From Streptomyces venezuelae (GTDB taxonomy: Bacteria; Actinomycetota; Actinomycetes; Streptomycetales; Streptomycetaceae): a stretch of DNA of 64,000 nt. Shown here piece by piece: positions 1 to 64,000 of this stretch. Location of the stretch: contig NZ_CP029194.1 of NCBI RefSeq assembly GCF_008642375.1, positions 2,666,001 to 2,730,000 of the forward strand, written 5' to 3'. Every line of letters begins with the position of its first letter. Position 1 is the first letter of the stretch. A program made the translations under genes and the position numbers. The notes beneath the pieces were generated by a model. That model did no database searches and was not told the origin of the DNA. It was given only the letters and a program-made list of their open reading frames with translations.

Positions 1-868
1 TGGGCGGCTTCACACCCGCACCGAGGAAGCTGAGCGCCGCTTCGGTGAGGATGTTGGTGGGGATCATGAGCGTCGCGTAGACCATGATCGGGGCGATCAG
101 GTTGGGCAGCAGCTCGCGACGCAGGATGTAGAGACGGCCGGCACCCAGGCTCTGGGCGGCCTCGATGTACTCGCGGTTGCGCAGCGAGAGGGTCTGGCCG
201 CGGACGATGCGGCCGACGTACGGCCAGCCGAAGAAGCCGATCACGAGCACCAGGGCGGCGATGCGCACGCCCGAACCGTCGAGGCCGAGGAGCTCGTTGG
301 GCAGCACCGAGACCAGGGCGATCGTGAAGAGCAGCTGCGGGAAGGCGAGCATGACGTCCATGACGCGGCTGAGGGCGGCGTCGATCCAGCCGCCGAAGTA
401 GCCCGCGATGATGCCGAGGACGGTGCCGAGGACGACCGCGAAGACCGCCGCGAGGAAGGCGACGAGCAGCGAGATCCGGGCGCCGTAGACGATCCGGCTG
501 AAGACGTCGCGGCCGTTGACCGGCTCGACGCCCAGCAGGTATTCGGAGCTGATGCCGCCCCACGACCCGATCGGCGTACCGAAGAGCGGGTCGATCTGGT
601 CCTCGTGGAACTCGTTCGGCGGGTGGCCGAGGAGACCGACGATGGCCGGGGCGAAGATCGCGACCAGGATGAGGAAGACGACGACGAAGGCGCCCGCGAG
701 GGCGAGTTTGTCGCGCTTGAGGCGGGTCCAGGCGATCTGCCAGGGCGAGCGGCCCTGGATGGCCTTGGCGGAGGTGCCGGAGTTGTCCGGTGTGCCGGGA
801 GCGTCGGGCGCGCCGACGACGGTGGCGGTCGACTCGCCCGCACTCGTCTCGTGCAGTGGTGCCGTCAT
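1..868 (-). CDS. ABC transporter permease, OppC/DppC family (3' end beyond window)
   Basis: Inner-membrane permease of a peptide or nickel type ABC importer. ATG is at 868 and 289 codons are visible before the window edge. A polar cytoplasmic tail (residues 1-52) precedes a first membrane segment (about 56-78). The loop holding GVEPVNGRDVFSRI (113-126) is typical of the OppC N-terminal region. More membrane segments follow, then the BPD-transporter EAA loop EAAQSLGAGRLYILRRELLP (236-255), which contacts the ATPase. The partner permease, ATPases and binding protein are not visible and presumably lie left of the window. Substrate cannot be read from the sequence; oligopeptide or dipeptide is most likely for the family. 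Confidence 0.9.
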   Translation of the reverse strand, partial: MTAPLHETSAGESTATVVGAPDAPGTPDNSGTSAKAIQGRSPWQIAWTRLKRDKLALAGAFVVVFLILVAIFAPAIVGLLGHPPNEFHEDQIDPLFGTPIGSWGGISSEYLLGVEPVNGRDVFSRIVYGARISLLVAFLAAVFAVVLGTVLGIIAGYFGGWIDAALSRVMDVMLAFPQLLFTIALVSVLPNELLGLDGSGVRIAALVLVIGFFGWPYVGRIVRGQTLSLRNREYIEAAQSLGAGRLYILRRELLPNLIAPIMVYATLMIPTNILTEAALSFLGAGVKPP

Positions 869-1230
869 CGTGGTGAGGACCCCTCTCGGCCGCCGGTAGC
901 CGGCCCTTGCCCGCCGCGGGTAGCGGCTCGGTGGAACAACCTGCTGGGCACCGGCTCGAAAGGAGCCGAACGCCCTGTGTTCCGGGGAGTCTTCAATGCG
1001 TTTGCGATCACCCGCCAGCCCTGACGGGGAATGTTTGCTCAAACGTGATGCGGTGCTGCGACTTCCGTTATCCGGACGTCGTGATCACCTGAGCGGACCA
1101 TCTCGGGCGCTCTTCCCCCCAATCGGACATGTCGCACAACTAGGCGTTCGAGGTGCGGTATTGGGGCGAACAACGGCCTCCGGAGAGGACTCCGGAGGCC
1201 GTCGAGGTGTGAGGCGAGAAGGGTGGCGTC
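869..1230. other. Intergenic region upstream of ABC permease
   Basis: No convincing gene. It should hold the promoter of the minus-strand permease. A stretch around 1030-1080 is AT-richer than its surroundings and contains a 12-bp dyad, GTTTG-CT-CAAAC, at 1033-1044, a possible operator. The right end carries the terminator of the neighbouring SseB gene. Confidence 0.5.
1173..1202 (-). terminator. Rho-independent-like terminator of SseB gene
   Basis: A perfect 13-bp stem (1173-1185 with 1190-1202) closes on a 4-base AGGA loop. On the minus strand it is followed by TTGTT. It lies 28 bases past the stop of the SseB-family gene that ends at 1231. Confidence 0.8.
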
Positions 1231-2022
1231 TCAGTATCCGGACGGGGCCGGAGGCGGGTAGCCGTAGCCCGGCGCGGGGGCGGATCCGCGGCCCGCGTGC
1301 GCCTCGCGGTCGTAGAAGGGGCGCGCGTGGGCGCTCAGCCAGAGGGCCACCGGGTCGTACGCGTCGGAGAGCGCGACCGTCGAGACGGGCAGCCCGTCGG
1401 GGACGGCGGAGATCGACTGGCGCATCATCGCGCGGACGGAGTCGACGGCGGCCGCGGAGGTGTCGTACAGGTCGAGTCCGACGGCGAGGTACGGGGAGCC
1501 GAGCGCGGGCTGCACCCAGCCGCGGCGCAGCGAGCGGACGGCCGGGGTGCGGTGCGCGTTCTGCGTGAGCAGGGCGTAGAACTGCGGGATCTCCAGCGCG
1601 GGCTCGCTGACGCGCAGCGGCCCGGCGGGCATCCGGTCGAGCCCGGTGGCGATGCGGCGCAGGTCGGCCCAGGGGATGCCGACGCCGCCGCCGGGAGCGT
1701 GCGGATTGAGCCAGATGCCCCAGCGGTCGGGGTAGAGGGCGCGGGCCATCTCGCGGCCGGTGACGAGCTCGTGGGCGCGGTTCCAGCCGGAGGCGGCGAG
1801 CTCCTGGGCGGAGGTGACGCAGGGCGCGTAGCCGAAGCCGTCGACCTCCATGTTCCCGTACTGGGCGTCGGGAGAGCCGGGCGAGCCCTGCCAGAGCAGC
1901 ATCCAGACCTCGCCGTCGGCCAGGGCGTGCAGCAGCCTCTCGTACGCGTCGTAGCGTCCGGGTGCCACCTGGCGCAGCATGTGCTCGACCCCTCCGGTCG
2001 CAGCGGTGCTCGACGCGCTCAC
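1231..2022 (-). CDS. SseB family protein (first of two tandem paralogues)
   Basis: About 263 residues; a cytoplasmic SseB-like protein. Core signatures are EVWMLLWQG near the N-terminus, a central GIWLNPHAPGGGVGIPWADL block and the SVRAMMRQSI region of the SseB C-terminal domain. The last 15 residues are rich in Gly, Pro and Tyr. In E. coli, extra SseB gives sensitivity to serine; the molecular function is unknown. GTG at 2022 is chosen because GAGGGG lies a suitable distance upstream; GTG at 2052 is also open in frame. The gene follows a second SseB-family gene with about a 100-base gap, so the two are probably co-transcribed. Glycine and serine catabolic genes begin 2 kb away, which fits the family name. 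Confidence 0.85.
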   Translation of the reverse strand: MSASSTAATGGVEHMLRQVAPGRYDAYERLLHALADGEVWMLLWQGSPGSPDAQYGNMEVDGFGYAPCVTSAQELAASGWNRAHELVTGREMARALYPDRWGIWLNPHAPGGGVGIPWADLRRIATGLDRMPAGPLRVSEPALEIPQFYALLTQNAHRTPAVRSLRRGWVQPALGSPYLAVGLDLYDTSAAAVDSVRAMMRQSISAVPDGLPVSTVALSDAYDPVALWLSAHARPFYDREAHAGRGSAPAPGYGYPPPAPSGY

Positions 2023-2121
2023 CCTGGGTCCCGCCCCTCTTCCGTTCACCACGTCCGGCCGGCCGCTGATTCGGTTCGGCCGCGCTCGGTCCAGTTCAGT
2101 TCAGCTTAAACAGGGTGCCGC

Positions 2122-2862
2122 TCACCCGGCGGCGCGCTGGTAGAAGGGGCGTACCCGCTCCAGCATCCAGTCGCCGACCGGATCCTGCGCCATGTCGAGC
2201 AGGATGAGGTTGACCGGCCAGGCGGCCTCGACACGGCCGAGGGCGCGGCCGAGGGCGTCCAGGGGTGCGTTGCGGTCGACGCCGTCCCAGGCGACGAGCT
2301 GGACGCCGATGAAGAGGGCGGGTTCGGTGCCCTCGACGCTCGCGAGGGCGCGGCGGGCGGTGGCGACGACTCCGGTGGCCTCGAACTCGGTGGAGGCGGC
2401 GGCGAGGAAGTCGACGGGGTCGTCCTGCCAGTCGGGCTCGAAGAGCCGGACGCGGCCGCCGCTGGCGGGGCCGTCGAGCGGGGTGCGGCCGACGCGGCAG
2501 AGTTCCGCGACGGCGGGCGGGGGCAGCGGGACGCCGACGGTGCCGCCGGGGTTCACGGCGATGCCGAGCTGCGGGGGCAGGCCGCGGGCGAAGTCGCGGG
2601 CGGGGGCGACGGTGTAGGACATGTGGGTGCCGACACAGGCGAGGAACTGCTGCTCGGAGCTGAAGACGGGGACGAAGGCCGCGCCGTCGATCTCCATGGT
2701 GGCGAGGTCCAGGTCGGAGCTCTCGGTGCTGCCGCCGTTGGGCAGGGGCACCCAGACCGGGCTGCGGCCCAGCACCTCGACCAGTCGGCCCCCTGCCGCG
2801 GGGTTGCCGAGCGAGGCGGCCAGCACCTCTTCGAGCTCGTTGCCCGGCCACGTCACGTCCAC
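2122..2862 (-). CDS. SseB family protein (second paralogue)
   Basis: 246 residues, cytoplasmic. It shares the SseB fold pattern with the downstream gene: a short N-terminal helix (NELEEVLAASLGN), a VWVPLPNGG strand, a central GIAVNPGGTVGVPLPPPAV block matching GIWLNPHAPGGGVGIPW of the paralogue, and a C-terminal domain ending in RVRPFYQRAAG. GTG at 2862 has GAGGGA seven bases upstream. Both copies keep the C-terminal (A/V)RPFY motif. Function is unknown beyond the SseB link to serine sensitivity. A scaffolding or regulatory role near serine metabolism is inferred from position only. Confidence 0.8.
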   Translation of the reverse strand: MDVTWPGNELEEVLAASLGNPAAGGRLVEVLGRSPVWVPLPNGGSTESSDLDLATMEIDGAAFVPVFSSEQQFLACVGTHMSYTVAPARDFARGLPPQLGIAVNPGGTVGVPLPPPAVAELCRVGRTPLDGPASGGRVRLFEPDWQDDPVDFLAAASTEFEATGVVATARRALASVEGTEPALFIGVQLVAWDGVDRNAPLDALGRALGRVEAAWPVNLILLDMAQDPVGDWMLERVRPFYQRAAG

Positions 2863-3026
2863 GGTCCCTCTTCCCCATGTCTCGCGGGTTGCGCGCCCTC
2901 CCGCGCCGCCCCGCAGCACCCTAACGCCGCCCTGACACCGCCGTGGCCAAAAGCAGGGGGTACGAGTGAGGGACGGCCCACACACGGCGCCCGGGGACGC
3001 CCCTCGGACCGCACCGATGGCGGTCC

Positions 3027-3713
3027 TCAGGCGGCCGCGTTGCGGAAGCCAATCTTCCGCAGGGCGTCCGCGGAGTCCCGGTCGAGGAGGGTCGCCGAGG
3101 CGCAGCCGTGCGGCAGGCTGCCCGACTCGGCGGCCTTCAGCATCCGGCCGACGGCCCGCCGGTGCCGGGCGAAGGCGTACGCGGAGACTCCGCGGCCCCG
3201 GGCGCGCTGGCCGTCCCGTGCGGTGTCCGGGGTGACGTCGAGCAGGATCAGGTGCAGGGCCGCGCCGCGGCGCCGCGCCTCGCGGGCGAGCCATCCGCGC
3301 ACCCAGGACTGGGTGCCGCAGTCGTGCACGATCACGCTCGCGCCGGAGCGCAGGGCGCGGCGCAGCCCGGCGTAGTGCGCGATCCGGACCAGGGGGCGGT
3401 AGACCGCGTACGGCAGGAGGCGCGGCATGCGGGCCTCCCAGCGCTCGCGGGCGTCCTGGGAGTCGATGCCCCGGCCGTCGGCGGCGCGCTTCATGAGGGT
3501 GGACTTGCCGCTGCCGGGCAGCCCGGAGACGACGACGAGGTCGCCGACCGCGAAGGTGAGGCCCCGGGGCCCCCGGCCGCCGCGCTCGCGCAGGTCCCGC
3601 AGGATCCGGCCACGGCGGCGGCGCGTCCCGCTCCCCGCCCTGGTGCGGGCCCGGGCGCGCTGGGGCGGTATGCCGGTACTCGTCGCGTATGCGCCGGTGT
3701 GCTGGATCCTCAT
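3027..3713 (-). CDS. AAA/zeta-toxin-like P-loop ATPase
   Basis: 228 residues. After a basic, disordered N-terminus (1-50) comes LVVVSGLPGSGKST (about 59-72), a Walker A motif of the small kinase type. A likely Walker B strand is LHLILLDVTPD (about 154-164). The layout (P-loop near residue 65, no signature motif, about 170 further residues) resembles zeta-toxin, gluconate or shikimate-type kinases and AAA_33 proteins. Substrate is unknown. It is divergent from the riboswitch-gcv operon, with 420 bases of regulatory DNA between them, and belongs to no obvious operon. No antitoxin partner is adjacent, so a toxin role is not supported. Confidence 0.75.
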   Translation of the reverse strand: MRIQHTGAYATSTGIPPQRARARTRAGSGTRRRRGRILRDLRERGGRGPRGLTFAVGDLVVVSGLPGSGKSTLMKRAADGRGIDSQDARERWEARMPRLLPYAVYRPLVRIAHYAGLRRALRSGASVIVHDCGTQSWVRGWLAREARRRGAALHLILLDVTPDTARDGQRARGRGVSAYAFARHRRAVGRMLKAAESGSLPHGCASATLLDRDSADALRKIGFRNAAA

Positions 3714-3792
3714 CGCTGCTCCCCCTGCCGGGCCTCAGGAGACCCTTGCCCACAAAGTGTAAAGAAGCGGTAATGAGATACAAGTGATGTGC

Positions 3793-3836
3793 CACGCGGA
3801 GGACGCGTGCAATGATGTGCGCGCCAGGCGCGCACA
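3793..3836. promoter_or_regulatory. Two palindromes upstream of the glycine riboswitch
   Basis: CACGCG (3793-3798) pairs with CGCGTG (3804-3809). Then TGTGCGCGCC (3816-3825) pairs perfectly with GGCGCGCACA (3827-3836) around a single A. The second is a 21-bp dyad, more like an operator than an RNA stem-loop because no loop is left. Both lie between the ATPase gene and the riboswitch and could control either direction. Confidence 0.5.
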
Positions 3837-3867
3837 GTCGCCACACAACCTCATACCGGCCGCTCGA

Positions 3868-4078
3868 ATCCGCGCGGGAGAGTTCCGGACCGCCCCAGGC
3901 GTCCGGACGCCGAAGGAGCAAGACCCTCCCTTGAATCTCTCAGGCCCCGTACCGCGTGGATGAGGCAGATCTGAAAAGCGGGACACCCTTCCGTGTCCCC
4001 ACCCAAGGTGCAAGCCGATCTCTCGTCGACGAGATGCTCTCGGTGAACCTCTCAGGTTCCATGACAGATGGGGAGGAC
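3868..4078 (+). promoter_or_regulatory. Tandem glycine riboswitch (gcvT element)
   Basis: Leader RNA of gcvT. The first aptamer runs from about 3871, with GGGAGAG, GCCGAAGGAGCAA (3910-3922) and the conserved CTCTCAGG (3937-3944). The linker and second aptamer contain GGCAGATCTGAAAAGCGGG (3964-3982), CCCAAGGTGCAAGCC (about 4001-4015), a second CCTCTCAGG (4048-4056) and a closing ATGACAGATGGGGAGGA. These are the conserved elements of the tandem glycine-binding riboswitch, which activates glycine cleavage genes when glycine is plentiful. No U-tract terminator was found between the aptamers and the gcvT start, so the expression platform is unclear. Confidence 0.93.
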
Positions 4079-4136
4079 GTCCTCGCCCGTCATGTGTTTC
4101 GTCACCGAACCGCCCTTGGGATCCGGGAGCCACCCC

Positions 4137-5261
4137 ATGAGCACTGCCCCCCGTCTGACCGCCCTCGATGCGCTGCATCGTTCGCTGGGCGCGACCATGA
4201 CCGACTTCGCGGGCTGGGACATGCCGCTGCGCTACGCCAGCGAGCGGGACGAGCACGTCGCCGTCCGGACCAAGGCGGGCCTCTTCGACCTCTCCCACAT
4301 GGGCGAGATCACCGTCACCGGTCCGCAGGCCGTGGAGCTCCTCGACCACGCCCTCGTCGGCAACATCTCCACGGTGGGCGTGGGCCGCGCCCGCTACACG
4401 ATGATCTGCCAGGAGGACGGCGGCATCCTCGACGACCTGATCGTCTACCGCCTCGGCGAGACGGAGTACATGGTCGTCGCCAACGCCTCCAACGCGCAGA
4501 TCGTCCTGGACGCGCTCGTGGCCCGCTCCGAGGGCTTCGACGCCGAGGTCCGCGACGACCGTGACGCGTACGCCCTGATCGCGGTACAGGGCCCGGAGTC
4601 CCCCGGCATCCTGAAGCAGCTCACCGACGCCGACCTGGACGGCCTGAAGTACTACGCCGGCCTCCCCGGCACCGTCGCGGGCGTCCCGGCCCTCATCGCC
4701 CGTACCGGCTACACCGGCGAGGACGGCTTCGAGCTCTTCCTGAAGCCCGAGCACGCCGAGGGCGTCTGGAAGGCGCTGACCGAGGCGGGCGCCCCGGTCG
4801 GTCTGATCCCCTGCGGCCTGTCCTGCCGCGACACGCTCCGCCTGGAGGCGGGCATGCCGCTGTACGGCCACGAGCTGACGACCGCCCTCACCCCCTTCGA
4901 CGCCGGTCTCGGCCGGGTCGTCAAGTTCGAGAAGACGACCAACGACGGCCGCTTCGTCGGCCGCGAGGCGCTCGAGAAGGCCGCCGAGCGAGCCGAGACC
5001 GCCCCGCCGCGCAAGCTCGTCGGCCTGGTCGCCGAGGGCCGCCGGGTCCCGCGCGCCGGTTTCTCCGTCGTCAAGGACGGTGTCGTGATCGGCGAGGTGA
5101 CCTCGGGCGCCCCGTCCCCGACGCTCGGTAAGCCGATCGCGATCGCGTACGTGGACGCGGCGCACGCCGCGCCGGGCACCGAGGGTGTAGGTGTGGACAT
5201 CCGCGGCACCCACGAGCCCTACGAGGTCGTGGCGCTGCCGTTCTACAAGCGCCAGAAGTGA
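4137..5261 (+). CDS. gcvT: Aminomethyltransferase, glycine cleavage T protein
   Basis: 374 residues, the normal length for T protein. It takes the aminomethyl group from lipoyl-H protein and passes the carbon to tetrahydrofolate, releasing ammonia. Recognised segments are [22 protein letters not shown], the [17 protein letters not shown] block, [12 protein letters not shown] and the folate-site region [20 protein letters not shown] at 4137 has GGGAG eight bases upstream; the open frame continues upstream to 4068 but that part overlaps the riboswitch. First gene of the gcvT-gcvH-glyA-sdaA run and directly under riboswitch control. The decarboxylase gcvP is not in the window. Confidence 0.97.
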
Positions 5262-5338
5262 CGCAGTCGTCTCACCCCGGGTCTCACCCCGCGAGACCCG
5301 CGTTCATCAGTACCCCCCCGATCCAGGAGAATCAGGTC

Positions 5339-5716
5339 ATGAGCAACCCCCAGCAGCTGCGCTACACCAAGGAGCACGAGTGGCTGTCGGCCGCCGAGGA
5401 CGGCGTCGCGACGGTCGGCATCACGGAGTTCGCGGCCAACGCGCTCGGTGACGTCGTCTACGCCCAGCTCCCCGAGGTCGGCTCGACCGTCACCGCGGGC
5501 GAGACCTGTGGCGAGCTGGAGTCGACGAAGTCCGTGAGCGACCTGTACTCCCCCGTCACGGGTGAGGTCGTCGCCGCCAACCAGGACGTGGTGGACGACC
5601 CGTCGCTGGTGAACACGGCTCCGTTCGAGGGTGGCTGGCTGTTCAAGGTACGTGTCGCGGGCGAGCCGGACGAGCTGCTCTCCGCCGACGAGTACACCGC
5701 GTTCTCCGCCGGCTGA
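5339..5716 (+). CDS. gcvH: Glycine cleavage system H protein
   Basis: 125 residues. The lipoylated carrier shuttles the aminomethyl group between P, T and L proteins. The lipoyl-attachment context is [16 protein letters not shown], with Lys64 as the modified residue; TKEHEWL at the N-terminus is the usual H-protein opening. ATG at 5339 follows AGGAG (5325-5329). It sits 77 bases after gcvT and 31 bases before glyA, in one transcription unit. Confidence 0.97.
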
Positions 5717-5747
5717 GACCGGGCCCGAGACCCCTAGGGATCGATTC

Positions 5748-7016
5748 ATGTCGCTTCTGAACACTCCCCTCCACGAGCTGGACCCCGACGTCGCCGCCGC
5801 CGTCGACGCCGAGCTCCTTCGTCAGCAGTCCACCCTCGAGATGATCGCCTCGGAGAACTTCGCTCCGGTCGCGGTCATGGAGGCCCAGGGCTCCGTCCTC
5901 ACCAACAAGTACGCCGAGGGCTACCCGGGCCGCCGCTACTACGGCGGCTGCGAGCACGTCGACGTGGCCGAGCAGATCGCGATCGACCGGGTCAAGGACC
6001 TGTTCGGCGCCGAGTACGCCAACGTCCAGCCGCACTCCGGCGCCTCCGCGAACCAGGCCGCCCTCTTCGCGATCGCCCAGCCGGGCGACACGATCCTGGG
6101 TCTGGACCTGGCGCACGGCGGCCACCTCACCCACGGCATGCGCCTGAACTTCTCCGGCAAGCAGTTCAACGTGGTCGCGTACCACGTGGACGAGGCCGGT
6201 CTGGTGGACATGGCCGAGGTCGAGCGCCTCGCCAAGGAGCACCGCCCGAAGGTCATCATCGCGGGCTGGTCCGCCTACCCGCGCCAGCTGGACTTCGCGG
6301 AGTTCCGCCGGATCGCCGACGAGGTCGAGGCGTACCTGTGGGTCGACATGGCCCACTTCGCGGGTCTGGTCGCGGCCGGTCTGCACCCGAACCCGGTCGA
6401 GTACGCGGACGTGGTGACCTCCACCACGCACAAGACGCTCGGCGGCCCCCGCGGCGGCATCATCCTCGCGAAGAAGGAGTTCGCGAAGAAGCTGAACTCC
6501 TCGGTCTTCCCCGGTTTCCAGGGCGGCCCGCTGGAGCACGTGATCGCGGCCAAGGCCGTCTCCTTCAAGGTCGCGGCCTCGGAGGACTTCAAGGAGCGCC
6601 AGCAGCGCACCCTGGACGGCGCCCGCATCCTCGCCGAGCGCCTGGTCCAGGACGACGTCACCGCGCACGGTGTCTCGGTCCTGTCCGGCGGCACGGACGT
6701 GCACCTGGTCCTCGTCGACCTGCGCAACTCGGAGCTCGACGGCCAGCAGGCCGAGGACCGTCTCCACGAGGTCGGCATCACGGTCAACCGGAACGCCGTT
6801 CCGAACGACCCGCGTCCGCCGATGGTCACCTCGGGTCTGCGCATCGGCACGCCGGCGCTCGCGACCCGCGGCTTCGGCACCGAGGACTTCACCGAGGTCG
6901 CCGACATCATCGCGGAGACCCTGAAGCCGGGCTTCGACGGCGACAAGGCCGAGGCCCTCAAGGCCCGGGTCACCGCGCTGGCCGACAAGCACCCGCTGTA
7001 CCCCGGCCTGAAGTAA
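5748..7016 (+). CDS. glyA: Serine hydroxymethyltransferase
   Basis: 422 residues, PLP-dependent. It interconverts glycine plus methylene-THF and serine, using the one-carbon unit made by the glycine cleavage system. The N-terminal EMIASENF and [10 protein letters not shown] blocks are canonical. The PLP lysine is Lys229 in [19 protein letters not shown] at 5748 follows TAGGGA. It is 31 bases after gcvH. A 12-bp hairpin lies between it and sdaA, so read-through to sdaA may be partial. Confidence 0.97.
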
Positions 7017-7069
7017 TTTCGTACCCTTTTGTTCTGCGGCCCGTCCGCGGCCGTTCGTACGAAACCTCT

Positions 7070-7107
7070 GGGGCACCGCGCACACTGGACAGTGAGCGCG
7101 GTGCCCC
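7070..7107 (+). terminator. Hairpin between glyA and sdaA
   Basis: Perfect 12-bp stem (7070-7081 with 7096-7107; GGGGCACCGCGC and its complement) around a 14-base loop, 53 bases after the glyA stop. No T-run follows. It may be a partial terminator or an mRNA-stabilising element separating glyA from sdaA. Confidence 0.6.
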
Positions 7108-7175
7108 GCCCCATGATCAACGTTTCTGCACCACCCCGGCAGACAACGGCGTCTAGCCCCCACAAGGAGTCCCCC

Positions 7176-8546
7176 GTGGCCATCTCGGTCTTCGACCTGT
7201 TCTCGATCGGCATCGGCCCGTCCAGCTCCCACACGGTGGGCCCGATGCGCGCGGCCCGGATGTTCGCCCGCCGCCTGAAGAACGAGGGCCTGCTCGCCCA
7301 CACCGCGGCCATACGGGCGGAGCTGTACGGCTCCCTGGGCGCGACCGGCCACGGCCACGGCACCCCCAAGGCGGTGCTCCTCGGCCTGGAGGGCAGCTCG
7401 CCGCGCACGGTGGACGTCGAGACCGCGGACGACGAGGTCGAGCGCATCAAGTCGAGCGGCCGGATCAACCTCCTCGGCGCGCACGAGATCCCCTTCGACT
7501 TCGACGCCGACCTGATCCTGCACCGCCGCAAGGCGCTCCCGTACCACGCCAACGGGATGACGATCTTCGCGTACGACGCCGAGGGCGCGCTCGTCCTGGA
7601 GAAGACGTACTACTCGGTCGGCGGCGGCTTCGTCGTCGACGAGGACGCGGTCGCCGGCGAGAACCCGATCGTCCCGGACGACACCGTCCTGAAGTACCCC
7701 TTCCGCACCGGCGACGAGCTGCTGCGCCTCGCCAAGGAGACCGGCCTCTCGATCTCCTCGATGATGCTGGAGAACGAGAAGGCCTGGCGCACCGAGGACG
7801 AGATCCGCGCCGGCCTCCTGGAGATCTGGCGGGTCATGCAGGCCTGCGTCTCGCGCGGCATGTCCCGCGAGGGCATCCTGCCGGGCGGTCTGAAGGTGCG
7901 CCGGCGCGCCGCGAACACGGCCCGCAAGCTGCGCTCCGAGGGCGACCCGGCGGCGCTGGCGATGGAGTGGATCACCCTCTACGCGATGGCCGTGAACGAG
8001 GAGAACGCGGCGGGCGGCCGGGTGGTCACCGCCCCGACGAACGGCGCGGCCGGCATCATCCCGGCGGTCCTGCACTACTACACGAACTTCGTGCCCGGCG
8101 CCGACGAGGACGGCATCGTCCGCTTCATGCTCGCGGCCGGCGCGGTCGGCATGCTCTTCAAGGAGAACGCCTCCATCTCGGGCGCCGAGGTCGGCTGCCA
8201 GGGCGAGGTCGGCTCGGCCTGCTCGATGGCGGCGGGCGCGCTCGCCGAGGTCCTCGGCGGCACCCCGGAGCAGGTGGAGAACGCCGCCGAGATCGGCATG
8301 GAGCACAACCTGGGCCTGACCTGCGACCCGGTCGGCGGCCTCGTGCAGATCCCGTGCATCGAGCGGAACGGCATGGCGGCGGTCAAGGCGGTCACGGCCG
8401 CGAAGATGGCCATGCGCGGCGACGGCAGCCACCTGGTCTCCCTCGACAAGGTCATCAAGACCATGAAGGAGACGGGCGCGGACATGAGCGTCAAGTACAA
8501 GGAGACCGCGCGTGGCGGTCTCGCGGTGAACATCATCGAGTGCTGA
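7176..8546 (+). CDS. sdaA: L-serine ammonia-lyase, iron-sulfur type
   Basis: 456 residues. Single-chain [4Fe-4S] L-serine dehydratase giving pyruvate and ammonia. The N-terminal domain has [14 protein letters not shown], a family hallmark. The catalytic domain has [10 protein letters not shown] and cysteines 341, 349, 383 and 394, which include the cluster ligands. The chain ends in NIIEC; a C-terminal cysteine that reaches into the active site and caps the cluster is known from the Legionella enzyme. GTG at 7176 follows AAGGAG (7164-7169). Together with gcvTH and glyA it drains excess glycine to pyruvate through serine. Confidence 0.96.
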
Positions 8547-8605
8547 GGCCTGCCCCTGACTCGTCCCGCTTTGTCCGGTGAGGTGATCGCGGGCGGCGCG
8601 CGGCC

Positions 8606-8611
8606 TACAAT
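8606..8611 (+). promoter_or_regulatory. Candidate -10 box for lipoprotein gene
   Basis: TACAAT, five of six bases of the vegetative consensus, 46 bases before the lipoprotein start. No convincing -35 is found at 17-18 bases; TTGTCC at 8571 is too far away. Confidence 0.4.
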
Positions 8612-8656
8612 CCGCGACCGCTGATGATCACGAGCACCGGACGAGGCGGAGAAGCG

Positions 8657-9553
8657 ATGCGGAAACTCCTGTGGGTGGCGGCCGGCCTGGCCGGGATCGC
8701 CGCCGCGAGCGGCTGCGGGGCGCCACAGACCTCGGGCCCGGCGGCCGGGACCACGACGGCTCCCCCGTCCGTGACGGCTCCCCGGTCCGTGACGGCTCCC
8801 CCGTCCGCCTCCCGCGCTCCGGCGGGCGCGACGGAGCTGCTGGCGCGGGCGGAGGCGGCCATGGGCGCCGAGGCCGGCTGGACCTTCACGGTGACGGGCA
8901 AGGAGTCGCTGACGCAGTCCGGCGCCCCGGAGGGGCAGGGCAGCAGGGCCTCGTACTCCGCCAGGGTGGACCGGACGGCCGGCCCGGAGGCCCTGCACCA
9001 GACCGGCACGGTCACCGGCAAGAACGGAAGCAAGGCCGAAGAGGTCGTCTCCGCGGGCGGCACCGGGTACGTGCGGGAAGGCGCACCCGGCGCTCCCTGG
9101 ACCAAGGGACCCCTGACCGACCCGGAGATCGCCGCCAAGGTGGAGGACCCGCTGGACGCCCTGGCCTCCTTCGCCGACTACGCCGAACGGGGCGAGCGGA
9201 TCGAGGTCGTCAGGTCCGGCGGCGAGATCCGGCTCCGGCTGCGGGTGCCCTCCGCGACCCTGGCCGAGCGCGAGGAACGGCCGGCGGTCGCGCGGGCCGC
9301 CCGGGAGTTCCTGCCGACTCTGAGGAAGCTGCGGAAGGCCGGGGTCACGGCGGGCGAGAAGAAGATCGTCCTGACCGGGCTGGAGGAGAGCCTCGTCCTG
9401 GACGCGAAGACGCACCGGATGAGGTCCTACCGTTCCTCCTTCGGCTTCGCCGTCCCGCACGAGGGCCGGCAGCTCCGCTACGCGCAGGAGCTCGGGGCGG
9501 ACACCCGGGGCGTTTTCACCGGCCGGATCGAGGCCCCCGTCACCGCCCGGTAG
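8657..9553 (+). CDS. Putative secreted lipoprotein
   Basis: 298 residues. The N-terminal signal is MRKLLWVAAGLAG followed by AAASGC, with Cys20 as the likely lipidated residue. A Pro/Thr/Ser linker (residues about 25-55) contains a threefold TAPxS(V/A) repeat. The remaining 240 residues form an unrecognised domain, perhaps related to LolA/LppX-like lipid-binding folds (low confidence). ATG at 8657 follows a purine-rich GGCGGAGAAG; an in-frame ATG at 8624 would place residues ahead of the signal peptide and is less likely. It is a single gene between sdaA and a membrane protein. Confidence 0.75.
   Translation: MRKLLWVAAGLAGIAAASGCGAPQTSGPAAGTTTAPPSVTAPRSVTAPPSASRAPAGATELLARAEAAMGAEAGWTFTVTGKESLTQSGAPEGQGSRASYSARVDRTAGPEALHQTGTVTGKNGSKAEEVVSAGGTGYVREGAPGAPWTKGPLTDPEIAAKVEDPLDALASFADYAERGERIEVVRSGGEIRLRLRVPSATLAEREERPAVARAAREFLPTLRKLRKAGVTAGEKKIVLTGLEESLVLDAKTHRMRSYRSSFGFAVPHEGRQLRYAQELGADTRGVFTGRIEAPVTAR
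8755..8808 (+). repeat. Three 18-bp tandem repeats inside lipoprotein linker
   Basis: Units at 8755-8772, 8773-8790 and 8791-8808 differ at one or two bases. They encode TAPPSV, TAPRSV and TAPPSA, an extendable linker between lipid anchor and domain. Confidence 0.85.
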
Positions 9554-9639
9554 CGCCTGTCCCTCAAGGTCCCTGGCGGCCGGTCCCTGTCGGTCGAAAA
9601 GCGGTTCGCCGCCCCGGAGCCGCCTGTAGTGTCCGCGTC

Positions 9640-10209
9640 ATGACCACACCGACAGAGACGACCGACGCGGAGTGCCTCGCCCTCACACGCGGTCTGCGCC
9701 GCCGCGGTGCGATCGTCCTCGCCGGCTTCGGCCTCGTCTGGGCCCTCGCGGGCGGTTCGGGGGTGGCGGCGGCCCCGGTGTCGATCGCGCTCGGTGTCGT
9801 CGCGGCGGCCGTGACGGCCGGCGCCGTCGTGGTCGCCTTCCGGGGCACCCAAGGCCCCGTCACCCGCCTGGTGCGGCTGCCGGAGAAGTGGAACCGCGGG
9901 GTCGGCCTGGTCAACGGTGCCGAGCTGCTGGCGATCTTCGCGGTGATCGCCGCGTCGAACGCGTCGGGCCACCCGGAGTTCATCCCGGTCGGGATCTGCC
10001 TGGTCGTCGGTCTGCACTTCTTCCCGCTGGCGCGCCTCTTCGACCAGCCGCAGTACCGGTGGACCGCCATCCTCCTGACGGCGCTCGCCCTGGCCGGTCT
10101 CGCCGTCCTCGCGACCGGGGCCTCGGCGGAGACGACCCGTGCGGTGGTGGGTCTGGGCGCGGCCGCCGTGCTGTGGGGCTCGTCGTTCCACGTGGCCCTG
10201 CGGGGCTAG
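9640..10209 (+). CDS. Membrane protein of unknown function (DUF7010-like)
   Basis: 189 residues with about six hydrophobic segments (roughly 21-45, 46-70, 95-115, 121-138, 147-165 and 168-187). The motif VVGLHFFPLARLFDQPQY in the centre resembles DUF7010 membrane proteins (recalled, not searched). No catalytic residues are recognised. ATG at 9640 starts a clean frame. The stop codon lies inside the first arm of a terminator hairpin shared with the convergent CopD-like gene. Confidence 0.7.
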   Translation: MTTPTETTDAECLALTRGLRRRGAIVLAGFGLVWALAGGSGVAAAPVSIALGVVAAAVTAGAVVVAFRGTQGPVTRLVRLPEKWNRGVGLVNGAELLAIFAVIAASNASGHPEFIPVGICLVVGLHFFPLARLFDQPQYRWTAILLTALALAGLAVLATGASAETTRAVVGLGAAAVLWGSSFHVALRG

Positions 10210-10271
10210 GGGGTGTCGCGGGCCAGGCGGGACTTTCCGGACACCCCCTAGGGGGCAAGGCACCCCCTAGG
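10206..10271. terminator. Overlapping alternative hairpins between convergent genes
   Basis: CTAGGGGGTGTC (10206-10217) pairs perfectly with GACACCCCCTAG (10240-10251). CCTAGGGGG (10247-10255) pairs perfectly with CCCCCTAGG (10263-10271). The two stems share 10247-10251, so only one can form at a time. Both flanking genes end on a TAG inside these arms. It serves as a two-way terminator. Confidence 0.75.
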
Positions 10272-11184
10272 GCGCGATCCAGTGCGGGTCGGGGACCACC
10301 GTGAGGAGTGCCGAGACGACCATGACCACCATCAGCGCGGCCGCCTCGATCCGGGCCGGGGCCTCGGCGGCGCCGCCCGACAGCATGCGGCTCCTGGCCG
10401 CCAGGGCCAGCAGGCTCACCCCGCCGAAGATCAGCAGCTTGACCAGCAGGATCCGGCCGTAGGCCGTGGTCAGGACGGCGTCCAGCGGCAGTCTGCGCAG
10501 GGTGGAGGCCGTGCCGGTGACCGCCAGGGCCGCGTAGACGACGGCGGCCATCCGGGCGTAGCGGAGGAGCACGTCTCGGCCGCCGCGCCGCAGTTTCATG
10601 GTGCGCAGCACGTACAGGAGCGTGCCGAGCCAGAGCGAGGCTCCCGTGAGGTGGACGACGGTGAGCCCGATGCCCACGGCCGGGGTGTACGTCTCCGTGT
10701 GGGCGCGCAGCGCCTCGGCGACGACCGCGACGGCCAAAGGCACCACGGCGAGGACGGGGCGCCGGGAGGCGGCGCACAGTGCGGCGAGGGCGAAGGCGTT
10801 GGCCGTGACGAGCAGGAGGCGGCCCTCGCGCAGCCCGTACACGACGGGCAGGCTCAGCCCGCTGACGGCGGCGAGGAGCAGCAGGAGTCCGGCGGAGGCG
10901 GCCGAGGCGAGCAGGGCGGCGGGCACGGACAGGGCGCGGGGCCGGGGTCCTTCCCCGGCGAGACGGCGTCCGGCGAGTTCGCCGACGTGGACGGCGAGGC
11001 CCGTGAGGACGAGGAAGCGCAGGAGCGCGGTGGTGCCGGCGGCGGGTATCCGGAGCTCGCCGGTGCCCGTCTGGGCGAGGCCGGCGCCCAGCAGGGCGAG
11101 GCCTATGACGGCGAGGGCGGCGACCGCGGCGAGGACCGCCGCGGTCAGACGGCTCGGGGTACCGAAGGGTCCGGGAAGCGTCAC
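10267..11184 (-). CDS. CopD family copper resistance membrane protein
   Basis: 305 residues with about eight membrane segments. The C-terminal half holds the CopD domain: LTVVHLTGASLWLGTLLYVL (around 184), TGTASTLRRLPLDAVLTTAYGRILLVKLLIF and a last helix. The conserved His in VVHLTGASLWLG and the GRILLVKL motif are family hallmarks. The usual partner CopC is not fused or adjacent. Start is GTG at 11184. A role in copper uptake or handling is expected from the family only. Confidence 0.8.
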   Translation of the reverse strand: MTLPGPFGTPSRLTAAVLAAVAALAVIGLALLGAGLAQTGTGELRIPAAGTTALLRFLVLTGLAVHVGELAGRRLAGEGPRPRALSVPAALLASAASAGLLLLLAAVSGLSLPVVYGLREGRLLLVTANAFALAALCAASRRPVLAVVPLAVAVVAEALRAHTETYTPAVGIGLTVVHLTGASLWLGTLLYVLRTMKLRRGGRDVLLRYARMAAVVYAALAVTGTASTLRRLPLDAVLTTAYGRILLVKLLIFGGVSLLALAARSRMLSGGAAEAPARIEAAALMVVMVVSALLTVVPDPHWIAP

Positions 11185-11252
11185 CGGACGATCGTCACCG
11201 AGCCCCGGACGGGCGGCAACTCAAGCTGGCGCCGCCCGTCCGGGCGGGCGGA

Positions 11253-11468
11253 TCAGGCCTTGCTGTAGTGCGCCCAGAACTCGTCCCAGGACAGCACGCC
11301 GTCACCGTTGTCGTCGCGCTGCTTGATGAGGACCTCGGCGACCGACTCGGTGACGTTGAAGTCGCCGTGCTGCGCCATGAGGCTCTTGTACTCCGCGGCG
11401 GTGATGAAACCGTCCCCGTCGGCGTCGAACTTGTTGAATGCCGTGCGTGCCGCGTCGATGTCCGCCAC
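11253..11468 (-). CDS. EF-hand calcium-binding protein, CabC type
   Basis: 71 residues, consisting of two EF hands and no other domain. Loop 1 is DADGDGFITAAE and loop 2 is DDNGDGVLSWDE; both have all calcium ligands including the final Glu. The opening ADIDAARTAFNKFD matches small actinomycete calmodulin-like proteins such as CabC, linked to calcium buffering in aerial growth. GTG at 11468 has AAGGGG upstream; an in-frame GTG at 11495 is a weaker alternative. The next upstream minus-strand gene is 220 bases away, so it is probably monocistronic. Confidence 0.88.
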   Translation of the reverse strand: MADIDAARTAFNKFDADGDGFITAAEYKSLMAQHGDFNVTESVAEVLIKQRDDNGDGVLSWDEFWAHYSKA

Positions 11469-11557
11469 TGCTTCCGCCCCTTCTTGGTGCTTCACTGACG
11501 GTGGTCAGATTAGCGGGCCCGCGCCTCGGGGAGTTCCCTCCCCCGGACGGTTCCACG

Positions 11558-11696
11558 ACGGTCGTGCCGCAGCCGAACCGGCAGGACGCGGGCGTGCTCG
11601 CCTTCACCGCCCATTCGGTGGTGTTCACGGACGTCGATCCGGAGTGGGCACGGGTGGAGCCGGCGGCCACGTCGGGCGACCCGGACGCCCCTACCG
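11558..11696 (+). pseudogene. Fragment of a lost plus-strand gene
   Basis: Reading TTVVPQPNRQDAGVLAF, TAHSVVFTDVDPEWARVE and about ten further residues, this stretch has strong Streptomyces codon bias (almost every third base G or C) and looks like the start of a real protein. No start with a ribosome binding site is obvious (GTG at 11564 is possible). The protein-like character stops where the beta-propeller gene ends on the other strand. It looks like the 5' remnant of a gene whose rest was deleted. The family is not identified; acetyltransferases sometimes begin this way. Confidence 0.35.
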
Positions 11697-12875
11697 GAAG
11701 ATGCCGGTGTGGCCGAGGGAGTAGCGGCCGGGCTGCGGGTAGACGGCGAGGCCGTGGGGGCCGCCGCCGACGGGGATGCGGGCGAGCTGCTCGCCGCTGG
11801 TCGTGTCGATGGCGTACACCTCGGAGTCGTATCGCCCGGACAGCCACAGGACCTTGCCGTCGGCGGAGACGCCGCCCATGTCGGGTGAGCCGCCGTCCGG
11901 GAGCCACCACTTCTTGGTGAGCTTGTTCTTCCCGAAGTCGAAGACGGAGACCGAGCCCTCGCCGCGGTTGGGGACGTACATCTCGCGGGAGTCCCGGCTG
12001 ATGTAGAGGCCGTGGCAGCCCTTGCCGGTGGGCAGCAGGGTGGGGGTGGTGAACTTCTCGCCGTCGAGCACCCACATGCCGTGGGCCATCATGTCGGCGA
12101 CGTAGAACGTCTTGCCGTCCGGGGAGATCTTGACGTCCTGGGGCATGGCGCCCTCGAAGGGCAGCTTCTGCTGGCCGATCACCTCCATCTTCTCCGTGTC
12201 GACCTTGAGCAGCTCGCCGGAGAACTCACAGGAGACGACGAAGTAGCGTCCGTCGGCGGAGAAGTCGGCGTGGTTGACGCCGTAGCAGCTCACCGGGACG
12301 GTCTTCCTCCGCTCCATGGTGTGCGGGTCGCGGAAGACGAGTTCGCGGTCGAGGGAGGCCATGACGATCGCGTACTTGCCGTTGGGCGTGAAGTAGAGGT
12401 TGTACGGGTCGTGGACCTCGACCGGCTTGCCCGCGACGCCGGTGGCGGGGTCGATGGGGGTGAGGGTGTGGCCCCGGTTGTTGTTGACCCAGAGGGTCTT
12501 CATGTCCCAGGAGGGCACGACGTGCTGGGGCTGGATGCCGACGGGGATCGTCTCGACGACCTGGTAGGTCGTCGGGTCGATGACGGAGACGGTGTTGGAG
12601 TTGGTGTTGGGGACGTAGACCCGGGAGGGGAAGTTCCTGACGACCGGGGAGAGCTTGTTCGGCCGGTCCGCGGCGTAGACGTCGTTGGGGTCGAGGAGCG
12701 GCGGCATGCCGGGGAGCCCGGCGGGGGCCGCGGCGGGCTTCGGTACGGCGGGGGCGGCGGCCTTCTTGACCCCGGTGGCGCCGTCCCCGGCCTGGTTCGC
12801 GCCGCCGCAGCCCGCGAGAGTGACGAGCAGGGCCGTGGCGAGGAGGGCCCCGCTGCGCGCGGTGAGGTGTGCCAT
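11691..12875 (-). CDS. YncE-like beta-propeller lipoprotein
   Basis: 394 residues. The lipoprotein signal is MAHLTARSGALLATALLVTLAGC with Cys23. An Ala/Pro linker is followed by seven-bladed YVTN/NHL-type repeats (about 85-394), for example VYVPNTNSNTVSVIDPTT, IPVGIQPQHVV and LARIPVGGGPHGLAVYP. Such propellers are extracytoplasmic binding or scaffold domains; no catalytic site is seen. The ATG at 12875 overlaps the stop of the upstream deacetylase gene by one base (TGATG), so the two are translationally coupled and probably act together at the cell surface. Confidence 0.88.
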   Translation of the reverse strand: MAHLTARSGALLATALLVTLAGCGGANQAGDGATGVKKAAAPAVPKPAAAPAGLPGMPPLLDPNDVYAADRPNKLSPVVRNFPSRVYVPNTNSNTVSVIDPTTYQVVETIPVGIQPQHVVPSWDMKTLWVNNNRGHTLTPIDPATGVAGKPVEVHDPYNLYFTPNGKYAIVMASLDRELVFRDPHTMERRKTVPVSCYGVNHADFSADGRYFVVSCEFSGELLKVDTEKMEVIGQQKLPFEGAMPQDVKISPDGKTFYVADMMAHGMWVLDGEKFTTPTLLPTGKGCHGLYISRDSREMYVPNRGEGSVSVFDFGKNKLTKKWWLPDGGSPDMGGVSADGKVLWLSGRYDSEVYAIDTTSGEQLARIPVGGGPHGLAVYPQPGRYSLGHTGIFR

Positions 12876-13659
12876 CAGGTCAGCAGCTCCGTGGTGGTGA
12901 CCGCGCGCAGTCCGCGGCGGTCGAGGTCGGCGAGGAGGAGGGGCAGCGCGGCGGCGGTCTCCGGGTAGCCGAAGTGCAGGCTGACGACCGATCCGGGCCG
13001 GAGGGGGCCGGTGACGTTGCGGACGATCGCGGCGGCGCCGGGTGAGGTGAAGTCGAGGGAGTCGACGTCGTACGAGAGGGTGTGCGGGTATCCGGCGCGG
13101 TGGGCGGCGCGCAGGACGGCCCGGGAGGCGTGCTGGGTCCTGGAGGGCCGGAACCAGGTGCCGACGGAGCCGGTGAGGCGGCGCAGGCGGGTGGCGCAGG
13201 CCTCGATCTCCGCGTGGGCCTCCGCCTCGGTCATGGTGTTGATGTCGGTGTGGTGCTGGGTGTGGTTGCCGAGGTCGTGGCCGCCGTCGAGGATGCGGCG
13301 GGCCATGCCGGGGTGTTCGTCGAGCCAGGTGCCGACGGCGAGGACCGTGACGCGGGCGCCGGCCTTCTCCGCCTGGCCGAGGAGGGTGCGGGCGAGGGCG
13401 GGGTCGCCCTGGCCGTGGAAGGTGAGGGCGACGCGGGGCCGGTCGCGGGGCCCGTGGCCGATCTCGGCGGGCCGGCCGGGGAAGCGGCGCGGGGCGGGGG
13501 CGGCGGCCGGGGCGGCGGCGGGCGCCGTGCCCGGCGCGGCTCCGGGGCGGCGGGAGGCGGGGCGGGGCGGGGCTCCGTACCGCAGCCGGTGGCGAGGGCT
13601 CCCGCGAGGGCGGCGGCCGCGCCCACCCGGAGGGCACCGCGGCGGTCGGTCGGCTTCAC
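12875..13659 (-). CDS. Polysaccharide deacetylase-like lipoprotein, apparent frameshift
   Basis: The N-terminus MKPTDRRGALRVGAA, then ALATGC, is a Tat-type lipoprotein signal with Cys26. It is in a different frame from the NodB domain, which begins near VALTFHGQGDP and ends with TTTELLT at 12875. Joining them needs one extra base within a C/G-rich tract around 13540-13575. A sequencing error or a real mutation are both possible. In the NodB domain the first motif is TFHGQGD instead of TFDDGP, so the metal-binding and catalytic Asp pair is missing. The second motif GNHTQHH and the FRPSRTQ and DVDSLDF motifs remain. Deacetylase activity is therefore doubtful even if the frame is intact. It is coupled to the beta-propeller gene. 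Confidence 0.6.
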
Positions 13660-14043
13660 GCGACCAGTAAAGAAGGATCTCGACCGAATCGTGATGATTA
13701 GGCCGATTCAGGACGTTTGCGGGCCACACCGGGGCGTCCAGCATGCGGACGAGCCGGGGAAACAATCGATGAACCGCATAGCCATTCAATGTTTGCAAGG
13801 CGAGTGCCGCAGGTCACCAATGATTCATAGACGATCAATCCCTATTTGACCGAATTCATCCCGGTAGGGACTTTTGGCGACGAGGCCGCCCGTCTGTCAT
13901 AGTCGGAGACACGACCCCCATTGACCCGGGCACAGGTCGACATAGGCGCCGTGGATACACCCCCCCGTCCACGGCGCAGCAGACGAGAGCCCCCAGGCGC
14001 CCCACTACGGCGGACGGGGGCTTTCGTGCGTCCTGGGCCGTCC
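13660..14043. other. Non-coding region with promoter and hairpins
   Basis: No protein gene was found. The left part (13700-13860) is unusually AT-rich. The right part has a possible promoter (TTGGCG at 13874, CATAGT at 13898, 18-base spacer) followed by two stem-loops, described separately as a candidate small RNA. Confidence 0.6.
13908..14026 (+). ncRNA. Candidate small RNA with two stem-loops
   Basis: Downstream of a plausible promoter are two strong hairpins: GCGCCGTGGA (13946-13955) with its complement 13968-13977, and AGCCCCC (13988-13994) with GGGGGCT (14016-14022), which has an inner CGCC/GGCG stem and is followed by TTTCG. A transcript of about 115 bases ending at the second hairpin would not reach any plus-strand gene. 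The second hairpin could instead be the terminator of the minus-strand ATPase gene that ends at 14044. Confidence 0.4.
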
Positions 14044-14550
14044 TCAGGTGCGGTCGGCGACCCTCATCTCGAACCAGGTCGTCTTGCCGCGCGGCCCGAG
14101 GTCCACACCCCAGCGGTCGGAGAGCTTGTCGACGAGCATGAGCCCCCGGCCGCTGATGTCGAGCTCGCCCACGGGCATCAGACAGGGCAGCCCGCGCGAG
14201 GGGTCACGGACCTCGATCCGGATCGAGCCGCGCCGCCGGTGCAGCCGCAGCGCGAAGGACCGGGCTCCGGTGTGCCGGACGGCGTTGCCGACGAGCTCCG
14301 AGACCAGCAGCACCGCGTGCTCGGCGATCTGCGGGCCGAGCCCCCACTGGCGCTGGACCACGCCCTGGGTGAGCCGGCGGGCCACCCAGGCCGACTCGGG
14401 GCGGGACGGCAGCCGCACGTCCTCCTCCGCCGGATTGCCGTACAACTCCAGTACGTCGGGGACCTGTTCCTCATCCACGGTCGGTGACCACCGTGGGGCG
14501 GCGGCGCTGCCGCGCTGCCACGGTTGTTCCCTACCCTCCAGGCCCGCCAT
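14044..14550 (-). CDS. Anti-sigma regulatory factor-like ATP-binding protein
   Basis: 168 residues, a stand-alone HATPase_c_2 domain of the SpoIIAB/RsbW type common in Streptomyces. The N-box is ELVGNAVRHTG, the G1 region is VRDPSRGLP, and GRGLMLVDKLSDRWGV is the G2 region. Such proteins phosphorylate anti-anti-sigma factors or hold sigma factors. No partner is adjacent, so the target cannot be named. ATG at 14550 is preceded by TGGGGGC. Confidence 0.85.
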   Translation of the reverse strand: MAGLEGREQPWQRGSAAAPRWSPTVDEEQVPDVLELYGNPAEEDVRLPSRPESAWVARRLTQGVVQRQWGLGPQIAEHAVLLVSELVGNAVRHTGARSFALRLHRRRGSIRIEVRDPSRGLPCLMPVGELDISGRGLMLVDKLSDRWGVDLGPRGKTTWFEMRVADRT

Positions 14551-14632
14551 GCCCCCATCATGGCCGCACGGAGCCGCCCGCGGGGGCCGTTCCGGCGGAA
14601 TCGGCCCCCGCGGTCCCGTCCTCGAGCGCGCC

Positions 14633-15400
14633 TCAGGCGAACTTCGCCTTGCCCGGGCCCTCCTCGACGAAGCTGCGCATCCCGGCCTCCCGGTCCGCGG
14701 TCGCGAACAGCCCGGCGAACCAGGTGCGTTCGATCGCGAGACCGGTGTCGATGTCGGTCTCCAGACCCTGGTCGACGGCCTCCTTCGCGGCCCGCAGGGC
14801 GACGGCCGGACCCTGTGCCAGCTTCGCGGCCCAGGCGTGCGCCTGCTCGTACACCTCGGCGGCCGGGACGACCCGGTCGACCAGGCCGAGCGTGAGGGCC
14901 TCGTCCGCCTTCACCATGCGGCCGGTGAAGATGAGGTCCTTGGCGCGGGAGGGGCCGACCAGCCGGGAGAGCCGCTGGGTGCCGCCCGCACCGGGGATGA
15001 GGCCGAGCAGGATCTCCGGCTGACCCAGCTTCGCGTTGTCGGCGGCGATCCGGTAGTCGGCGCAGAGCGCGAGCTCGCAGCCGCCCCCGAGGGCGTAGCC
15101 GGTGACGGCGGCGACGACGGGCTTCGGGATGCGGGCGATCGCCGTGAAGGAGTCCTGGAGGGCGCGCGAGCGCTTGACCATGGCCACGTGGTCCATGACC
15201 TGCATCTCCTTGATGTCCGCGCCGGCCGCGAACACCTTCTCGCCGCCGTAGAGGATCACGGCCCGCACGTCGTCGCGGTCGGTCGCCTCCTGGGCCAGCT
15301 CGCGCAGCCGGTCCTGGGTGGCGATGTCGAGCGCGTTCATCGGGGGGCGGTCGAGGCGGATCGTGCCGACGCCGTCGGCGACTTCGAGGTTCACAGTCAT
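14633..15400 (-). CDS. Enoyl-CoA hydratase/isomerase family protein
   Basis: 255 residues, full length for crotonase family enzymes. The CoA and oxyanion-hole motifs are AAGADIKEM and YALGGGCELALCADYRIA. Both acid residues of true hydratases are present: Glu in GGGCELAL and Glu in GQPEILLGLIPGAGG. It should hydrate trans-2-enoyl-CoA in beta-oxidation. No Shine-Dalgarno sequence precedes ATG 15400; TAACCT lies seven bases before it, so the mRNA may be leaderless. It stands alone between two terminator or promoter regions. Confidence 0.9.
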   Translation of the reverse strand: MTVNLEVADGVGTIRLDRPPMNALDIATQDRLRELAQEATDRDDVRAVILYGGEKVFAAGADIKEMQVMDHVAMVKRSRALQDSFTAIARIPKPVVAAVTGYALGGGCELALCADYRIAADNAKLGQPEILLGLIPGAGGTQRLSRLVGPSRAKDLIFTGRMVKADEALTLGLVDRVVPAAEVYEQAHAWAAKLAQGPAVALRAAKEAVDQGLETDIDTGLAIERTWFAGLFATADREAGMRSFVEEGPGKAKFA

Positions 15401-15432
15401 GGAGGGAAGGTTAGTCGGCGTTAACGTGAAGA

Positions 15433-15463
15433 GACCCGGTGCTGTTGCTCACAGCACCGGGTC
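15433..15463 (-). terminator. Terminator of first L,D-transpeptidase gene
   Basis: A 13-bp perfect stem, GACCCGGTGCTGT (15433-15445) with its complement at 15451-15463, and loop TGCTC. On the minus strand it follows the stop at 15489 by 25 bases. It sits within the upstream region of the enoyl-CoA hydratase gene. Confidence 0.8.
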
Positions 15464-15488
15464 CCTCACGAACGACTTGCTCGACGAC

Positions 15489-16751
15489 TTACTTGGTCCA
15501 CTCCGACCACGGCATGTTCCAGCCGTTGAGGCCGTTCTCCGGCTGGATCTGCTTGTCCTTGGAGTTCTTGACGACGATCACGTCACCGATGATCGAGCGG
15601 TCGTAGAACCAGGCGGCCGGGGTCGAGCTGTCGCCCGCGCCGCGCGTGTCCGACAGGCCGACGCAGCCGTGGCTGACGTTGGAGGAGCCGAAGGTGCTCT
15701 TCGGGGCCCAGTAGTTGCCGTGCACGAAGGTGCCCGAGGTGGAGAGCCGCATCGCGTGCGGGACGTCCTTGATGTCGTACTCGCCGCCGAAGCCGACCGT
15801 GGCCCCGTTCATGCGGGTCACCTTGTACTTCTCGCTGATGACCATCTGGCCGTTGTACGTGGTCGTCGACGGGGCGCCCGCGGTGATCGGCAGCGTCTTG
15901 ATGATCGAGCCGTCCCGCTCGATCTTCATCGTCTTGGCGCTGGCGTCGACGGTGGAGACCTGACGGCGGCCGATGGTGAAGCTGATCGTCTTCTTCTGCT
16001 TGCCGTAGACGCCCGGGCGGCCCTCGACGCCGTCCAGGTTGAGGTCGACCGTGACCTTGGTGCCCGCGGCCCAGTACTCCTCCGGGCGGAAGTCGAGGCG
16101 GTCGTTGCCGAACCAGTGCCCCTCGATCTCCACGGCCGGCTCGGCCGTCACCTTGATGGCCTTCTCGACGGCGTCCGGGTCGGTGATGCCCCGGGTGAAG
16201 TTGATGGAGACCGGCATGCCGACGCCGACGGTCGAACCGTCCTCCGGCGTGTAGTGGCCGATGAAGGTGTTCTTCGGGACCAGGGTGGTGAAGGTGGTGT
16301 CCTTCGCCGACTCGCGGCCCTCGGCGTCCTTCGCGACCGCGTGGACCTTGTACTGGGTCCCCGCGGACAGGTGGGCGGTGGGCGCCCAGCTGGCACCGTC
16401 CGCCGCGATCTTGCCCTCGACCGCGATGCCCTTGGAGTCGGCGACCGTGACCGTGGCCAGCTTGCCCTGCGCGGCGGTGACCTTGAGGGCCCCGCTGGTG
16501 GCGACCGAGTCGGCACCGTCCTTCGGAAGGATCGTCACGACCGCCTGGGAGGCGGCGTTCTCCGGCTTGCCGCTCCCTTGCGATGCCGGGTCCTGGCCCC
16601 CCTTGGCGCCGCCGGTCTCGCCGCCGCCGCAGGCGGTGAGGACGAGGAGCAGAGCCCCCGCGGCCAGCGCCTGCAGACGGACGCCCCCGCGTCGTCGGCC
16701 GCGCCGGCCCGTAGCTCCTACCGATGCCCCCGATATCGGCTGCCCGTTCAC
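15489..16751 (-). CDS. L,D-transpeptidase lipoprotein (Ig-like and YkuD domains)
   Basis: 420 residues. After a basic N-terminus, a lipoprotein signal ends LLLVLTAC. Two Ig-like domains (about 75-175 and 175-280) precede the YkuD catalytic domain. That has HGNYW and the catalytic motif SHGCVGL with Cys363. It makes 3-3 cross-links between diaminopimelic acid residues in peptidoglycan and acts outside the membrane. GTG at 16751 has GGGGAG about ten bases upstream. A paralogue starts 1.4 kb away on the same strand and shares the VGFGGEYDIKDVPHAMRL block exactly, so they arose by tandem duplication. Confidence 0.93.
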   Translation of the reverse strand: MNGQPISGASVGATGRRGRRRGGVRLQALAAGALLLVLTACGGGETGGAKGGQDPASQGSGKPENAASQAVVTILPKDGADSVATSGALKVTAAQGKLATVTVADSKGIAVEGKIAADGASWAPTAHLSAGTQYKVHAVAKDAEGRESAKDTTFTTLVPKNTFIGHYTPEDGSTVGVGMPVSINFTRGITDPDAVEKAIKVTAEPAVEIEGHWFGNDRLDFRPEEYWAAGTKVTVDLNLDGVEGRPGVYGKQKKTISFTIGRRQVSTVDASAKTMKIERDGSIIKTLPITAGAPSTTTYNGQMVISEKYKVTRMNGATVGFGGEYDIKDVPHAMRLSTSGTFVHGNYWAPKSTFGSSNVSHGCVGLSDTRGAGDSSTPAAWFYDRSIIGDVIVVKNSKDKQIQPENGLNGWNMPWSEWTK

Positions 16752-16954
16752 TGTGGTCGTCTCCCCTCGCACGGCCTGGCACTGCCACGGCCCCACCCCC
16801 GTGCGCATCCGCTCGCGCACACGGCGCTAGATAATCACACCGCAGGACACGAAAGATCCTCGCGAATGTCACCGTTCCGTCCCGATCGGCGTGCTAGGGC
16901 GAGAAGGTGATGACCTGGTGGCGAAAGGGGCGCAAGAGGGACGACGGGGACCCC

Positions 16955-18172
16955 TCACCTCAGCGCCGAACCGGCCTTCCAGTGGACCCAGTCCATGTTC
17001 CAGCCGCCGAGCCCGTTGTCGGGAGCGACCTTCCGGTCACGCGAGTTGACCACCTCCACCACGTCGCCGATGAGCGTCCGGTCGAAGAACCAGCCCGCCG
17101 GGGAGTCCGCGCTGCCGCCCTTCTCGTCCCGGAGCCCCACACAGCCGTGGCTGACGTTGGCCGAGCCGAACGTGGAGGGCGAGGCCCAGTAGTTGCCGTG
17201 CAGGAAGGTCCCCGACTCGGTGAGCCGCATCGCGTGCGGGACGTCCTTGATGTCGTACTCGCCTCCGAAGCCGACCGTCCGCCCGTCCATCCGCGTCACG
17301 TCGTACAGCTCCGTGACGACCATTTTGCCGTTGTACGTGGTGGTCTTCGGCGCGCCCGCGGTGATCGGTACCGTGGCCAGGACCTTCCCGTCCCTGCGGA
17401 CCTCCATCGTGTGCGCGGCGGCGTCGACGACGGAGACCTGGGAGCGGCCGACCGTGAAGCCGACCTTCTTGCGCTGGATGCCGTACACGCCGGGCGCCCC
17501 CTCGACGTCGCGGAGCGCGAGGTCGACGGTGACCTTCGTGCCCGGCTGCCAGTACGCGGCGGGGCGGAAGTCGAGCCGCTCCTTGCCGAACCAGTGGCCG
17601 ACGACCTCGACCGGCGGGTCCGAGGTGATGCGCACGGCGCGCTCGACGTCGTCGCGGTTCTCGATGGGCCGGTTGAAGGAGAAGGAGACGATCATGCCGG
17701 TGCCGACAGTGGAACGGTTCTCCGGCTTGAAGTAGCCGATGAACCGGCTCTCCGGCACCACGGTCGTGAAGGTGGTGTGCCGGGCCGAGCGGCGGCCGTG
17801 GGCGTCGAGCGCGACGGCGTCCACGCTGTACTTGGCGGCCAGCGCGAGCCGGGCGTCGGCCCGGGGCCGCCAGCTCAGCCCGTCCGCCGAGATCTCGCCG
17901 GGCACCCGGGTCCGCTGGGCGTCCTCGACCTGGACGACCGTCACCCGTTCGAGCCGCCCGCTGTCCACCCGTACCTCGACGGGGCCCTCGGCCGACACCC
18001 CCCGGCTGCCGTCCTCCGGACTCACCCGGATGACGTCCCCGGGGGCCCGCGCCTTGCCCGGCAGGGAGATGTCGACGCCCCCCTCGCCGCCCGTTCCTGT
18101 GCAGCCCACGAGGCCCGCCATCAGTCCCGCCACCGCGAGGGCGTACCTCGCCCGCTTCCATACACGATTCAC
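16955..18172 (-). CDS. L,D-transpeptidase lipoprotein, second paralogue
   Basis: 405 residues. Signal ALAVAGLMAGLVGC, then the same Ig-Ig-YkuD order as the downstream copy. The catalytic site is HGNYW and SHGCVGL with Cys344. It keeps the GGWNMDWVHW tail, matching GWNMPWSEW of the other copy. GTG at 18172 lacks a good ribosome binding site (a GGAGGGGGG run lies about 22 bases upstream), so the start is less sure. It is divergent from glgX. The 204-base gap to the first copy suggests separate promoters and perhaps separate conditions of use. Confidence 0.9.
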   Translation of the reverse strand: MNRVWKRARYALAVAGLMAGLVGCTGTGGEGGVDISLPGKARAPGDVIRVSPEDGSRGVSAEGPVEVRVDSGRLERVTVVQVEDAQRTRVPGEISADGLSWRPRADARLALAAKYSVDAVALDAHGRRSARHTTFTTVVPESRFIGYFKPENRSTVGTGMIVSFSFNRPIENRDDVERAVRITSDPPVEVVGHWFGKERLDFRPAAYWQPGTKVTVDLALRDVEGAPGVYGIQRKKVGFTVGRSQVSVVDAAAHTMEVRRDGKVLATVPITAGAPKTTTYNGKMVVTELYDVTRMDGRTVGFGGEYDIKDVPHAMRLTESGTFLHGNYWASPSTFGSANVSHGCVGLRDEKGGSADSPAGWFFDRTLIGDVVEVVNSRDRKVAPDNGLGGWNMDWVHWKAGSALR

Positions 18173-18356
18173 GCTCGGCCCAACGACAGCCCCCCTCCAG
18201 GGGAAACGTGCGTGCGGGCCATGTTGGGAGCACGGCCGTGCGGGCAGAACAGGGAGGACGACGGGAAAGAACGACGCGCGGGAGCGGCGGCCGGGACGCC
18301 GCCGCTCCCCCGGGTGCGGGCCCCACGAGCCCCACGAGCCGCGGGAGGCCGGGACG

Positions 18357-20558
18357 GTGTCGAGCGCAGCCGAGCAGGAGGCGGTACAGGAACATGCCCT
18401 GGAGCGGGCCCGACCGCCGGTGTGGCCGGGGGCGCCGACGCCGCTCGGCGCCCGGTGCCGGGTCGGTCCTGGCGGGGTGACGGGCACCAACTTCGCCCTG
18501 TGGGCGGGGGGCGCGGAGGCCGTGGAGCTGTGCCTCTTCGACGCGGACGGCACGGAGCGGCGGCTGCCGCTGACCGAGCTGACCCACGAGATCTGGCACG
18601 GCTTCGTGCCCGGTATCGGTGCCGGGCAACGGTACGGCTACCGGGTGCACGGCCGCTGGGACCCGTGGACGGGTGCCCGCTGGAACCCGGCGAAGCTGCT
18701 CCTCGACCCGTACGCGCGTGCGGTCGAGGGGGACTTCTCGCTGCCGCCCGAGGTGTACGGGCACGTGCGGGACTGGCCGCAGCAGCATGTCGCCGACACC
18801 GTCCGCGACGACCGGGACTCCGCCCCGTACGTCCCCAAGGGAGTCGTCGTCCAGGACGACGACGACTGGTCGGACGACCGCAGACCGAAGACGCCCTGGC
18901 AGGACTCGGTCATCTACGAGCTGCACGTGAAGGGCTTCACGCAACAGCACCCCGGCATCCCCGAGCGGCTCCGCGGCACGTACGCGGGGCTCGCGCACCC
19001 CGCGGCGATCGAGCACCTCGTACGGCTCGGGGTGACGGCGGTCGAGCTGCTGCCCGTCCACCAGTTCGCGCACGAGGACCATCTGCTGCGGCGCGGGCTG
19101 AGCAACTACTGGGGGTACAACTCCCTCGGCTACTTCGCCCCGCACGCCGCCTACTCCTCCTCCGGGACGACCGGGCAGCAGGTCGGCGAGTTCAAGCGGA
19201 TGGTGCGGGCGCTGCACGCGGCCGGGATCGAGGTCATCCTCGACGTCGTCTACAACCACACGGCGGAGGCGGGCGAGCTCGGTCCCACCCTCTCCCTCAA
19301 GGGCATCGACAACCGCGGCTACTACCGCCTCCAGTCCGACGCCCGCCGGTACGCCGACTACACGGGCTGCGGCAACACGCTGCACGTGGTGCAGCCGCAG
19401 GTGCTGCGCCTCATCACCGACAGCCTCCGCTACTGGGTCACGGAGATGGGTGTCGACGGCTTCCGCTTCGACCTGGCGGCGGCCCTGGCCCGCTCGATGC
19501 ACGACGTCGACATGCTCTCCCCCTTCCTCGCGGTCATCGCCCAGGACCCGGTGCTCCGCCGGGTCAAGCTCATCGCCGAGCCCTGGGACGTGGGCAACGG
19601 CGGCTACCAGGTGGGTGCCTTCCCGCCCCTGTGGACGGAGTGGAACGACCGCTACAGGGACGCCGTACGGGACTTCTGGCGGGGCGCGCTGCCCGACGTG
19701 CGGGACCTCGGCTACCGGCTCTCCGGCTCCAGCGACCTGTACGCCTGGGGCGGGCGACGGCCGTACGCCTCGGTCAACTTCGTCACCGCGCACGACGGCT
19801 TCACCCTCCGGGACCTCGTCACCTACGAGCGGAAGCACAACGAGGCCAACGGCGAGGGGAACCGGGACGGCACCCACGACAACCGATCCTGGAACTGCGG
19901 GACCGAGGGCGAGACGGACGACCCGGCCATCCAGGCGCTGCGCCGCCGCCAGCTCCGCAACCTCCTCACCACCCTCCTTCTGTCGACCGGGGTGCCGATG
20001 CTCGTCGCCGGCGACGAGATGGGCCGCACCCAGGGCGGCAACAACAACGCGTACTGCCAGGACAACGAGATCGGCTGGCTCGACTGGTCGCTGCCGGAGG
20101 ACCCGGGGCGGGCCCAGCTCCTCGCCCTGACCCGCCGGCTGCTCGCCCTGCGCCACCGCCACCCGGTGCTGCGCCGCCGGGCCTTCTTCTCGGGGCGGGC
20201 GCAGGGCGCGGACGGGCTGCGGGACCTGGCCTGGTTCGGCGCGGACGGCGGTGAGATGACGGAGCGGGACTGGTACGCGCCGACGGCGACGCTCGGCCTC
20301 TACCTGTCGGGCCGGGACATCCCCGGCCGGGACGAGCGAGGGGAGCAGATCACCGACGACAGCTTCCTCGCCGTCCTGCACGCCGGCCACACGCCGCTGG
20401 AGTTCCGGCTGCCGGGCCCGCCCTGGGCGGAGTCGTACGAACTCCTCGTCGACACCACCCGGGAGGACCAGTCGCGGGCGCCGGGCACGGTGCACCGGGG
20501 CGGCGGGACGATCACCGTGGGCGCGCGCTCGACGGTGCTGCTGCGGGTGAAGGCATGA
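18357..20558 (+). CDS. glgX: Glycogen debranching enzyme GlgX
   Basis: 733 residues. Isoamylase-type alpha-1,6-glucosidase that removes the short branches left after phosphorylase action. An N-terminal CBM48 domain (about 30-150) precedes the GH13 barrel. Active-site strands are DVVYNHTAE, DGFRFDLA (nucleophile Asp), KLIAEPWD (acid Glu) and VTAHDGFTL (third Asp). GTG at 18357 is chosen because GGGAGG lies eight bases upstream at 18343-18348. It is monocistronic, 17 bases from the convergent response regulator gene. The phosphorylase and GlgE pathway genes are 15-33 kb downstream. Confidence 0.93.
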   Translation: MSSAAEQEAVQEHALERARPPVWPGAPTPLGARCRVGPGGVTGTNFALWAGGAEAVELCLFDADGTERRLPLTELTHEIWHGFVPGIGAGQRYGYRVHGRWDPWTGARWNPAKLLLDPYARAVEGDFSLPPEVYGHVRDWPQQHVADTVRDDRDSAPYVPKGVVVQDDDDWSDDRRPKTPWQDSVIYELHVKGFTQQHPGIPERLRGTYAGLAHPAAIEHLVRLGVTAVELLPVHQFAHEDHLLRRGLSNYWGYNSLGYFAPHAAYSSSGTTGQQVGEFKRMVRALHAAGIEVILDVVYNHTAEAGELGPTLSLKGIDNRGYYRLQSDARRYADYTGCGNTLHVVQPQVLRLITDSLRYWVTEMGVDGFRFDLAAALARSMHDVDMLSPFLAVIAQDPVLRRVKLIAEPWDVGNGGYQVGAFPPLWTEWNDRYRDAVRDFWRGALPDVRDLGYRLSGSSDLYAWGGRRPYASVNFVTAHDGFTLRDLVTYERKHNEANGEGNRDGTHDNRSWNCGTEGETDDPAIQALRRRQLRNLLTTLLLSTGVPMLVAGDEMGRTQGGNNNAYCQDNEIGWLDWSLPEDPGRAQLLALTRRLLALRHRHPVLRRRAFFSGRAQGADGLRDLAWFGADGGEMTERDWYAPTATLGLYLSGRDIPGRDERGEQITDDSFLAVLHAGHTPLEFRLPGPPWAESYELLVDTTREDQSRAPGTVHRGGGTITVGARSTVLLRVKA

Positions 20559-20574
20559 GGGGGGACGGGGGTGG

Positions 20575-21219
20575 TCAGCTGCGGCCCAGGATGCCCCGGT
20601 CGTAGCCCGCGGCGACGGCGGCCGCCCGGTCCTTGACCCCCAGCTTGCCGTAGATGTGGGTCAGATGGGTCTTGACGGTGGCCTCGCTGATGAAGAGCTC
20701 GGCGGCGATCGCGCGGTTGGCGGTGCCCTTAGCGACGAGGCCGAGGATCTCGCTCTCCCGGGCGGAGAGGGTGGTGTCGGCGACGGATGCGGGGCTGCGG
20801 ACGGCGGTGACGAGGCGGGTGGCGACGGCCGGGGAGAGGACGGTGCGGCCCTCGGCGGCGGACCGGACGGCCGCGAACAGCTCCTCGCGCGGGGCGTCCT
20901 TGAGGAGATAGCCGGTGGCGCCCGCCTCGATCGCCGGGAGGGTGTCGGTGTCCGTGTCGTACGTGGTGAGGACGAGGACCCGGGAGCGGGCGCCGAGGCG
21001 GGTGAGCTCGGCGATGGCGTCGACGCCGTCGCCCCCGGGCATGCGCAGGTCCATGAGGACGACGTCGGGGTCGAGCTCCCGGGCGAGCTCGACTCCTCGC
21101 ACGCCGTCGGGGGCCTCGCCGAGGACGCGGAAGCCGGAGCCCTCGGCGGCGAACATGCCGCGCAGGCCGTCCCGTACGACGGGATGGTCGTCGACGATCA
21201 GGAGCGTGATGTCAGTCAT
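20575..21219 (-). CDS. NarL/LuxR-type response regulator
   Basis: 214 residues. Receiver domain 1-120 with acidic pocket VDDH and phospho-acceptor Asp57 in VVLMDLRMPG. The C-terminal LuxR helix-turn-helix (about 150-210) has LSARESEILGLVAKGTANRAI and ATVKTHLTHIYGKLGV. Its ATG overlaps the stop of the kinase gene (ATGA). It is the last gene of a four-gene operon with an ABC-2 transporter, so it probably controls that transporter. Confidence 0.93.
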   Translation of the reverse strand: MTDITLLIVDDHPVVRDGLRGMFAAEGSGFRVLGEAPDGVRGVELARELDPDVVLMDLRMPGGDGVDAIAELTRLGARSRVLVLTTYDTDTDTLPAIEAGATGYLLKDAPREELFAAVRSAAEGRTVLSPAVATRLVTAVRSPASVADTTLSARESEILGLVAKGTANRAIAAELFISEATVKTHLTHIYGKLGVKDRAAAVAAGYDRGILGRS

Positions 21220-22532
21220 GGCGCGCCCAACGGTACGCGAGCGGAGATCGCCGTGCCCTCGCCCGGAGCGGTCTCCACGGCGACGGAGCCGGCGAGGCGT
21301 TCGGCGCGGGCGCGCATGCCGTCGAGGCCGAACCCTCCGCCGTCGCCCCCGCGTTCGGGCCGGGCGAGCGGGTCAAAGCCCCGGCCGTCGTCCCGTACGT
21401 CCAGGGTGATCTCGTCGCCCATGTAGGAGAGGGTGACGCCGGCCCGGCCGGCCCCGGAGTGGCGGGCCGCGTTGGACAGGGCCTCCTGGGCGATCCGCAG
21501 CAGCGTGGCGGCGACCTCGTCGTGGAGCGGTTCCTCGGCCCCGGTCACGGTGAACCGGGTCTCGATACCGGTGCGTTCGGCCCACTCGGCGACCGTCTTG
21601 CGCAGCGCCTCCGGGAGGGCGTCGTGTTCCAGGGCGGCCGGGCTCAGGTTCCGCACGGAGCGGCGGGCCTCGCCCAGGCTCTGCCGGGCGAGGTCGGCGG
21701 CCCGCCGGAGATGCGCCTCGGCGCGCTCCCGGTCGCGGGTGGCGTTCGCGGCCTGGAGCTGGGTGATGACTCCGGTGAGGCCCTGCGCGATGGTGTCGTG
21801 GATCTCCGCGGCGAGCCGCCGCCGCTCGTCGGCGATCCCGGCCTCGCGGGCCTGGAGGAGGAGCTGGGCCTGGAGGGTGGCGTTCTCCGCGAGGGCCTGT
21901 TCGAGGCGGCTGTTGGCGCGGCCGAGTTCGGCGATGGTGGCGGCGCGCTCGGCGGCCTTCTCCGCGTCCTTCGTGGCGAGGTGCGAGAAGCCCATGGCGA
22001 GGCAGGCGTTCAGGGCGAACAGGCCGCCGAAGGCGAGCCACTGCGTGAGCGAGGCGGGCGGCAGGCCGCCGGACTGCGAGCCGGCCATGGTGACGGCGGT
22101 GACGAGGAGTCCGGCCTGGGCGAGACGGCGGGGCAGCAGGTGGACGGCGTCGAAGTAGCCGACGCACGCGTAGATCGCGAAGAACGGGTTGAGCCAGGTC
22201 AACGCGAAGGCGAGGGCGGTACGGAGGACGAAGTGGCCGACGGAGGCGGGCCCCGGCGCGCCCGGCACGAGAACGGGTCCGCCGTCGGGCTGCTCGGGCC
22301 CCCACCCGTCGGCCGCGACCACCCGCCGGCAGCGCTGGTCCCACACCACGTGGAGGAGGAGCACCGCCGCCGTCAGGACACCGGCCGCCACCTGCTCCGT
22401 ACGGTCCATGAACACGTTCGCCGAGGCCGCGGCGATCGCCGAGGCGACGCCGAGCAGGCCGTACGGCCCCCAGCGGAAGAACTGGCGCCAGCGCTCCTCG
22501 ACGGTGGTGGGCACCCCGCCGCCCCCTCTCAT
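21216..22532 (-). CDS. Sensor histidine kinase, NarL-partner (HisKA_3) type
   Basis: 438 residues. About six membrane segments in 22-185, a coiled coil (188-235), then the HisKA_3 dimerisation motif AAEIHDTIAQGLTGVI with phospho-acceptor His245. The HATPase domain has the N-box LRIAQEALSNAARHS and a GFGLDGMRARAE loop. There is no large extracytoplasmic domain, so it may sense through its membrane region or via the adjacent permease. Its ATG at 22532 overlaps the permease stop (ATGA), and its own stop overlaps the regulator start. Confidence 0.92.
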   Translation of the reverse strand: MRGGGGVPTTVEERWRQFFRWGPYGLLGVASAIAAASANVFMDRTEQVAAGVLTAAVLLLHVVWDQRCRRVVAADGWGPEQPDGGPVLVPGAPGPASVGHFVLRTALAFALTWLNPFFAIYACVGYFDAVHLLPRRLAQAGLLVTAVTMAGSQSGGLPPASLTQWLAFGGLFALNACLAMGFSHLATKDAEKAAERAATIAELGRANSRLEQALAENATLQAQLLLQAREAGIADERRRLAAEIHDTIAQGLTGVITQLQAANATRDRERAEAHLRRAADLARQSLGEARRSVRNLSPAALEHDALPEALRKTVAEWAERTGIETRFTVTGAEEPLHDEVAATLLRIAQEALSNAARHSGAGRAGVTLSYMGDEITLDVRDDGRGFDPLARPERGGDGGGFGLDGMRARAERLAGSVAVETAPGEGTAISARVPLGAP

Positions 22533-23278
22533 TCCCAGCGGAACCAGCGCACCGAGGCGCCCGTCAGCACGGCCGTCCACAGCGCCAGCACGCCGAGCTC
22601 CGTCCAGCCGGGCCAGCCGCCCGAGACAGCCGCGTCGAGGGCCTGCGAGGCAGCGCCGAACGGGCTGAGTCCGACGATCCGTTGCAGCGTATCCGGCATG
22701 GCCTGGACCGGCACCCAGACGCCGGCCGTGAACATCGCGGGGAAGGCGACGGCCGAACCGACGGCGTAGGCGATGCCCTGGGTCCGGGAGACCGCGCACA
22801 CGGTGGCGCCGAGGGCCAGACCGCACGCCACGGTCAGGAGCAGGGCGAGGGCGTATCCCGCGATGTTCCCCGGCAGGGCGACACCGAAGGCGAACCGCCC
22901 CACCGTGATCGCCAGCGCCGCGGAGACCAGGGTGGCCGCCGCGTACAGCGCGATCTGGGCGGCGAGCAGCGTCGCGGGCCGGACCGGGGTGGTGGACATG
23001 CGGCGCAGGATGCCGCGTTCGCGGTAGCCGGAGAGGACCGCGGGCATGGACTGGACCGCGGCCATGATGAGGGCGAAGAGGACGGAGACGGGGACGTAGA
23101 GGTCGATGACGCGGCGACCGCCGAGGTCCTCCTCGACCTCCCGGAAGGAAGGGATCAGACCGAGGATCACGATGAGCACGGTCGGTGAGGCCATCACCCA
23201 GAACAAGGCGGCGGGTTCGCGGGTGAAGAGGCGGACCTCGGTCCGCAGGACGGCCGCGGCAGGGCTGGTGGTACTCAT
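22529..23278 (-). CDS. ABC-2 type transporter permease
   Basis: 249 residues, six membrane segments, DrrB/NodJ-like. PTVLIVILGLIPSF is near the N-terminus and the YRERGILRRMSTTPVRP loop typical of ABC-2 drug exporters follows. Conserved AMFTAGVWVPVQAMPDTLQ precedes the last helices. It is coupled to the ATPase by an ATGA overlap at 23275-23278. It is likely an exporter of a toxic or antibiotic compound; the substrate is unknown. Confidence 0.9.
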   Translation of the reverse strand: MSTTSPAAAVLRTEVRLFTREPAALFWVMASPTVLIVILGLIPSFREVEEDLGGRRVIDLYVPVSVLFALIMAAVQSMPAVLSGYRERGILRRMSTTPVRPATLLAAQIALYAAATLVSAALAITVGRFAFGVALPGNIAGYALALLLTVACGLALGATVCAVSRTQGIAYAVGSAVAFPAMFTAGVWVPVQAMPDTLQRIVGLSPFGAASQALDAAVSGGWPGWTELGVLALWTAVLTGASVRWFRWE

Positions 23279-24180
23279 CGGAGTTCGGCTCCCGTCAGGT
23301 CGAGATAGGCGTCGTCGAGGGTGGCGTCGGTGACCCGGAGCTGCCCGGCGGTGACGCCCCGGCGGGCGAGGAGGGAGACGAAGGCGGCGACGGTCTCCTC
23401 CGTGCCGCTGACGACCGTCCGGTGGTCCTTCGTCGTGACGCCGGCGGCCCCGGGCAGCGCCCGCAGCTCCGCCGGGTCGAGCGGGGTGTCGGCGGCGAAG
23501 GAGATCTCCTTGGCGGCGGCGGACCGCCCGATCAGCCCTTCCGGGGTGTCGAGCGCGGCGATCCGTCCCCGGTCGAGGACGGCGATCCGGTCGCAGAGGC
23601 GCTGTGCCTCCTCCATGAAATGGGTGACGAGCACGACGGTCACCCCGCTGTCCCTGACCGATTCGACGAGCTCCCAGGCCTCGCGGCGGGCCCGCGGGTC
23701 GAGGCCGGTGGTGAGCTCGTCGAGGACCACGACCCGGGGGTCGCCGAGGAGCGCGAGGGCGATGAAGACCCGCTGCTTCTGGCCACCGGACAGCTTCCCG
23801 AACCGGGTTCTCAGATGCGGCAGCAGTCCGAGCCGCTCCGCGAGCTCGTGCCGGTCGGCGGGCCGCTCGTAGAAGGAGGCGTACAGGTCGAGCGCCTCGC
23901 GGACGGTCAGCTTCGCCTGCAGTTCGCTCTCCTGGAGCTGTACGCCGAGGACCTTGGTGAGCTCGGCGCGCTGTGTGACGGGGTCGTACCCGCAGACGCG
24001 CACCTGCCCCTCGTCGGGGGTCCGCAGTCCTCCGACGCACTCCACGGTGGTGGTCTTGCCGGCGCCGTTGGGCCCGAGGATCCCGAAGATCTCGCCCTCG
24101 CCGACGTCGAAGGAGACCCCTGAGACGACCTTCCGGTCGCCGTACGTCTTGTGCAGTCCGCGCACCTCGATCGCTGTCAT
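23275..24180 (-). CDS. ABC transporter ATP-binding protein, DrrA-like
   Basis: 301 residues. Walker A GPNGAGKTT, signature LSGGQKQR, Walker B VVVLDELTTGLD and a switch His in VLVTHFMEE. A C-terminal domain of about 80 residues (220-301) is typical of DrrA-type subunits. It starts the operon at ATG 24180. A 20-bp palindrome lies 58-77 bases upstream. All three downstream genes follow by 4-base overlaps, so the transporter and its two-component system are made in fixed ratio. Confidence 0.93.
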   Translation of the reverse strand: MTAIEVRGLHKTYGDRKVVSGVSFDVGEGEIFGILGPNGAGKTTTVECVGGLRTPDEGQVRVCGYDPVTQRAELTKVLGVQLQESELQAKLTVREALDLYASFYERPADRHELAERLGLLPHLRTRFGKLSGGQKQRVFIALALLGDPRVVVLDELTTGLDPRARREAWELVESVRDSGVTVVLVTHFMEEAQRLCDRIAVLDRGRIAALDTPEGLIGRSAAAKEISFAADTPLDPAELRALPGAAGVTTKDHRTVVSGTEETVAAFVSLLARRGVTAGQLRVTDATLDDAYLDLTGAELR

Positions 24181-24237
24181 GCCCCAAGGCTGTCGATCCG
24201 GGCGGATCGCCGGTATCGGCCATCGCGCTCGAAGCGG

Positions 24238-24257
24238 CATCAACCGATCGGCTGATG
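24238..24257. promoter_or_regulatory. 20-bp palindrome upstream of DrrA-like operon
   Basis: CATCA-A-CCGATCGG-C-TGATG is symmetric at 18 of 20 positions. On the minus strand it contains TTGATG, a possible -35. It is a candidate binding site for the operon's own LuxR-type regulator or for a factor of the divergent exporter. Confidence 0.5.
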
Positions 24258-24337
24258 GCGGTACGACTTCCGGGGCGTGGGGGGACGGCCGAAAACCGGA
24301 TGAGACGTGTCAGTGGTGAACCGTATGGTCGGACCTG

Positions 24338-26128
24338 ATGCCCGAGAAACCCATGCCCCCAGAGACCGCCCCCGGCCGCTCGGCGATACGCGTACTGCTC
24401 CGGCTGTGGCCGTACGTCCGGCCCGTCCGGGTGCGGCTGTTCACCGCGGCGGTCGTCGCGATCGTCGCCTCCTGTCTGTCGCTCGTCATCCCGCTCGTCC
24501 TGAAGTGGATGGTCGACGGACCCATCACCGACCGCGATCCGGGCGGCGTCTGGCTGGGGGCGCTCTACCTGCTCCTCCTCGGCATGGCCGAGGCCGTCCT
24601 CTTCGGTTACCGGCGCTGGCTGGTGGCGCGGCCGCTCTCCGGGGTCGAGGCGCGGATGCGGTCCGATCTGTACCGCAGGCTCCAGCGGCTGCCGATCGCC
24701 TTCCACGACCGGTGGGCCTCGGGGCAGCTGCTCTCGCGCGGCACGACCGACCTCATGCTGGTCCGGATGTTCCTGGCCTTCCCGCTGACCTTCCTGCTGG
24801 TCAACGGCGTGACGATCCTCGCCGGTTACGTCCTGCTGCTCGCCCAGGACTGGTCGCTCGGCCTGGTGCTGCTGACGCCCGTGGTACCGCTGGTGATCGT
24901 CTGCTCGCTCTTCGAGGGCCGGTACGGGGCCGTGGCGCGGCGGGCCCAGGACCAGGTCGGCGATCTGACGACGGTCGTCGAGGAGAGCGTCCTCGGCATC
25001 CGGATCGTCAAGGGCTTCGGCCGGCACCGCAGCCAGGCGAGGGCCTTCCGCGACCTCGCCGGACAGCTCCGCGGCACGGAACTGGTCAAGGCCCGGCTGC
25101 TCGCCATGATCTGGGCGGTCATCACCGTCGTACCCGAGCTGGCCATCGGGGCGGCGCTGGTCCTCGGCACCGTGCAGGTCGCGGACGGGGACCTGTCGGC
25201 GGGCACGCTCGTCGCGTTCCTGTCGACGGCGCTCGCGCTGCGCTGGCCCGTCGAGTCGATCGGCTTCCTGCTCGCGATGAGCCAGGAGGCGGCGACCGCG
25301 ACGGAACGGTACTTCGAGGTGATGGACGCGACCGAGGAGCCGGACACCTCCGCCCCCTCGGCGGCGGACGGCCCTGACGGGGTCCGGTTCGAGGGGGTGT
25401 CCTTCCGCTACCCGGACGCCCCGGAAGGGACTCCGCCCGTCCTGGACGGCATCGACCTGCACATCCGCCCCGGCGAGACCCTGGCACTGGTCGGCGGCAC
25501 CGGTTCCGGCAAGACGACGCTCACCGCGCTCGTGCCGCGCCTGCACGAGGCGACCGGCGGGCGGATCCTGCTGGACGGCGAGGACATCGCCCTGATGGAG
25601 CAGGAGCGGCTGCGGACCCTGGTGTCGGTGGCCTTCGAGGAGCCGACGCTGTTCTCGGCGAGCGTCGGGGAGAACGTCCTGATGGGCGCCGGGGCCGGGG
25701 CCGGCGAGCCGGAGCTGCGGCGCGCCCTCGGCGTGGCCCAGGCGGACGGCTTCGTGGACCGGCTGCCGGAGGGTGCGGCGACGCAGGTGGGCGAACAGGG
25801 TCTGAGCCTCTCCGGCGGTCAGCGCCAACGCCTGGCGCTGGCGCGCGCGGTGGTCGGCAAGCCCCGCTTCCTGGTCCTCGACGACCCGCTGTCGGCGCTC
25901 GACGTGCACACGGAGGCACGGGTGGAGGCAGCTCTGCGGGAGGTGCTCCGCGAGACGACGGCACTGGTCGTGGCACACCGCCCGTCGACGGTGATGCTGG
26001 CCGACCGGGTGGCGCTGCTCTCCCAGGGCCGCATCACGGCCGTGGGCACCCATCAGGAACTGCTGCGGAGCAGCGAGGAGTACGCCTGGCTGATGTCGGG
26101 CGAGGACGAGGGGAACGAGAACCGATGA
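24338..26128 (+). CDS. ABC exporter half-transporter, degenerate-site subunit
   Basis: 596 residues. Six-TM exporter domain (about 20-310) then the nucleotide-binding domain. Walker A is GGTGSGKTT and the signature LSLSGGQRQR is canonical. The Walker B ends FLVLDDPLSALD, with Asp in place of the catalytic Glu. This is the mark of the degenerate partner in heterodimeric exporters of the BmrCD/TM287-288 class. ATG at 24338 has no Shine-Dalgarno; TATGGT lies eight bases before it, suggesting a leaderless mRNA. It overlaps the partner gene by four bases. Confidence 0.93.
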   Translation: MPEKPMPPETAPGRSAIRVLLRLWPYVRPVRVRLFTAAVVAIVASCLSLVIPLVLKWMVDGPITDRDPGGVWLGALYLLLLGMAEAVLFGYRRWLVARPLSGVEARMRSDLYRRLQRLPIAFHDRWASGQLLSRGTTDLMLVRMFLAFPLTFLLVNGVTILAGYVLLLAQDWSLGLVLLTPVVPLVIVCSLFEGRYGAVARRAQDQVGDLTTVVEESVLGIRIVKGFGRHRSQARAFRDLAGQLRGTELVKARLLAMIWAVITVVPELAIGAALVLGTVQVADGDLSAGTLVAFLSTALALRWPVESIGFLLAMSQEAATATERYFEVMDATEEPDTSAPSAADGPDGVRFEGVSFRYPDAPEGTPPVLDGIDLHIRPGETLALVGGTGSGKTTLTALVPRLHEATGGRILLDGEDIALMEQERLRTLVSVAFEEPTLFSASVGENVLMGAGAGAGEPELRRALGVAQADGFVDRLPEGAATQVGEQGLSLSGGQRQRLALARAVVGKPRFLVLDDPLSALDVHTEARVEAALREVLRETTALVVAHRPSTVMLADRVALLSQGRITAVGTHQELLRSSEEYAWLMSGEDEGNENR

Positions 26129-27978
26129 CGGACACGACCGTCGCGACGAAGAACAAACCCCCGGCGTCGCTCCCCGAGACACCGCCCACGGACCCCTTCG
26201 ACCGCGACGACCTGCCGGCGCCCCAGGGCGCGACGGGCGGGCTGCTGCGTTCCCTCCTCGCCACCCACAAGCTGCGGGTCACGGCCGCCGCGCTCGTCCT
26301 CCTCCTCAAGGAGGCGGCGGTCCAGGCGGGCCCGCTGCTCGTCGCGTACGCCATCGACCGGGGCGTCCCGGCCTTCCGCGCGGGCGACCACGGCCCGGTG
26401 GTGGCGGTCGCGCTCGGCTACCTCCTGTGCGCCGCGCTCTCGGGACTCCTGCAGTACGCCTTCGTACGCGTGGCGGCCCGCGTCAACCAGGACGTCCTCC
26501 TGGACCTCCGGGGCCGGATCTTCCGCCACGCCCAGGTCCTGAGCGTGGACTTCCACGAGCGCTACACCTCGGGCCGGCTGATCTCCCGCTCCACGACGGA
26601 CGTCGAGTCGCTGCGCGAGCTGCTCTCGGAGGGGCTCCAGGAACTGATCGGGGTGGTCCTGTCCTTCGTCTCCATCGCCGTGATCCTCCTCTGGCTGGAC
26701 CTGGGCATCGGAGCGGTGGCCGTGGCGTCCTTCGTCCCGCTGTACCTCCTGGTACGGCTCTACCGCCGCCGCGCGGGCGCGGTCTACGCGGAGCGGTCCA
26801 CGGCGATCGCGGGCGTGATCGTGAAGTTCGCGGAGACGATGAACGGAATCCGCCCGGTCAGAGCCTTCCGCCGCGAGCAGCAGAACGACGCCGAGTTCGC
26901 GGTGCTGAACCACCGCCACGAGCGCAGCAACGGCGACGCGCTCCTGGAGATGGCCCGCTACGTGGTCGGTTCGCGGCTCGTGGCGAACACGGCGGTGGCC
27001 GGGATGGTCCTGTGGGGCGCGTACCGGGTCGCGGGCGGCACCCTGGAGCTGGGTGTCCTGGCGGCGACGGTGCTGTACATGCGGCGCCTGTACGACCCGA
27101 TCGACCGCCTGGGCATGTTCCTCAACTCGTACGAGTCGGCGGCGGCCAGCCTCACCAAGATCGCGGGCCTCCTGGCGCAGGAGCCGGGAGTCCCGGAGAC
27201 GACCGCCCCGAAGGAACTGCCGGACCGCGAGGGCAACCCCGGCCGCGAGGTGGTCTTCGAGAAGGTCCGCTTCGCCTACCGGACGGGCGGCGAGGTCCTG
27301 CCCGCGTTCGACCTGAGGATCCCGGCGGGCCAGACGGTGGCGGTGGTGGGCGCGACGGGCGCCGGCAAGTCGACACTCGCCAAGCTCCTGGCCCGCTTCT
27401 ACGACCCGACGGACGGCCGGGTCCTCCTCGACGGCGTCGACCTCAGGGACCTGACCACACCCGCCCTCCGCCGCGGGGTCGTCATGGTGACCCAGGAGGC
27501 GTTCCTCTTCTCCGGAACGGTGGCGGAGAACATCGCGATCGGCCGCCCGGACGCGACCCGCGAGGAGATCGAGGAAGCGGCCAAGGCCATCGGCGCACAC
27601 GACTTCATCACCACCCTCCCGGACGGCTACGACACGGACGTACGCAAGCGCGGCGGCCGGATCTCGGCCGGCCAGCGCCAGCTGGTGGCGTTCGCGAGGG
27701 CACTTCTCGCGGACCCGGCGGTCCTCATCCTGGACGAGGCGACGAGCTCGCTGGACGTGCCGGGCGAGCGGGCGGTGCAGCGGGCGATGGACACGGTCCT
27801 GGCGGGCCGCACGGCGGTGGTCATCGCCCACCGCCTGTCGACGGTGGAGGTGGCGGACCGGGTCCTCGTCATGGAGTCGGGCAGGATCGTCGAGGACGGC
27901 ACGCCCGGGACCCTCGTGTCGGGTGAAGGCCACTACGCGGGCCTGCACAAGGCATGGCGGGACAGCCTGGTGGGATGA
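26125..27978 (+). CDS. ABC exporter half-transporter, catalytic-site subunit
   Basis: 617 residues. After a polar N-terminus (1-45) come six membrane segments, then the nucleotide-binding domain with Walker A GATGAGKST, Walker B VLILDEATSSLD (catalytic Glu present) and a non-canonical signature ISAGQRQ. With the partner's normal LSGGQ this gives one active and one inactive ATP site. The start overlaps the first subunit (ATGA), which fixes stoichiometry. Expected to be a multidrug or lipid exporter; no substrate clue is visible. Confidence 0.93.
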   Translation: MTDTTVATKNKPPASLPETPPTDPFDRDDLPAPQGATGGLLRSLLATHKLRVTAAALVLLLKEAAVQAGPLLVAYAIDRGVPAFRAGDHGPVVAVALGYLLCAALSGLLQYAFVRVAARVNQDVLLDLRGRIFRHAQVLSVDFHERYTSGRLISRSTTDVESLRELLSEGLQELIGVVLSFVSIAVILLWLDLGIGAVAVASFVPLYLLVRLYRRRAGAVYAERSTAIAGVIVKFAETMNGIRPVRAFRREQQNDAEFAVLNHRHERSNGDALLEMARYVVGSRLVANTAVAGMVLWGAYRVAGGTLELGVLAATVLYMRRLYDPIDRLGMFLNSYESAAASLTKIAGLLAQEPGVPETTAPKELPDREGNPGREVVFEKVRFAYRTGGEVLPAFDLRIPAGQTVAVVGATGAGKSTLAKLLARFYDPTDGRVLLDGVDLRDLTTPALRRGVVMVTQEAFLFSGTVAENIAIGRPDATREEIEEAAKAIGAHDFITTLPDGYDTDVRKRGGRISAGQRQLVAFARALLADPAVLILDEATSSLDVPGERAVQRAMDTVLAGRTAVVIAHRLSTVEVADRVLVMESGRIVEDGTPGTLVSGEGHYAGLHKAWRDSLVG

Positions 27979-28159
27979 GAACGAACCCACTGACGGCCAC
28001 CGCTCCACCGACGGGATCGGGGGACGCGGAGGGGGTCGTGTTCGGGACGTGAAGCGTGATGTGTGGCGCAGCGGAGCTTCAAGCCATCCGGCACCCGAGG
28101 GCGCCGCAAATCATGCAGTCCCGAACGCGACCCCCGGAGCGTCCCCCACGCACCACCCC

Positions 28160-29650
28160 TCAGGAGCGCCCCCGCAGCAACACCACGGACACCACGGCAG
28201 CAAGAGCCATCAACACGGCAGCCCCCAAGGCGGCACCCCCCATGGCCTCGACGAAGGCAGCACGGGCGGCGTCAAGAACATCCGCGGGTCCCTCCAGCGC
28301 ACCCCCCAACGTCTCCCGGGCGGCGGCCGGAGCCGACAGGGGCATGGCCGCGGTGTAGACGGCCGCCCCGATCGACCCGAGGATCGCCATGCCGAGCGCC
28401 CCGCCCAGCTCCTGCCCCGATTCGAGGACGGCGGCGGCCGACCCCGCACGCTCTGGCGGGGCGGCGCCGAGGGCGAGTTCGTTGGCGAGGGTCATGGCGG
28501 AGACGAGCCCGGCGGCGTAGACGGCACTGGCCACGAGGACCGCCCAGAAGGGCGTGGTGCGGTCGATCGCGGCGAGCCAGGCGAAGCCTCCGGCGGAGAC
28601 GAGGAAGCCGCCGCCCATGACGTACGCCCGGTCGACCCGCCGGGCGAGCACCGCGGCCACCGGGGCGGCGGTGAGGACTCCGAGGGCGGGGACGAGGCTC
28701 CACAGGGCCGCTTCGAAGGGGCTCTGGCCGAGGACGGACTGCAGGTACTGGGTGAGGAAGACGGCGAAGCCGACGGTCGCGACCATGGCGAGCAGGTTGA
28801 CGAGGACGGAGCCGCCGTAGGCCCGGGTGCGGATCAGCGCGAGGTCGACCATGGGGTGGGTGAGCCGGGCCTGACGCCGGACGAACACCAGGCAGAGCAA
28901 CAGCCCACCGCTCACGGCCAGAGCGGGCACGGGCGCCCACCCGTCCTTGGCGAGCTCCTTGATGCCGTGGACGAGCGGCAGCAGGGCGGCCAGGGAAAGC
29001 CCCGCACTCACCAGGTCGAACGGCCCACGACCGGCGGCCGCCCCCTTGGACTCGGGCAGCAGCAGGGGCCCGAGGACGAGGAGGAGCGCCATCGCGGGGA
29101 GGTTGATCAGGAAGACGGACCCCCACCAGAAGTGCTCGACGAGCGCGCCGCTGACGACGGGCCCGAGGGAGATGCCGCTCGCCATGACGGAGGTCCACGC
29201 GGTGACGGCCTTGGCGCGCTGGGCGGGCTCCTGGAAGAGGTTGCGGATGAGGGCGAGGGTCGCGGGCATGAGGCAGGCCCCGGCGACACCGAGGAGGCCG
29301 CGGGCGGCGATCAGGGCGCCGGGAGTGTGGGCGTAGGCGGCGGCCACCGAGGCGGCGCCGAAGAGGGCGGCGCCGCCGAGGAGGAGCCGGCGGCGTCCGA
29401 CGCGGTCGCCGAGGGCGCCCATGGTGACGAGGAGACCGGCGAGGACGAAGCCGTAGGTGTCGAGGATCCAGAGCTGTTCGGTGGCTCCGGGGGCCAGGTC
29501 GGCGCTGACGGACGGGATGGCGAAGTAGAGGACGGAGACGTCCATGGAGACGAGGAGCAGCGGCAGCATGAGGACGCCGAGCGCGGCCCATTCGCGCCGC
29601 CCGGCGCGGACGGGCGGTGCCGGGTGTCCGGGGTGTGCGGTGAGTGTCAT
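28160..29650 (-). CDS. MFS drug exporter, DHA2 (14-TM) family
   Basis: 496 residues, fourteen hydrophobic segments. Motif C-like region SMDVSVLYFAIPSVSADL is in helix 1, LGDRVGRRRLLL follows helix 2, and VVSGALVEHFWW is in helix 5, as in QacA/SmvA/EmrB proteins. The ATG at 29650 has no clear ribosome binding site; an in-frame GTG 13 codons upstream is an alternative. Divergent from a GntR-TetR regulator with shared operator-like repeats between them, the standard layout of a repressed drug pump. Confidence 0.9.
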   Translation of the reverse strand: MTLTAHPGHPAPPVRAGRREWAALGVLMLPLLLVSMDVSVLYFAIPSVSADLAPGATEQLWILDTYGFVLAGLLVTMGALGDRVGRRRLLLGGAALFGAASVAAAYAHTPGALIAARGLLGVAGACLMPATLALIRNLFQEPAQRAKAVTAWTSVMASGISLGPVVSGALVEHFWWGSVFLINLPAMALLLVLGPLLLPESKGAAAGRGPFDLVSAGLSLAALLPLVHGIKELAKDGWAPVPALAVSGGLLLCLVFVRRQARLTHPMVDLALIRTRAYGGSVLVNLLAMVATVGFAVFLTQYLQSVLGQSPFEAALWSLVPALGVLTAAPVAAVLARRVDRAYVMGGGFLVSAGGFAWLAAIDRTTPFWAVLVASAVYAAGLVSAMTLANELALGAAPPERAGSAAAVLESGQELGGALGMAILGSIGAAVYTAAMPLSAPAAARETLGGALEGPADVLDAARAAFVEAMGGAALGAAVLMALAAVVSVVLLRGRS

Positions 29651-29693
29651 ACGGGCAAGGAAGCAGCAGTCGGCGTACACCGCCACCACCGCC

Positions 29694-29762
29694 CTAGTGC
29701 GCGCTGAAGCGACGTCACAAACCCACAGCTCAGCAGTGCGTACATCGTCCTGGTCGCACTAG
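29694..29762. promoter_or_regulatory. Operator-like repeats between MFS exporter and regulator
   Basis: CTAGTGCG (29694-29701) and CGCACTAG (29755-29762) form an 8-bp inverted repeat 53 bases apart. A further AGTGCG at 29735-29740 pairs with 29755-29760. TACACT at 29763-29768 is a possible -10 only six bases before the regulator GTG, so the right-hand repeat would overlap that promoter and allow autorepression. Confidence 0.5.
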
Positions 29763-29774
29763 TACACTCCGCCC

Positions 29775-30707
29775 GTGACGACCGAGCCGCCCTACCTCGC
29801 CATCGCCGCCGAGCTCCGCCGCCGCGTCCGGGCCGGCGAGCTGTCCCCGGGCGACCGGGTGCCGTCCACGCGGGCCATCACGCGCGAGTGGGGCGTGGCG
29901 ATGGCGACCGCGACGAAGGCGCTCGCGGTGCTGCGCCAGGAGGGCCTGGTCCGGCCGGAGCCTGGGGTGGGCACGGTCGTCGTCGCACGGACGGGACCGG
30001 GCGCGGGATCAGGCTCGGGATCAGGCGCGGGCCCGGAGCCGGAGCCGCTCTCGCGGGAGCGACTGGTGGCGGCGGCGCTCGAACTGGCCGACGCCGAGGG
30101 GCTGAACGCGCTGACGATGCGGCGGGTGGCGACGGTCATGGGCGTCTCGACGATGGCGCTCTACCGCCACGTGCCGGGCAAGGCGGAGCTGGTGCGGCTG
30201 ATGGCGGACGCGGCGTGCGGCGAGGTGCCTCTGGGGCCGGTGCCGCCGGAGTGGCGGGTGGGTCTGGAGCGGGGGGCGCGGTGGCTGCGCGGGGTGTACG
30301 CGCGGCACCGGTGGATGGCGCACGCGATGGCCTCGTTCACGCGGCCGGTCGCGACGCCGAACGCGATGGCGTACACGGAGTGGGTGTTGCGGTCGCTGCG
30401 GGGCACTCCGCTGACGCACACGGAGAAGCTCCACGCGCATCTGCTGATCTTCGCCTATGTGCAGGGGCTGTCGATGGCGGACGATCTGGAGGAGCAGGCG
30501 CGCCAGGACACGGGGATCTCCGACGGCGAGTGGATGGAACAGAATGAGCCACGCTTCGACGCGATCCAGGCGGGCGGTTCCTACCCCGAGCTGAACTCGG
30601 TCACCAGCGACGGAGGGTTCGGTCTCGACCTCGACGCGCTCTTCGAATTCGGGCTTCAGCGAACGCTGGACGGCATCGCGTCCATGATCGACGAAACGTC
30701 CGGTTAA
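29775..30707 (+). CDS. GntR-TetR hybrid transcriptional regulator
   Basis: 310 residues with two DNA-binding domains. Residues about 5-70 are a GntR winged helix (YLAIAAELRRRVRAGELSPG and VPSTRAITREWGV). A Gly/Ser/Pro linker follows. Residues about 95-150 are a TetR helix-turn-helix (MRRVATVMGVSTMALYRHV), then an all-helical TetR ligand domain. This fusion is known in actinomycetes. GTG at 29775 appears leaderless. It probably represses the divergent MFS exporter in response to a small molecule. Confidence 0.9.
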   Translation: MTTEPPYLAIAAELRRRVRAGELSPGDRVPSTRAITREWGVAMATATKALAVLRQEGLVRPEPGVGTVVVARTGPGAGSGSGSGAGPEPEPLSRERLVAAALELADAEGLNALTMRRVATVMGVSTMALYRHVPGKAELVRLMADAACGEVPLGPVPPEWRVGLERGARWLRGVYARHRWMAHAMASFTRPVATPNAMAYTEWVLRSLRGTPLTHTEKLHAHLLIFAYVQGLSMADDLEEQARQDTGISDGEWMEQNEPRFDAIQAGGSYPELNSVTSDGGFGLDLDALFEFGLQRTLDGIASMIDETSG

Positions 30708-30762
30708 CGAACACGGACGTACGGGCAGCGGACGAGTTCCGGCCAACTTGTCGACGCACTCA

Positions 30763-30787
30763 TGACAGGTACCCGTCAGTCCTGTCA
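30763..30787. promoter_or_regulatory. Inverted repeat upstream of metalloprotease gene
   Basis: TGACAGG (30763-30769) and CCTGTCA (30781-30787), 11 bases apart, about 145 bases before the protease start. Possible operator, or weak terminator of the regulator gene. Confidence 0.4.
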
Positions 30788-30827
30788 CTCTCTCCCCGGT
30801 TCTTCGCATCACTGTTCGCCGCTTCAC

Positions 30828-30865
30828 CCGAACGTGCTGCACAGCTCCGAACGTGCTCCACAGCT
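30828..30865 (+). repeat. Two 19-bp direct repeats in protease promoter region
   Basis: CCGAACGTGCTGCACAGCT (30828-30846) is followed at once by a copy with one change (30847-30865). They lie 66-103 bases upstream of the protease start. A periodicity of nearly two helical turns suggests an activator binding site. Confidence 0.6.
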
Positions 30866-30930
30866 CTCCTTGCTCCGCCCGGACGGACCTCACCCAGTCC
30901 GCCGGTACCCCCCTCGCAAAAGGAGTCTGC

Positions 30931-32970
30931 GTGAGATCCACGCCCAGCCGTCGCGCCACCGCGACCGGCGCTCTGATCGCTGCCGCCGCCATGCTCGCCG
31001 TGAGCGTCCAGACCGGCTCCGCCACCGCGGCCGATGCCGCGGTCAACGGGGCGTCCATCGCTCCCAAGGCCCTGCAGGGCACCGCGGCGAACCCCGGCAA
31101 GCTCCCGGCCGACCTCACCCCCGCCGAGCGCGCCGCGCTCATCAAGGCCGCCGACGCCGACAAGGCCGCCACGGCCAAGGCGCTCGGCCTCGGCGCCCAG
31201 GAGAAGCTGGTCGTCCGTGACGTCGTGCAGGACCGCGACGGCACGACCCACACGCGCTACGAGCGCACCTACGCCGGCCTGCCGGTCCTCGGCGGTGACC
31301 TGATCGTCGCCGAGACCAAGGGCGGCACGACCGCCTCGGTCACCAAGTCCTCCCGCGCGGAGCTGAAGAACGTCGACCTCACGGCCACCGTCGCCCCGGC
31401 CGCCGCCGAGAAGCAGGCCGTCGGCCTCGCCGCGGCGGACGGCTCGAAGGAGACGGACGCCGAGCGCGCCCCGCGCAAGGTCGTCTGGATGGCCAAGGGC
31501 GCCCCCGTCCTCGCGTACGAGACCGTCGTCGGCGGCCTCCAGCACGACGGCACCCCGAACGAGCTGCACGTCGTGACGGACGCCAAGTCCGGCGCGAAGC
31601 TGTACGAGTGGCAGGCCGTGCACACCGGCACGGGCAACACCCAGTACAGCGGCCAGGTCACGCTCGGCACGGCGCCCTCGTACACGCTGACCGACACGAC
31701 CCGCGGCAACCACAAGACGTACAACCTCAACCGGGGTACGTCCGGCACCGGGACGCTCTTCTCCGGCTCCGACGACGTCTGGGGCGACGGCACTCCGCAG
31801 AACCTGGAGACCGCGGGCGCCGACGCGCACTACGGCGCCGCGCTCACCTGGGACTACTACAAGAACGTGCACGGCCGCTCCGGCATCCGCGGTGACGGCG
31901 TCGGCGCGTACTCCCGGGTCCACTACGGCAACGCCTACGTCAACGCCTTCTGGCAGGACTCCTGCTTCTGCATGACGTACGGCGACGGCGCGGCCAACGC
32001 CAAGCCGCTCACCTCCATCGACGTGGCCGCGCACGAGATGACGCACGGCCTCACGTCCGTCACCGCCGGCCTGGTCTACAGCGGCGAGTCCGGCGGCCTC
32101 AACGAGGCCACCTCGGACATCTTCGCCGCGGCCGTCGAGTTCTACGGCAACAACGCCCAGGACAAGGGTGACTACCTCGTCGGCGAGAAGATCGACATCC
32201 GGGGCAACGGCACGCCGCTGCGCTACATGGACAAGCCGAGCAAGGACGGCTCGTCCAAGGACTACTGGTACTCGGGCATCGGCAGCGTCGACGTCCACTA
32301 CTCCTCGGGTCCGGCGAACCACTGGTACTACCTGCTCTCCGAGGGCAGCGGCGCCAAGACCGTCAACGGCGTGAACTACGACTCGCCGACCTCCGACGGC
32401 CTGCCCGTCACCGGCATCGGCCGGGACAAGGCCTCGCTGATCTGGTTCAAGGCGCTCACCACCAAGTTCAACTCCTCCACCAACTACGCCGGCGCCCGCA
32501 CGGGCACCGTCGCGGTGGCCACGGAGCTGTACGGCGCCAACAGCCCCGAGGTCCTCGCCGTCCAGCACGCCTGGGCCGGCGTCAACGTCGGTACCCGCCC
32601 GGGTGGCGGCGAGCCGCAGCCCGGCAAGGTCTTCGAGAACGCGGCCGACGTGTCCATCCCGGACAACGGCGCCGCGGTCACCTCGACGGTCAACGTCACC
32701 GGCATCACCGGCAACGCCCCCTCCACCCTCAAGGTGGACGTGGACATCGTCCACACCTACCGCGGTGACCTCGTGGTCGACCTCGTCGCCCCCGACGGCT
32801 CGGCCTACAGCCTGAGCAACCGGTCCGGCGGCAGCGCCGACAACATCGTCCAGACCTACACCGTGAACGCCTCCTCGGAGGTCGCCAACGGCGCCTGGAA
32901 GCTCCGCGTCCAGGACAAGGCCTCGATCGACACCGGTTACATCAACAACTTCAAGCTGACCTTCCCGTAA
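30931..32970 (+). CDS. Secreted M4 (thermolysin-family) metallopeptidase with P domain
   Basis: 679 residues. Sec signal (1-34) ending ATAADA; FTP and PepSY propeptide (about 55-230); thermolysin-like catalytic domain (about 240-550) with zinc motif HEMTH (368-372), third ligand Glu392 in NEATSD and the catalytic His region HYSSGPANHWYY. The C-terminal 110 residues are a proprotein convertase P domain (VSIPDNGAAVTST through KLTFP). GTG at 30931 follows AAAAGGAG. A neutral protease exported and self-activated outside the cell. Strong terminator directly downstream. Confidence 0.95.
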   Translation: MRSTPSRRATATGALIAAAAMLAVSVQTGSATAADAAVNGASIAPKALQGTAANPGKLPADLTPAERAALIKAADADKAATAKALGLGAQEKLVVRDVVQDRDGTTHTRYERTYAGLPVLGGDLIVAETKGGTTASVTKSSRAELKNVDLTATVAPAAAEKQAVGLAAADGSKETDAERAPRKVVWMAKGAPVLAYETVVGGLQHDGTPNELHVVTDAKSGAKLYEWQAVHTGTGNTQYSGQVTLGTAPSYTLTDTTRGNHKTYNLNRGTSGTGTLFSGSDDVWGDGTPQNLETAGADAHYGAALTWDYYKNVHGRSGIRGDGVGAYSRVHYGNAYVNAFWQDSCFCMTYGDGAANAKPLTSIDVAAHEMTHGLTSVTAGLVYSGESGGLNEATSDIFAAAVEFYGNNAQDKGDYLVGEKIDIRGNGTPLRYMDKPSKDGSSKDYWYSGIGSVDVHYSSGPANHWYYLLSEGSGAKTVNGVNYDSPTSDGLPVTGIGRDKASLIWFKALTTKFNSSTNYAGARTGTVAVATELYGANSPEVLAVQHAWAGVNVGTRPGGGEPQPGKVFENAADVSIPDNGAAVTSTVNVTGITGNAPSTLKVDVDIVHTYRGDLVVDLVAPDGSAYSLSNRSGGSADNIVQTYTVNASSEVANGAWKLRVQDKASIDTGYINNFKLTFP

Positions 32971-32987
32971 GGCCGGCGCACCACCCA

Positions 32988-33023
32988 CGGAAGCCCGGAG
33001 GGAACGTTCCCTCCGGGCTTCCG
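32988..33023 (+). terminator. Terminator of metallopeptidase gene
   Basis: A 36-base perfect palindrome centred on AACGTT, giving a 16-17 bp stem, 17 bases after the stop codon. Confidence 0.85.
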
Positions 33024-33060
33024 CGCGTCTGCGCACCCCTGTCTGCATACCCTGGAGCAC

Positions 33061-33738
33061 ATGATCAGGGTGCTGCTGGCGGACGACGAGACGATGATCA
33101 GGGCCGGGGTCCGGGCCATCCTCACCACCGACCCCGGGATCGAGGTGGTCGCCGAGGCCGGCGACGGCCACGAGGCCGTCGAACTCGCCCGGCTCCACCG
33201 GCCCGACGTCGCCCTGCTCGACATCCGGATGCCGCGGCTCGACGGTCTCGGCGCCGCCGCCGAGCTGCGCGGGACCCTCCCCGACACGGCCGCCGTCATG
33301 CTCACCACCTTCTCCGAGGACGCCTACATCGCCCGGGCGCTCGCCCTCGGCGTCAGCGGCTTCCTGCTCAAGTCCGGGGACCCGCGCGAACTCATCGCCG
33401 GCGTCCGGGCCGTGGCGGCCGGCGGCGCCGCCCTCTCCCCCGCCGTCGCCCGCCGGGTCATCGACACCCTCGGCGGCGAGCGCCTCGGCCGGGCCGCCGA
33501 GGCCCGGGCCCGCCTGGAACCGCTCACGGGCCGCGAGCGGGAGGTCGTCGGCCTCCTCGGCGCCGGGCTCTCCAACCAGGAGATCGCGGACCGCATGTAC
33601 GTCGTCGAGGGCACCGTCAAAGCGCATGTGAGCGCGGTCCTCGGACGCCTGGGGCTGCGCAACCGCGTCCAGCTCGCGGTCCTCGCGTACGAGGCGGGCA
33701 TGGTGCCGGGCGGCGTCACCGGGGACCCGGATGCGTGA
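33061..33738 (+). CDS. NarL/LuxR-type response regulator
   Basis: 225 residues. Receiver with ADDE acidic pocket and Asp54 in VALLDIRMPR. The LuxR helix-turn-helix has LTGREREVVGLLGAGLSNQEI and GTVKAHVSAVLGRLGL. ATG at 33061 follows GGAG. Its last eight bases overlap the kinase gene, so the pair is translationally coupled. Target genes unknown. Confidence 0.93.
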   Translation: MIRVLLADDETMIRAGVRAILTTDPGIEVVAEAGDGHEAVELARLHRPDVALLDIRMPRLDGLGAAAELRGTLPDTAAVMLTTFSEDAYIARALALGVSGFLLKSGDPRELIAGVRAVAAGGAALSPAVARRVIDTLGGERLGRAAEARARLEPLTGREREVVGLLGAGLSNQEIADRMYVVEGTVKAHVSAVLGRLGLRNRVQLAVLAYEAGMVPGGVTGDPDA

Positions 33739-35257
33739 GCGCCTCTTCGACCTGGGGCTGTGGCTGCTGCTGTGCGTCCCGGTGCTGCTGAGGTCGGACC
33801 CCAACGACGGCGGGAGCTGGTCGCAGGTCGCCGTCGGCGTCGTGGTGCTCGGCGGCTGCGTCGCGGTCAGCCGGAGGTGGCCGCTGGTGCCGATCGCGGT
33901 GACGGTCGCGCTGAGCCTGCCCGCCACCCTGGAGCTGTTCACGCCCTCGTACAGCCTGGGCCTCGTCGCCTTCGGCTATCTCGCGGGGCGCCGCCAGGAG
34001 CACACCCGGGGCGCGCTGTGGCTGTTCGGCGCGGTGGCGGCGGTGGGGCTGCTCCTGACCCGGATCACCGCCACCTCGCTCGGCCAGTGGTTCACGCTGC
34101 TGCTCGCGCTGGCCCTGGCGATCGTCGCGCCGTGGCTGATCGGCCGTTACGTCCGCCAGTACGACCGCCTCGTGCACAGCGGCTGGGAGCTCGCCGTCCG
34201 GATGGAGGCGGAGCAGGCGGCCGTCGCCGACCGGGAGCGGCTGCGGGAACGCTCCCGGATCGCGGGGGACATGCACGACTCCCTCGGCCACGACCTGGCC
34301 CTGATCGCCGTCCGGGCGGGCGCCCTGGAGGTCGATCCGGCGCTCGGTCCCGACCAGCAGCACGCGGCCGGCGAACTGCGCCGCGCAGCGGCCGACGCGA
34401 CCGCCCGCCTCCGGGACGTCATCGGCGTCCTGCGCCAGCCCGACGAGGACCCGGCGCCCACGGCCCCGGGCGGCGAACCCGTCGAGGAGCTCGTCTCCCG
34501 TGCCCGCGCCTCGGGCCTCGCGGTCACCCTGACGGTGACCGGGGAGGGTCACGAGCCGGACGGGATGGCCGGCTGGGCGCTGCACCGCGTCGTCCGGGAG
34601 GCGCTCACCAACGCGGCCAAGCACGCGCCGGGAGGCAGCGTGGACGTCCGCGTCGACGCCGCCCCGGAGCGCGTCGCCGTGGACGTCGTGAGCGGTCCCG
34701 GCACGGCGGGGTCGCCGCTCGCCTCGGGCGGCACCGGACTCGTCGGCCTCGACGAGCGCGTCCGGCTCGCGGGCGGGGTCCTGACCCACGGCCCCACGCC
34801 CGAGGGGGGCTTCGCGGTCCGCGCGGCCCTGCCGCGCCGGACGCCCCCCGGCGGCCCGGCCGCCACGCCCGCGCCGGCCGCGCCCACCTCGGCCCGGGAG
34901 CTGGACCGGGTCCGCCGCGAGGTCCGCAAGGGCCTCGCCCAGGCCATCTGGATCCCGCTCGCGCTGCTCGCCGCGCTCGGCCTGCTCATGGCCGGGGTCG
35001 CGCTGTGGACCCAGCACCAGTCGTACCTGGAGCCGGACGACTACGAGCGGATGCGGATCGGCCAGACGCTCACCGCGATCACGGAGGCCGAGGACCTGCC
35101 CGACCATCCGCTGGACGGCCCGCCGAAGGGCGTCCCGGCCGAGCCGCCCGGCATGGACGAGTGCCGGTACTACCGCTCCACGCTGCTCGCCGCGGTCCCG
35201 GTGTACCGGCTCTGCTTCACCGCAGGGCACCTCGCCGACAAGGCCGAGGTGCGCTGA
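33731..35257 (+). CDS. Sensor histidine kinase with C-terminal membrane anchor
   Basis: 508 residues. Four or five membrane segments (8-140), HisKA_3 motif RIAGDMHDSLGHDLALI with His182, HATPase N-box REALTNAAKHA (Asn294) and GGTGLVGLDERV. Unusually, a further membrane segment follows at about 405-426 (IWIPLALLAALGLLMAGVAL). It is succeeded by about 80 residues, probably outside the cell, with two cysteines (478 and 495). Histidine kinases normally end with the ATPase domain, so the tail may be the sensor. It ends 20 bases from convergent glgP. Confidence 0.92.
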   Translation: MRERLFDLGLWLLLCVPVLLRSDPNDGGSWSQVAVGVVVLGGCVAVSRRWPLVPIAVTVALSLPATLELFTPSYSLGLVAFGYLAGRRQEHTRGALWLFGAVAAVGLLLTRITATSLGQWFTLLLALALAIVAPWLIGRYVRQYDRLVHSGWELAVRMEAEQAAVADRERLRERSRIAGDMHDSLGHDLALIAVRAGALEVDPALGPDQQHAAGELRRAAADATARLRDVIGVLRQPDEDPAPTAPGGEPVEELVSRARASGLAVTLTVTGEGHEPDGMAGWALHRVVREALTNAAKHAPGGSVDVRVDAAPERVAVDVVSGPGTAGSPLASGGTGLVGLDERVRLAGGVLTHGPTPEGGFAVRAALPRRTPPGGPAATPAPAAPTSARELDRVRREVRKGLAQAIWIPLALLAALGLLMAGVALWTQHQSYLEPDDYERMRIGQTLTAITEAEDLPDHPLDGPPKGVPAEPPGMDECRYYRSTLLAAVPVYRLCFTAGHLADKAEVR

Positions 35258-35277
35258 GGCCGCCCCGTGCAGCCCGC

Positions 35278-37833
35278 CTACCGCAGCAGGCAGCCCGCGC
35301 CCTCCCCCGCCGTCTCCTCCGGCAGCGCCACGAGCCCCGGTTCGGCCTGGTGGGCGAGGAGCGGGTGGGCGGGCAGGACGCGGACCGTGCAGCCGAAGGA
35401 GCCGGTGCGGTCGAGTTCCAGGGTGCCCGCGTACGGCTGCCGGCCCTCCAGGTCCGGGCGGCCCGCCGGCTTCAGCGGGACCGTACGGGTGTCGGCGAGG
35501 GTGTCGTCGGCGTCGACCCGGCCGGTGACGGCCTGCACCTCGACGTCGTCGGTCCGCAGCCCGTCGAGGAAGACCTTGACCCGGACGACCGGGGTCGAGC
35601 CGAGCTCCGCGTCCTCCAGGTCGTCCGCGAGCCCGTCGCCGACCTCGACGTGGTCGACGGTCACCTTGGGCCAGGCCTCCCTGACCCGTGCCTTCCAGGC
35701 CGCGAGCTCCCGCGCCCGGTCCGGGGTGAGCGCCCGGCGGGCGTCGGCGGCGGGGACGTACAACCGCTCGACGTACTCGCGGACCATCCGGTCGGCGAGG
35801 ACCTTCGGGCCGAGGTCGGCGAGGGTGCGCCGGACCATCGCCGTCCAGCCGGCCGGGACGCCGTCGGGGCCCCGGTCGTAGAAGCGGGGGGCGACCCGAC
35901 GCTCGATCAGCTCGTAGAGGGCGGCGGCCTCCAGGTCGTCCCGGCGGTCCTCGTCGGCGGCTGCGGCCCCGTCGGCGGTGGGGATGGCCCAGCCGAAGTC
36001 GGGCTCGAACCACTCGTCCCACCAGCCGTCGAGGACGGAGAGGTTGAGGCAGCCGTTGAGGGCGGCCTTCATGCCGCTGGTGCCGCAGGCCTCCAGGGGG
36101 CGCAGCGGGTTGTTGAGCCAGACGTCGCAGCCGGGGTAGAGGCCGCGGGCCATCTCCATGCCGTAGTCGGGGAGGAAGACGATCCGGTGCCGGATCCGGG
36201 GGTCGTCGGCGAAGCGGACCAGCTCCTGCACGAGCCGCTTCCCGCCGTCGTCGGCCGGGTGGGCCTTGCCGGCGACGACGAGCTGTACGGGCCGCTCGGG
36301 GTGGAGCAGCAGGGCGCGCAGCCGGTCCTTGTCCCGGAGCATGAGCGTGAGCCGCTTGTACGAGGGGACGCGGCGGGCGAAGCCGATGGTGAGGACGTCG
36401 GGGTCGAGGACGGAGTCGGTCCAGCCGAGTTCGGCGGCGGCCGCCCCGCGCTGGCGCCAGGACGCCCGGAGCCGTTCCCGTACGTCGGTCACGAGCCGTT
36501 CGCGCAGGGTGCGGCGCAGTTCCCACAGCTCGCCGTCGGTGGCGTCGGGGCCGAGCCGGCCGACCTCGGGGGCGACCCAGGTGGGGGCGTGGACGCCGTT
36601 GGTGATGGAGGTGATGGGCACCTCCTCGGCGTCGAAGCCCGGCCAGAGCCCGGCGAACATGGCGCGGCTGACGGCGCCGTGGAGGGTGGAGACGCCGTTG
36701 GCGCGCTGGGCGAGTCGCAGCCCCATGGCGGCCATGTTGAAGACGCCGGGTTCGCCGCCGAGCGGGGTCTCGTCGCCGAGCGCGAGGACGCGTCCGGTGT
36801 CCACGCCGGGGAGGGCGCCGTCCTCGCCGAGGTGGCGGGCGACCAGGCCGCGGTCGAAGCGGTCGATGCCGGCCGGGACGGGGGTGTGGGTGGTGAAGAC
36901 GGTCCCGGCCCTGACGGTCTCCAGGGCGCTGTCGAAGTCGAGTCCCTCTCCCTGGAGTTCGCGGATGCGTTCGAGGCCGAGGAGCCCGGCGTGGCCCTCG
37001 TTGGTGTGGAAGACCTCGGGGTCGGGGGTGCCGGTGAGCCGGGTGTACGTGCGGACGGCGCGGACTCCGCCGATGCCGAGGAGCATCTCCTGGAGGAGCC
37101 GGTGCTCGCTGCCGCCGCCGTACAGCCGGTCGGTGACGCTCCGTTCGCCGGGGGCGTTCTCCTCGACGTCGGAGTCGAGCATGAGCAGCGGGACGCGGCC
37201 GACCTGGGCGATCCAGATGTGGGCGTGCAGGCTGCGCCCGCCGGGCAGGGCGAGGGTGACCCGGGCAGGGGTGCCGTCGGCCTCGCGAAGCAGGGTGACC
37301 GGCAGCTCGCCGGGGTCGAGGACGGGGTACTGCTCCTGCTGCCAGCCGTCGCGGCCGAGGGACTGACGGAAGTAGCCGTGGCGGTAGAGCAGGCCGACGC
37401 CGACGAGGGGGACGCCGAGGTCGCTGGCGGACTTGAGGTGGTCCCCGGCGAGGATGCCGAGGCCGCCGGAGTACTGGGGCAGGGCCGCGGCGACGCCGAA
37501 CTCCGGCGAGAAGTACGCGACGGCCACGGGCGGCCGGCCCGGCCGGCCCTGGTACCAGCGGGGGGCGCACAGATAGGTGTCGAGGTCCTCGGCGGCGGCG
37601 GTCAGCCGGGCCAGGAAGTCCCGGTCGGCGGCGAGCTCGGCGAGCCGGGGGCCCTCGAGGGCGCCGAGGACCCGGACGGGGTCGGCGCCGGTCCGGCTCT
37701 CCGGGGCGAGGGAGTCGAAGAGCGCGCGGGTGGGTTCGTGCCAGGACCAGCGCAGGTTGTGCGCGAGGTCGGCGAGGGGTCGAAGGGTGTCGGGGAGGAC
37801 GGGACGCACGGTGAATCGACGGATTGCCTTCAC
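35278..37833 (-). CDS. glgP: Alpha-glucan (glycogen) phosphorylase
   Basis: 851 residues. N-terminal DUF3417-type region (PLADLAHNLRWSWH) followed by the phosphorylase fold with YKRLTLMLRD, and the PLP lysine in CGTSGMKAALNGCLNL. It releases glucose-1-phosphate from alpha-1,4 glucan. Start GTG at 37833 (VKAIRRF) follows GAAGGTGG; GTG at 37842 is a less likely alternative. In related Streptomyces it is divergent from glgE; here six accessory genes lie between. A nested hairpin precedes the ribosome binding site. Confidence 0.93.
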   Translation of the reverse strand: MKAIRRFTVRPVLPDTLRPLADLAHNLRWSWHEPTRALFDSLAPESRTGADPVRVLGALEGPRLAELAADRDFLARLTAAAEDLDTYLCAPRWYQGRPGRPPVAVAYFSPEFGVAAALPQYSGGLGILAGDHLKSASDLGVPLVGVGLLYRHGYFRQSLGRDGWQQEQYPVLDPGELPVTLLREADGTPARVTLALPGGRSLHAHIWIAQVGRVPLLMLDSDVEENAPGERSVTDRLYGGGSEHRLLQEMLLGIGGVRAVRTYTRLTGTPDPEVFHTNEGHAGLLGLERIRELQGEGLDFDSALETVRAGTVFTTHTPVPAGIDRFDRGLVARHLGEDGALPGVDTGRVLALGDETPLGGEPGVFNMAAMGLRLAQRANGVSTLHGAVSRAMFAGLWPGFDAEEVPITSITNGVHAPTWVAPEVGRLGPDATDGELWELRRTLRERLVTDVRERLRASWRQRGAAAAELGWTDSVLDPDVLTIGFARRVPSYKRLTLMLRDKDRLRALLLHPERPVQLVVAGKAHPADDGGKRLVQELVRFADDPRIRHRIVFLPDYGMEMARGLYPGCDVWLNNPLRPLEACGTSGMKAALNGCLNLSVLDGWWDEWFEPDFGWAIPTADGAAAADEDRRDDLEAAALYELIERRVAPRFYDRGPDGVPAGWTAMVRRTLADLGPKVLADRMVREYVERLYVPAADARRALTPDRARELAAWKARVREAWPKVTVDHVEVGDGLADDLEDAELGSTPVVRVKVFLDGLRTDDVEVQAVTGRVDADDTLADTRTVPLKPAGRPDLEGRQPYAGTLELDRTGSFGCTVRVLPAHPLLAHQAEPGLVALPEETAGEGAGCLLR

Positions 37834-37858
37834 GTGTTCCACCTTCGCAGGCGAGTAC

Positions 37859-37903
37859 GGAGCGGAGTGGACGCACCACGCTGTGCGTCCGTCGTTCCGC
37901 TCC
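37859..37903 (-). terminator. Nested hairpin between accessory operon and glgP
   Basis: The outer stem GGAGCGGA (37859-37866) pairs with TCCGCTCC (37896-37903). The inner stem GGACGCAC (37869-37876) pairs with GTGCGTCC (37883-37890). On the minus strand it lies 70 bases past the end of the flavin monooxygenase gene and ends 26 bases before the glgP start. It may terminate the accessory operon, or be a leader structure of glgP. Confidence 0.6.
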
Positions 37904-37972
37904 GACGTTAGGACATGTCGCCCGGCCGGGCCACGGCGCGTCGGCGCACGTGGCGTGTCGGCAGGGCGTCTT

Positions 37973-39328
37973 TCAGCCGATGGCGGGCAGCGGCACCTCG
38001 TACGGGGAGCCCTGGTTGACGGTCTCCGCGTCGAAGGCCCCCGCGGTGGCGTACCGCCCGGCGACGGCGGCGAGTTCCGCGGCCGGGACGACGTCGTGGA
38101 TGTCGGTGAAGCCGTGCGGGGCGCGCTCGTGGGCGAGGTTGATGACGACCTCGGGGCCGAGCCGCCGGTTGGCGCGCTGGAGGGCGGTCATGGCGGGGCG
38201 GCGTTCGGCCTCGTAGGCGGCGAGGCCCTCGGCCGGGTCGTCGTGCCGGGCCAGGGCGTGGGCGAGGGCCCGGGCGTCGACGATCGACTGGGTGGCGCCG
38301 TTGGAGCCGGTCGGGTACATGGCGTGGGCGGCGTCGCCGAGGAGGGTGGTCCGGCCGTGGGTCCAGCGGTCGAGGGGTTCGCGGTCGACCATCGGGTACT
38401 CGTGCGCGGAGTCGGCGGCCCGCAGGATGTCGGGGACGCGGACGCCGTCGAACTCCCAGCCCTCGTAGAAGGGAAGGAAGGTCTCCACGGGTACGGAACG
38501 GTCCCAGTCGCCGCGGAGCCGTTCCTCCGCCGCGGCGCATCCGGAGTCCGCGGGGCGGGCCAGTGCCCAGTTCACCAGGACCTCCCGGCCCGGTCCCGTC
38601 GGGCGGCTCATCGGGTAGACCACGGCCTTCTGCCGGTCGTCGCCCGCGATGAGCATGAACGAGCCGACGGCCCGCGCCGGCATCCGGGACACCCCCCGCC
38701 ACACCAGCATCCCGTTCCACGGGGGCCCGCTCTCGCCCGGGTGCAGCGCCGCCCGGACGGCGGAGCGGATGCCGTCCGCGCCGACCAGCACGTCCGGTTC
38801 GAGCGAGGCCCGGCCCCGGACGGCGCCCGAGCGGTGCTCAAGGCGCAGCCGCGGCCGGCCGTCCGGCAGCGGTTCCACGCCGCTCACCCGGACCCCCGTC
38901 ACGAGCGCCGCCGCGCCGAGCCTGGCCCGGACCGCGCCCGCGAGGACCTGCTGGAGGTGGGCGCGGTGCACCGAGAGCTGCGGCCAGCGGTAGCCCGCGC
39001 CGAGACCGCGCGGCTCGCGGGATATCAGGCCGCCCGAGCGGTGGTAGTAGCGCAGCTCGCGGGTGCGCAGGGCGCCTGCCTCGAGCGCGTCGAGCAGGCC
39101 GAGGGCGTCCAGTTCGCGGACGGCGTTCGGCATCAGGTTGAGCCCCGCACCGACCGGGCGGATCGCGGCGGCCGCCTCGACGACCGTGACGCGCTCGAAT
39201 CCGGCGGCGTGCAGGGACAGGGCGGTGGTGAGCCCGGCGATGCCGCCGCCGGCGATCACGACGTGCGGGCTCCGTCCGTAGGGGGAGCGGGCCGGGGAGT
39301 GGGCAGGGGAGGAAGTGTGCGGGGACAT
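37973..39328 (-). CDS. PhzS-like FAD-dependent monooxygenase
   Basis: 451 residues. Class A flavoprotein hydroxylase: FAD fold HVVIAGGGIAGLTTALSLHA (about 22-41), the Arg-containing SVHRAHLQQVL, the DG motif LVGADGIRSAVRAAL and the GD motif TTLLGDAAHAMYPTGSNGA. Segments such as TRELRYYHRSGG, REPRGLGAGY and EYPMVDREPLDRW closely resemble phenazine monooxygenase PhzS as I remember it. NADH and oxygen would be used to hydroxylate an aromatic ring. The tryptophan halogenase WxWxIP motif is absent. The N-terminus has an extra 20 residues rich in Ser/Pro. It is the last gene of the operon, 19 bases after the PrnB-like gene. No phenazine core gene is present, so the substrate is probably not a phenazine. 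Confidence 0.85.
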   Translation of the reverse strand: MSPHTSSPAHSPARSPYGRSPHVVIAGGGIAGLTTALSLHAAGFERVTVVEAAAAIRPVGAGLNLMPNAVRELDALGLLDALEAGALRTRELRYYHRSGGLISREPRGLGAGYRWPQLSVHRAHLQQVLAGAVRARLGAAALVTGVRVSGVEPLPDGRPRLRLEHRSGAVRGRASLEPDVLVGADGIRSAVRAALHPGESGPPWNGMLVWRGVSRMPARAVGSFMLIAGDDRQKAVVYPMSRPTGPGREVLVNWALARPADSGCAAAEERLRGDWDRSVPVETFLPFYEGWEFDGVRVPDILRAADSAHEYPMVDREPLDRWTHGRTTLLGDAAHAMYPTGSNGATQSIVDARALAHALARHDDPAEGLAAYEAERRPAMTALQRANRRLGPEVVINLAHERAPHGFTDIHDVVPAAELAAVAGRYATAGAFDAETVNQGSPYEVPLPAIG

Positions 39329-39347
39329 CGACTGCTCCTTCGCGCCG

Positions 39348-40454
39348 TTACGCGGCAGCGGGCCCGACAGGGGCCCCGGCGGGACGGTGCCGCACGGCCG
39401 TGCGGCGCACCATGGTCTCGTTCTCCCTGGTCAGGTCCAGGATCGAGCGGAGCAGCGCGACGGGGGCGCCGCCGCTGCCCTCCTCGTACAGGCGCAGGTC
39501 GTCGCTGTACGCCTTGCGGGCGACGCCGAGGTGCCGGGCCCGGAAGGTCTTGAGGATCCGCAGCACCCTGCCGAGCGCGGCCGCCGAGTCGACGAGCTCG
39601 GGCGGCAGCCGGTCCATGGGCTCCCAGCTGACCGCCGCGGACAGCTTGCTCACCGCCGACACTCCGCCCCGGTGCCGGGCGTGGAACTCCCGCCAGCCCG
39701 GCAGCGCGTACGGCAGGGACTCGGCCAGGAAGGCGTCGTAGGCGGCGTCCGAGCGGTCGCACTGCCACAGCGTCAGGTCGACGAGCCAGAGGGGGACCTG
39801 CGCGGCGGCCGGACCCAGGTAGTCGCGGCCCGCCACCTCGACCTCCTCGAAGTACGGCCGCAGGGTCACCGCGAAGTACTCGGGCGGGACCTGCGCGGCC
39901 GTGAGGTCGATCGAGTCGACCATCGCCTGCACGTGGCGGGCGACCCGGTCCAGGGCGGAGGCGAATCCGGGGTCGTACGGTTCGAGGCGGGCGACGCGGG
40001 AGCAGTCCTCGATCGCGGCGACGAGGCCGGGGAAGACCATGCGGACCGCCTCCTGGAGCAGGGCCTCGGTCGGATGGCCGGTGTACGAGCGGCGCCGCCG
40101 CCCGGGCGGGTTCCAGGTCGTGTAGTGGTGGACGGTGTCCCGGGGCACCATGTCCGTCCGGCGGCCGAGGAGTTCGAGGACCGGCAGTGCCTCGGGGACG
40201 GCGGCGAGGGGCTGCACGCCGTGGCGTTTCAGCGAGCCGAGCAGGATGCCGAGGTCCCGCATCGCGGCCAGCGCGCCCGCCACGCTCCACTGCGCGGCCA
40301 GTTCCTGATCGGGGACGAGGGCGCGCAGGGCGACGGTGAGGGCGGCGGTGTCGCGCCGGGCGTTCATCGCGGGCACCGCGGCGAGCAGGGCGTCGGCGCC
40401 CAGCGGGTCGGCGGCACGTATGTCCTCGGTGCGATGACGTGGATCGCCGAACAA
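39348..40454 (-). CDS. PrnB-family (DUF1864) haem protein, indole dioxygenase superfamily
   Basis: 368 residues, close to the length of PrnB. PrnB rearranges 7-chlorotryptophan in pyrrolnitrin biosynthesis and is related to indoleamine and tryptophan 2,3-dioxygenases. Conserved blocks are MNARRDTAAL (30-39), HHYTTWNPPG (109-118), EYFAVTLRPYFEEVEV, GPAAAQVPLWLVDLTLW and TFRARHLGVARKAY. In the last, His308 is the likely axial haem ligand. The start is TTG at 40454 with GAGGAG seven bases upstream and no better codon in frame. The gene follows an MFS exporter by 123 bases and precedes the PhzS-like gene by 19. The substrate is likely tryptophan or another indole, by family only. Confidence 0.8.
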   Translation of the reverse strand: MFGDPRHRTEDIRAADPLGADALLAAVPAMNARRDTAALTVALRALVPDQELAAQWSVAGALAAMRDLGILLGSLKRHGVQPLAAVPEALPVLELLGRRTDMVPRDTVHHYTTWNPPGRRRRSYTGHPTEALLQEAVRMVFPGLVAAIEDCSRVARLEPYDPGFASALDRVARHVQAMVDSIDLTAAQVPPEYFAVTLRPYFEEVEVAGRDYLGPAAAQVPLWLVDLTLWQCDRSDAAYDAFLAESLPYALPGWREFHARHRGGVSAVSKLSAAVSWEPMDRLPPELVDSAAALGRVLRILKTFRARHLGVARKAYSDDLRLYEEGSGGAPVALLRSILDLTRENETMVRRTAVRHRPAGAPVGPAAA

Positions 40455-40577
40455 TGGGCGCTCCTCTTCTTCTGGGGCTCGTTCACCTCCGGGGCGCTTC
40501 AGCGGCTGTCGACGGCCGCGCGCCCCTTCGGGTCACTCGCCGGGTGGTCGTGGGCATCGGTCAAGGAGTGGTTCCGG

Positions 40578-42038
40578 TCACCGGAGGTCCAACACCCCGG
40601 GGTCGTCGGGGACAGGGGCCGGCTCGGGGACGTGGAGGCGTACGGAGAGCAGGGCGGCCAGGGCGGCGAAGGCCGCGCCGGTGAGCAGCGCGGCACGGAA
40701 GCCCGCGGTCTCGGCGGCGGCGCGGGCGGCGGCCACGGCCCCGGCACCGGGCCCGGAAGCGGCTTCGGTACGGGAGGTGGCGACGGCCACCAGGACGGCG
40801 AGGCCGAGGACGGAGCCGAACTGCTGACTGGTGTTGACGAGTCCGGAGGCGAGTCCGGTCTCCTCGGGTGCCGCCTCGGCCGTCGCGGCCACGTTGGTGG
40901 TGACCATGACGAGCGGCAGGGCGGCGCCGATGAGCAGGCTGGGCGCGAGGACCGTGCTCGCGAAGGTGCCGTCGGGGGTGAGCGCGAGGGCCAGCCAGAG
41001 GGTCCCGGCGCAGAGCAGGACGAAGCCGAGGGTCATGGCCCGGTGCAGGCCGATCAGGAAGATGATCCGGCCGGCCTGCGGGGCGACCGCGACGACGACG
41101 AGCGAGAGCGGCAGCAGGCCGAGGCCGCCGCCGAGGGGCGCGTACCCGATGACGCTCTGGAGGTAGAGGCTGACCAGGAAGAACATCGGGAAGAGGGTGA
41201 TCTGGGCTAGTGCGGCCAGGGCGTTGGAGAGGCGGAGCACCGGGCGGCGGAGGACCGGGGGCGGGACGAGCGGCGCGGCGGCGCGCGTCTCGACGGCGGC
41301 GAAGGCGAGCAGCAGCGCGAGGCCCGCTCCCCCGGCGCCGAGGGTGCGGGCGGAGGTCCAGCCGGCCTCGGTCCCGCCGACGAGCGCGTAGGCGGTCAGT
41401 CCGAGTCCGCCGGTCGCGGTGAGCGCCCCGGCGAGGTCGAAGCCGCCGCCGGTCCGGAGCCGGCCCGCCCGGTGGTCGAGGAGCCGGAGCGCGAGGGCGG
41501 CGAGGACGGCCGCGAGGAGGACGTTCAGCCAGAACGTGGAGCGCCAGCCGAGGAGGCCGGTGAGGGCGCCGCCGAGGACCGTGCCGAGGACGCCGCCGAG
41601 ACCGCCCATCGCGGCGAAGACGCCGAGCGCCTTGTGCCGGGCGGGACCGTCGGGGAAGAGCAGGAGCAGCAGGGCGAAGGCGGCGGCCGCGGCGAGGGCC
41701 GCGCCGACGCCCTGCGCGGCGCGGGCGGCGACGAGCGCGGGCGCGCCGGGGGCGAGGGCGCCGGCGGCGGAGGCCGCGGCGAGGAGGGCGAGGCCGGCGA
41801 GGAAGACCCGGCGGTGGCCGAGGAGGTCGGCGACGCGTCCGCCGAGGAGGAGCAGCCCGCCGAAGGTGATCAGGTAGGCGTTGGCGACCCAGGAGAGGCC
41901 GGCCGAGCCGGACCCGAGGTCCGCGCCGACGGAGGGCAGGGCGACGTTGACGATCGCGGTGTCCGTGATCAGGAGCAGCTGTGTGGAGGCGAGCAGCGCG
42001 AGCGCCCCGCGCCGCGGCCCCGGTCGGGGTGTCGTCAC
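40578..42038 (-). CDS. MFS exporter, DHA2 family, of accessory cluster
   Basis: 486 residues, 14 hydrophobic segments. Typical motifs are TDTAIVNVALPSVGADL (helix 1), GGRVADLLGHRRVFL (after helix 2), RAAQGVGAAL and LGGALTGLLGWRSTFWLN. Its GTG at 42038 overlaps the stop of the HpaB-like gene (GTGA). It probably exports the product of the neighbouring oxygenases, or gives self-resistance. Confidence 0.9.
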   Translation of the reverse strand: MTTPRPGPRRGALALLASTQLLLITDTAIVNVALPSVGADLGSGSAGLSWVANAYLITFGGLLLLGGRVADLLGHRRVFLAGLALLAAASAAGALAPGAPALVAARAAQGVGAALAAAAAFALLLLLFPDGPARHKALGVFAAMGGLGGVLGTVLGGALTGLLGWRSTFWLNVLLAAVLAALALRLLDHRAGRLRTGGGFDLAGALTATGGLGLTAYALVGGTEAGWTSARTLGAGGAGLALLLAFAAVETRAAAPLVPPPVLRRPVLRLSNALAALAQITLFPMFFLVSLYLQSVIGYAPLGGGLGLLPLSLVVVAVAPQAGRIIFLIGLHRAMTLGFVLLCAGTLWLALALTPDGTFASTVLAPSLLIGAALPLVMVTTNVAATAEAAPEETGLASGLVNTSQQFGSVLGLAVLVAVATSRTEAASGPGAGAVAAARAAAETAGFRAALLTGAAFAALAALLSVRLHVPEPAPVPDDPGVLDLR

Positions 42039-43465
42039 CGGGTCGTCCCCAGGCCGTAGCCGTCGAGACAGGTCCGGGCGAGCCGCTCGCACGTGTCGGC
42101 GGACCCGGCCCAGGTCTGCATGGTCAGGTAGACGTGGGGGGCTCCGTGGTAGAAGCGCTCGTACTGCTCGTGGCGGCCGGCGAACTCGGAACCGAGCGCG
42201 TCCCAGGCGAGCTTGAGGAGTTTGAGGCGGTCCTCGGCGGGGTGGCCCGGGGTGCGGAAGTACTGCCGGACGAGCGGGCCGAGTTCGGGGTGGAGGAGGT
42301 CCCGGCCGCTCGCGGGGAGCTGGACGAGGGCGCCGCCCGCGAGGAGCTTGATGTCCTGGACGGCCCGCGGGTAGAGCTCGCCGGCCATGATCCGCTGGGC
42401 GAAGGAGATCTCCTGGCCCGGCCGGACACCGCCGCGGCCCCCGTCGACCTCCTCGTACGAGGCCTCGGAGCCGAGGACGAAGGCCTTGGCCTGGGCGACC
42501 ATGCCGAGGAGCCGGCCGAGGGCCTGGGTGACGGGCGGCAGCTTGTCGGTGCCGTGCGAGCGGGCGACGAGGATCGCGAGGCCGGTGAGGAACTCCAGCT
42601 TCGTCCAGAAGCGGGTGGCGGACTGGTGGACGAAGTTGAGGTAGGCGGGGGTGCGCCACCAGATCGCGCCGGTGGTGGCGGGGTCCCGGTAGGTGAGGAC
42701 CCGTTCCCAGGGCACGAACACGTCCTCGCAGACGAGCATCGCGTCGTTCTCGTCGTACCGGGAGGAGAGCGGGTGGTCGAAGACGGACCGGGACCGCCCC
42801 TCGTACGAGGTGCGGGAGATCAGCTTGAGACCGGGGGTGTCGAGGCGTAAGGAGAACGTCACGGCGTGGTCGAGGTCGTCGTCGGCCAGCGGTTCGATGG
42901 TGCCGACGAGGAGCTCGTCGGCGAAGACGGCCCCGGTGCCGATGGTCTTGGCGCCGCGGACCACGATCCCGCCGTCGCGCTCTGCGACGATCCGGAGCGT
43001 GAGGTCGTCCTCGCCGGGGCCCGAGGCCGGGTTGGTGAGGGTGAAGGCGGCGTGCAGGTCGCCTTCGGCGAGCCGGCGGTGGAAGCCGAGGGCGTGCTCG
43101 GCACCGTCGAAGGCGTCGCCGGTGAAGACGGCGGGCGCGGCGGCGAAGCCGGCCGCGCCGGCGGCCATGTAGTCGGGGGTGCGGCCGAGGAAGCCGTAAC
43201 TCGCCTCGGCCGTCGTCCGGAAGGCCCGGCGCCGGGCCACCAGGTCCTCGTAGGAGCGGGGCACCGCGTAGGCGCGCCGCACCCCGCCCTGGACCAGGAC
43301 GGGGTGGTGCGCGGGGTCGTCGGCGAGGTCGTACAGGCCGGCGAAGGAGGCCGCCGAGGCCCGGAAGGCGGGGTGGGCGGTGACGTCCTTGACGCGCTCC
43401 CCGTCGAGCCAGATCTCGCGCCCGTCGCGCAGCGCCTCCAGATACTCCTGCCCGGACCTCGTCAC
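42035..43465 (-). CDS. HpaB-like FADH2-dependent aromatic monooxygenase
   Basis: 476 residues. 4-hydroxyphenylacetate 3-hydroxylase family with acyl-CoA dehydrogenase-like fold. Matching blocks are DVTAHPAFRASAASFAGLYD, the PRSYEDLVARRRAF region, FHRRLAEGDLHAAFTLTNP, AKTIGTGAVFADELLVG and EDVFVPWERVLTYRD. It would ortho-hydroxylate a phenol or similar using reduced FAD from a separate reductase. No HpaC-type reductase is in the cluster. GTG at 43465 follows GGAGAGGCGAG. First gene of the operon, behind AraC-type repeats. Confidence 0.88.
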   Translation of the reverse strand: MTRSGQEYLEALRDGREIWLDGERVKDVTAHPAFRASAASFAGLYDLADDPAHHPVLVQGGVRRAYAVPRSYEDLVARRRAFRTTAEASYGFLGRTPDYMAAGAAGFAAAPAVFTGDAFDGAEHALGFHRRLAEGDLHAAFTLTNPASGPGEDDLTLRIVAERDGGIVVRGAKTIGTGAVFADELLVGTIEPLADDDLDHAVTFSLRLDTPGLKLISRTSYEGRSRSVFDHPLSSRYDENDAMLVCEDVFVPWERVLTYRDPATTGAIWWRTPAYLNFVHQSATRFWTKLEFLTGLAILVARSHGTDKLPPVTQALGRLLGMVAQAKAFVLGSEASYEEVDGGRGGVRPGQEISFAQRIMAGELYPRAVQDIKLLAGGALVQLPASGRDLLHPELGPLVRQYFRTPGHPAEDRLKLLKLAWDALGSEFAGRHEQYERFYHGAPHVYLTMQTWAGSADTCERLARTCLDGYGLGTTR

Positions 43466-43512
43466 CGGTCGCTCGCCTCTCCTCGGGTGTCACGGCTCTG
43501 CCGTCCCGAGCC

Positions 43513-43593
43513 TGTCCGGCGAGGAGCGTCCGGGCAATGAACGTCCGTCCAGGGGTCCTTAAGAACCGTCCAGGCCCGGCGCGCCGCCTGGAC
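43513..43593 (-). promoter_or_regulatory. AraC-type direct repeats and promoter of accessory operon
   Basis: CCGTCCAGG occurs at 43545-43553 and again at 43566-43574, exactly 21 bp apart, the spacing of two AraC half-sites. A third, inverted copy of seven bases (CCTGGAC) is at 43587-43593. On the minus strand the repeats end eight bases upstream of TTGCCC (43532-43537). That is followed after 17 bases by a weak -10 candidate, CAGGCT. The adjacent AraC gene is the obvious regulator. Confidence 0.55.
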
Positions 43594-43643
43594 ACCCGCC
43601 GCGGGGCACCCGCGGGGACCCGCGGCGGCGGCGCCCGGCCGGT

Positions 43644-44639
43644 TCAGGCGGCCCTTGCGCCCCCCGCGCGGTACTCGCCCGGCGTCACCCCGAACCACTT
43701 GCGGAAGGCGAGGTGGAAGCCGACGGCGCTCTGGTAGCCGATACGGGCGGGCAGGGCGGACTGCGGGAGCGACGTCTCGGTGAGGAGCCGTACGGCCTCC
43801 TGCATGCGGCGGGCGGCGAGGTAGCGGGCCGGGGACTCGCCGACGAGCTCGCGGAAGGCGGCGGTGAAGGCGGAGCGGGACATGCCGACCTCCCGGGCGA
43901 GGGAGTCGATCCGCCATGGCTCGGCGAAGCGGGTCGTGATCATCACCACCGCCCGGCTGATGCCGGGGTGCCGCAGCATGGGCAACGAGGCCGGGCTGCC
44001 CGCGAGTTCACGCAGCAGCGGGCGGAGCGCGAGGACGAGCGCCATCTCGAAGGCGCGCAGGGTGATGAGCCGGTCGCCGGGTCCGACGGGCCGGTCGGGG
44101 GAGGCGAGCAGCCTGAGGGTGTCACGGAGCAGCGGCTCGCGGTCGACCTGGGCGCGGTCGAGGACGAGGGCCCAGGGCAGGGAGGTGTAGAGGCCGGTGG
44201 CGGCGCCGGCGTCGTAGTGGAGTCCGGCGCAGAGCAGCCGGGCCTCGGGGCCCGTGCCCTCGATGACGATCTCGCCGGAGGTGCCGGGCTGCCGTTCGGG
44301 CAGGACGGCCTTGAGGGGGACGCCCTGGCGCTCGGGGCGGTCGGCGAGGCGGTGCGCGGTGCCGGTGGGGAAGACGACGAGGTCGCCGGCGTGCAGCTCG
44401 ACGGAGGCCTCTCCGTCGGTGGTGATCCAGCAGTCGCCCTCGACGACGTAGTGGAGGACGGCGCAGCTGCGTTCGGCGTCGCCTTCGATGGCCCAGGGGG
44501 CCCGGACGTGCCAGCGACTGTCGAAGACGCCGGTGAGCCGGAGGGGTTTCAGGAGCTCGGTCAGCAGGTCCTCGTGCTCGGCACCGGGCTGAGCATCGTG
44601 CTCGCGCCGGTCGTGACGGTCGGTTCCCACGGTATCCAT
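43644..44639 (-). CDS. AraC-family transcriptional regulator (cupin sensor)
   Basis: 331 residues. N-terminal cupin_6 domain (VLHYVVEGDCWITTD, HAGDLVVFPTGTAHRL). C-terminal double helix-turn-helix includes RIDSLAREVGMSRSAFTAAFR and RIGYQSAVGFHLAFRKWFGV. ATG at 44639 follows AAGGATC. It is divergent from the NmrA-like gene and upstream of the HpaB operon, and probably controls both in response to an aromatic ligand. Confidence 0.9.
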   Translation of the reverse strand: MDTVGTDRHDRREHDAQPGAEHEDLLTELLKPLRLTGVFDSRWHVRAPWAIEGDAERSCAVLHYVVEGDCWITTDGEASVELHAGDLVVFPTGTAHRLADRPERQGVPLKAVLPERQPGTSGEIVIEGTGPEARLLCAGLHYDAGAATGLYTSLPWALVLDRAQVDREPLLRDTLRLLASPDRPVGPGDRLITLRAFEMALVLALRPLLRELAGSPASLPMLRHPGISRAVVMITTRFAEPWRIDSLAREVGMSRSAFTAAFRELVGESPARYLAARRMQEAVRLLTETSLPQSALPARIGYQSAVGFHLAFRKWFGVTPGEYRAGGARAA

Positions 44640-44667
44640 GGACGATCCTTCAACTTCCGCCCCGGTT

Positions 44668-44680
44668 TGTTAATTGAACA
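44668..44680. promoter_or_regulatory. AT-rich inverted repeat between AraC and NmrA-like genes
   Basis: TGTTAATTGAACA, symmetric at all but one pair. Such an AT-rich dyad stands out in this GC-rich DNA and lies in the 118-base divergent promoter region. Confidence 0.5.
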
Positions 44681-44757
44681 GCCGAAGCCGCCGCGACGAG
44701 CCTGGAAGGCAGCCGGCACGACAGCAGCGACAGCCTATCGAAGGGCCTCAGAAAGAC

Positions 44758-45699
44758 ATGTCCAGTGAGATTCCGATGCGGGTGGCGGTCGTGGGCGCGA
44801 CCGGATTCCAGGGCGGTGCGGTGGCCCGTCTGCTGGCCGAGCGGCACCACCGGGTCCGCGCCCTGACGCGGCGCCCGGAGGCCGACCGGCCGCCGCTGCC
44901 GGGGGCCTTCTTCCTCGCCGGCGACCTGGGGCGGCCGGGCGACGTGCGGCGGCTCTTCGAGGGGACGACGCACGCGTTCGTCACGATGCCGCTGGTGTAC
45001 GACCCGGAGCGGGTGGAGGCGTACGCGCGGAACATCGCGGACGCGGCCCTGCGCGCGGGCACGGTCCGGCTGGTCCTGAACACCAACACCCGTGTCCCGC
45101 ACGCCCCGACGGGGTTCCCGGCGTTCGAGACGCGGCGCCTCGCGGAGCGGGTGCTGCGGGACAGCGGGGTGCCGCTCGTGGTGGTCAGGCCGCCGGTCTA
45201 CCTCGACAACCTCTTCTCGCCGTGGAACGGTCCCGCGCTCGTCGACGAGGGCGTGCTCGCCTATCCGCTGCCGGAGTCGGCGCGGACGGCGTGGCTCTCG
45301 CACCGGGGTCTGGCGGAGGCGGCGCTGGCGGCGCTGACCCGGGAGGGCCTGGAGGGGCGGACGTTCGACATCGGCGGTGCGGCGGCGCTGACGGGCGGGG
45401 AGCTCGCGGCGGCCTTCGGCCGGGGCCTCGGCCGGGCCGTGCGCTATCAGGAGCTGGATCCGGTCGACTTCGAGCACGGGCTCGCCGGGCTCCTCGGTCC
45501 GGCGGCGGCGGCCGGGGTGGCGGGGATCTACCACTACATGGCGAGCGGCGCGGATCCGCTGCTCATGGCGGACGACGACGGGGTGTCGGCGGAGGCGCTG
45601 GCGCTCGAACAGGCCCCGGTGGAGGAGTGGGTGGCCCGCCAGCCGTGGCAGGTCTGGTCGACGGACGCGGAGGAACCGGACGCCTCCCCGCGCCGCTGA
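44758..45699 (+). CDS. NmrA-like NAD(P)-binding protein
   Basis: 313 residues, atypical short-chain dehydrogenase. Rossmann motif VAVVGATGFQGGAVARLLAE (about 9-28), then GDLGRPGDVRRLF and VVVRPPVYLDNLFSPW. The YxxxK catalytic pair is not evident, as in NmrA and azoreductase-like proteins, which can be redox sensors or reductases. The ribosome binding site before ATG 44758 is weak (GAAAG). Divergent from the AraC regulator and ends in a strong terminator. It could reduce a product of the oxygenases; this is inference. Confidence 0.8.
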   Translation: MSSEIPMRVAVVGATGFQGGAVARLLAERHHRVRALTRRPEADRPPLPGAFFLAGDLGRPGDVRRLFEGTTHAFVTMPLVYDPERVEAYARNIADAALRAGTVRLVLNTNTRVPHAPTGFPAFETRRLAERVLRDSGVPLVVVRPPVYLDNLFSPWNGPALVDEGVLAYPLPESARTAWLSHRGLAEAALAALTREGLEGRTFDIGGAAALTGGELAAAFGRGLGRAVRYQELDPVDFEHGLAGLLGPAAAAGVAGIYHYMASGADPLLMADDDGVSAEALALEQAPVEEWVARQPWQVWSTDAEEPDASPRR

Positions 45700-45760
45700 C
45701 CCACCCGTCGTCCCGCCCGCCGTCCCACCGCCGGTCCGTGTCTCCGGCCCGCTCGTGAAG

Positions 45761-45790
45761 AGCCCCGCCTCCGCCGAGGCGGGGCTTTTT
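45761..45790 (+). terminator. Rho-independent terminator of NmrA-like gene
   Basis: AGCCCCGCCTC (45761-45771) pairs with GAGGCGGGGCT (45776-45786), loop CGCC, followed by TTTT. It isolates the accessory cluster from glgE. Confidence 0.92.
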
Positions 45791-45959
45791 CGGTCGTCCG
45801 TTCGCTTGCCGGTACGGCTACGTCCTAGTAGTTAACAAAGCGCCGGATTGCCCACCCGAGAACTGTGGGAAGGCTCCTCCGGTACCCAGACCCCCGGACC
45901 CCCTGAAACCCGTACTCCCTGTGGACCCGCCATTCGAGTGAACGCGGACAGGAGCCGTC

Positions 45960-48043
45960 ATGCCCGCAACCCGCCGGCCGCCGACGGAGCTAGAAAGAGC
46001 GCACCACCACCCGCACCCCCGTAACCCGTCAGGTGATGCTGTGAATCCGCTCATGGGACGCATTCCCGTACTGGACGTACGCCCGCTGGTCGACTGTGGC
46101 CGGCGCCCCGCGAAAGCGGTGGCAGGAGAGACCTTCGAGGTGACGGCGACCGTCTTCCGCGAGGGGCACGACGCGGTCGCCGCCAATGTCGTATTGCGCG
46201 GCCCGTCCGGCCGCCCCGGCCCGTGGACCCCGATGCGCGAACTGGCCCCCGGTACCGACCGGTGGGGCGCCGAGGTCACCCCGGACGCCGAGGGCTCGTG
46301 GACGTACACCGTCGAGGCGTGGAGCGATCCGGTGGCCACCTGGCGGCACACCGCGAAGATCAAGATCCCGGCCGGGATCGACTCCGAACTCGTCCTCGCA
46401 GAGGGCGCCGAGCTGCACGAGCGGGCCGCGAAGGGCGTCCCGAAGAAGGGCGGCGGCCGGGAGGCCGTGCTGGCCGCCGCGGACGCGCTGCGCGATGTCT
46501 CCCGCCCGGCGGCGGTCCGGCTCGCGGCGGCGCTCGCGCCGCGCGTCGTCGAGTCGCTCGACCGCCACCCGCTGCGCGAACTCCTTTCCTCCTCCCCCGC
46601 GTTGCCGCTGCAGGTGGAGCGGGAGCGGGCGCTGTTCGGCTCCTGGTACGAGTTCTTCCCGCGCTCGGAGGGCGCGCGGAAGGTCAAGGGCCGTACGGTG
46701 CCGGGGAACTTCCGCACCGCGTCCGAACGGCTGCCGGCGGTCGCGGCGATGGGCTTCGACGTGGTGTACCTGCCGCCGGTCCACCCGATCGGCGAGACCC
46801 ACCGCAAGGGCCCGAACAACTCCCTCTCGGCGTCCCCGAACGACGTGGGCGTGCCGTGGGCGATCGGCTCCCCGGAGGGCGGGCACGACGCGCTCCACCC
46901 GGACCTCGGCACCTTCGAGGACTTCGACGCCTTCGTGGCGCGGGCCCGGGAGCTGCGTCTGGAGATCGCGCTGGACTTCGCGCTCCAGTGTTCGCCGGAC
47001 CATCCGTGGGTGGAGAAGCACCCGGAGTGGTTCCGCCACCGGCCGGACGGTTCGATCGCGTACGCGGAGAACCCGCCGAAGAAGTACCAGGACATCTATC
47101 CGATCGATTTCGACGGTGCCGCCGACAACATGGACGGGATCGTCGCGGAGACCGTGCGGGTGCTGCGGTTCTGGATGGACCACGGGGTGCGGATCTTCCG
47201 CGTGGACAACCCGCACACCAAGCCGGTGGTGTTCTGGGAGCGGGTGATCGGCGAGATCAACCGGGCCGATCCGGACGTGATCTTCCTGGCGGAGGCGTTC
47301 ACGCGGCCGGCGATGATGCGGACGCTCGGGGCGATCGGTTTCCAGCAGTCGTACACGTACTTCACCTGGCGCAACACCAAGGAGGAGCTGACGGAGTACG
47401 TCACCGAGCTGTCCGGCGAGACGGCGGCGCAGATGCGTCCGAACTTCTTCGTGAACACCCCCGACATCCTGCACGCCTACCTCCAGGAGGGCGGCCGGCC
47501 CGCGTTCGAGGCGCGGGCGGTGCTCGCGGCGACCCTCTCGCCCTCCTGGGGCATGTACGCCGGGTACGAGCTGTGCGAGGGCACCCCGCTGCGGGCCGGG
47601 AGTGAGGAGTACCTGGACTCGGAGAAGTACGAACTCAGGCCCCGCGACTGGGAGTCGGCGGAGCGGGCGGGGGCGACGATCACGCCGCTCATCACCGCCC
47701 TGAACCGGATCAGGCGCCGCCACCCGGCCCTCCGCAGGCTGCGGAACATCACCTTCCACGAGACCGACAACGCGCAGGTGATCGCGTACTCGAAGCGCTC
47801 GGGTTCGAACATCGTTCTGGTGGTCGTCAACCTCGACCCGCACCACACCCAGGAGGCTTCACTCTCGTTGAACATGCCGGAACTCGGCCTCGACTGGCAC
47901 GAGACCGTGCCGGTGCGCGACGAGCTCACCGGCGAGACCTATCACTGGGGCAGGGCCAGTTACGTGCGCCTGGAACCGGGTGTCACACCCGCGCACGTCC
48001 TCGTCCTGCGACCGTCCCCGCAGACCGGAGGGTCACCCACATC

Positions 48044-48047
<4 letters not shown>
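45960..48047 (+). CDS. glgE: Alpha-1,4-glucan:maltose-1-phosphate maltosyltransferase
   Basis: 695 residues. GH13_3 enzyme that extends alpha-1,4 glucan with maltose from maltose-1-phosphate. N-terminal beta-sandwich (about 35-150, [11 protein letters not shown] and [15 protein letters not shown]), a helical insert, then the barrel with [15 protein letters not shown] (nucleophile Asp) and [10 protein letters not shown] (acid Glu). ATG at 45960 follows CAGGAGC. Its stop overlaps the treS start (ATGA). First gene of the glgE-treS-mak-glgB block; an AT-rich CCTAGTAGTTAACAAAG at 45824-45840 may be part of its promoter. Confidence 0.95.
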
Positions 48048-49756
<1,709 letters not shown>

Positions 49757-50002
49757 CCGCCGGTCAGTTCGGATTTCGTCCGGGGTGGGACGGTTTCCCC
49801 CGTCCCCCTCTGGGCACTGTGTCCCACACACGTTCCACGTCACGATTCAGGTCCATACGGGCCTTCTTGCCGGGCCCATACGGATCTTCCCCTTCCGACA
49901 CGTCCCGCACTTCCGGACAGTCCAAGCCGCCATCCGGGACACTCTGCGCATTTGAACGCATACAACAGCCAACTGCGCGCCCCGGGGAAAGGACGCGATG
50001 CC

Positions 50003-51352
50003 ATGCCGGAGACCGCATCCACCACCCGGGCCCCGGACGCCCTCCTTCCGTCCCTCGCTCCCCTGCTCCACGAATGGCTGCCTCGGCAGCGCTGGTTCGC
50101 GGGCAAGGGCCGCCGGGTCATCGGATTCACGCTGGACGCGGCCACCGAGCTGCTCCCCCTGGACGGCGCGGGACCCGGTCTCCTCCATCTGCTCGTACGG
50201 GTCGACCAGCCCGGCCGCCCGGCCGGCACGCCCGCCGACTGCTACCAACTGCTCCTGGGCGTACGGACCCAGCTGCCGCCCCGCCTCGCCCCCGCCCTGA
50301 TCGGGCGGATCCGGCAGGGCCCGCTCGCCGGACGCGCGGTCTACGAGGGGCTGCGCGACCCGCGGCTCGCGGGACTCCTCTACGAGCGGCTGCGCTCCCC
50401 GGGCCGGACCGGCCCCCTGCGCTTCCACGCCACCACCGCGCTCCCGCCCGCGCTCGCCCCTCGCATGCTCGACGCGGAGCAGTCCAACTCGTCCCTGGTG
50501 TACGGGGATTCCTTCATCCTGAAGATCTTCCGGAGGGTCAGCCCAGGGGCCAACCCGGACCTCGAACTGCCTCTCGCCCTGAGCCGGGCCGGATGCGCGC
50601 GCGTACCGGCCCCCGTCGCCTGGTTCGAGTCGGGGGCCGCGACCCTCGGCGTCCTCCAGCCGTACCTCCGGGACTCCCGGGACGGCTGGCGGCTCGCGCT
50701 CGACGCGCTCGCCGACGGCCGGGAGTTCACCACCGAGGCGCGGGCGCTCGGCCGGGCCACGGCCGAGGTGCACCTCGCGCTCGCCGGCGCACTGCCGACC
50801 CTGCGGCTGCCGCGGTCCGAGACCGAGCACCTCGCCGCGGCGATGGACCGGCGGCTGCACGCCGCGGCGCAGGCGGTGCCGGCGCTCCTGCCGTACGTGC
50901 CGGGGCTGCGGGCCGTCTTCGCGGCGGCGGGCGAGGCGCCCGGCGCGGGGGCGCTCCAGCGCATCCACGGCGACCTGCACCTGGGGCAGACCCTGCGGGG
51001 ATCGGACGGCGGCTGGGCCGTCATCGACTTCGAGGGCGAGCCGGCGAAGCCGCTGGACGAGCGGCGGAGTCCGCAGCCCACGGTCCGGGACGTCGCGGGC
51101 ATGCTCCGCTCCTTCGACTACGCGGCCCGCACCCACCGGCCGTGGAACGCGGACTGGGCGGCGCGCTGCCGGGCCGCGTACTGCACGGGCTACGCCGAGG
51201 CGGCGGGCGTCGACCCGCGCGCCGACCCGGCGCTCCTGCGCGCCTACGAGACCGACAAGGCGGTCTACGAGGTCGTGTACGAGGCCCGGCACCGTCCGGA
51301 CTGGCTCCCGGTGCCCATGTCCGCGATCGAACGTCTCGCCGCACCCCGGTGA
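50003..51352 (+). CDS. mak: Maltokinase (Pep2)
   Basis: 449 residues. Phosphorylates maltose to maltose-1-phosphate, the GlgE donor. N-terminal cap EWLPRQRWFAGKGR is the family signature. Kinase motifs are IHGDLHLGQTL (catalytic loop) and VIDFEGEP (metal-binding Asp). ATG at 50003 follows AAAGGA; upstream in-frame TTG at 49952 is unlikely. A 246-base gap after treS suggests it has its own promoter as well. Confidence 0.93.
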   Translation: MPETASTTRAPDALLPSLAPLLHEWLPRQRWFAGKGRRVIGFTLDAATELLPLDGAGPGLLHLLVRVDQPGRPAGTPADCYQLLLGVRTQLPPRLAPALIGRIRQGPLAGRAVYEGLRDPRLAGLLYERLRSPGRTGPLRFHATTALPPALAPRMLDAEQSNSSLVYGDSFILKIFRRVSPGANPDLELPLALSRAGCARVPAPVAWFESGAATLGVLQPYLRDSRDGWRLALDALADGREFTTEARALGRATAEVHLALAGALPTLRLPRSETEHLAAAMDRRLHAAAQAVPALLPYVPGLRAVFAAAGEAPGAGALQRIHGDLHLGQTLRGSDGGWAVIDFEGEPAKPLDERRSPQPTVRDVAGMLRSFDYAARTHRPWNADWAARCRAAYCTGYAEAAGVDPRADPALLRAYETDKAVYEVVYEARHRPDWLPVPMSAIERLAAPR

Positions 51353-51375
51353 TCCGACCCGCCCACACGGCCGGC

Positions 51376-51399
51376 CGCCCCGCCCCGACGGGCGGGGCG
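51376..51399 (+). terminator. Hairpin between mak and glgB
   Basis: CGCCCCGCCC (51376-51385) pairs with GGGCGGGGCG (51390-51399), loop CGAC. No T-run. A partial terminator or attenuator that could lower glgB relative to mak. Confidence 0.6.
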
Positions 51400-51565
51400 C
51401 CGGACCCGTTCGGCCCAGTCGCCGGGGGCGCTCGCGCCGCTCCCGCCTGCGGCGACCCGCACGCGCCCCGTTCGGCCGAGTGTCCCGCGCGCGCGGGACG
51501 CCGTTTCCTACACCGTAGACCCGTACACCCGTACCCCTCGTTCCCGCCCTCCAGGAGGCACCCCC

Positions 51566-53833
51566 GTGACCGCCCGATCCGCAGGCAAGACGTCCCGCGC
51601 CCGGAAGACGCCCGCACCGGACCGGACCGCCGTACGGAAGGCGCCACCCATCGGTCCGGGTGACCGGGCCCGGCTGCTCGCGGGCGAGCACCACGACCCG
51701 CACAGCGTGCTGGGCGCGCATCCGGTCAAGGGCGGCGTCGTCGTGCGTGTGCTCCGCCCGTGGGCCAAGGAGGTGACGGTCCTGGCGAAGGGCCGTCGCG
51801 TCACCCTCCACGACGAGGGCGACGGCCTCTTCTCGGGCCTGCTGCCGCTGCTGCGGAAGGTGCCCGCGTACGAGCTGCGCGTGCGGTACGAGGACGGCGG
51901 CGAGGAGCTCGCCGTCGTCGACCCGTACCGCTTCCTGCCCTCCCTCGGCGAGCTGGACCTGCATCTCATCGGCGAGGGGCGGCACGAGGAGCTGTGGACG
52001 GCGCTCGGCGCCCACGTCCTGACCCACGAGGGCGTCTCCGGCACCCGGTTCGCGGTCTGGGCGCCGAACGCCCGGGGCGTCCGCGTCACCGGCGACTTCA
52101 CCCACTGGGACGGCACGGCGCTGCCGATGCGCTCGCTGGGTTCGACGGGCGTGTGGGAGCTGTTCGTGCCGGGCATCGGTGAGGGGGCGGTCTACAAGTT
52201 CGACATCGCCCGGCCGGACGGGTCGCACACCGTGCGCGCGGACCCGATGGCCCGCCGCACCGAGTGCCCGCCGAACACCGCGTCGGTCGTCACCGCCTCG
52301 CACCACGAGTGGGACGACGCCGAGTGGCTGGCGCGGCGCGGCTCCCGCCCGCACCACGAGGCGCCGCTCTCCGTCTACGAGCTCCATCTGCCGTCCTGGC
52401 GGCCTGGCCTGACGTACCGGCAGCTCGCGGAGCAGCTGCCGGACTACGTGCGCGACCTCGGCTTCACGCACGTGGAGTTCATGGCCGTCGCCGAGCATCC
52501 GTTCAGCGGCTCCTGGGGCTACCAGGTCACCGGCTTCTACGCGCCGACGGCCCGGATGGGCACCCCCGACGACTTCAAGTACCTGGTGGACGCCCTGCAC
52601 CGGGCCGGGATCGGGGTCCTGATGGACTGGGTCCCGGCGCACTTCCCGAAGGACGACTGGGCGCTCGCCGAGTTCGACGGCCGCCCGCTGTACGAGCACG
52701 AGGACCCGCGCCGTTCGCACCATCCCGACTGGGGGACCCTGGAGTTCGACTACGGGCGCAAGGAGGTGCGGAACTTCCTCGTCGCCAACGCCGTCTACTG
52801 GTGCCAGGAGTTCCACCTCGACGGGTTGCGGGTGGACGCGGTGGCCTCGATGCTCTACCTGGACTACTCGCGCGAGCACGGCGAGTGGCTGCCGAACGAG
52901 TTCGGCGGCCGGGAGAACCTGGACGCGGTGGCCTTCCTCCAGGAGATGAACGCCACGGTCTACCGCCGCTGCCCGGGGATCGTCACCTTCGCCGAGGAGT
53001 CCACGGCCTGGGACGGGGTGACGCGGGCGACGGACCAGGTGGGCCCCGGCGGCTTCGGCGGCCTCGGCTTCGGCATGAAGTGGAACATGGGCTGGATGCA
53101 CGACTCGCTCGGCTACGTGGCGAAGGAGCCGGTGCACCGCAAGTACCACCACCACGAGATGACCTTCTCGATGGTCTACGCGTACAGCGAGAACTACATC
53201 CTGCCGATCTCCCACGACGAGGTCGTGCACGGCAAGCGGTCGCTGGTGTCGAAGATGCCGGGCGACTGGTGGCAGCAGCGGGCGAACCACCGGGCCTACC
53301 TGGGCTTCATGTGGGCACACCCCGGCAAGCAACTGCTCTTCATGGGGCAGGAGTTCGCGCAGGGCGGGGAGTGGTCGGCGGAGCACGGGCCCGACTGGTG
53401 GCTGCTCGACCCGGCGTACGGCGCGGAGCCCGACCACCGGGGCGTACGGGACCTGGTGCGGGACCTGAACACGGTGTACTCCGCGAGTCCCTCGCTCTGG
53501 GAGCGGGACACCGCCCCGGACGGCTTCCAGTGGGTGGTCGGGGACGCCGCCGAGGACAACGTCTTCGCGTTCCTGCGCTTCGACGGCTTCGGCTCCCCGC
53601 TGCTCGCGGTCTCCAACTTCTCGCCGGTCGTGCGGCACGACTACCGGCTGGGCGTGCCGGACACCTTCGCCGCCTGGTCGGAGGTGCTCAACACGGACGA
53701 CGCCCGGTACGGCGGCGGGCACGTGGTGGGCACCGACCCGGTGAAGACCGAGTCGGTGCCGTGGCACGGCCGTGCGGCGAGCCTGCGGATGACGCTGCCG
53801 CCGCTGGCGACGGTCTGGCTCAGGCCGGCCTGA
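51566..53833 (+). CDS. glgB: 1,4-alpha-glucan branching enzyme
   Basis: 755 residues, slightly long because of a 35-residue basic Thr/Lys/Ala N-terminus. Two N-terminal CBM48-like domains ([30 protein letters not shown]), then the GH13_9 barrel with [18 protein letters not shown] (Asp), VTFAEEST (Glu) and [10 protein letters not shown] (Asp). Adds alpha-1,6 branches to GlgE-made glucan. GTG at 51566 follows CAGGAGG. Its last 14 bases overlap the end of the convergent HelR-like gene. Confidence 0.96.
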
Positions 53834-56054
53834 TGACGCCCAGCCGCTGAGTCGCCCGGGTCAGCGCCACGTACAGGTCGTTGACCCCGTGCGGGGCGCC
53901 GGCCACGATGCCGTCCGGGTCGACGACGAGGACCGTGTCGAACTCCAGGCCCTTCGCCTGCCGGGGGTCCAGCAGGACCACCGGCCGGGTGAGGTCGGGG
54001 GCGGCTCCGTGGGCGGCGTCCGGCAGGGCGGCGACCAGGCCGGGGAGCAGCTCCGGCGGGGCGATCACCGCGAGCCGGCCCTCGGTGCGGAGCTCGGCGG
54101 CGACGGCGTCGGCGGCCTCCTTCACCGGGTCGTCGACCGTGCGGTCCCAGGGCGCGACGCCGGTGGAGCGGACGGACCGGGGCGGCTCGAAGGCCGGGTC
54201 GGCGGTCCGCCGCACCTCGGCGGCGACCTCCATGATCTCGGCGGGCGTGCGGTAGTTGACCCCGAGGCGTACGTGCTCCCAGCGGTCCTGCACGTACGGG
54301 TCGAGGATCCCTTCCCAGGTGCCGACGCCGGCCGGGTCGCCGGTCTGGGCGGGGTCGCCGACCAGCGTCATGGAGCGGGTCGGGCTGCGACGCATGAGGA
54401 GCCGCCAGGCCATCGCGGAGAGCTCCTGGGCCTCGTCGACGATGATGTGGCCGAAGGCCCAGGTGCGGTCCGCGGCGGCGCGCTCGGCGGCGGTCCGGTG
54501 GTCGGCCTCCTCGTGCCGGTCGGCGAACCGCTCGGCGTCGATGATGTCGTGGGCGGAGAGGACCTCGGAGGCGTCCTCGTCGAGCTCCTCCTTGTCCTCG
54601 AACTCGTAGGTCCGCGAGGCGTAACTGACGTCGAGGACGCCCTGCGCGTACTGGATCCGGCGCTGCCGCTCGGCCTCCTGGGCCGCGCGGGCGGCCGAGT
54701 CGTCCTCGCCGAGCAGCTCGGCCGCCTCGTCGAGGAGCGGCACGTCGGCCGGGGTCCACTCGCCGGTGGCGCGCCGGATCGCCGCGGCGTCGGCCTCGTC
54801 GAGGTGGGTGGGCTCGGCGAGGTAGCCGGCCAGGAACTCCTGGGGCGTGAGCTCCGGCCAGAGGGTGTCGACGGCGGCGTGCACGTCGGGGTTGCCGGCG
54901 ATGCCCTTGGCGAGGAGCGCCCGGTCGTCGGGGCCGAGGAAGTTGGGGCCGCCGTACGGGTCGGCGCCGATGCGGTCGGCGAGCTGCTCCGCGAGGGCGT
55001 CCAGGATCCGGAAGACGAAGTAGGGGCGGGCGAGGTTGTGCGGGAGGACGGTCTCGCGGGCCTTGTGGCGGGCCTCCAGGGCCATGTCCCAGTCGATGAC
55101 CAGGTCGCCGTCCTCGTGCGGGACGAGGAGGGGCGCGCCGCGCTCGGGGACCTGCTGGCGGTCGCGTACGGCGGCGGCGAGCGCTCCGGCCATGGCGGCG
55201 GAGCCCTTGACGGCGGCGGCGCGGGGGGTGTCGGTGCCGGTGGCGCGGACGCCGGGGAAGAGCTCGGCGGGGGTGGCGAGCAGGACTCCGGTCTCGCCGA
55301 GGGAGGGCAGGACGTTCCCGATGTAGCCGAGGAAGGCGGGGTTGGGGCCGACGATGTGGACGGCCCGCTTGGCGAGCTGCTCGCGGTGGGCGTAGAGGAG
55401 GTACGCGGCCCGGTGCAGCGCGACGGCGGTCTTGCCGGTGCCGGGGCCGCCCTCGACGACGAGGACGCCCTGGTGCGGGGAGCGGATGATGGCGTCCTGC
55501 TCGGCCTGGATGGTCTGCACGATGTCGTGCATGCGGCCGGTGCGGGCGGCGTCGAGCGCGGCGAGCAGCACCTCGTCGGCGTCGTGGCTCTCGTGTCCGG
55601 TGCGGGTGGCGTCGGCGAGGTCGAGGACCTCGTCGTGGAGGGCGGTGACCTCGCGGCCCCGGGTGCTGATGTGCCGGCGGCGGGAGAGGCCCATGGGCTC
55701 GTAGCCGGTGGCGAGGTAGAAGGGCCTGGCGATCTCGGCGCGCCAGTCGACGACGAGGGGTGTGCGGTGCGGGTCGTCCTTGCGGATGCCGATCCGGCCG
55801 ATGTGGTGGTCGCGGCCGTCGCGGAAGACGAGCCGGCCGAAGCAGAGTCCGCTCTCGCCCGCGTCGAAGGCGGCGAGCAGCCCGGACTGCTCGGCGACGA
55901 TCACGTCCCGTTCGAGCCGGCCCTGGTTGCTGCCGACCCCGGGGGTGCGCAGGGCCTTCCCGACGGCGGCCTCGGCCTCGTCCCTGAGTTCGTCGAGTCG
56001 AGCATAGAGATCGGTGATGAATTGCTGCTCGTTCCGAAATTCCTCGGTTGACAA
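53820..56054 (-). CDS. HelD/HelR-family RNA polymerase-associated ATPase
   Basis: 744 residues, superfamily 1 helicase fold. N-terminal coiled coil ([26 protein letters not shown] region), then Walker [24 protein letters not shown], domain 1[15 protein letters not shown] (Walker B), [22 protein letters not shown] and C-terminal [12 protein letters not shown]. HelD and HelR pull RNA polymerase off DNA and, for HelR, displace rifampicin. Start is TTG at 56054 with GGGAG six bases upstream. No rifamycin-associated element was recognised before it. It overlaps the end of glgB by 14 bases. The HelD versus HelR subclass is not settled. Confidence 0.85.
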
Positions 56055-56159
56055 TTCGACTCCCGGCGCGATACAGTGCGTTTAGTGAACTTCTCCTGAG
56101 CCTTTCGATGCCCTTTTGGCGTGCAGGCACAGGAACTCATCAATATACGCCTCGCATTC

Positions 56160-56193
56160 CCCCGGCTGTCAATTCCGAGCCGGGGTATTTTTG
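56160..56193 (+). terminator. Terminator-like hairpin just before DUF6817-S1 gene
   Basis: CCCCGGCT (56160-56167) pairs with AGCCGGGG (56178-56185), followed by TATTTTTG and, seven bases later, the ATG. It may be a Rho-independent attenuator. Alternatively TATTTT (56186-56191) may be the -10 of a leaderless promoter. Confidence 0.5.
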
Positions 56194-56199
56194 TGCCCC

Positions 56200-57222
56200 A
56201 TGAATGCCTTCGACGCGGCACGGTCCCTGCTGCGCGCCTGCGGCGCGGACATCCTCCCCCACCCCGGCGGCACCCTTCTCGCCCACCTGGAGCGGGTCGC
56301 ATCCCGCCTGGCGGCGTGGGGCGCCCGGGAAGAACTGCGACTCGCGGGCCTCTGCCACGCCTTCTACGGTACGGACGGTTTCGCGAAAAGTCTGCTCCCC
56401 CTGTCCCGGCGCGACGAACTCGCCGCGGCGATCGGCCCGGAGGCCGAGGAGCTCGTGTACTTCTACGCGAGCTGCGACAGGGAATTCTCCTACCCGGGCC
56501 TGCCGGAATCCGACGGCCCGTTCCGGGACCGTTTCACGGGAGCGGTCTTCGTCCCGACGGGACGGCGGCGCGCCGATCTCGCGGAACTCACGGCGGCCAA
56601 CGAACTGGACGTGCTCCAGGAGAACGAAGAGCTCCGGACGCGGTACGGCGGCGCGCTGTCGCGCCTCTTCACCCGCTGGAGCCCCCTGCTCGGCGAAGCG
56701 GCCGCCGAGGCCGCCCGCGAGGTGCTGACGCTGCGGGGCGAGGAGCGGGAGGCGTTCCTGCGCGGTCTGGAGCCGGGAGACCTGCGTGTGGGCGTCGTCT
56801 CGAAGATCGCGGACTTCCACGTGACCTTCGTGGACCTGGGCGGGGTCGAGGGGATGATGAACATACCTGAGGTCTCCTGGCGGCCGTTCGACCTCCCGGG
56901 CGACGTGATCGCCGAAGGGCAGGAGCTCGTCTTCCAGGTGCTGGGCGTCGACGAGAGCCGGGACCGCGTCTTCCTCTCCCTCAAGGCCCTGGAGCCCGAC
57001 CCGATGGCTGCCTTCGCCCGCTCCGGCTTCGGCGGCGTCCGGACCGGCCGGGTCACCCGGCTCGTCCCCTTCGGCGCGCTCGTGCTGGTCGCCGACGGGG
57101 TGGAGGCGGTCGTCCACCGCGACGACCTCGACGCCCGGACGCCCCGGGAGGGCGACGAGCTGACCTTCGAGGTCACCGCGGTCAACCTGGTCACGCGACG
57201 GGTGCGGATCGCCCTGCGCTGA
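56200..57222 (+). CDS. DUF6817 and S1 RNA-binding domain protein
   Basis: 340 residues. The N-terminal 150 resemble DUF6817, an HD-like helical domain (HPGGTLLAHLERVASRLAAW, LAGLCHAFYGTDGF). The C-terminal part has two S1-like beta-barrels: about 195-265 (GDLRVGVVSKIADFHVTFVDLGG and RDRVFLSLKALEPDP) and about 270-340 (RTGRVTRLVPFGALVLVADGVEAVVHRDDL). Linking an HD-like domain to S1 repeats suggests action on RNA or ribosomes. ATG at 56200 has no Shine-Dalgarno. Divergent from the HelR-like gene. Confidence 0.75.
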   Translation: MNAFDAARSLLRACGADILPHPGGTLLAHLERVASRLAAWGAREELRLAGLCHAFYGTDGFAKSLLPLSRRDELAAAIGPEAEELVYFYASCDREFSYPGLPESDGPFRDRFTGAVFVPTGRRRADLAELTAANELDVLQENEELRTRYGGALSRLFTRWSPLLGEAAAEAAREVLTLRGEEREAFLRGLEPGDLRVGVVSKIADFHVTFVDLGGVEGMMNIPEVSWRPFDLPGDVIAEGQELVFQVLGVDESRDRVFLSLKALEPDPMAAFARSGFGGVRTGRVTRLVPFGALVLVADGVEAVVHRDDLDARTPREGDELTFEVTAVNLVTRRVRIALR

Positions 57223-57270
57223 CGGCCGGCGACAGGCCGCGCGAGCCCGGCATGATCCGAAAGACAGGCT

Positions 57271-57606
57271 TCAGATCACGTCCTCCAGCTCCGCCAGGAG
57301 GCGGCGCTTCGGGCGGGCCCCGACCAGGGACTTCACCGGCTCGCCCGCGCGGAAGACCATGAGGGTCGGGGTCCCGAGCACCCCGTACTTCACCGTGGTC
57401 TCCGGATTGCGGTCGACGTCGATCTCGACGATCCGCAGCCGCTCCGCCTCCTCGGCGGCGATCGCGGCGAGCACCGGCTTCAGCTGCCGGCACGGCCCGC
57501 ACCACTCCGCGGTGAACTTCACCAGGACCGGCAGTCCGGCCCCCAGCACCTCCGCGCCGAAGTCCGCGTCCGTGACCTCGCCCACGCCCTCGTCGTACGT
57601 CGTCAT
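57271..57606 (-). CDS. Thioredoxin
   Basis: 111 residues. Active site FTAEWCGPCRQLKP, cis-proline in GVLGTPTLMVF and a C-terminal helix. ATG at 57606 has GGAGGGG eight bases upstream; GTG at 57615 overlaps the MerR stop (GTGA) but is too close to that site. It is co-transcribed with the MerR regulator, so a thiol- or metal-responsive switch is likely. Confidence 0.93.
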   Translation of the reverse strand: MTTYDEGVGEVTDADFGAEVLGAGLPVLVKFTAEWCGPCRQLKPVLAAIAAEEAERLRIVEIDVDRNPETTVKYGVLGTPTLMVFRAGEPVKSLVGARPKRRLLAELEDVI

Positions 57607-57611
57607 CCCCG

Positions 57612-58022
57612 TCACCCCTCCGTGTCCGTCACCGTGTCCAGTTCGCACCGGGGCTCCGGGCCGTGCGGCAGTTCCGCCTCGGCGCGCAGCAACTGGGCGC
57701 CCACCTGGGCGCGTACCGCCTGGAGCCGCTCGATCAGGCCGTCCAGTTCGGCGACCTTCCGCCGGTAGACGGCGATCGAGGCGGGGCAGGCGTCACCCGC
57801 CGGGTGCCCCGCGCGCAGGCAGTCGACGAACGGCCGCGTCTCCTCCAGCTCGAACCCGAAGTCCTGAAGGGTCCTGATCTGCTGGAGGAGCCGCAGGTCG
57901 TCCTCGTCGTACGTGCGGTACCCCTGCTCCGTGCGCCGTGCGGTCAGGAGGCCGCGGGACTCGTAGTACCGCAGAGTCCGCGTGGTGGTTCCCGCCCGTT
58001 CGGCCAGTTCTCCGATGCGCAT
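57612..58022 (-). CDS. MerR-family transcriptional regulator
   Basis: 136 residues. MerR helix-turn-helix and wing MRIGELAERAGTTTRTLRYYESRGLL and RTEQGYRTYDEDDL, a dimerisation helix, and two cysteines in DCLRAGHPAGDACP as possible sensor residues. The ATG at 58022 has no room for a ribosome binding site: the predicted transcript begins at the start codon. The promoter has the MerR-type 19-bp spacer with a palindrome inside it. Autoregulation together with thioredoxin is expected. Confidence 0.9.
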   Translation of the reverse strand: MRIGELAERAGTTTRTLRYYESRGLLTARRTEQGYRTYDEDDLRLLQQIRTLQDFGFELEETRPFVDCLRAGHPAGDACPASIAVYRRKVAELDGLIERLQAVRAQVGAQLLRAEAELPHGPEPRCELDTVTDTEG

Positions 58023-58029
58023 GTCCTCG

Positions 58030-58060
58030 AACGTAAGCCTTGACGCCGACGTCAAGGCAA
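58030..58060 (-). promoter_or_regulatory. MerR-type promoter with operator palindrome
   Basis: GCCTTGACG (58037-58045) and CGTCAAGGC (58050-58058) form a perfect 9-bp dyad with loop CCGA. On the minus strand TTGCCT (-35) and TACGTT (-10) are separated by 19 bp and flank the dyad, the stretched spacing MerR activators act on. The -10 ends seven bases before the MerR start codon. Confidence 0.65.
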
Positions 58061-58078
58061 GAGGGAAGGAGAGGGGCC

Positions 58079-58594
58079 TCAGCGGGGAAGCAGGGGCTTC
58101 CGCTCCACCGGCGACGACAGCACGACCGAGGTCGTGGTCCGGCCGAGCGCCGAGGTCTGCTCCAGGACCTCTTCGAGGTGGACGGTGTCGGTGACGGCGA
58201 CCTTGAGGATCCAGCAGTCCTCGCCCACCACGTGGTGGACCTCCAGGACCTCGGGGCGCGCGGTGAGCTCCAGGGTGCGCGGGTGCTTCAGGGTGTAGCC
58301 GCCGTGCGGGTTCACGCGGATGAAGGCCTGGATGCCGTAGCCGAGCCGGGCCGGGGAGACATGGGCGCCGTAGCCCGTGACCGCCCCGCTCGCCTCCAGC
58401 CGGCGGACCCGCTCGGTGACGGCCGCGGGGCTGAGCCGGACGCGGCGGCCGAGCTCGCTGAGCTTGATCCGGCCGTCGGTCTGCAGGAGGTCCAGGATCT
58501 GCCGGTCGACGGTGTCGAAAGCGGCCGCCGTGAAATTGTCGGCGGCCGGGCGCGCGGACCGTGGTTCCTTCGGTGCGGCGGCCAGGACTCCCAT
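58079..58594 (-). CDS. Lrp/AsnC-family transcriptional regulator
   Basis: 171 residues. After a 33-residue N-terminal extension, the Lrp helix-turn-helix AAFDTVDRQILDLLQTDGRIKLSELGRRV with AAVTERVRRLEASG, then the RAM ligand domain (VHHVVGEDCWILKVAVTD). Regulates amino-acid genes in its family. ATG at 58594 follows AAGGGGG. Divergent from an epimerase gene; 67 bases lie between the starts. Confidence 0.92.
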   Translation of the reverse strand: MGVLAAAPKEPRSARPAADNFTAAAFDTVDRQILDLLQTDGRIKLSELGRRVRLSPAAVTERVRRLEASGAVTGYGAHVSPARLGYGIQAFIRVNPHGGYTLKHPRTLELTARPEVLEVHHVVGEDCWILKVAVTDTVHLEEVLEQTSALGRTTTSVVLSSPVERKPLLPR

Positions 58595-58661
58595 GATTCC
58601 CCCTTCAGGCAGCGAGCGCACAACGTAACACTTGTCCTGCGGATCAAGGGAGTTGAGAGCG

Positions 58662-59591
58662 TTGGACATTCTGGTCATCGGCGGGAACCGCTATTTCGGA
58701 AAGCGGCTCATCGCGCTGTTGCGGAAATTCGGGCACCGGGTCGCGGTGCTCAATCGGGGTTCTTCCGGTGCCCCCGGGGGAATCGAACACCTCGTGGCCG
58801 ACCGGGACGACGAGGCCGCGCTGGAATCGGTTCTGGCGGGCCGTTCCTTCGACGTCGTCGTGGACCAGGTCTGCTACACCCCGCGCCAGGCGGAGATCGC
58901 CCGGCGGGTGTTCGGGACGCGTGCCCGGCGCTATGTGATGACGTCGACGGTGGAGGTGTACGGGTACGAGGACACGGCCGTGCCGGTCGCCGAGTCCGCC
59001 CTCGACCTGGCTTCGGTCACCGTGGACACGGGTCTGGCCTGGGAGGACCCGGAGTTCCGCGAGGAGCACTACGGGGAGGGGAAGCGGCAGGCCGAGGCGG
59101 TGTTCGCGGCGGCCGGCTCGCCCTTCGCCTGGACCTCGGTGCGGGTCACCCATGTGCTGGGCGGCGAGGACGACTTCACGGGCCGGATCGACCACTACGC
59201 GCGCCGGATCCGGGCGGGCGAGCCGATCGCCGTGCCGGCGGTCAACCATCCGGCGACCTATGTGTACGTGGAGGAGATCGCCGCGTTTCTCGCCTGGGCG
59301 GTCGAGGCGGAATTCACCGGGCCGGTGAACGCCCATTCCCACGGCCTGCTCTCCACCGCCGACATCTGCGCGGAGATCGAGAAGCTGACGGGCGGCCGGA
59401 CGGTCTTCCACGAGGTGGAGGTCGGCCGGGTCTCGCCCTTCTCCTTCGCGCGCTCGTACGGGATGGACAACTCCCGTGCCACGGCGCTCGGCTATTCCTT
59501 CCGGCACAGCGCCGAGTGGCTTCCGCGCGCGGTGTCCGAGACGGTCGGGGCGATGCGCTTCGAGGCGACGGACCGCGGGGCGGTGAACTGA
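58662..59591 (+). CDS. NAD-dependent epimerase/dehydratase family protein
   Basis: 309 residues, extended short-chain dehydrogenase. Motif ILVIGGNRYFGKRLIALLRKFG, then VVDQVCYTPRQAEIARRV, and VTSTVEVYG-type region MTSTVEVYGYED. A C-terminal substrate domain ends GYSFRHSAEWLPRAV. The YxxxK motif is not obvious. Close to CSP41 or isoflavone reductase-like proteins. TTG at 58662 has AAGGGAG nine bases upstream. Its stop overlaps the next start (TGATG). Confidence 0.8.
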   Translation: MDILVIGGNRYFGKRLIALLRKFGHRVAVLNRGSSGAPGGIEHLVADRDDEAALESVLAGRSFDVVVDQVCYTPRQAEIARRVFGTRARRYVMTSTVEVYGYEDTAVPVAESALDLASVTVDTGLAWEDPEFREEHYGEGKRQAEAVFAAAGSPFAWTSVRVTHVLGGEDDFTGRIDHYARRIRAGEPIAVPAVNHPATYVYVEEIAAFLAWAVEAEFTGPVNAHSHGLLSTADICAEIEKLTGGRTVFHEVEVGRVSPFSFARSYGMDNSRATALGYSFRHSAEWLPRAVSETVGAMRFEATDRGAVN

Positions 59592-60484
59592 TGCGGCTCA
59601 GGACGCTGGGGGACGTACGGGTCGGGGCGGTCGGCCTCGGCACGATGCCGCTCTCCATCGAGGGCCGGCCGGACGAGGCCCGGGCGGTGGCGACCGTGCA
59701 CGCGGCCCTGGACGCGGGCGTGACCCTCCTCGACACCGCCGACTCCTACCACCCGCCGGACGGCGCGCCCGGCGAGGGCGAGCTGCTCGTGTCGCGGGCC
59801 CTGGCCTCGTACGGGGGCCGCACGGACGACGTCCTCGTGGCGACGAAGGGCGGGCGGGGCCGGACGGCGGACGGCGGCTGGACCGTGGACGGGCGGCCCG
59901 CGCATCTGCGGCGGGCGGCGGAGGCCTCGGCCCGGCGGCTCGGCGGTACGCCGATCGGCCTGTACCAGCTGCACAAGCCGGACCCGGCCGTCCCCTACGC
60001 CGAATCACTGGGCGCGGTACGGGAGTTGCTCGACGCCGGCACGGTCAGGCTGGCCGGGATCTCCAATGTGGACTCGGAGCGGATCCTGCTGGCCCGCGAG
60101 ATCCTGGGCGACCGGCTGGTCTCCGTGCAGAACCGCTACTCGCCGGCGGTCCGGGAGAGCGAGGCGGAGCTGCGGCTCTGCGCGGAGCTCGGTCTCGCCT
60201 TCATGCCGTGGAGTCCGCTGGGCGGGATCTCGCGCAGCTCGCTCGACGGGGCGTCCGCCCAGGAGGCGGACCCGGAGTTCGGGGGCTTCCACCGGGTGGC
60301 GCGGGAGCGGGGGGTCAGTCCGCAGCGGGTGGCTCTGGCCTGGCTGCTCGCCCGGTCGGAGACGGTGCTGCCGATCCCGGGCGCGAGCCGGCCGGAGACG
60401 GTACGGGACTCGGCCGCGGCGGCCGGTCTCGACCTGGGGGCGGAGGAGCTGGCGCTGCTGGACGGCCGTCCCGGCGGCGCCTGA
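59591..60484 (+). CDS. Aldo/keto reductase
   Basis: 297 residues. The catalytic tetrad is visible: Asp in TLLDTADSY, Tyr in the same motif, Lys in VATKGG and His in LYQLHKPD. NADP-binding site near LPIPGASRPETV. It reduces an aldehyde or ketone; the substrate is unknown. One-base overlap with the epimerase gene, so the two enzymes likely act on one substrate, perhaps a sugar, under the divergent Lrp regulator. Confidence 0.92.
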   Translation: MRLRTLGDVRVGAVGLGTMPLSIEGRPDEARAVATVHAALDAGVTLLDTADSYHPPDGAPGEGELLVSRALASYGGRTDDVLVATKGGRGRTADGGWTVDGRPAHLRRAAEASARRLGGTPIGLYQLHKPDPAVPYAESLGAVRELLDAGTVRLAGISNVDSERILLAREILGDRLVSVQNRYSPAVRESEAELRLCAELGLAFMPWSPLGGISRSSLDGASAQEADPEFGGFHRVARERGVSPQRVALAWLLARSETVLPIPGASRPETVRDSAAAAGLDLGAEELALLDGRPGGA

Positions 60485-60508
60485 GCGCCGGCCCCACCGG
60501 CCGTGTGT

Positions 60509-60556
60509 TCCGTACAGCCGCACGCTCCGTACGGCCGCACGCTCCGTACGGCCGCG
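60509..60556. repeat. 17-bp tandem repeats
   Basis: TCCGTACAGCCGCACGC (60509-60525), TCCGTACGGCCGCACGC (60526-60542) and a partial third copy (60543-60556), between the aldo/keto reductase and the symporter gene. No function is evident. Confidence 0.75.
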
Positions 60557-60638
60557 TCCTCCCGGGGCCCGGATCCGGCTCAAGGCCCGGGATCCGGAAG
60601 GACGCGACCCCCCGTCGGGGTACATGGGGGCGTCCGGG

Positions 60639-61991
60639 TCAGACGCCCGCTCGGGCCTTCTCCTCGCCGTCCTCGACCCGCTGGTCCGGGACCGGCGCGG
60701 GGGCGTGGTCGTCGACGAGGGTCTTCTCGTCGAAGGGGATGTGCCCGGCGAGGACCTCCGCGACCCTCGCTTTGTCGATCTCCTTGGTCCAGGTGCCGAC
60801 GAGGACCGTGGCGACGGCGTTGCCCGCGAAGTTGGTGAGGGCGCGGGCCTCGCTCATGAAGCGGTCGATGCCGACGATCAGGCCCACCCCGTCGACCAGT
60901 TCGGGCCGGTGGGACTGGAGGCCGCCCGCGAGGGTCGCGAGGCCCGCGCCGGTGACGCCCGCCGCGCCCTTCGAGGCGATGATCATGAAGACGAGGAGCG
61001 AGATCTGCTCGGCGACCGAGAGCGGGTCGCCCATCGCCTCGGCGACGAAGAGCGAGGCCATCGTGAGGTAGATCGCGGTGCCGTCGAGGTTGAAGGAGTA
61101 GCCGGTCGGGACGGTGATGCCGACGACCGGCTTGCTGACGCCCAGGTGCTCCATCTTCGCGATGAGCCGCGGCAGCGCGGACTCCGAGGAGGAGGTGGAG
61201 AGGATCAGCAGGAACTCGCGGCCCAGGTACCTCAGCAGGGTCCAGATGTTGATCCCGGCGACCAGACGCAGGATCGCGCCCAGCACGACGAAGACGAAGA
61301 GCCCGCAGGTCAGGTAGAAGCCGATCATGATGACGGCGAGCGACTTGAGCGCGGCGGCGCCGGTCGCGCCGACGACGGCGGCGATCGCACCGAACGCGCC
61401 GACCGGGGCGACCCACATGATCATGCCGAGGATGCGGAAGACGAGCCGCTGGATGTGGCCGATCCCGCGCAGCACCGGCTCGCCGGCGGCGCCCATCGCC
61501 TGGAGCGCGAAGCCCGCGAGCAGCGCGACGAGGAGCGTCTGCAGGACCTCGCCCTCGGTGAAGGCGGAGACGAAGGTGGTCGGGATGATCCCGAGCAGGA
61601 AGTCCGGTGTGGACTCGCCGCCGCCCTCGGCCTGCTTCGCGCCGGCCTCGGCGATCTCCTTGGTGAGGTGGAGGCCCGAGCCGGGCTCCAGGAGGTTGCC
61701 GACGAGCAGACCGATCGCGAGTGCGACGGTCGACATCACGAGGAAGTAGCCGAGGGCGAGGCCGCCCACCGCGCCGACCTTCGCGGCCTTCCGGACCGAT
61801 CCGACGCCGAGGACGATCGTGCAGAAGATGATCGGCGAGATCATCATCTTGATCAGATTGACGAAGCCGGTGCCCAGCGGCTTCAGCTCGACGGCGACGC
61901 CCGGCGCCAGGAAGCCGACGGCGATGCCGAGCAGGACGGCGCCGATGACGGCCAGATACAGATAGTGGGTACGGTCCCGTCGTGCGGCCAC
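60639..61991 (-). CDS. Dicarboxylate/amino acid:cation symporter
   Basis: 450 residues, DAACS family (DctA/GltP). Eight membrane helices and two hairpins. Motifs: STSSSESALPRLIAKMEHLGV (HP1), VVGITVPTGYSFNLDGTAIYLTM (helix 7), ASKGAAGVTGAGLATLAGGL (HP2) and DRFMSEARALTNFAGNAVA (helix 8). The Asn/Asp ligands of C4-dicarboxylate carriers are in place. GTG at 61991 has GAGGAGG five bases upstream and is preferred to ATG at 62048. Divergent from a CitA-type kinase that probably controls it. Confidence 0.95.
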   Translation of the reverse strand: MAARRDRTHYLYLAVIGAVLLGIAVGFLAPGVAVELKPLGTGFVNLIKMMISPIIFCTIVLGVGSVRKAAKVGAVGGLALGYFLVMSTVALAIGLLVGNLLEPGSGLHLTKEIAEAGAKQAEGGGESTPDFLLGIIPTTFVSAFTEGEVLQTLLVALLAGFALQAMGAAGEPVLRGIGHIQRLVFRILGMIMWVAPVGAFGAIAAVVGATGAAALKSLAVIMIGFYLTCGLFVFVVLGAILRLVAGINIWTLLRYLGREFLLILSTSSSESALPRLIAKMEHLGVSKPVVGITVPTGYSFNLDGTAIYLTMASLFVAEAMGDPLSVAEQISLLVFMIIASKGAAGVTGAGLATLAGGLQSHRPELVDGVGLIVGIDRFMSEARALTNFAGNAVATVLVGTWTKEIDKARVAEVLAGHIPFDEKTLVDDHAPAPVPDQRVEDGEEKARAGV

Positions 61992-62054
61992 GGGGTCCTC
62001 CTCGCGCTGATGGGTGTCCACGTCCCGGTGGACTCCGCGACTATCCATCAGCCT

Positions 62055-62068
62055 GTGACCGGGGTCAC
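62055..62068. promoter_or_regulatory. Palindrome between symporter and sensor kinase
   Basis: GTGACC-GG-GGTCAC, perfect 6-bp arms, in the 231-base region between the divergent starts. Candidate site for the CitB-like regulator encoded at the window end. Confidence 0.45.
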
Positions 62069-62222
62069 GGTTACGTTCGTTTCGTTCACGACCGGAACAT
62101 CACGTCCGCCCGGGGAGGCGGTCGGGAGCGCCGCCGGGAGCGCTGCCTGGAGCGCCCCCGGGAAGAGAACGATTCGGGAACGCAATGACCCGGCGCAAAT
62201 TCCGCCGTGCACACTTACCCGC

Positions 62223-63875
62223 ATGCGCCTCCCCCGTCCCCGCCCCCGCAGCCTGGCCGGCCAGCTCTTCGCGATGCAGGTCGTGCTCGTGGCCCTCGTC
62301 GTGGCGGGCTGCGCGGTCTTCGCGTACGTCACGGACCTGGCCCAGGCCGAGGAGACGGCGCGGCGCCAGTCCACCGCGACCGCCGCGGCCGTCGCCCACT
62401 CCCCCTCCGTGGTGGCCGCGGCCCGCTCGGCCGACCCGTCGGCGGTGCTCCAGCCGTACACGGAGTCGCTGCGCCGGCACGCGGACGTCGCCTTCGTGGT
62501 GATCATGGCGCCGGACGGGACGCGCTGGACGCATCCGGAGCCGGACCAGATCGGGCGTACGTACCTCGGTCACATCGAGGAGGCGGTGCGGGGACGGACC
62601 TTCTCCGAGACGCACCTGGGGGTGCTCGGCCCGTCCGTGCGGACGGTGGCCCCCGTCCACGACGAGGACGGCCGGGTCGTCGCGCTCGTCAGCGCGGGCA
62701 TCACGATCGAGCGGATCAGCGAGCAGGTACGGGAGCAGGTCACCGCCCTCTTCGGCATGGCGGGCGCGGCGCTCGCGCTGGGCGGCGCGGGGACGTACGT
62801 CGTCAACGCCCGGCTGCGCCGCCACACGCACGGCATGAACGCGGCCGAGCTGAGCCGGATGCACGACTACCACGAGGCCGCGCTGCACGCCGTGCGGGAA
62901 GGTCTCGTGATGCTCGACGGGCGGCGGCGGATCGCCCTCATCAACGACGGGGCACGGGAGTTGCTCGGTCTGGACGAGGGCGTCATCGGCCGCCCGGCCG
63001 CCGAACTCGGCCTGCCCGCGCCGCTGACGGGCGCGCTGCTCTCCTCCGAGCCACGGGTCGACGAGACCCATCTGACGGCCGACCGGGTGCTCGTGGTCAG
63101 CACCCGTCCGGTGGTGGGCGGGGAGCGGCGCGGCACGGTCGTCACGCTCCGCGATCGCACGGAACTCCAGGCGCTGTCCGGGGAGTTGGACTCCGAGCGG
63201 GGGTTCACGCAGGCGCTCCGCTCCCAGGCGCACGAGGCGGCGAACCGGCTGCACACCGTCGTCTCGCTCATCGAGCTGGGCCGGGTGGCGGAGGCGGTGG
63301 AGTTCGCCACGGCGGAGCTGGAGCTCGCGCAGGCGCTCACCGACCGGGTCGTCGACGCGGTCGGTGAGCCGGTGCTCGCGGCGCTGCTGCTCGGCAAGGC
63401 GGCGCAGGCCAACGAGCGGGGCGTGGAGCTGGTGCTGACCGAGGACAGCCGGATCGACGACGGCCGGGTGCCGGCGGCCGTGCCCTCCCGCGACCTGGTC
63501 ACGATCCTGGGCAACCTCATCGACAACGCCGTGGAGGCGGTGGGCGGGACCCCGCACGCGCGCGTGCGGGTCACGGTCGCTGCCCGCGCGGGCGACGGCG
63601 AGCTGCTGCTGCGGGTCGGGGACAACGGCCCCGGTGTCCGTCCGGCCGACCGGGACGCGGTCCTGAGCCGGGGCTGGACGACCCGCGGCCCGGGCCGCGG
63701 TCTCGGCCTCGCGCTGGTGGGCCAGGCGGTCTCGCGCGCCTCGGGCACCCTGGAGCTGACGGACGCGACGGAGGGCGGCGCGGAGTTCACCGTACGACTG
63801 CCACTGCCGAGGGAGGGCGGTGCGGGCAAGGCCGCCATGACCGCCGCCGCGGCCCGGGTGGAGGTGACCCCGTGA
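62223..63875 (+). CDS. CitA/DcuS-type sensor histidine kinase
   Basis: 550 residues. Membrane segment 1 (about 14-38), an extracytoplasmic Cache/PAS-like sensor (about 40-175, GLVGPSVRTVAP-like LGVLGPSVRTVAPV and ALVSAGIT), membrane segment 2 (about 182-202), a cytoplasmic PAS (215-320), H-box LRSQAHEAANRLHTVVSLI, N-box NLIDNAVEAVGG and GRGLGLALVGQ. The family senses citrate or C4-dicarboxylates. ATG at 62223 has no Shine-Dalgarno; CACACT lies seven bases before it. Its stop overlaps the regulator start (GTGA). Confidence 0.93.
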   Translation: MRLPRPRPRSLAGQLFAMQVVLVALVVAGCAVFAYVTDLAQAEETARRQSTATAAAVAHSPSVVAAARSADPSAVLQPYTESLRRHADVAFVVIMAPDGTRWTHPEPDQIGRTYLGHIEEAVRGRTFSETHLGVLGPSVRTVAPVHDEDGRVVALVSAGITIERISEQVREQVTALFGMAGAALALGGAGTYVVNARLRRHTHGMNAAELSRMHDYHEAALHAVREGLVMLDGRRRIALINDGARELLGLDEGVIGRPAAELGLPAPLTGALLSSEPRVDETHLTADRVLVVSTRPVVGGERRGTVVTLRDRTELQALSGELDSERGFTQALRSQAHEAANRLHTVVSLIELGRVAEAVEFATAELELAQALTDRVVDAVGEPVLAALLLGKAAQANERGVELVLTEDSRIDDGRVPAAVPSRDLVTILGNLIDNAVEAVGGTPHARVRVTVAARAGDGELLLRVGDNGPGVRPADRDAVLSRGWTTRGPGRGLGLALVGQAVSRASGTLELTDATEGGAEFTVRLPLPREGGAGKAAMTAAAARVEVTP

Positions 63876-64000
63876 GTACGCGTCCCCTCCGTGTCCTCGT
63901 CGTCGAGGACGACCCCGTCGCCGCCGACGCCCACGCGCTCTACGCCGGGCGGGTCGAGGGCTTCACCGTCGTCGGCGTCGCCCACTCCCGGGCCGCCGCC
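63872..64000 (+). CDS. Response regulator, CitB/DcuR type (3' end beyond window)
   Basis: 43 codons visible from GTG 63872. LRVLVVEDDPVAADAHALY is the start of a receiver domain with its acidic Glu-Asp-Asp triad. Coupled to the kinase gene by a 4-base overlap. Expected to be a CitB-like regulator of the divergent dicarboxylate symporter. Confidence 0.88.
   Translation, partial: MSTRPLRVLVVEDDPVAADAHALYAGRVEGFTVVGVAHSRAAA

Follow-up and report, generated by a model that had tools for sequence, protein, structure and literature searches.

The 64,000-nucleotide stretch of Streptomyces venezuelae DNA analyzed here (the window) carries between glgP and glgE a six-gene cluster that is real, conserved, and orphan, with a gene content that suggests a variant on the logic of a pyrrolnitrin-like tryptophan pathway. 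The cluster is probably a minimal biosynthetic and export unit for an oxidized, non-halogenated tryptophan derivative, placed under the control of an AraC-family regulator.

All six genes were confirmed where the initial annotation had placed them. On the minus strand are found, in order, a PhzS-like single-component FAD aromatic monooxygenase (FMO) of the FMO2 type (37973–39328; PF01494 and NCBIfam NF005720, PRK07538), a PrnB-family heme enzyme of the IDO/TDO superfamily (39348–40454; PF08933, PDB PrnB, and AlphaFold model) whose gene has a TTG start at 40454 preceded by GAGGAG and ends at 39348, a DHA2/EmrB-like MFS exporter (40578–42038; PF07690 and TIGR00711, the latter with 182 bits, below the cut-off of 230), an HpaB-like FADH2-dependent oxygenase (42035–43465; PF11794, PF03241, and alignment with TtHpaB), and an AraC-family regulator with a Cupin_6 domain (43644–44639; PF12852 and PF12833). 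Divergent from araC, on the plus strand, is the gene of an NmrA-like NAD(P)-binding Rossmann protein (44758–45699; PF05368), which starts at 44758 or 44776 and not at 44674. The flanks are GlgP (35278–37842, minus strand) and GlgE (45960–48047, plus strand).

The organization of the unit is less closed than the initial annotation had described. The only overlap in the cluster is the 4 bp shared by the HpaB and MFS genes, the remaining gaps being 19–178 bp. The claimed dedicated terminator exists, a good one of the intrinsic type (45769–45784, plus strand), but lies 3' of the NmrA-like gene and serves it, and in place of a sigma-70 consensus, which was not found, there is a conserved repeat upstream of hpaB. 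The FMO gene and glgP are in tandem, about 130 bp apart, and no terminator was found between them, so the cluster is not insulated on the glgP side. For this reason, and because none of the six genes encodes a flavin reductase of the HpaC type, the unit cannot be called fully self-contained; its co-regulation is supported.

The interval between glgP and glgE is a variable site. GlgE and GlgP were located in 30 Streptomyces genomes negative for PrnB, of which 19 had both on one contig; the gap is 0.46–2.5 kb in 18 of these 19 and 5.6 kb in the other, in comparison to 8.1 kb (5' to 5') in the window. Thus the adjacency of the two genes in other Streptomyces holds broadly, and the cluster is an accessory insertion as proposed, although several PrnB-negative genomes hold another gene at the site: the intervals fetched were empty or contained a single unrelated ORF, GNAT-like in one example and apparently subtilisin-like in another. 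The GC content of the cluster (72–77%) matches the surroundings, excluding a foreign composition, and a phage origin was discarded after 0 matches in 50,697 phage records.

PrnB relatives are present in 36 of 296 Streptomyces species, 21 of them with at least 67% identity to the window protein, and the cluster, which is therefore not unique to the window strain, is carried by about 7% of the species (about one in fourteen) rather than by most of the genus. A class-wide search at E ≤ 1e-40 found matches in 7 of 395 genomes, all Streptomyces except one. In the 52 genome loci whose PrnB is at least 60% identical, glgE, glgP, or both adjoin wherever the contig suffices. The identities of all six genes track that of GlgE (Spearman 0.86–0.95 over 45–53 loci), which argues for a unit inherited in place and against a recent transfer.

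It is very unlikely that the six-gene set is an eroding relic devoid of present function. Signs of decay do occur: one locus (L109) retains only the FMO and a PrnB fragment, a second (L058) lacks HpaB and MFS and has the heme ligand His308 replaced by Pro, a third (L115) has lost one base of prnB immediately ahead of the codon for the heme His, which shifts the frame, and 10 of the 47 complete loci are without one or two genes (five without MFS, three without HpaB and MFS, and two without FMO). Nevertheless, all six genes are kept in the other 37, the set is intact in the window, the regulatory boxes are conserved, and dN/dS is 0.20–0.29 for the six genes, compared with 0.115 for GlgE and 0.22 for GlgP, values to be read with caution given the strong GC bias at third positions. 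Judging from these sequence comparisons, the six genes are under purifying selection.

The key enzyme of the set is the PrnB-family heme protein, which matches PF08933 with 123.4 bits against a gathering score of 27, PDB PrnB with E = 1e-59, and the Burkholderia PrnB with 39% identity. Its AlphaFold model superposes on PrnB-Trp complexes with Z 39 and an rmsd of 2 Å, and on IDO and SO4414 with Z 27–29. The window protein has the proximal His308 and the substrate-loop Ser327, as do 11 of 12 aligned members; only the decayed L058 departs from this. The residues reported for FbPrnB, namely the proximal His, Ser319, and Tyr104 (PMC11791213), correspond respectively to His308, Ser327, and Tyr111 of the window protein, and Tyr111 is also conserved. 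Purified PrnB was not active in vitro and a missing cellular component was suspected by the authors (PMC11791213); as a consequence, PrnB chemistry is not simply transferable to the window enzyme. There is a real possibility, short of a probability, that this enzyme is a tryptophan mono- or dioxygenase of the oxindole, kynurenine, or hydroxytryptophan type and forms no phenylpyrrole, so that the product would be a hydroxylated kynurenine, oxindole, or indole. The fold is common to IDO (Z 27–28) and SO4414, and MarE (PMC11904535) and Luz15 are superfamily members that carry out other tryptophan oxidations; against this, the window enzyme is closest to PrnB by both sequence and structure, and neither a kynureninase nor a formamidase is included in the set. 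Such an activity overlaps the preferred PrnB-like reading in its substrate and differs from it in the product.

The two flavoenzymes belong to distinct families. The FMO scores 491.8 bits against NF005720 (PRK07538), over the cut-off of 400, and 286 bits against PDB 2rgj/3c96, named 'flavin-containing monooxygenase' in the hit table and which we take to be PhzS. It therefore shares the FAD monooxygenase subfamily of the PhzS of pyocyanin biosynthesis, although no phenazine core genes are found among the six. The HpaB-like protein shares the fold family of 4-hydroxyphenylacetate 3-hydroxylase but remains far below the cut-offs of the HpaB equivalogs (264.8 bits against 885.2 and 257.2 against 480.2). 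In TtHpaB, Arg100, Tyr104, and His142 hold the phenol, which is deprotonated by His142 (PMC10537072); the cluster enzyme has Arg95, Tyr99, and Phe141 at these positions, with Cys in place of the Tyr in some relatives. Phe occupies the catalytic position in 68 of 68 cluster loci, some of which repeat one genome, compared with His in 23, Tyr in 3, and Phe in none of 26 other Streptomyces HpaBs. A canonical HpaB phenol hydroxylase is consequently excluded and, because the phenol-deprotonating His is replaced by Phe, a ring with no need for a phenolate (indole, aniline, or pyrrole, for example) would be the simplest fit for the substrate.

A second form of the cluster (context B, to distinguish it from the glgE-side form, context A) is found in eight genomes (L088, L090–L095, and L098; seen also as L100–L102), among them Streptomyces parvulus, Kitasatospora aureofaciens, and Virgisporangium, with PrnB relatives 46–65% identical and no linkage to glgP or glgE. 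Its usual order is araC divergent from FMO2-HpaB-MFS-NmrA-KS-PrnB-FMO1-DsbA/FrnE-like-BBE oxidase: the exporter and the regulator are conserved in both contexts, the NmrA gene is within the operon between MFS and KS, and the extra genes encode a second PhzS-like enzyme, a ketosynthase (KS), a DsbA-like protein, and a berberine-bridge-type (BBE) oxidase. The BBE oxidase was not found in L090 and L092, and L088 is without FMO2-HpaB-MFS within its contig. Wherever its motif was read, the stand-alone KS has its active-site Cys changed to Gln (VDxAQASS) with both His motifs kept, whereas a related plasmid locus (L118), with PrnB-FMO-KS and a downstream carrier protein, keeps the Cys. The window FMO groups with FMO2 and not with FMO1 of context B (tree support 0.99), and the context A PrnBs group as a single clade, sister to the PrnB of a gammaproteobacterial MAG (L096; support 0.97). 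Together with the gene content, these trees point to the glgE-side cluster as the core set without KS, FMO1, FrnE, and BBE.

In five genomes (L091, L093, L094, L095, and L102) a TrpD and a MocR-type regulator lie downstream of the B cluster, followed, where read, by TrpE, TrpG, and a class-II DAHP synthase, with TrpG checked in L130 and the synthase in L129. Three B genomes were tested and each has two or three TrpDs over the cut-off, where four other genomes have a single one apiece; TrpD and the rest of the supply set are missing in context A as well as in L088, L090, L092, and L098. L-tryptophan is the likely substrate because of these supply genes and the extra TrpD: a dedicated TrpD is expected of a tryptophan-consuming pathway, and the enzyme consumes anthranilate, which favors tryptophan over anthranilate itself. 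With the fold and residues of PrnB, this supports the tryptophan-related oxidative chemistry suggested in the initial annotation.

RclR/Cupin_6-type regulators and NmrA-like redox proteins often belong to modules for stress response and detoxification. Both types are present in the cluster beside the EmrB-like exporter, so that the set could degrade or detoxify an incoming aromatic compound, whether an indole or another, which would be opened or hydroxylated by the oxygenases, sensed by AraC, and expelled by the MFS protein. This is unlikely, in that the six genes include neither a dioxygenase for ring cleavage nor a CoA ligase nor a gene for entry into a central pathway, and the sister clusters add tryptophan-making genes and biosynthesis-type enzymes (KS and BBE).

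Two conserved elements bear on the regulation of the cluster. The direct repeat TGGACGGTTCTTAAGGACCCCTGGACGGACGTTCATTG (43535–43572, minus strand) is conserved in 18 aligned genomes and has half-sites 21 bp apart, as is usual for activator sites of the AraC family, and is the candidate AraC operator and promoter of hpaB-MFS-prnB-FMO. The shared pattern upstream of hpaB in these genomes is CTGG(A/C)CGG-TTCTTAAGGAC-x-CTGGACGG-x-GTTCATTG; 39 full matches were counted across 2.0 Mb of loci, those listed being located upstream of hpaB. The second element, the box TGGACGATCCTTCAA across the araC start and ribosome-binding site (44639–44653, plus strand), has one match in the window against 0.01 expected and is conserved in both contexts, a variant being found once in each of about 50 cluster loci; around the araC start, AAGGATCGTCCATG is common to the two contexts.

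For the pathway we infer the substrate, the order of the steps, and the product as follows. The PrnB-family enzyme would take L-tryptophan with its amine on the heme as in PrnB and rearrange it oxidatively, with an aminophenylpyrrole-type product or another ring-altered indole as the most likely outcome; the resulting electron-rich ring would be hydroxylated by the two flavoenzymes, PhzS-like with FAD and HpaB-like with FADH2; the NmrA-like protein may carry out a reduction linked to NAD(P) or sense the redox state; the product would be exported by the MFS protein, and the AraC regulator would activate hpaB-MFS-prnB-FMO through the 21-bp direct repeat. More tentatively, a PrnB-type enzyme feeding a halogen-free path, with PhzS-like and base-less HpaB-like enzymes acting on an aminophenylpyrrole or rearranged indole, might define a new class of exported hydroxylated tryptophan metabolites in two genomic forms, one minimal and fixed beside glgE, the other extended with its own tryptophan supply and a Cys-to-Gln ketosynthase.

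Among the closest known systems is prnABCD of Pseudomonas, Burkholderia, and Azotobacter, likewise a short redox pathway starting from tryptophan around a PrnB-family heme enzyme. In Azotobacter and Burkholderia the annotation places PrnA, PrnC, and PrnD next to PrnB; the cluster instead has FAD hydroxylases, an exporter, and an AraC regulator, and a true pyrrolnitrin cluster is excluded due to the absence among the six genes of the tryptophan halogenase PrnA, the halogenase PrnC, and the Rieske protein PrnD. In the paenidepsin cluster of Paenibacillus, the PrnB homologue PdnC lies by secondary-metabolite genes and has a proposed role in tryptophan oxidation, but in an NRPS context (PMC13036774). 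No characterized cluster joining PrnB with HpaB or PhzS enzymes was found in the open-access literature, within which the earlier statement that no such pathway is described holds. The only published trace found is a 2022 table of gene clusters of S. venezuelae NRRL B-65442, in which the five-gene BGC17 (RS25415-25435) is listed as 'Pyrrolnitrin-like?', with product not detected and no transcriptional response (PMC9769785). BGC17 is probably the present operon: its five tags, listed without gene names, agree in number with the five co-directional genes araC-hpaB-MFS-prnB-FMO.

If the proposed pathway is correct, it would explain this orphan entry in a model organism, delimit a group of HpaBs that lack the phenol-activating His, and provide an actinobacterial PrnB homologue with its natural partner enzymes, which matters because of the inactivity of purified PrnB in vitro (PMC11791213). 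The araC gene and the putative operator offer a direct handle to activate a silent cluster. Finally, three more distant PrnB relatives (L103–L105), about 44% identical, have only an FMO adjoining, so substrates may differ between PrnB subclades.

Between glgP and glgE of the genome G218 only the gene of the PhzS-like FAD monooxygenase (FMO) and a fragment of prnB remain (L109, 8069-9831), and this locus is a remnant of the cluster. Decay is in progress at the locus L058, where the HpaB and MFS genes are missing and the PrnB protein (10001-11104) carries Pro in place of the heme His and Gly in place of the loop Ser. In L115 (genome G015), a one-base deletion in prnB (9456-10549) is located directly 5' of the heme-ligating His codon; the cluster may be broken through this deletion, or the deletion may be a sequencing error.

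In another Streptomyces (L136, genome G133), the glgP-glgE gap holds about 5.6 kb of unlike sequence (about 2.8-8.4 kb). In the window, the cluster operon is transcribed towards glgP and a terminator was not detected between them (37843-37972); therefore, read-through could alter glycogen phosphorylase expression.

PrnB relatives sharing 44-46% identity with the window protein form two-gene units with a PhzS-like FMO at L103, L104, and L105, in the vicinity of which no further cluster genes were found. A divergent PrnB-family gene is carried by the Streptomyces plasmid p3211-2 (L119, 11857-13850), directly followed at its 3' side by a GNAT acetyltransferase gene.

The version of the cluster unlinked to glgP/glgE includes a stand-alone type I ketosynthase (L093, 8362-9792, and other loci of this context) in which Gln replaces the active-site Cys, as in KSQ-like enzymes, here placed within a putative tryptophan-oxidising cluster.
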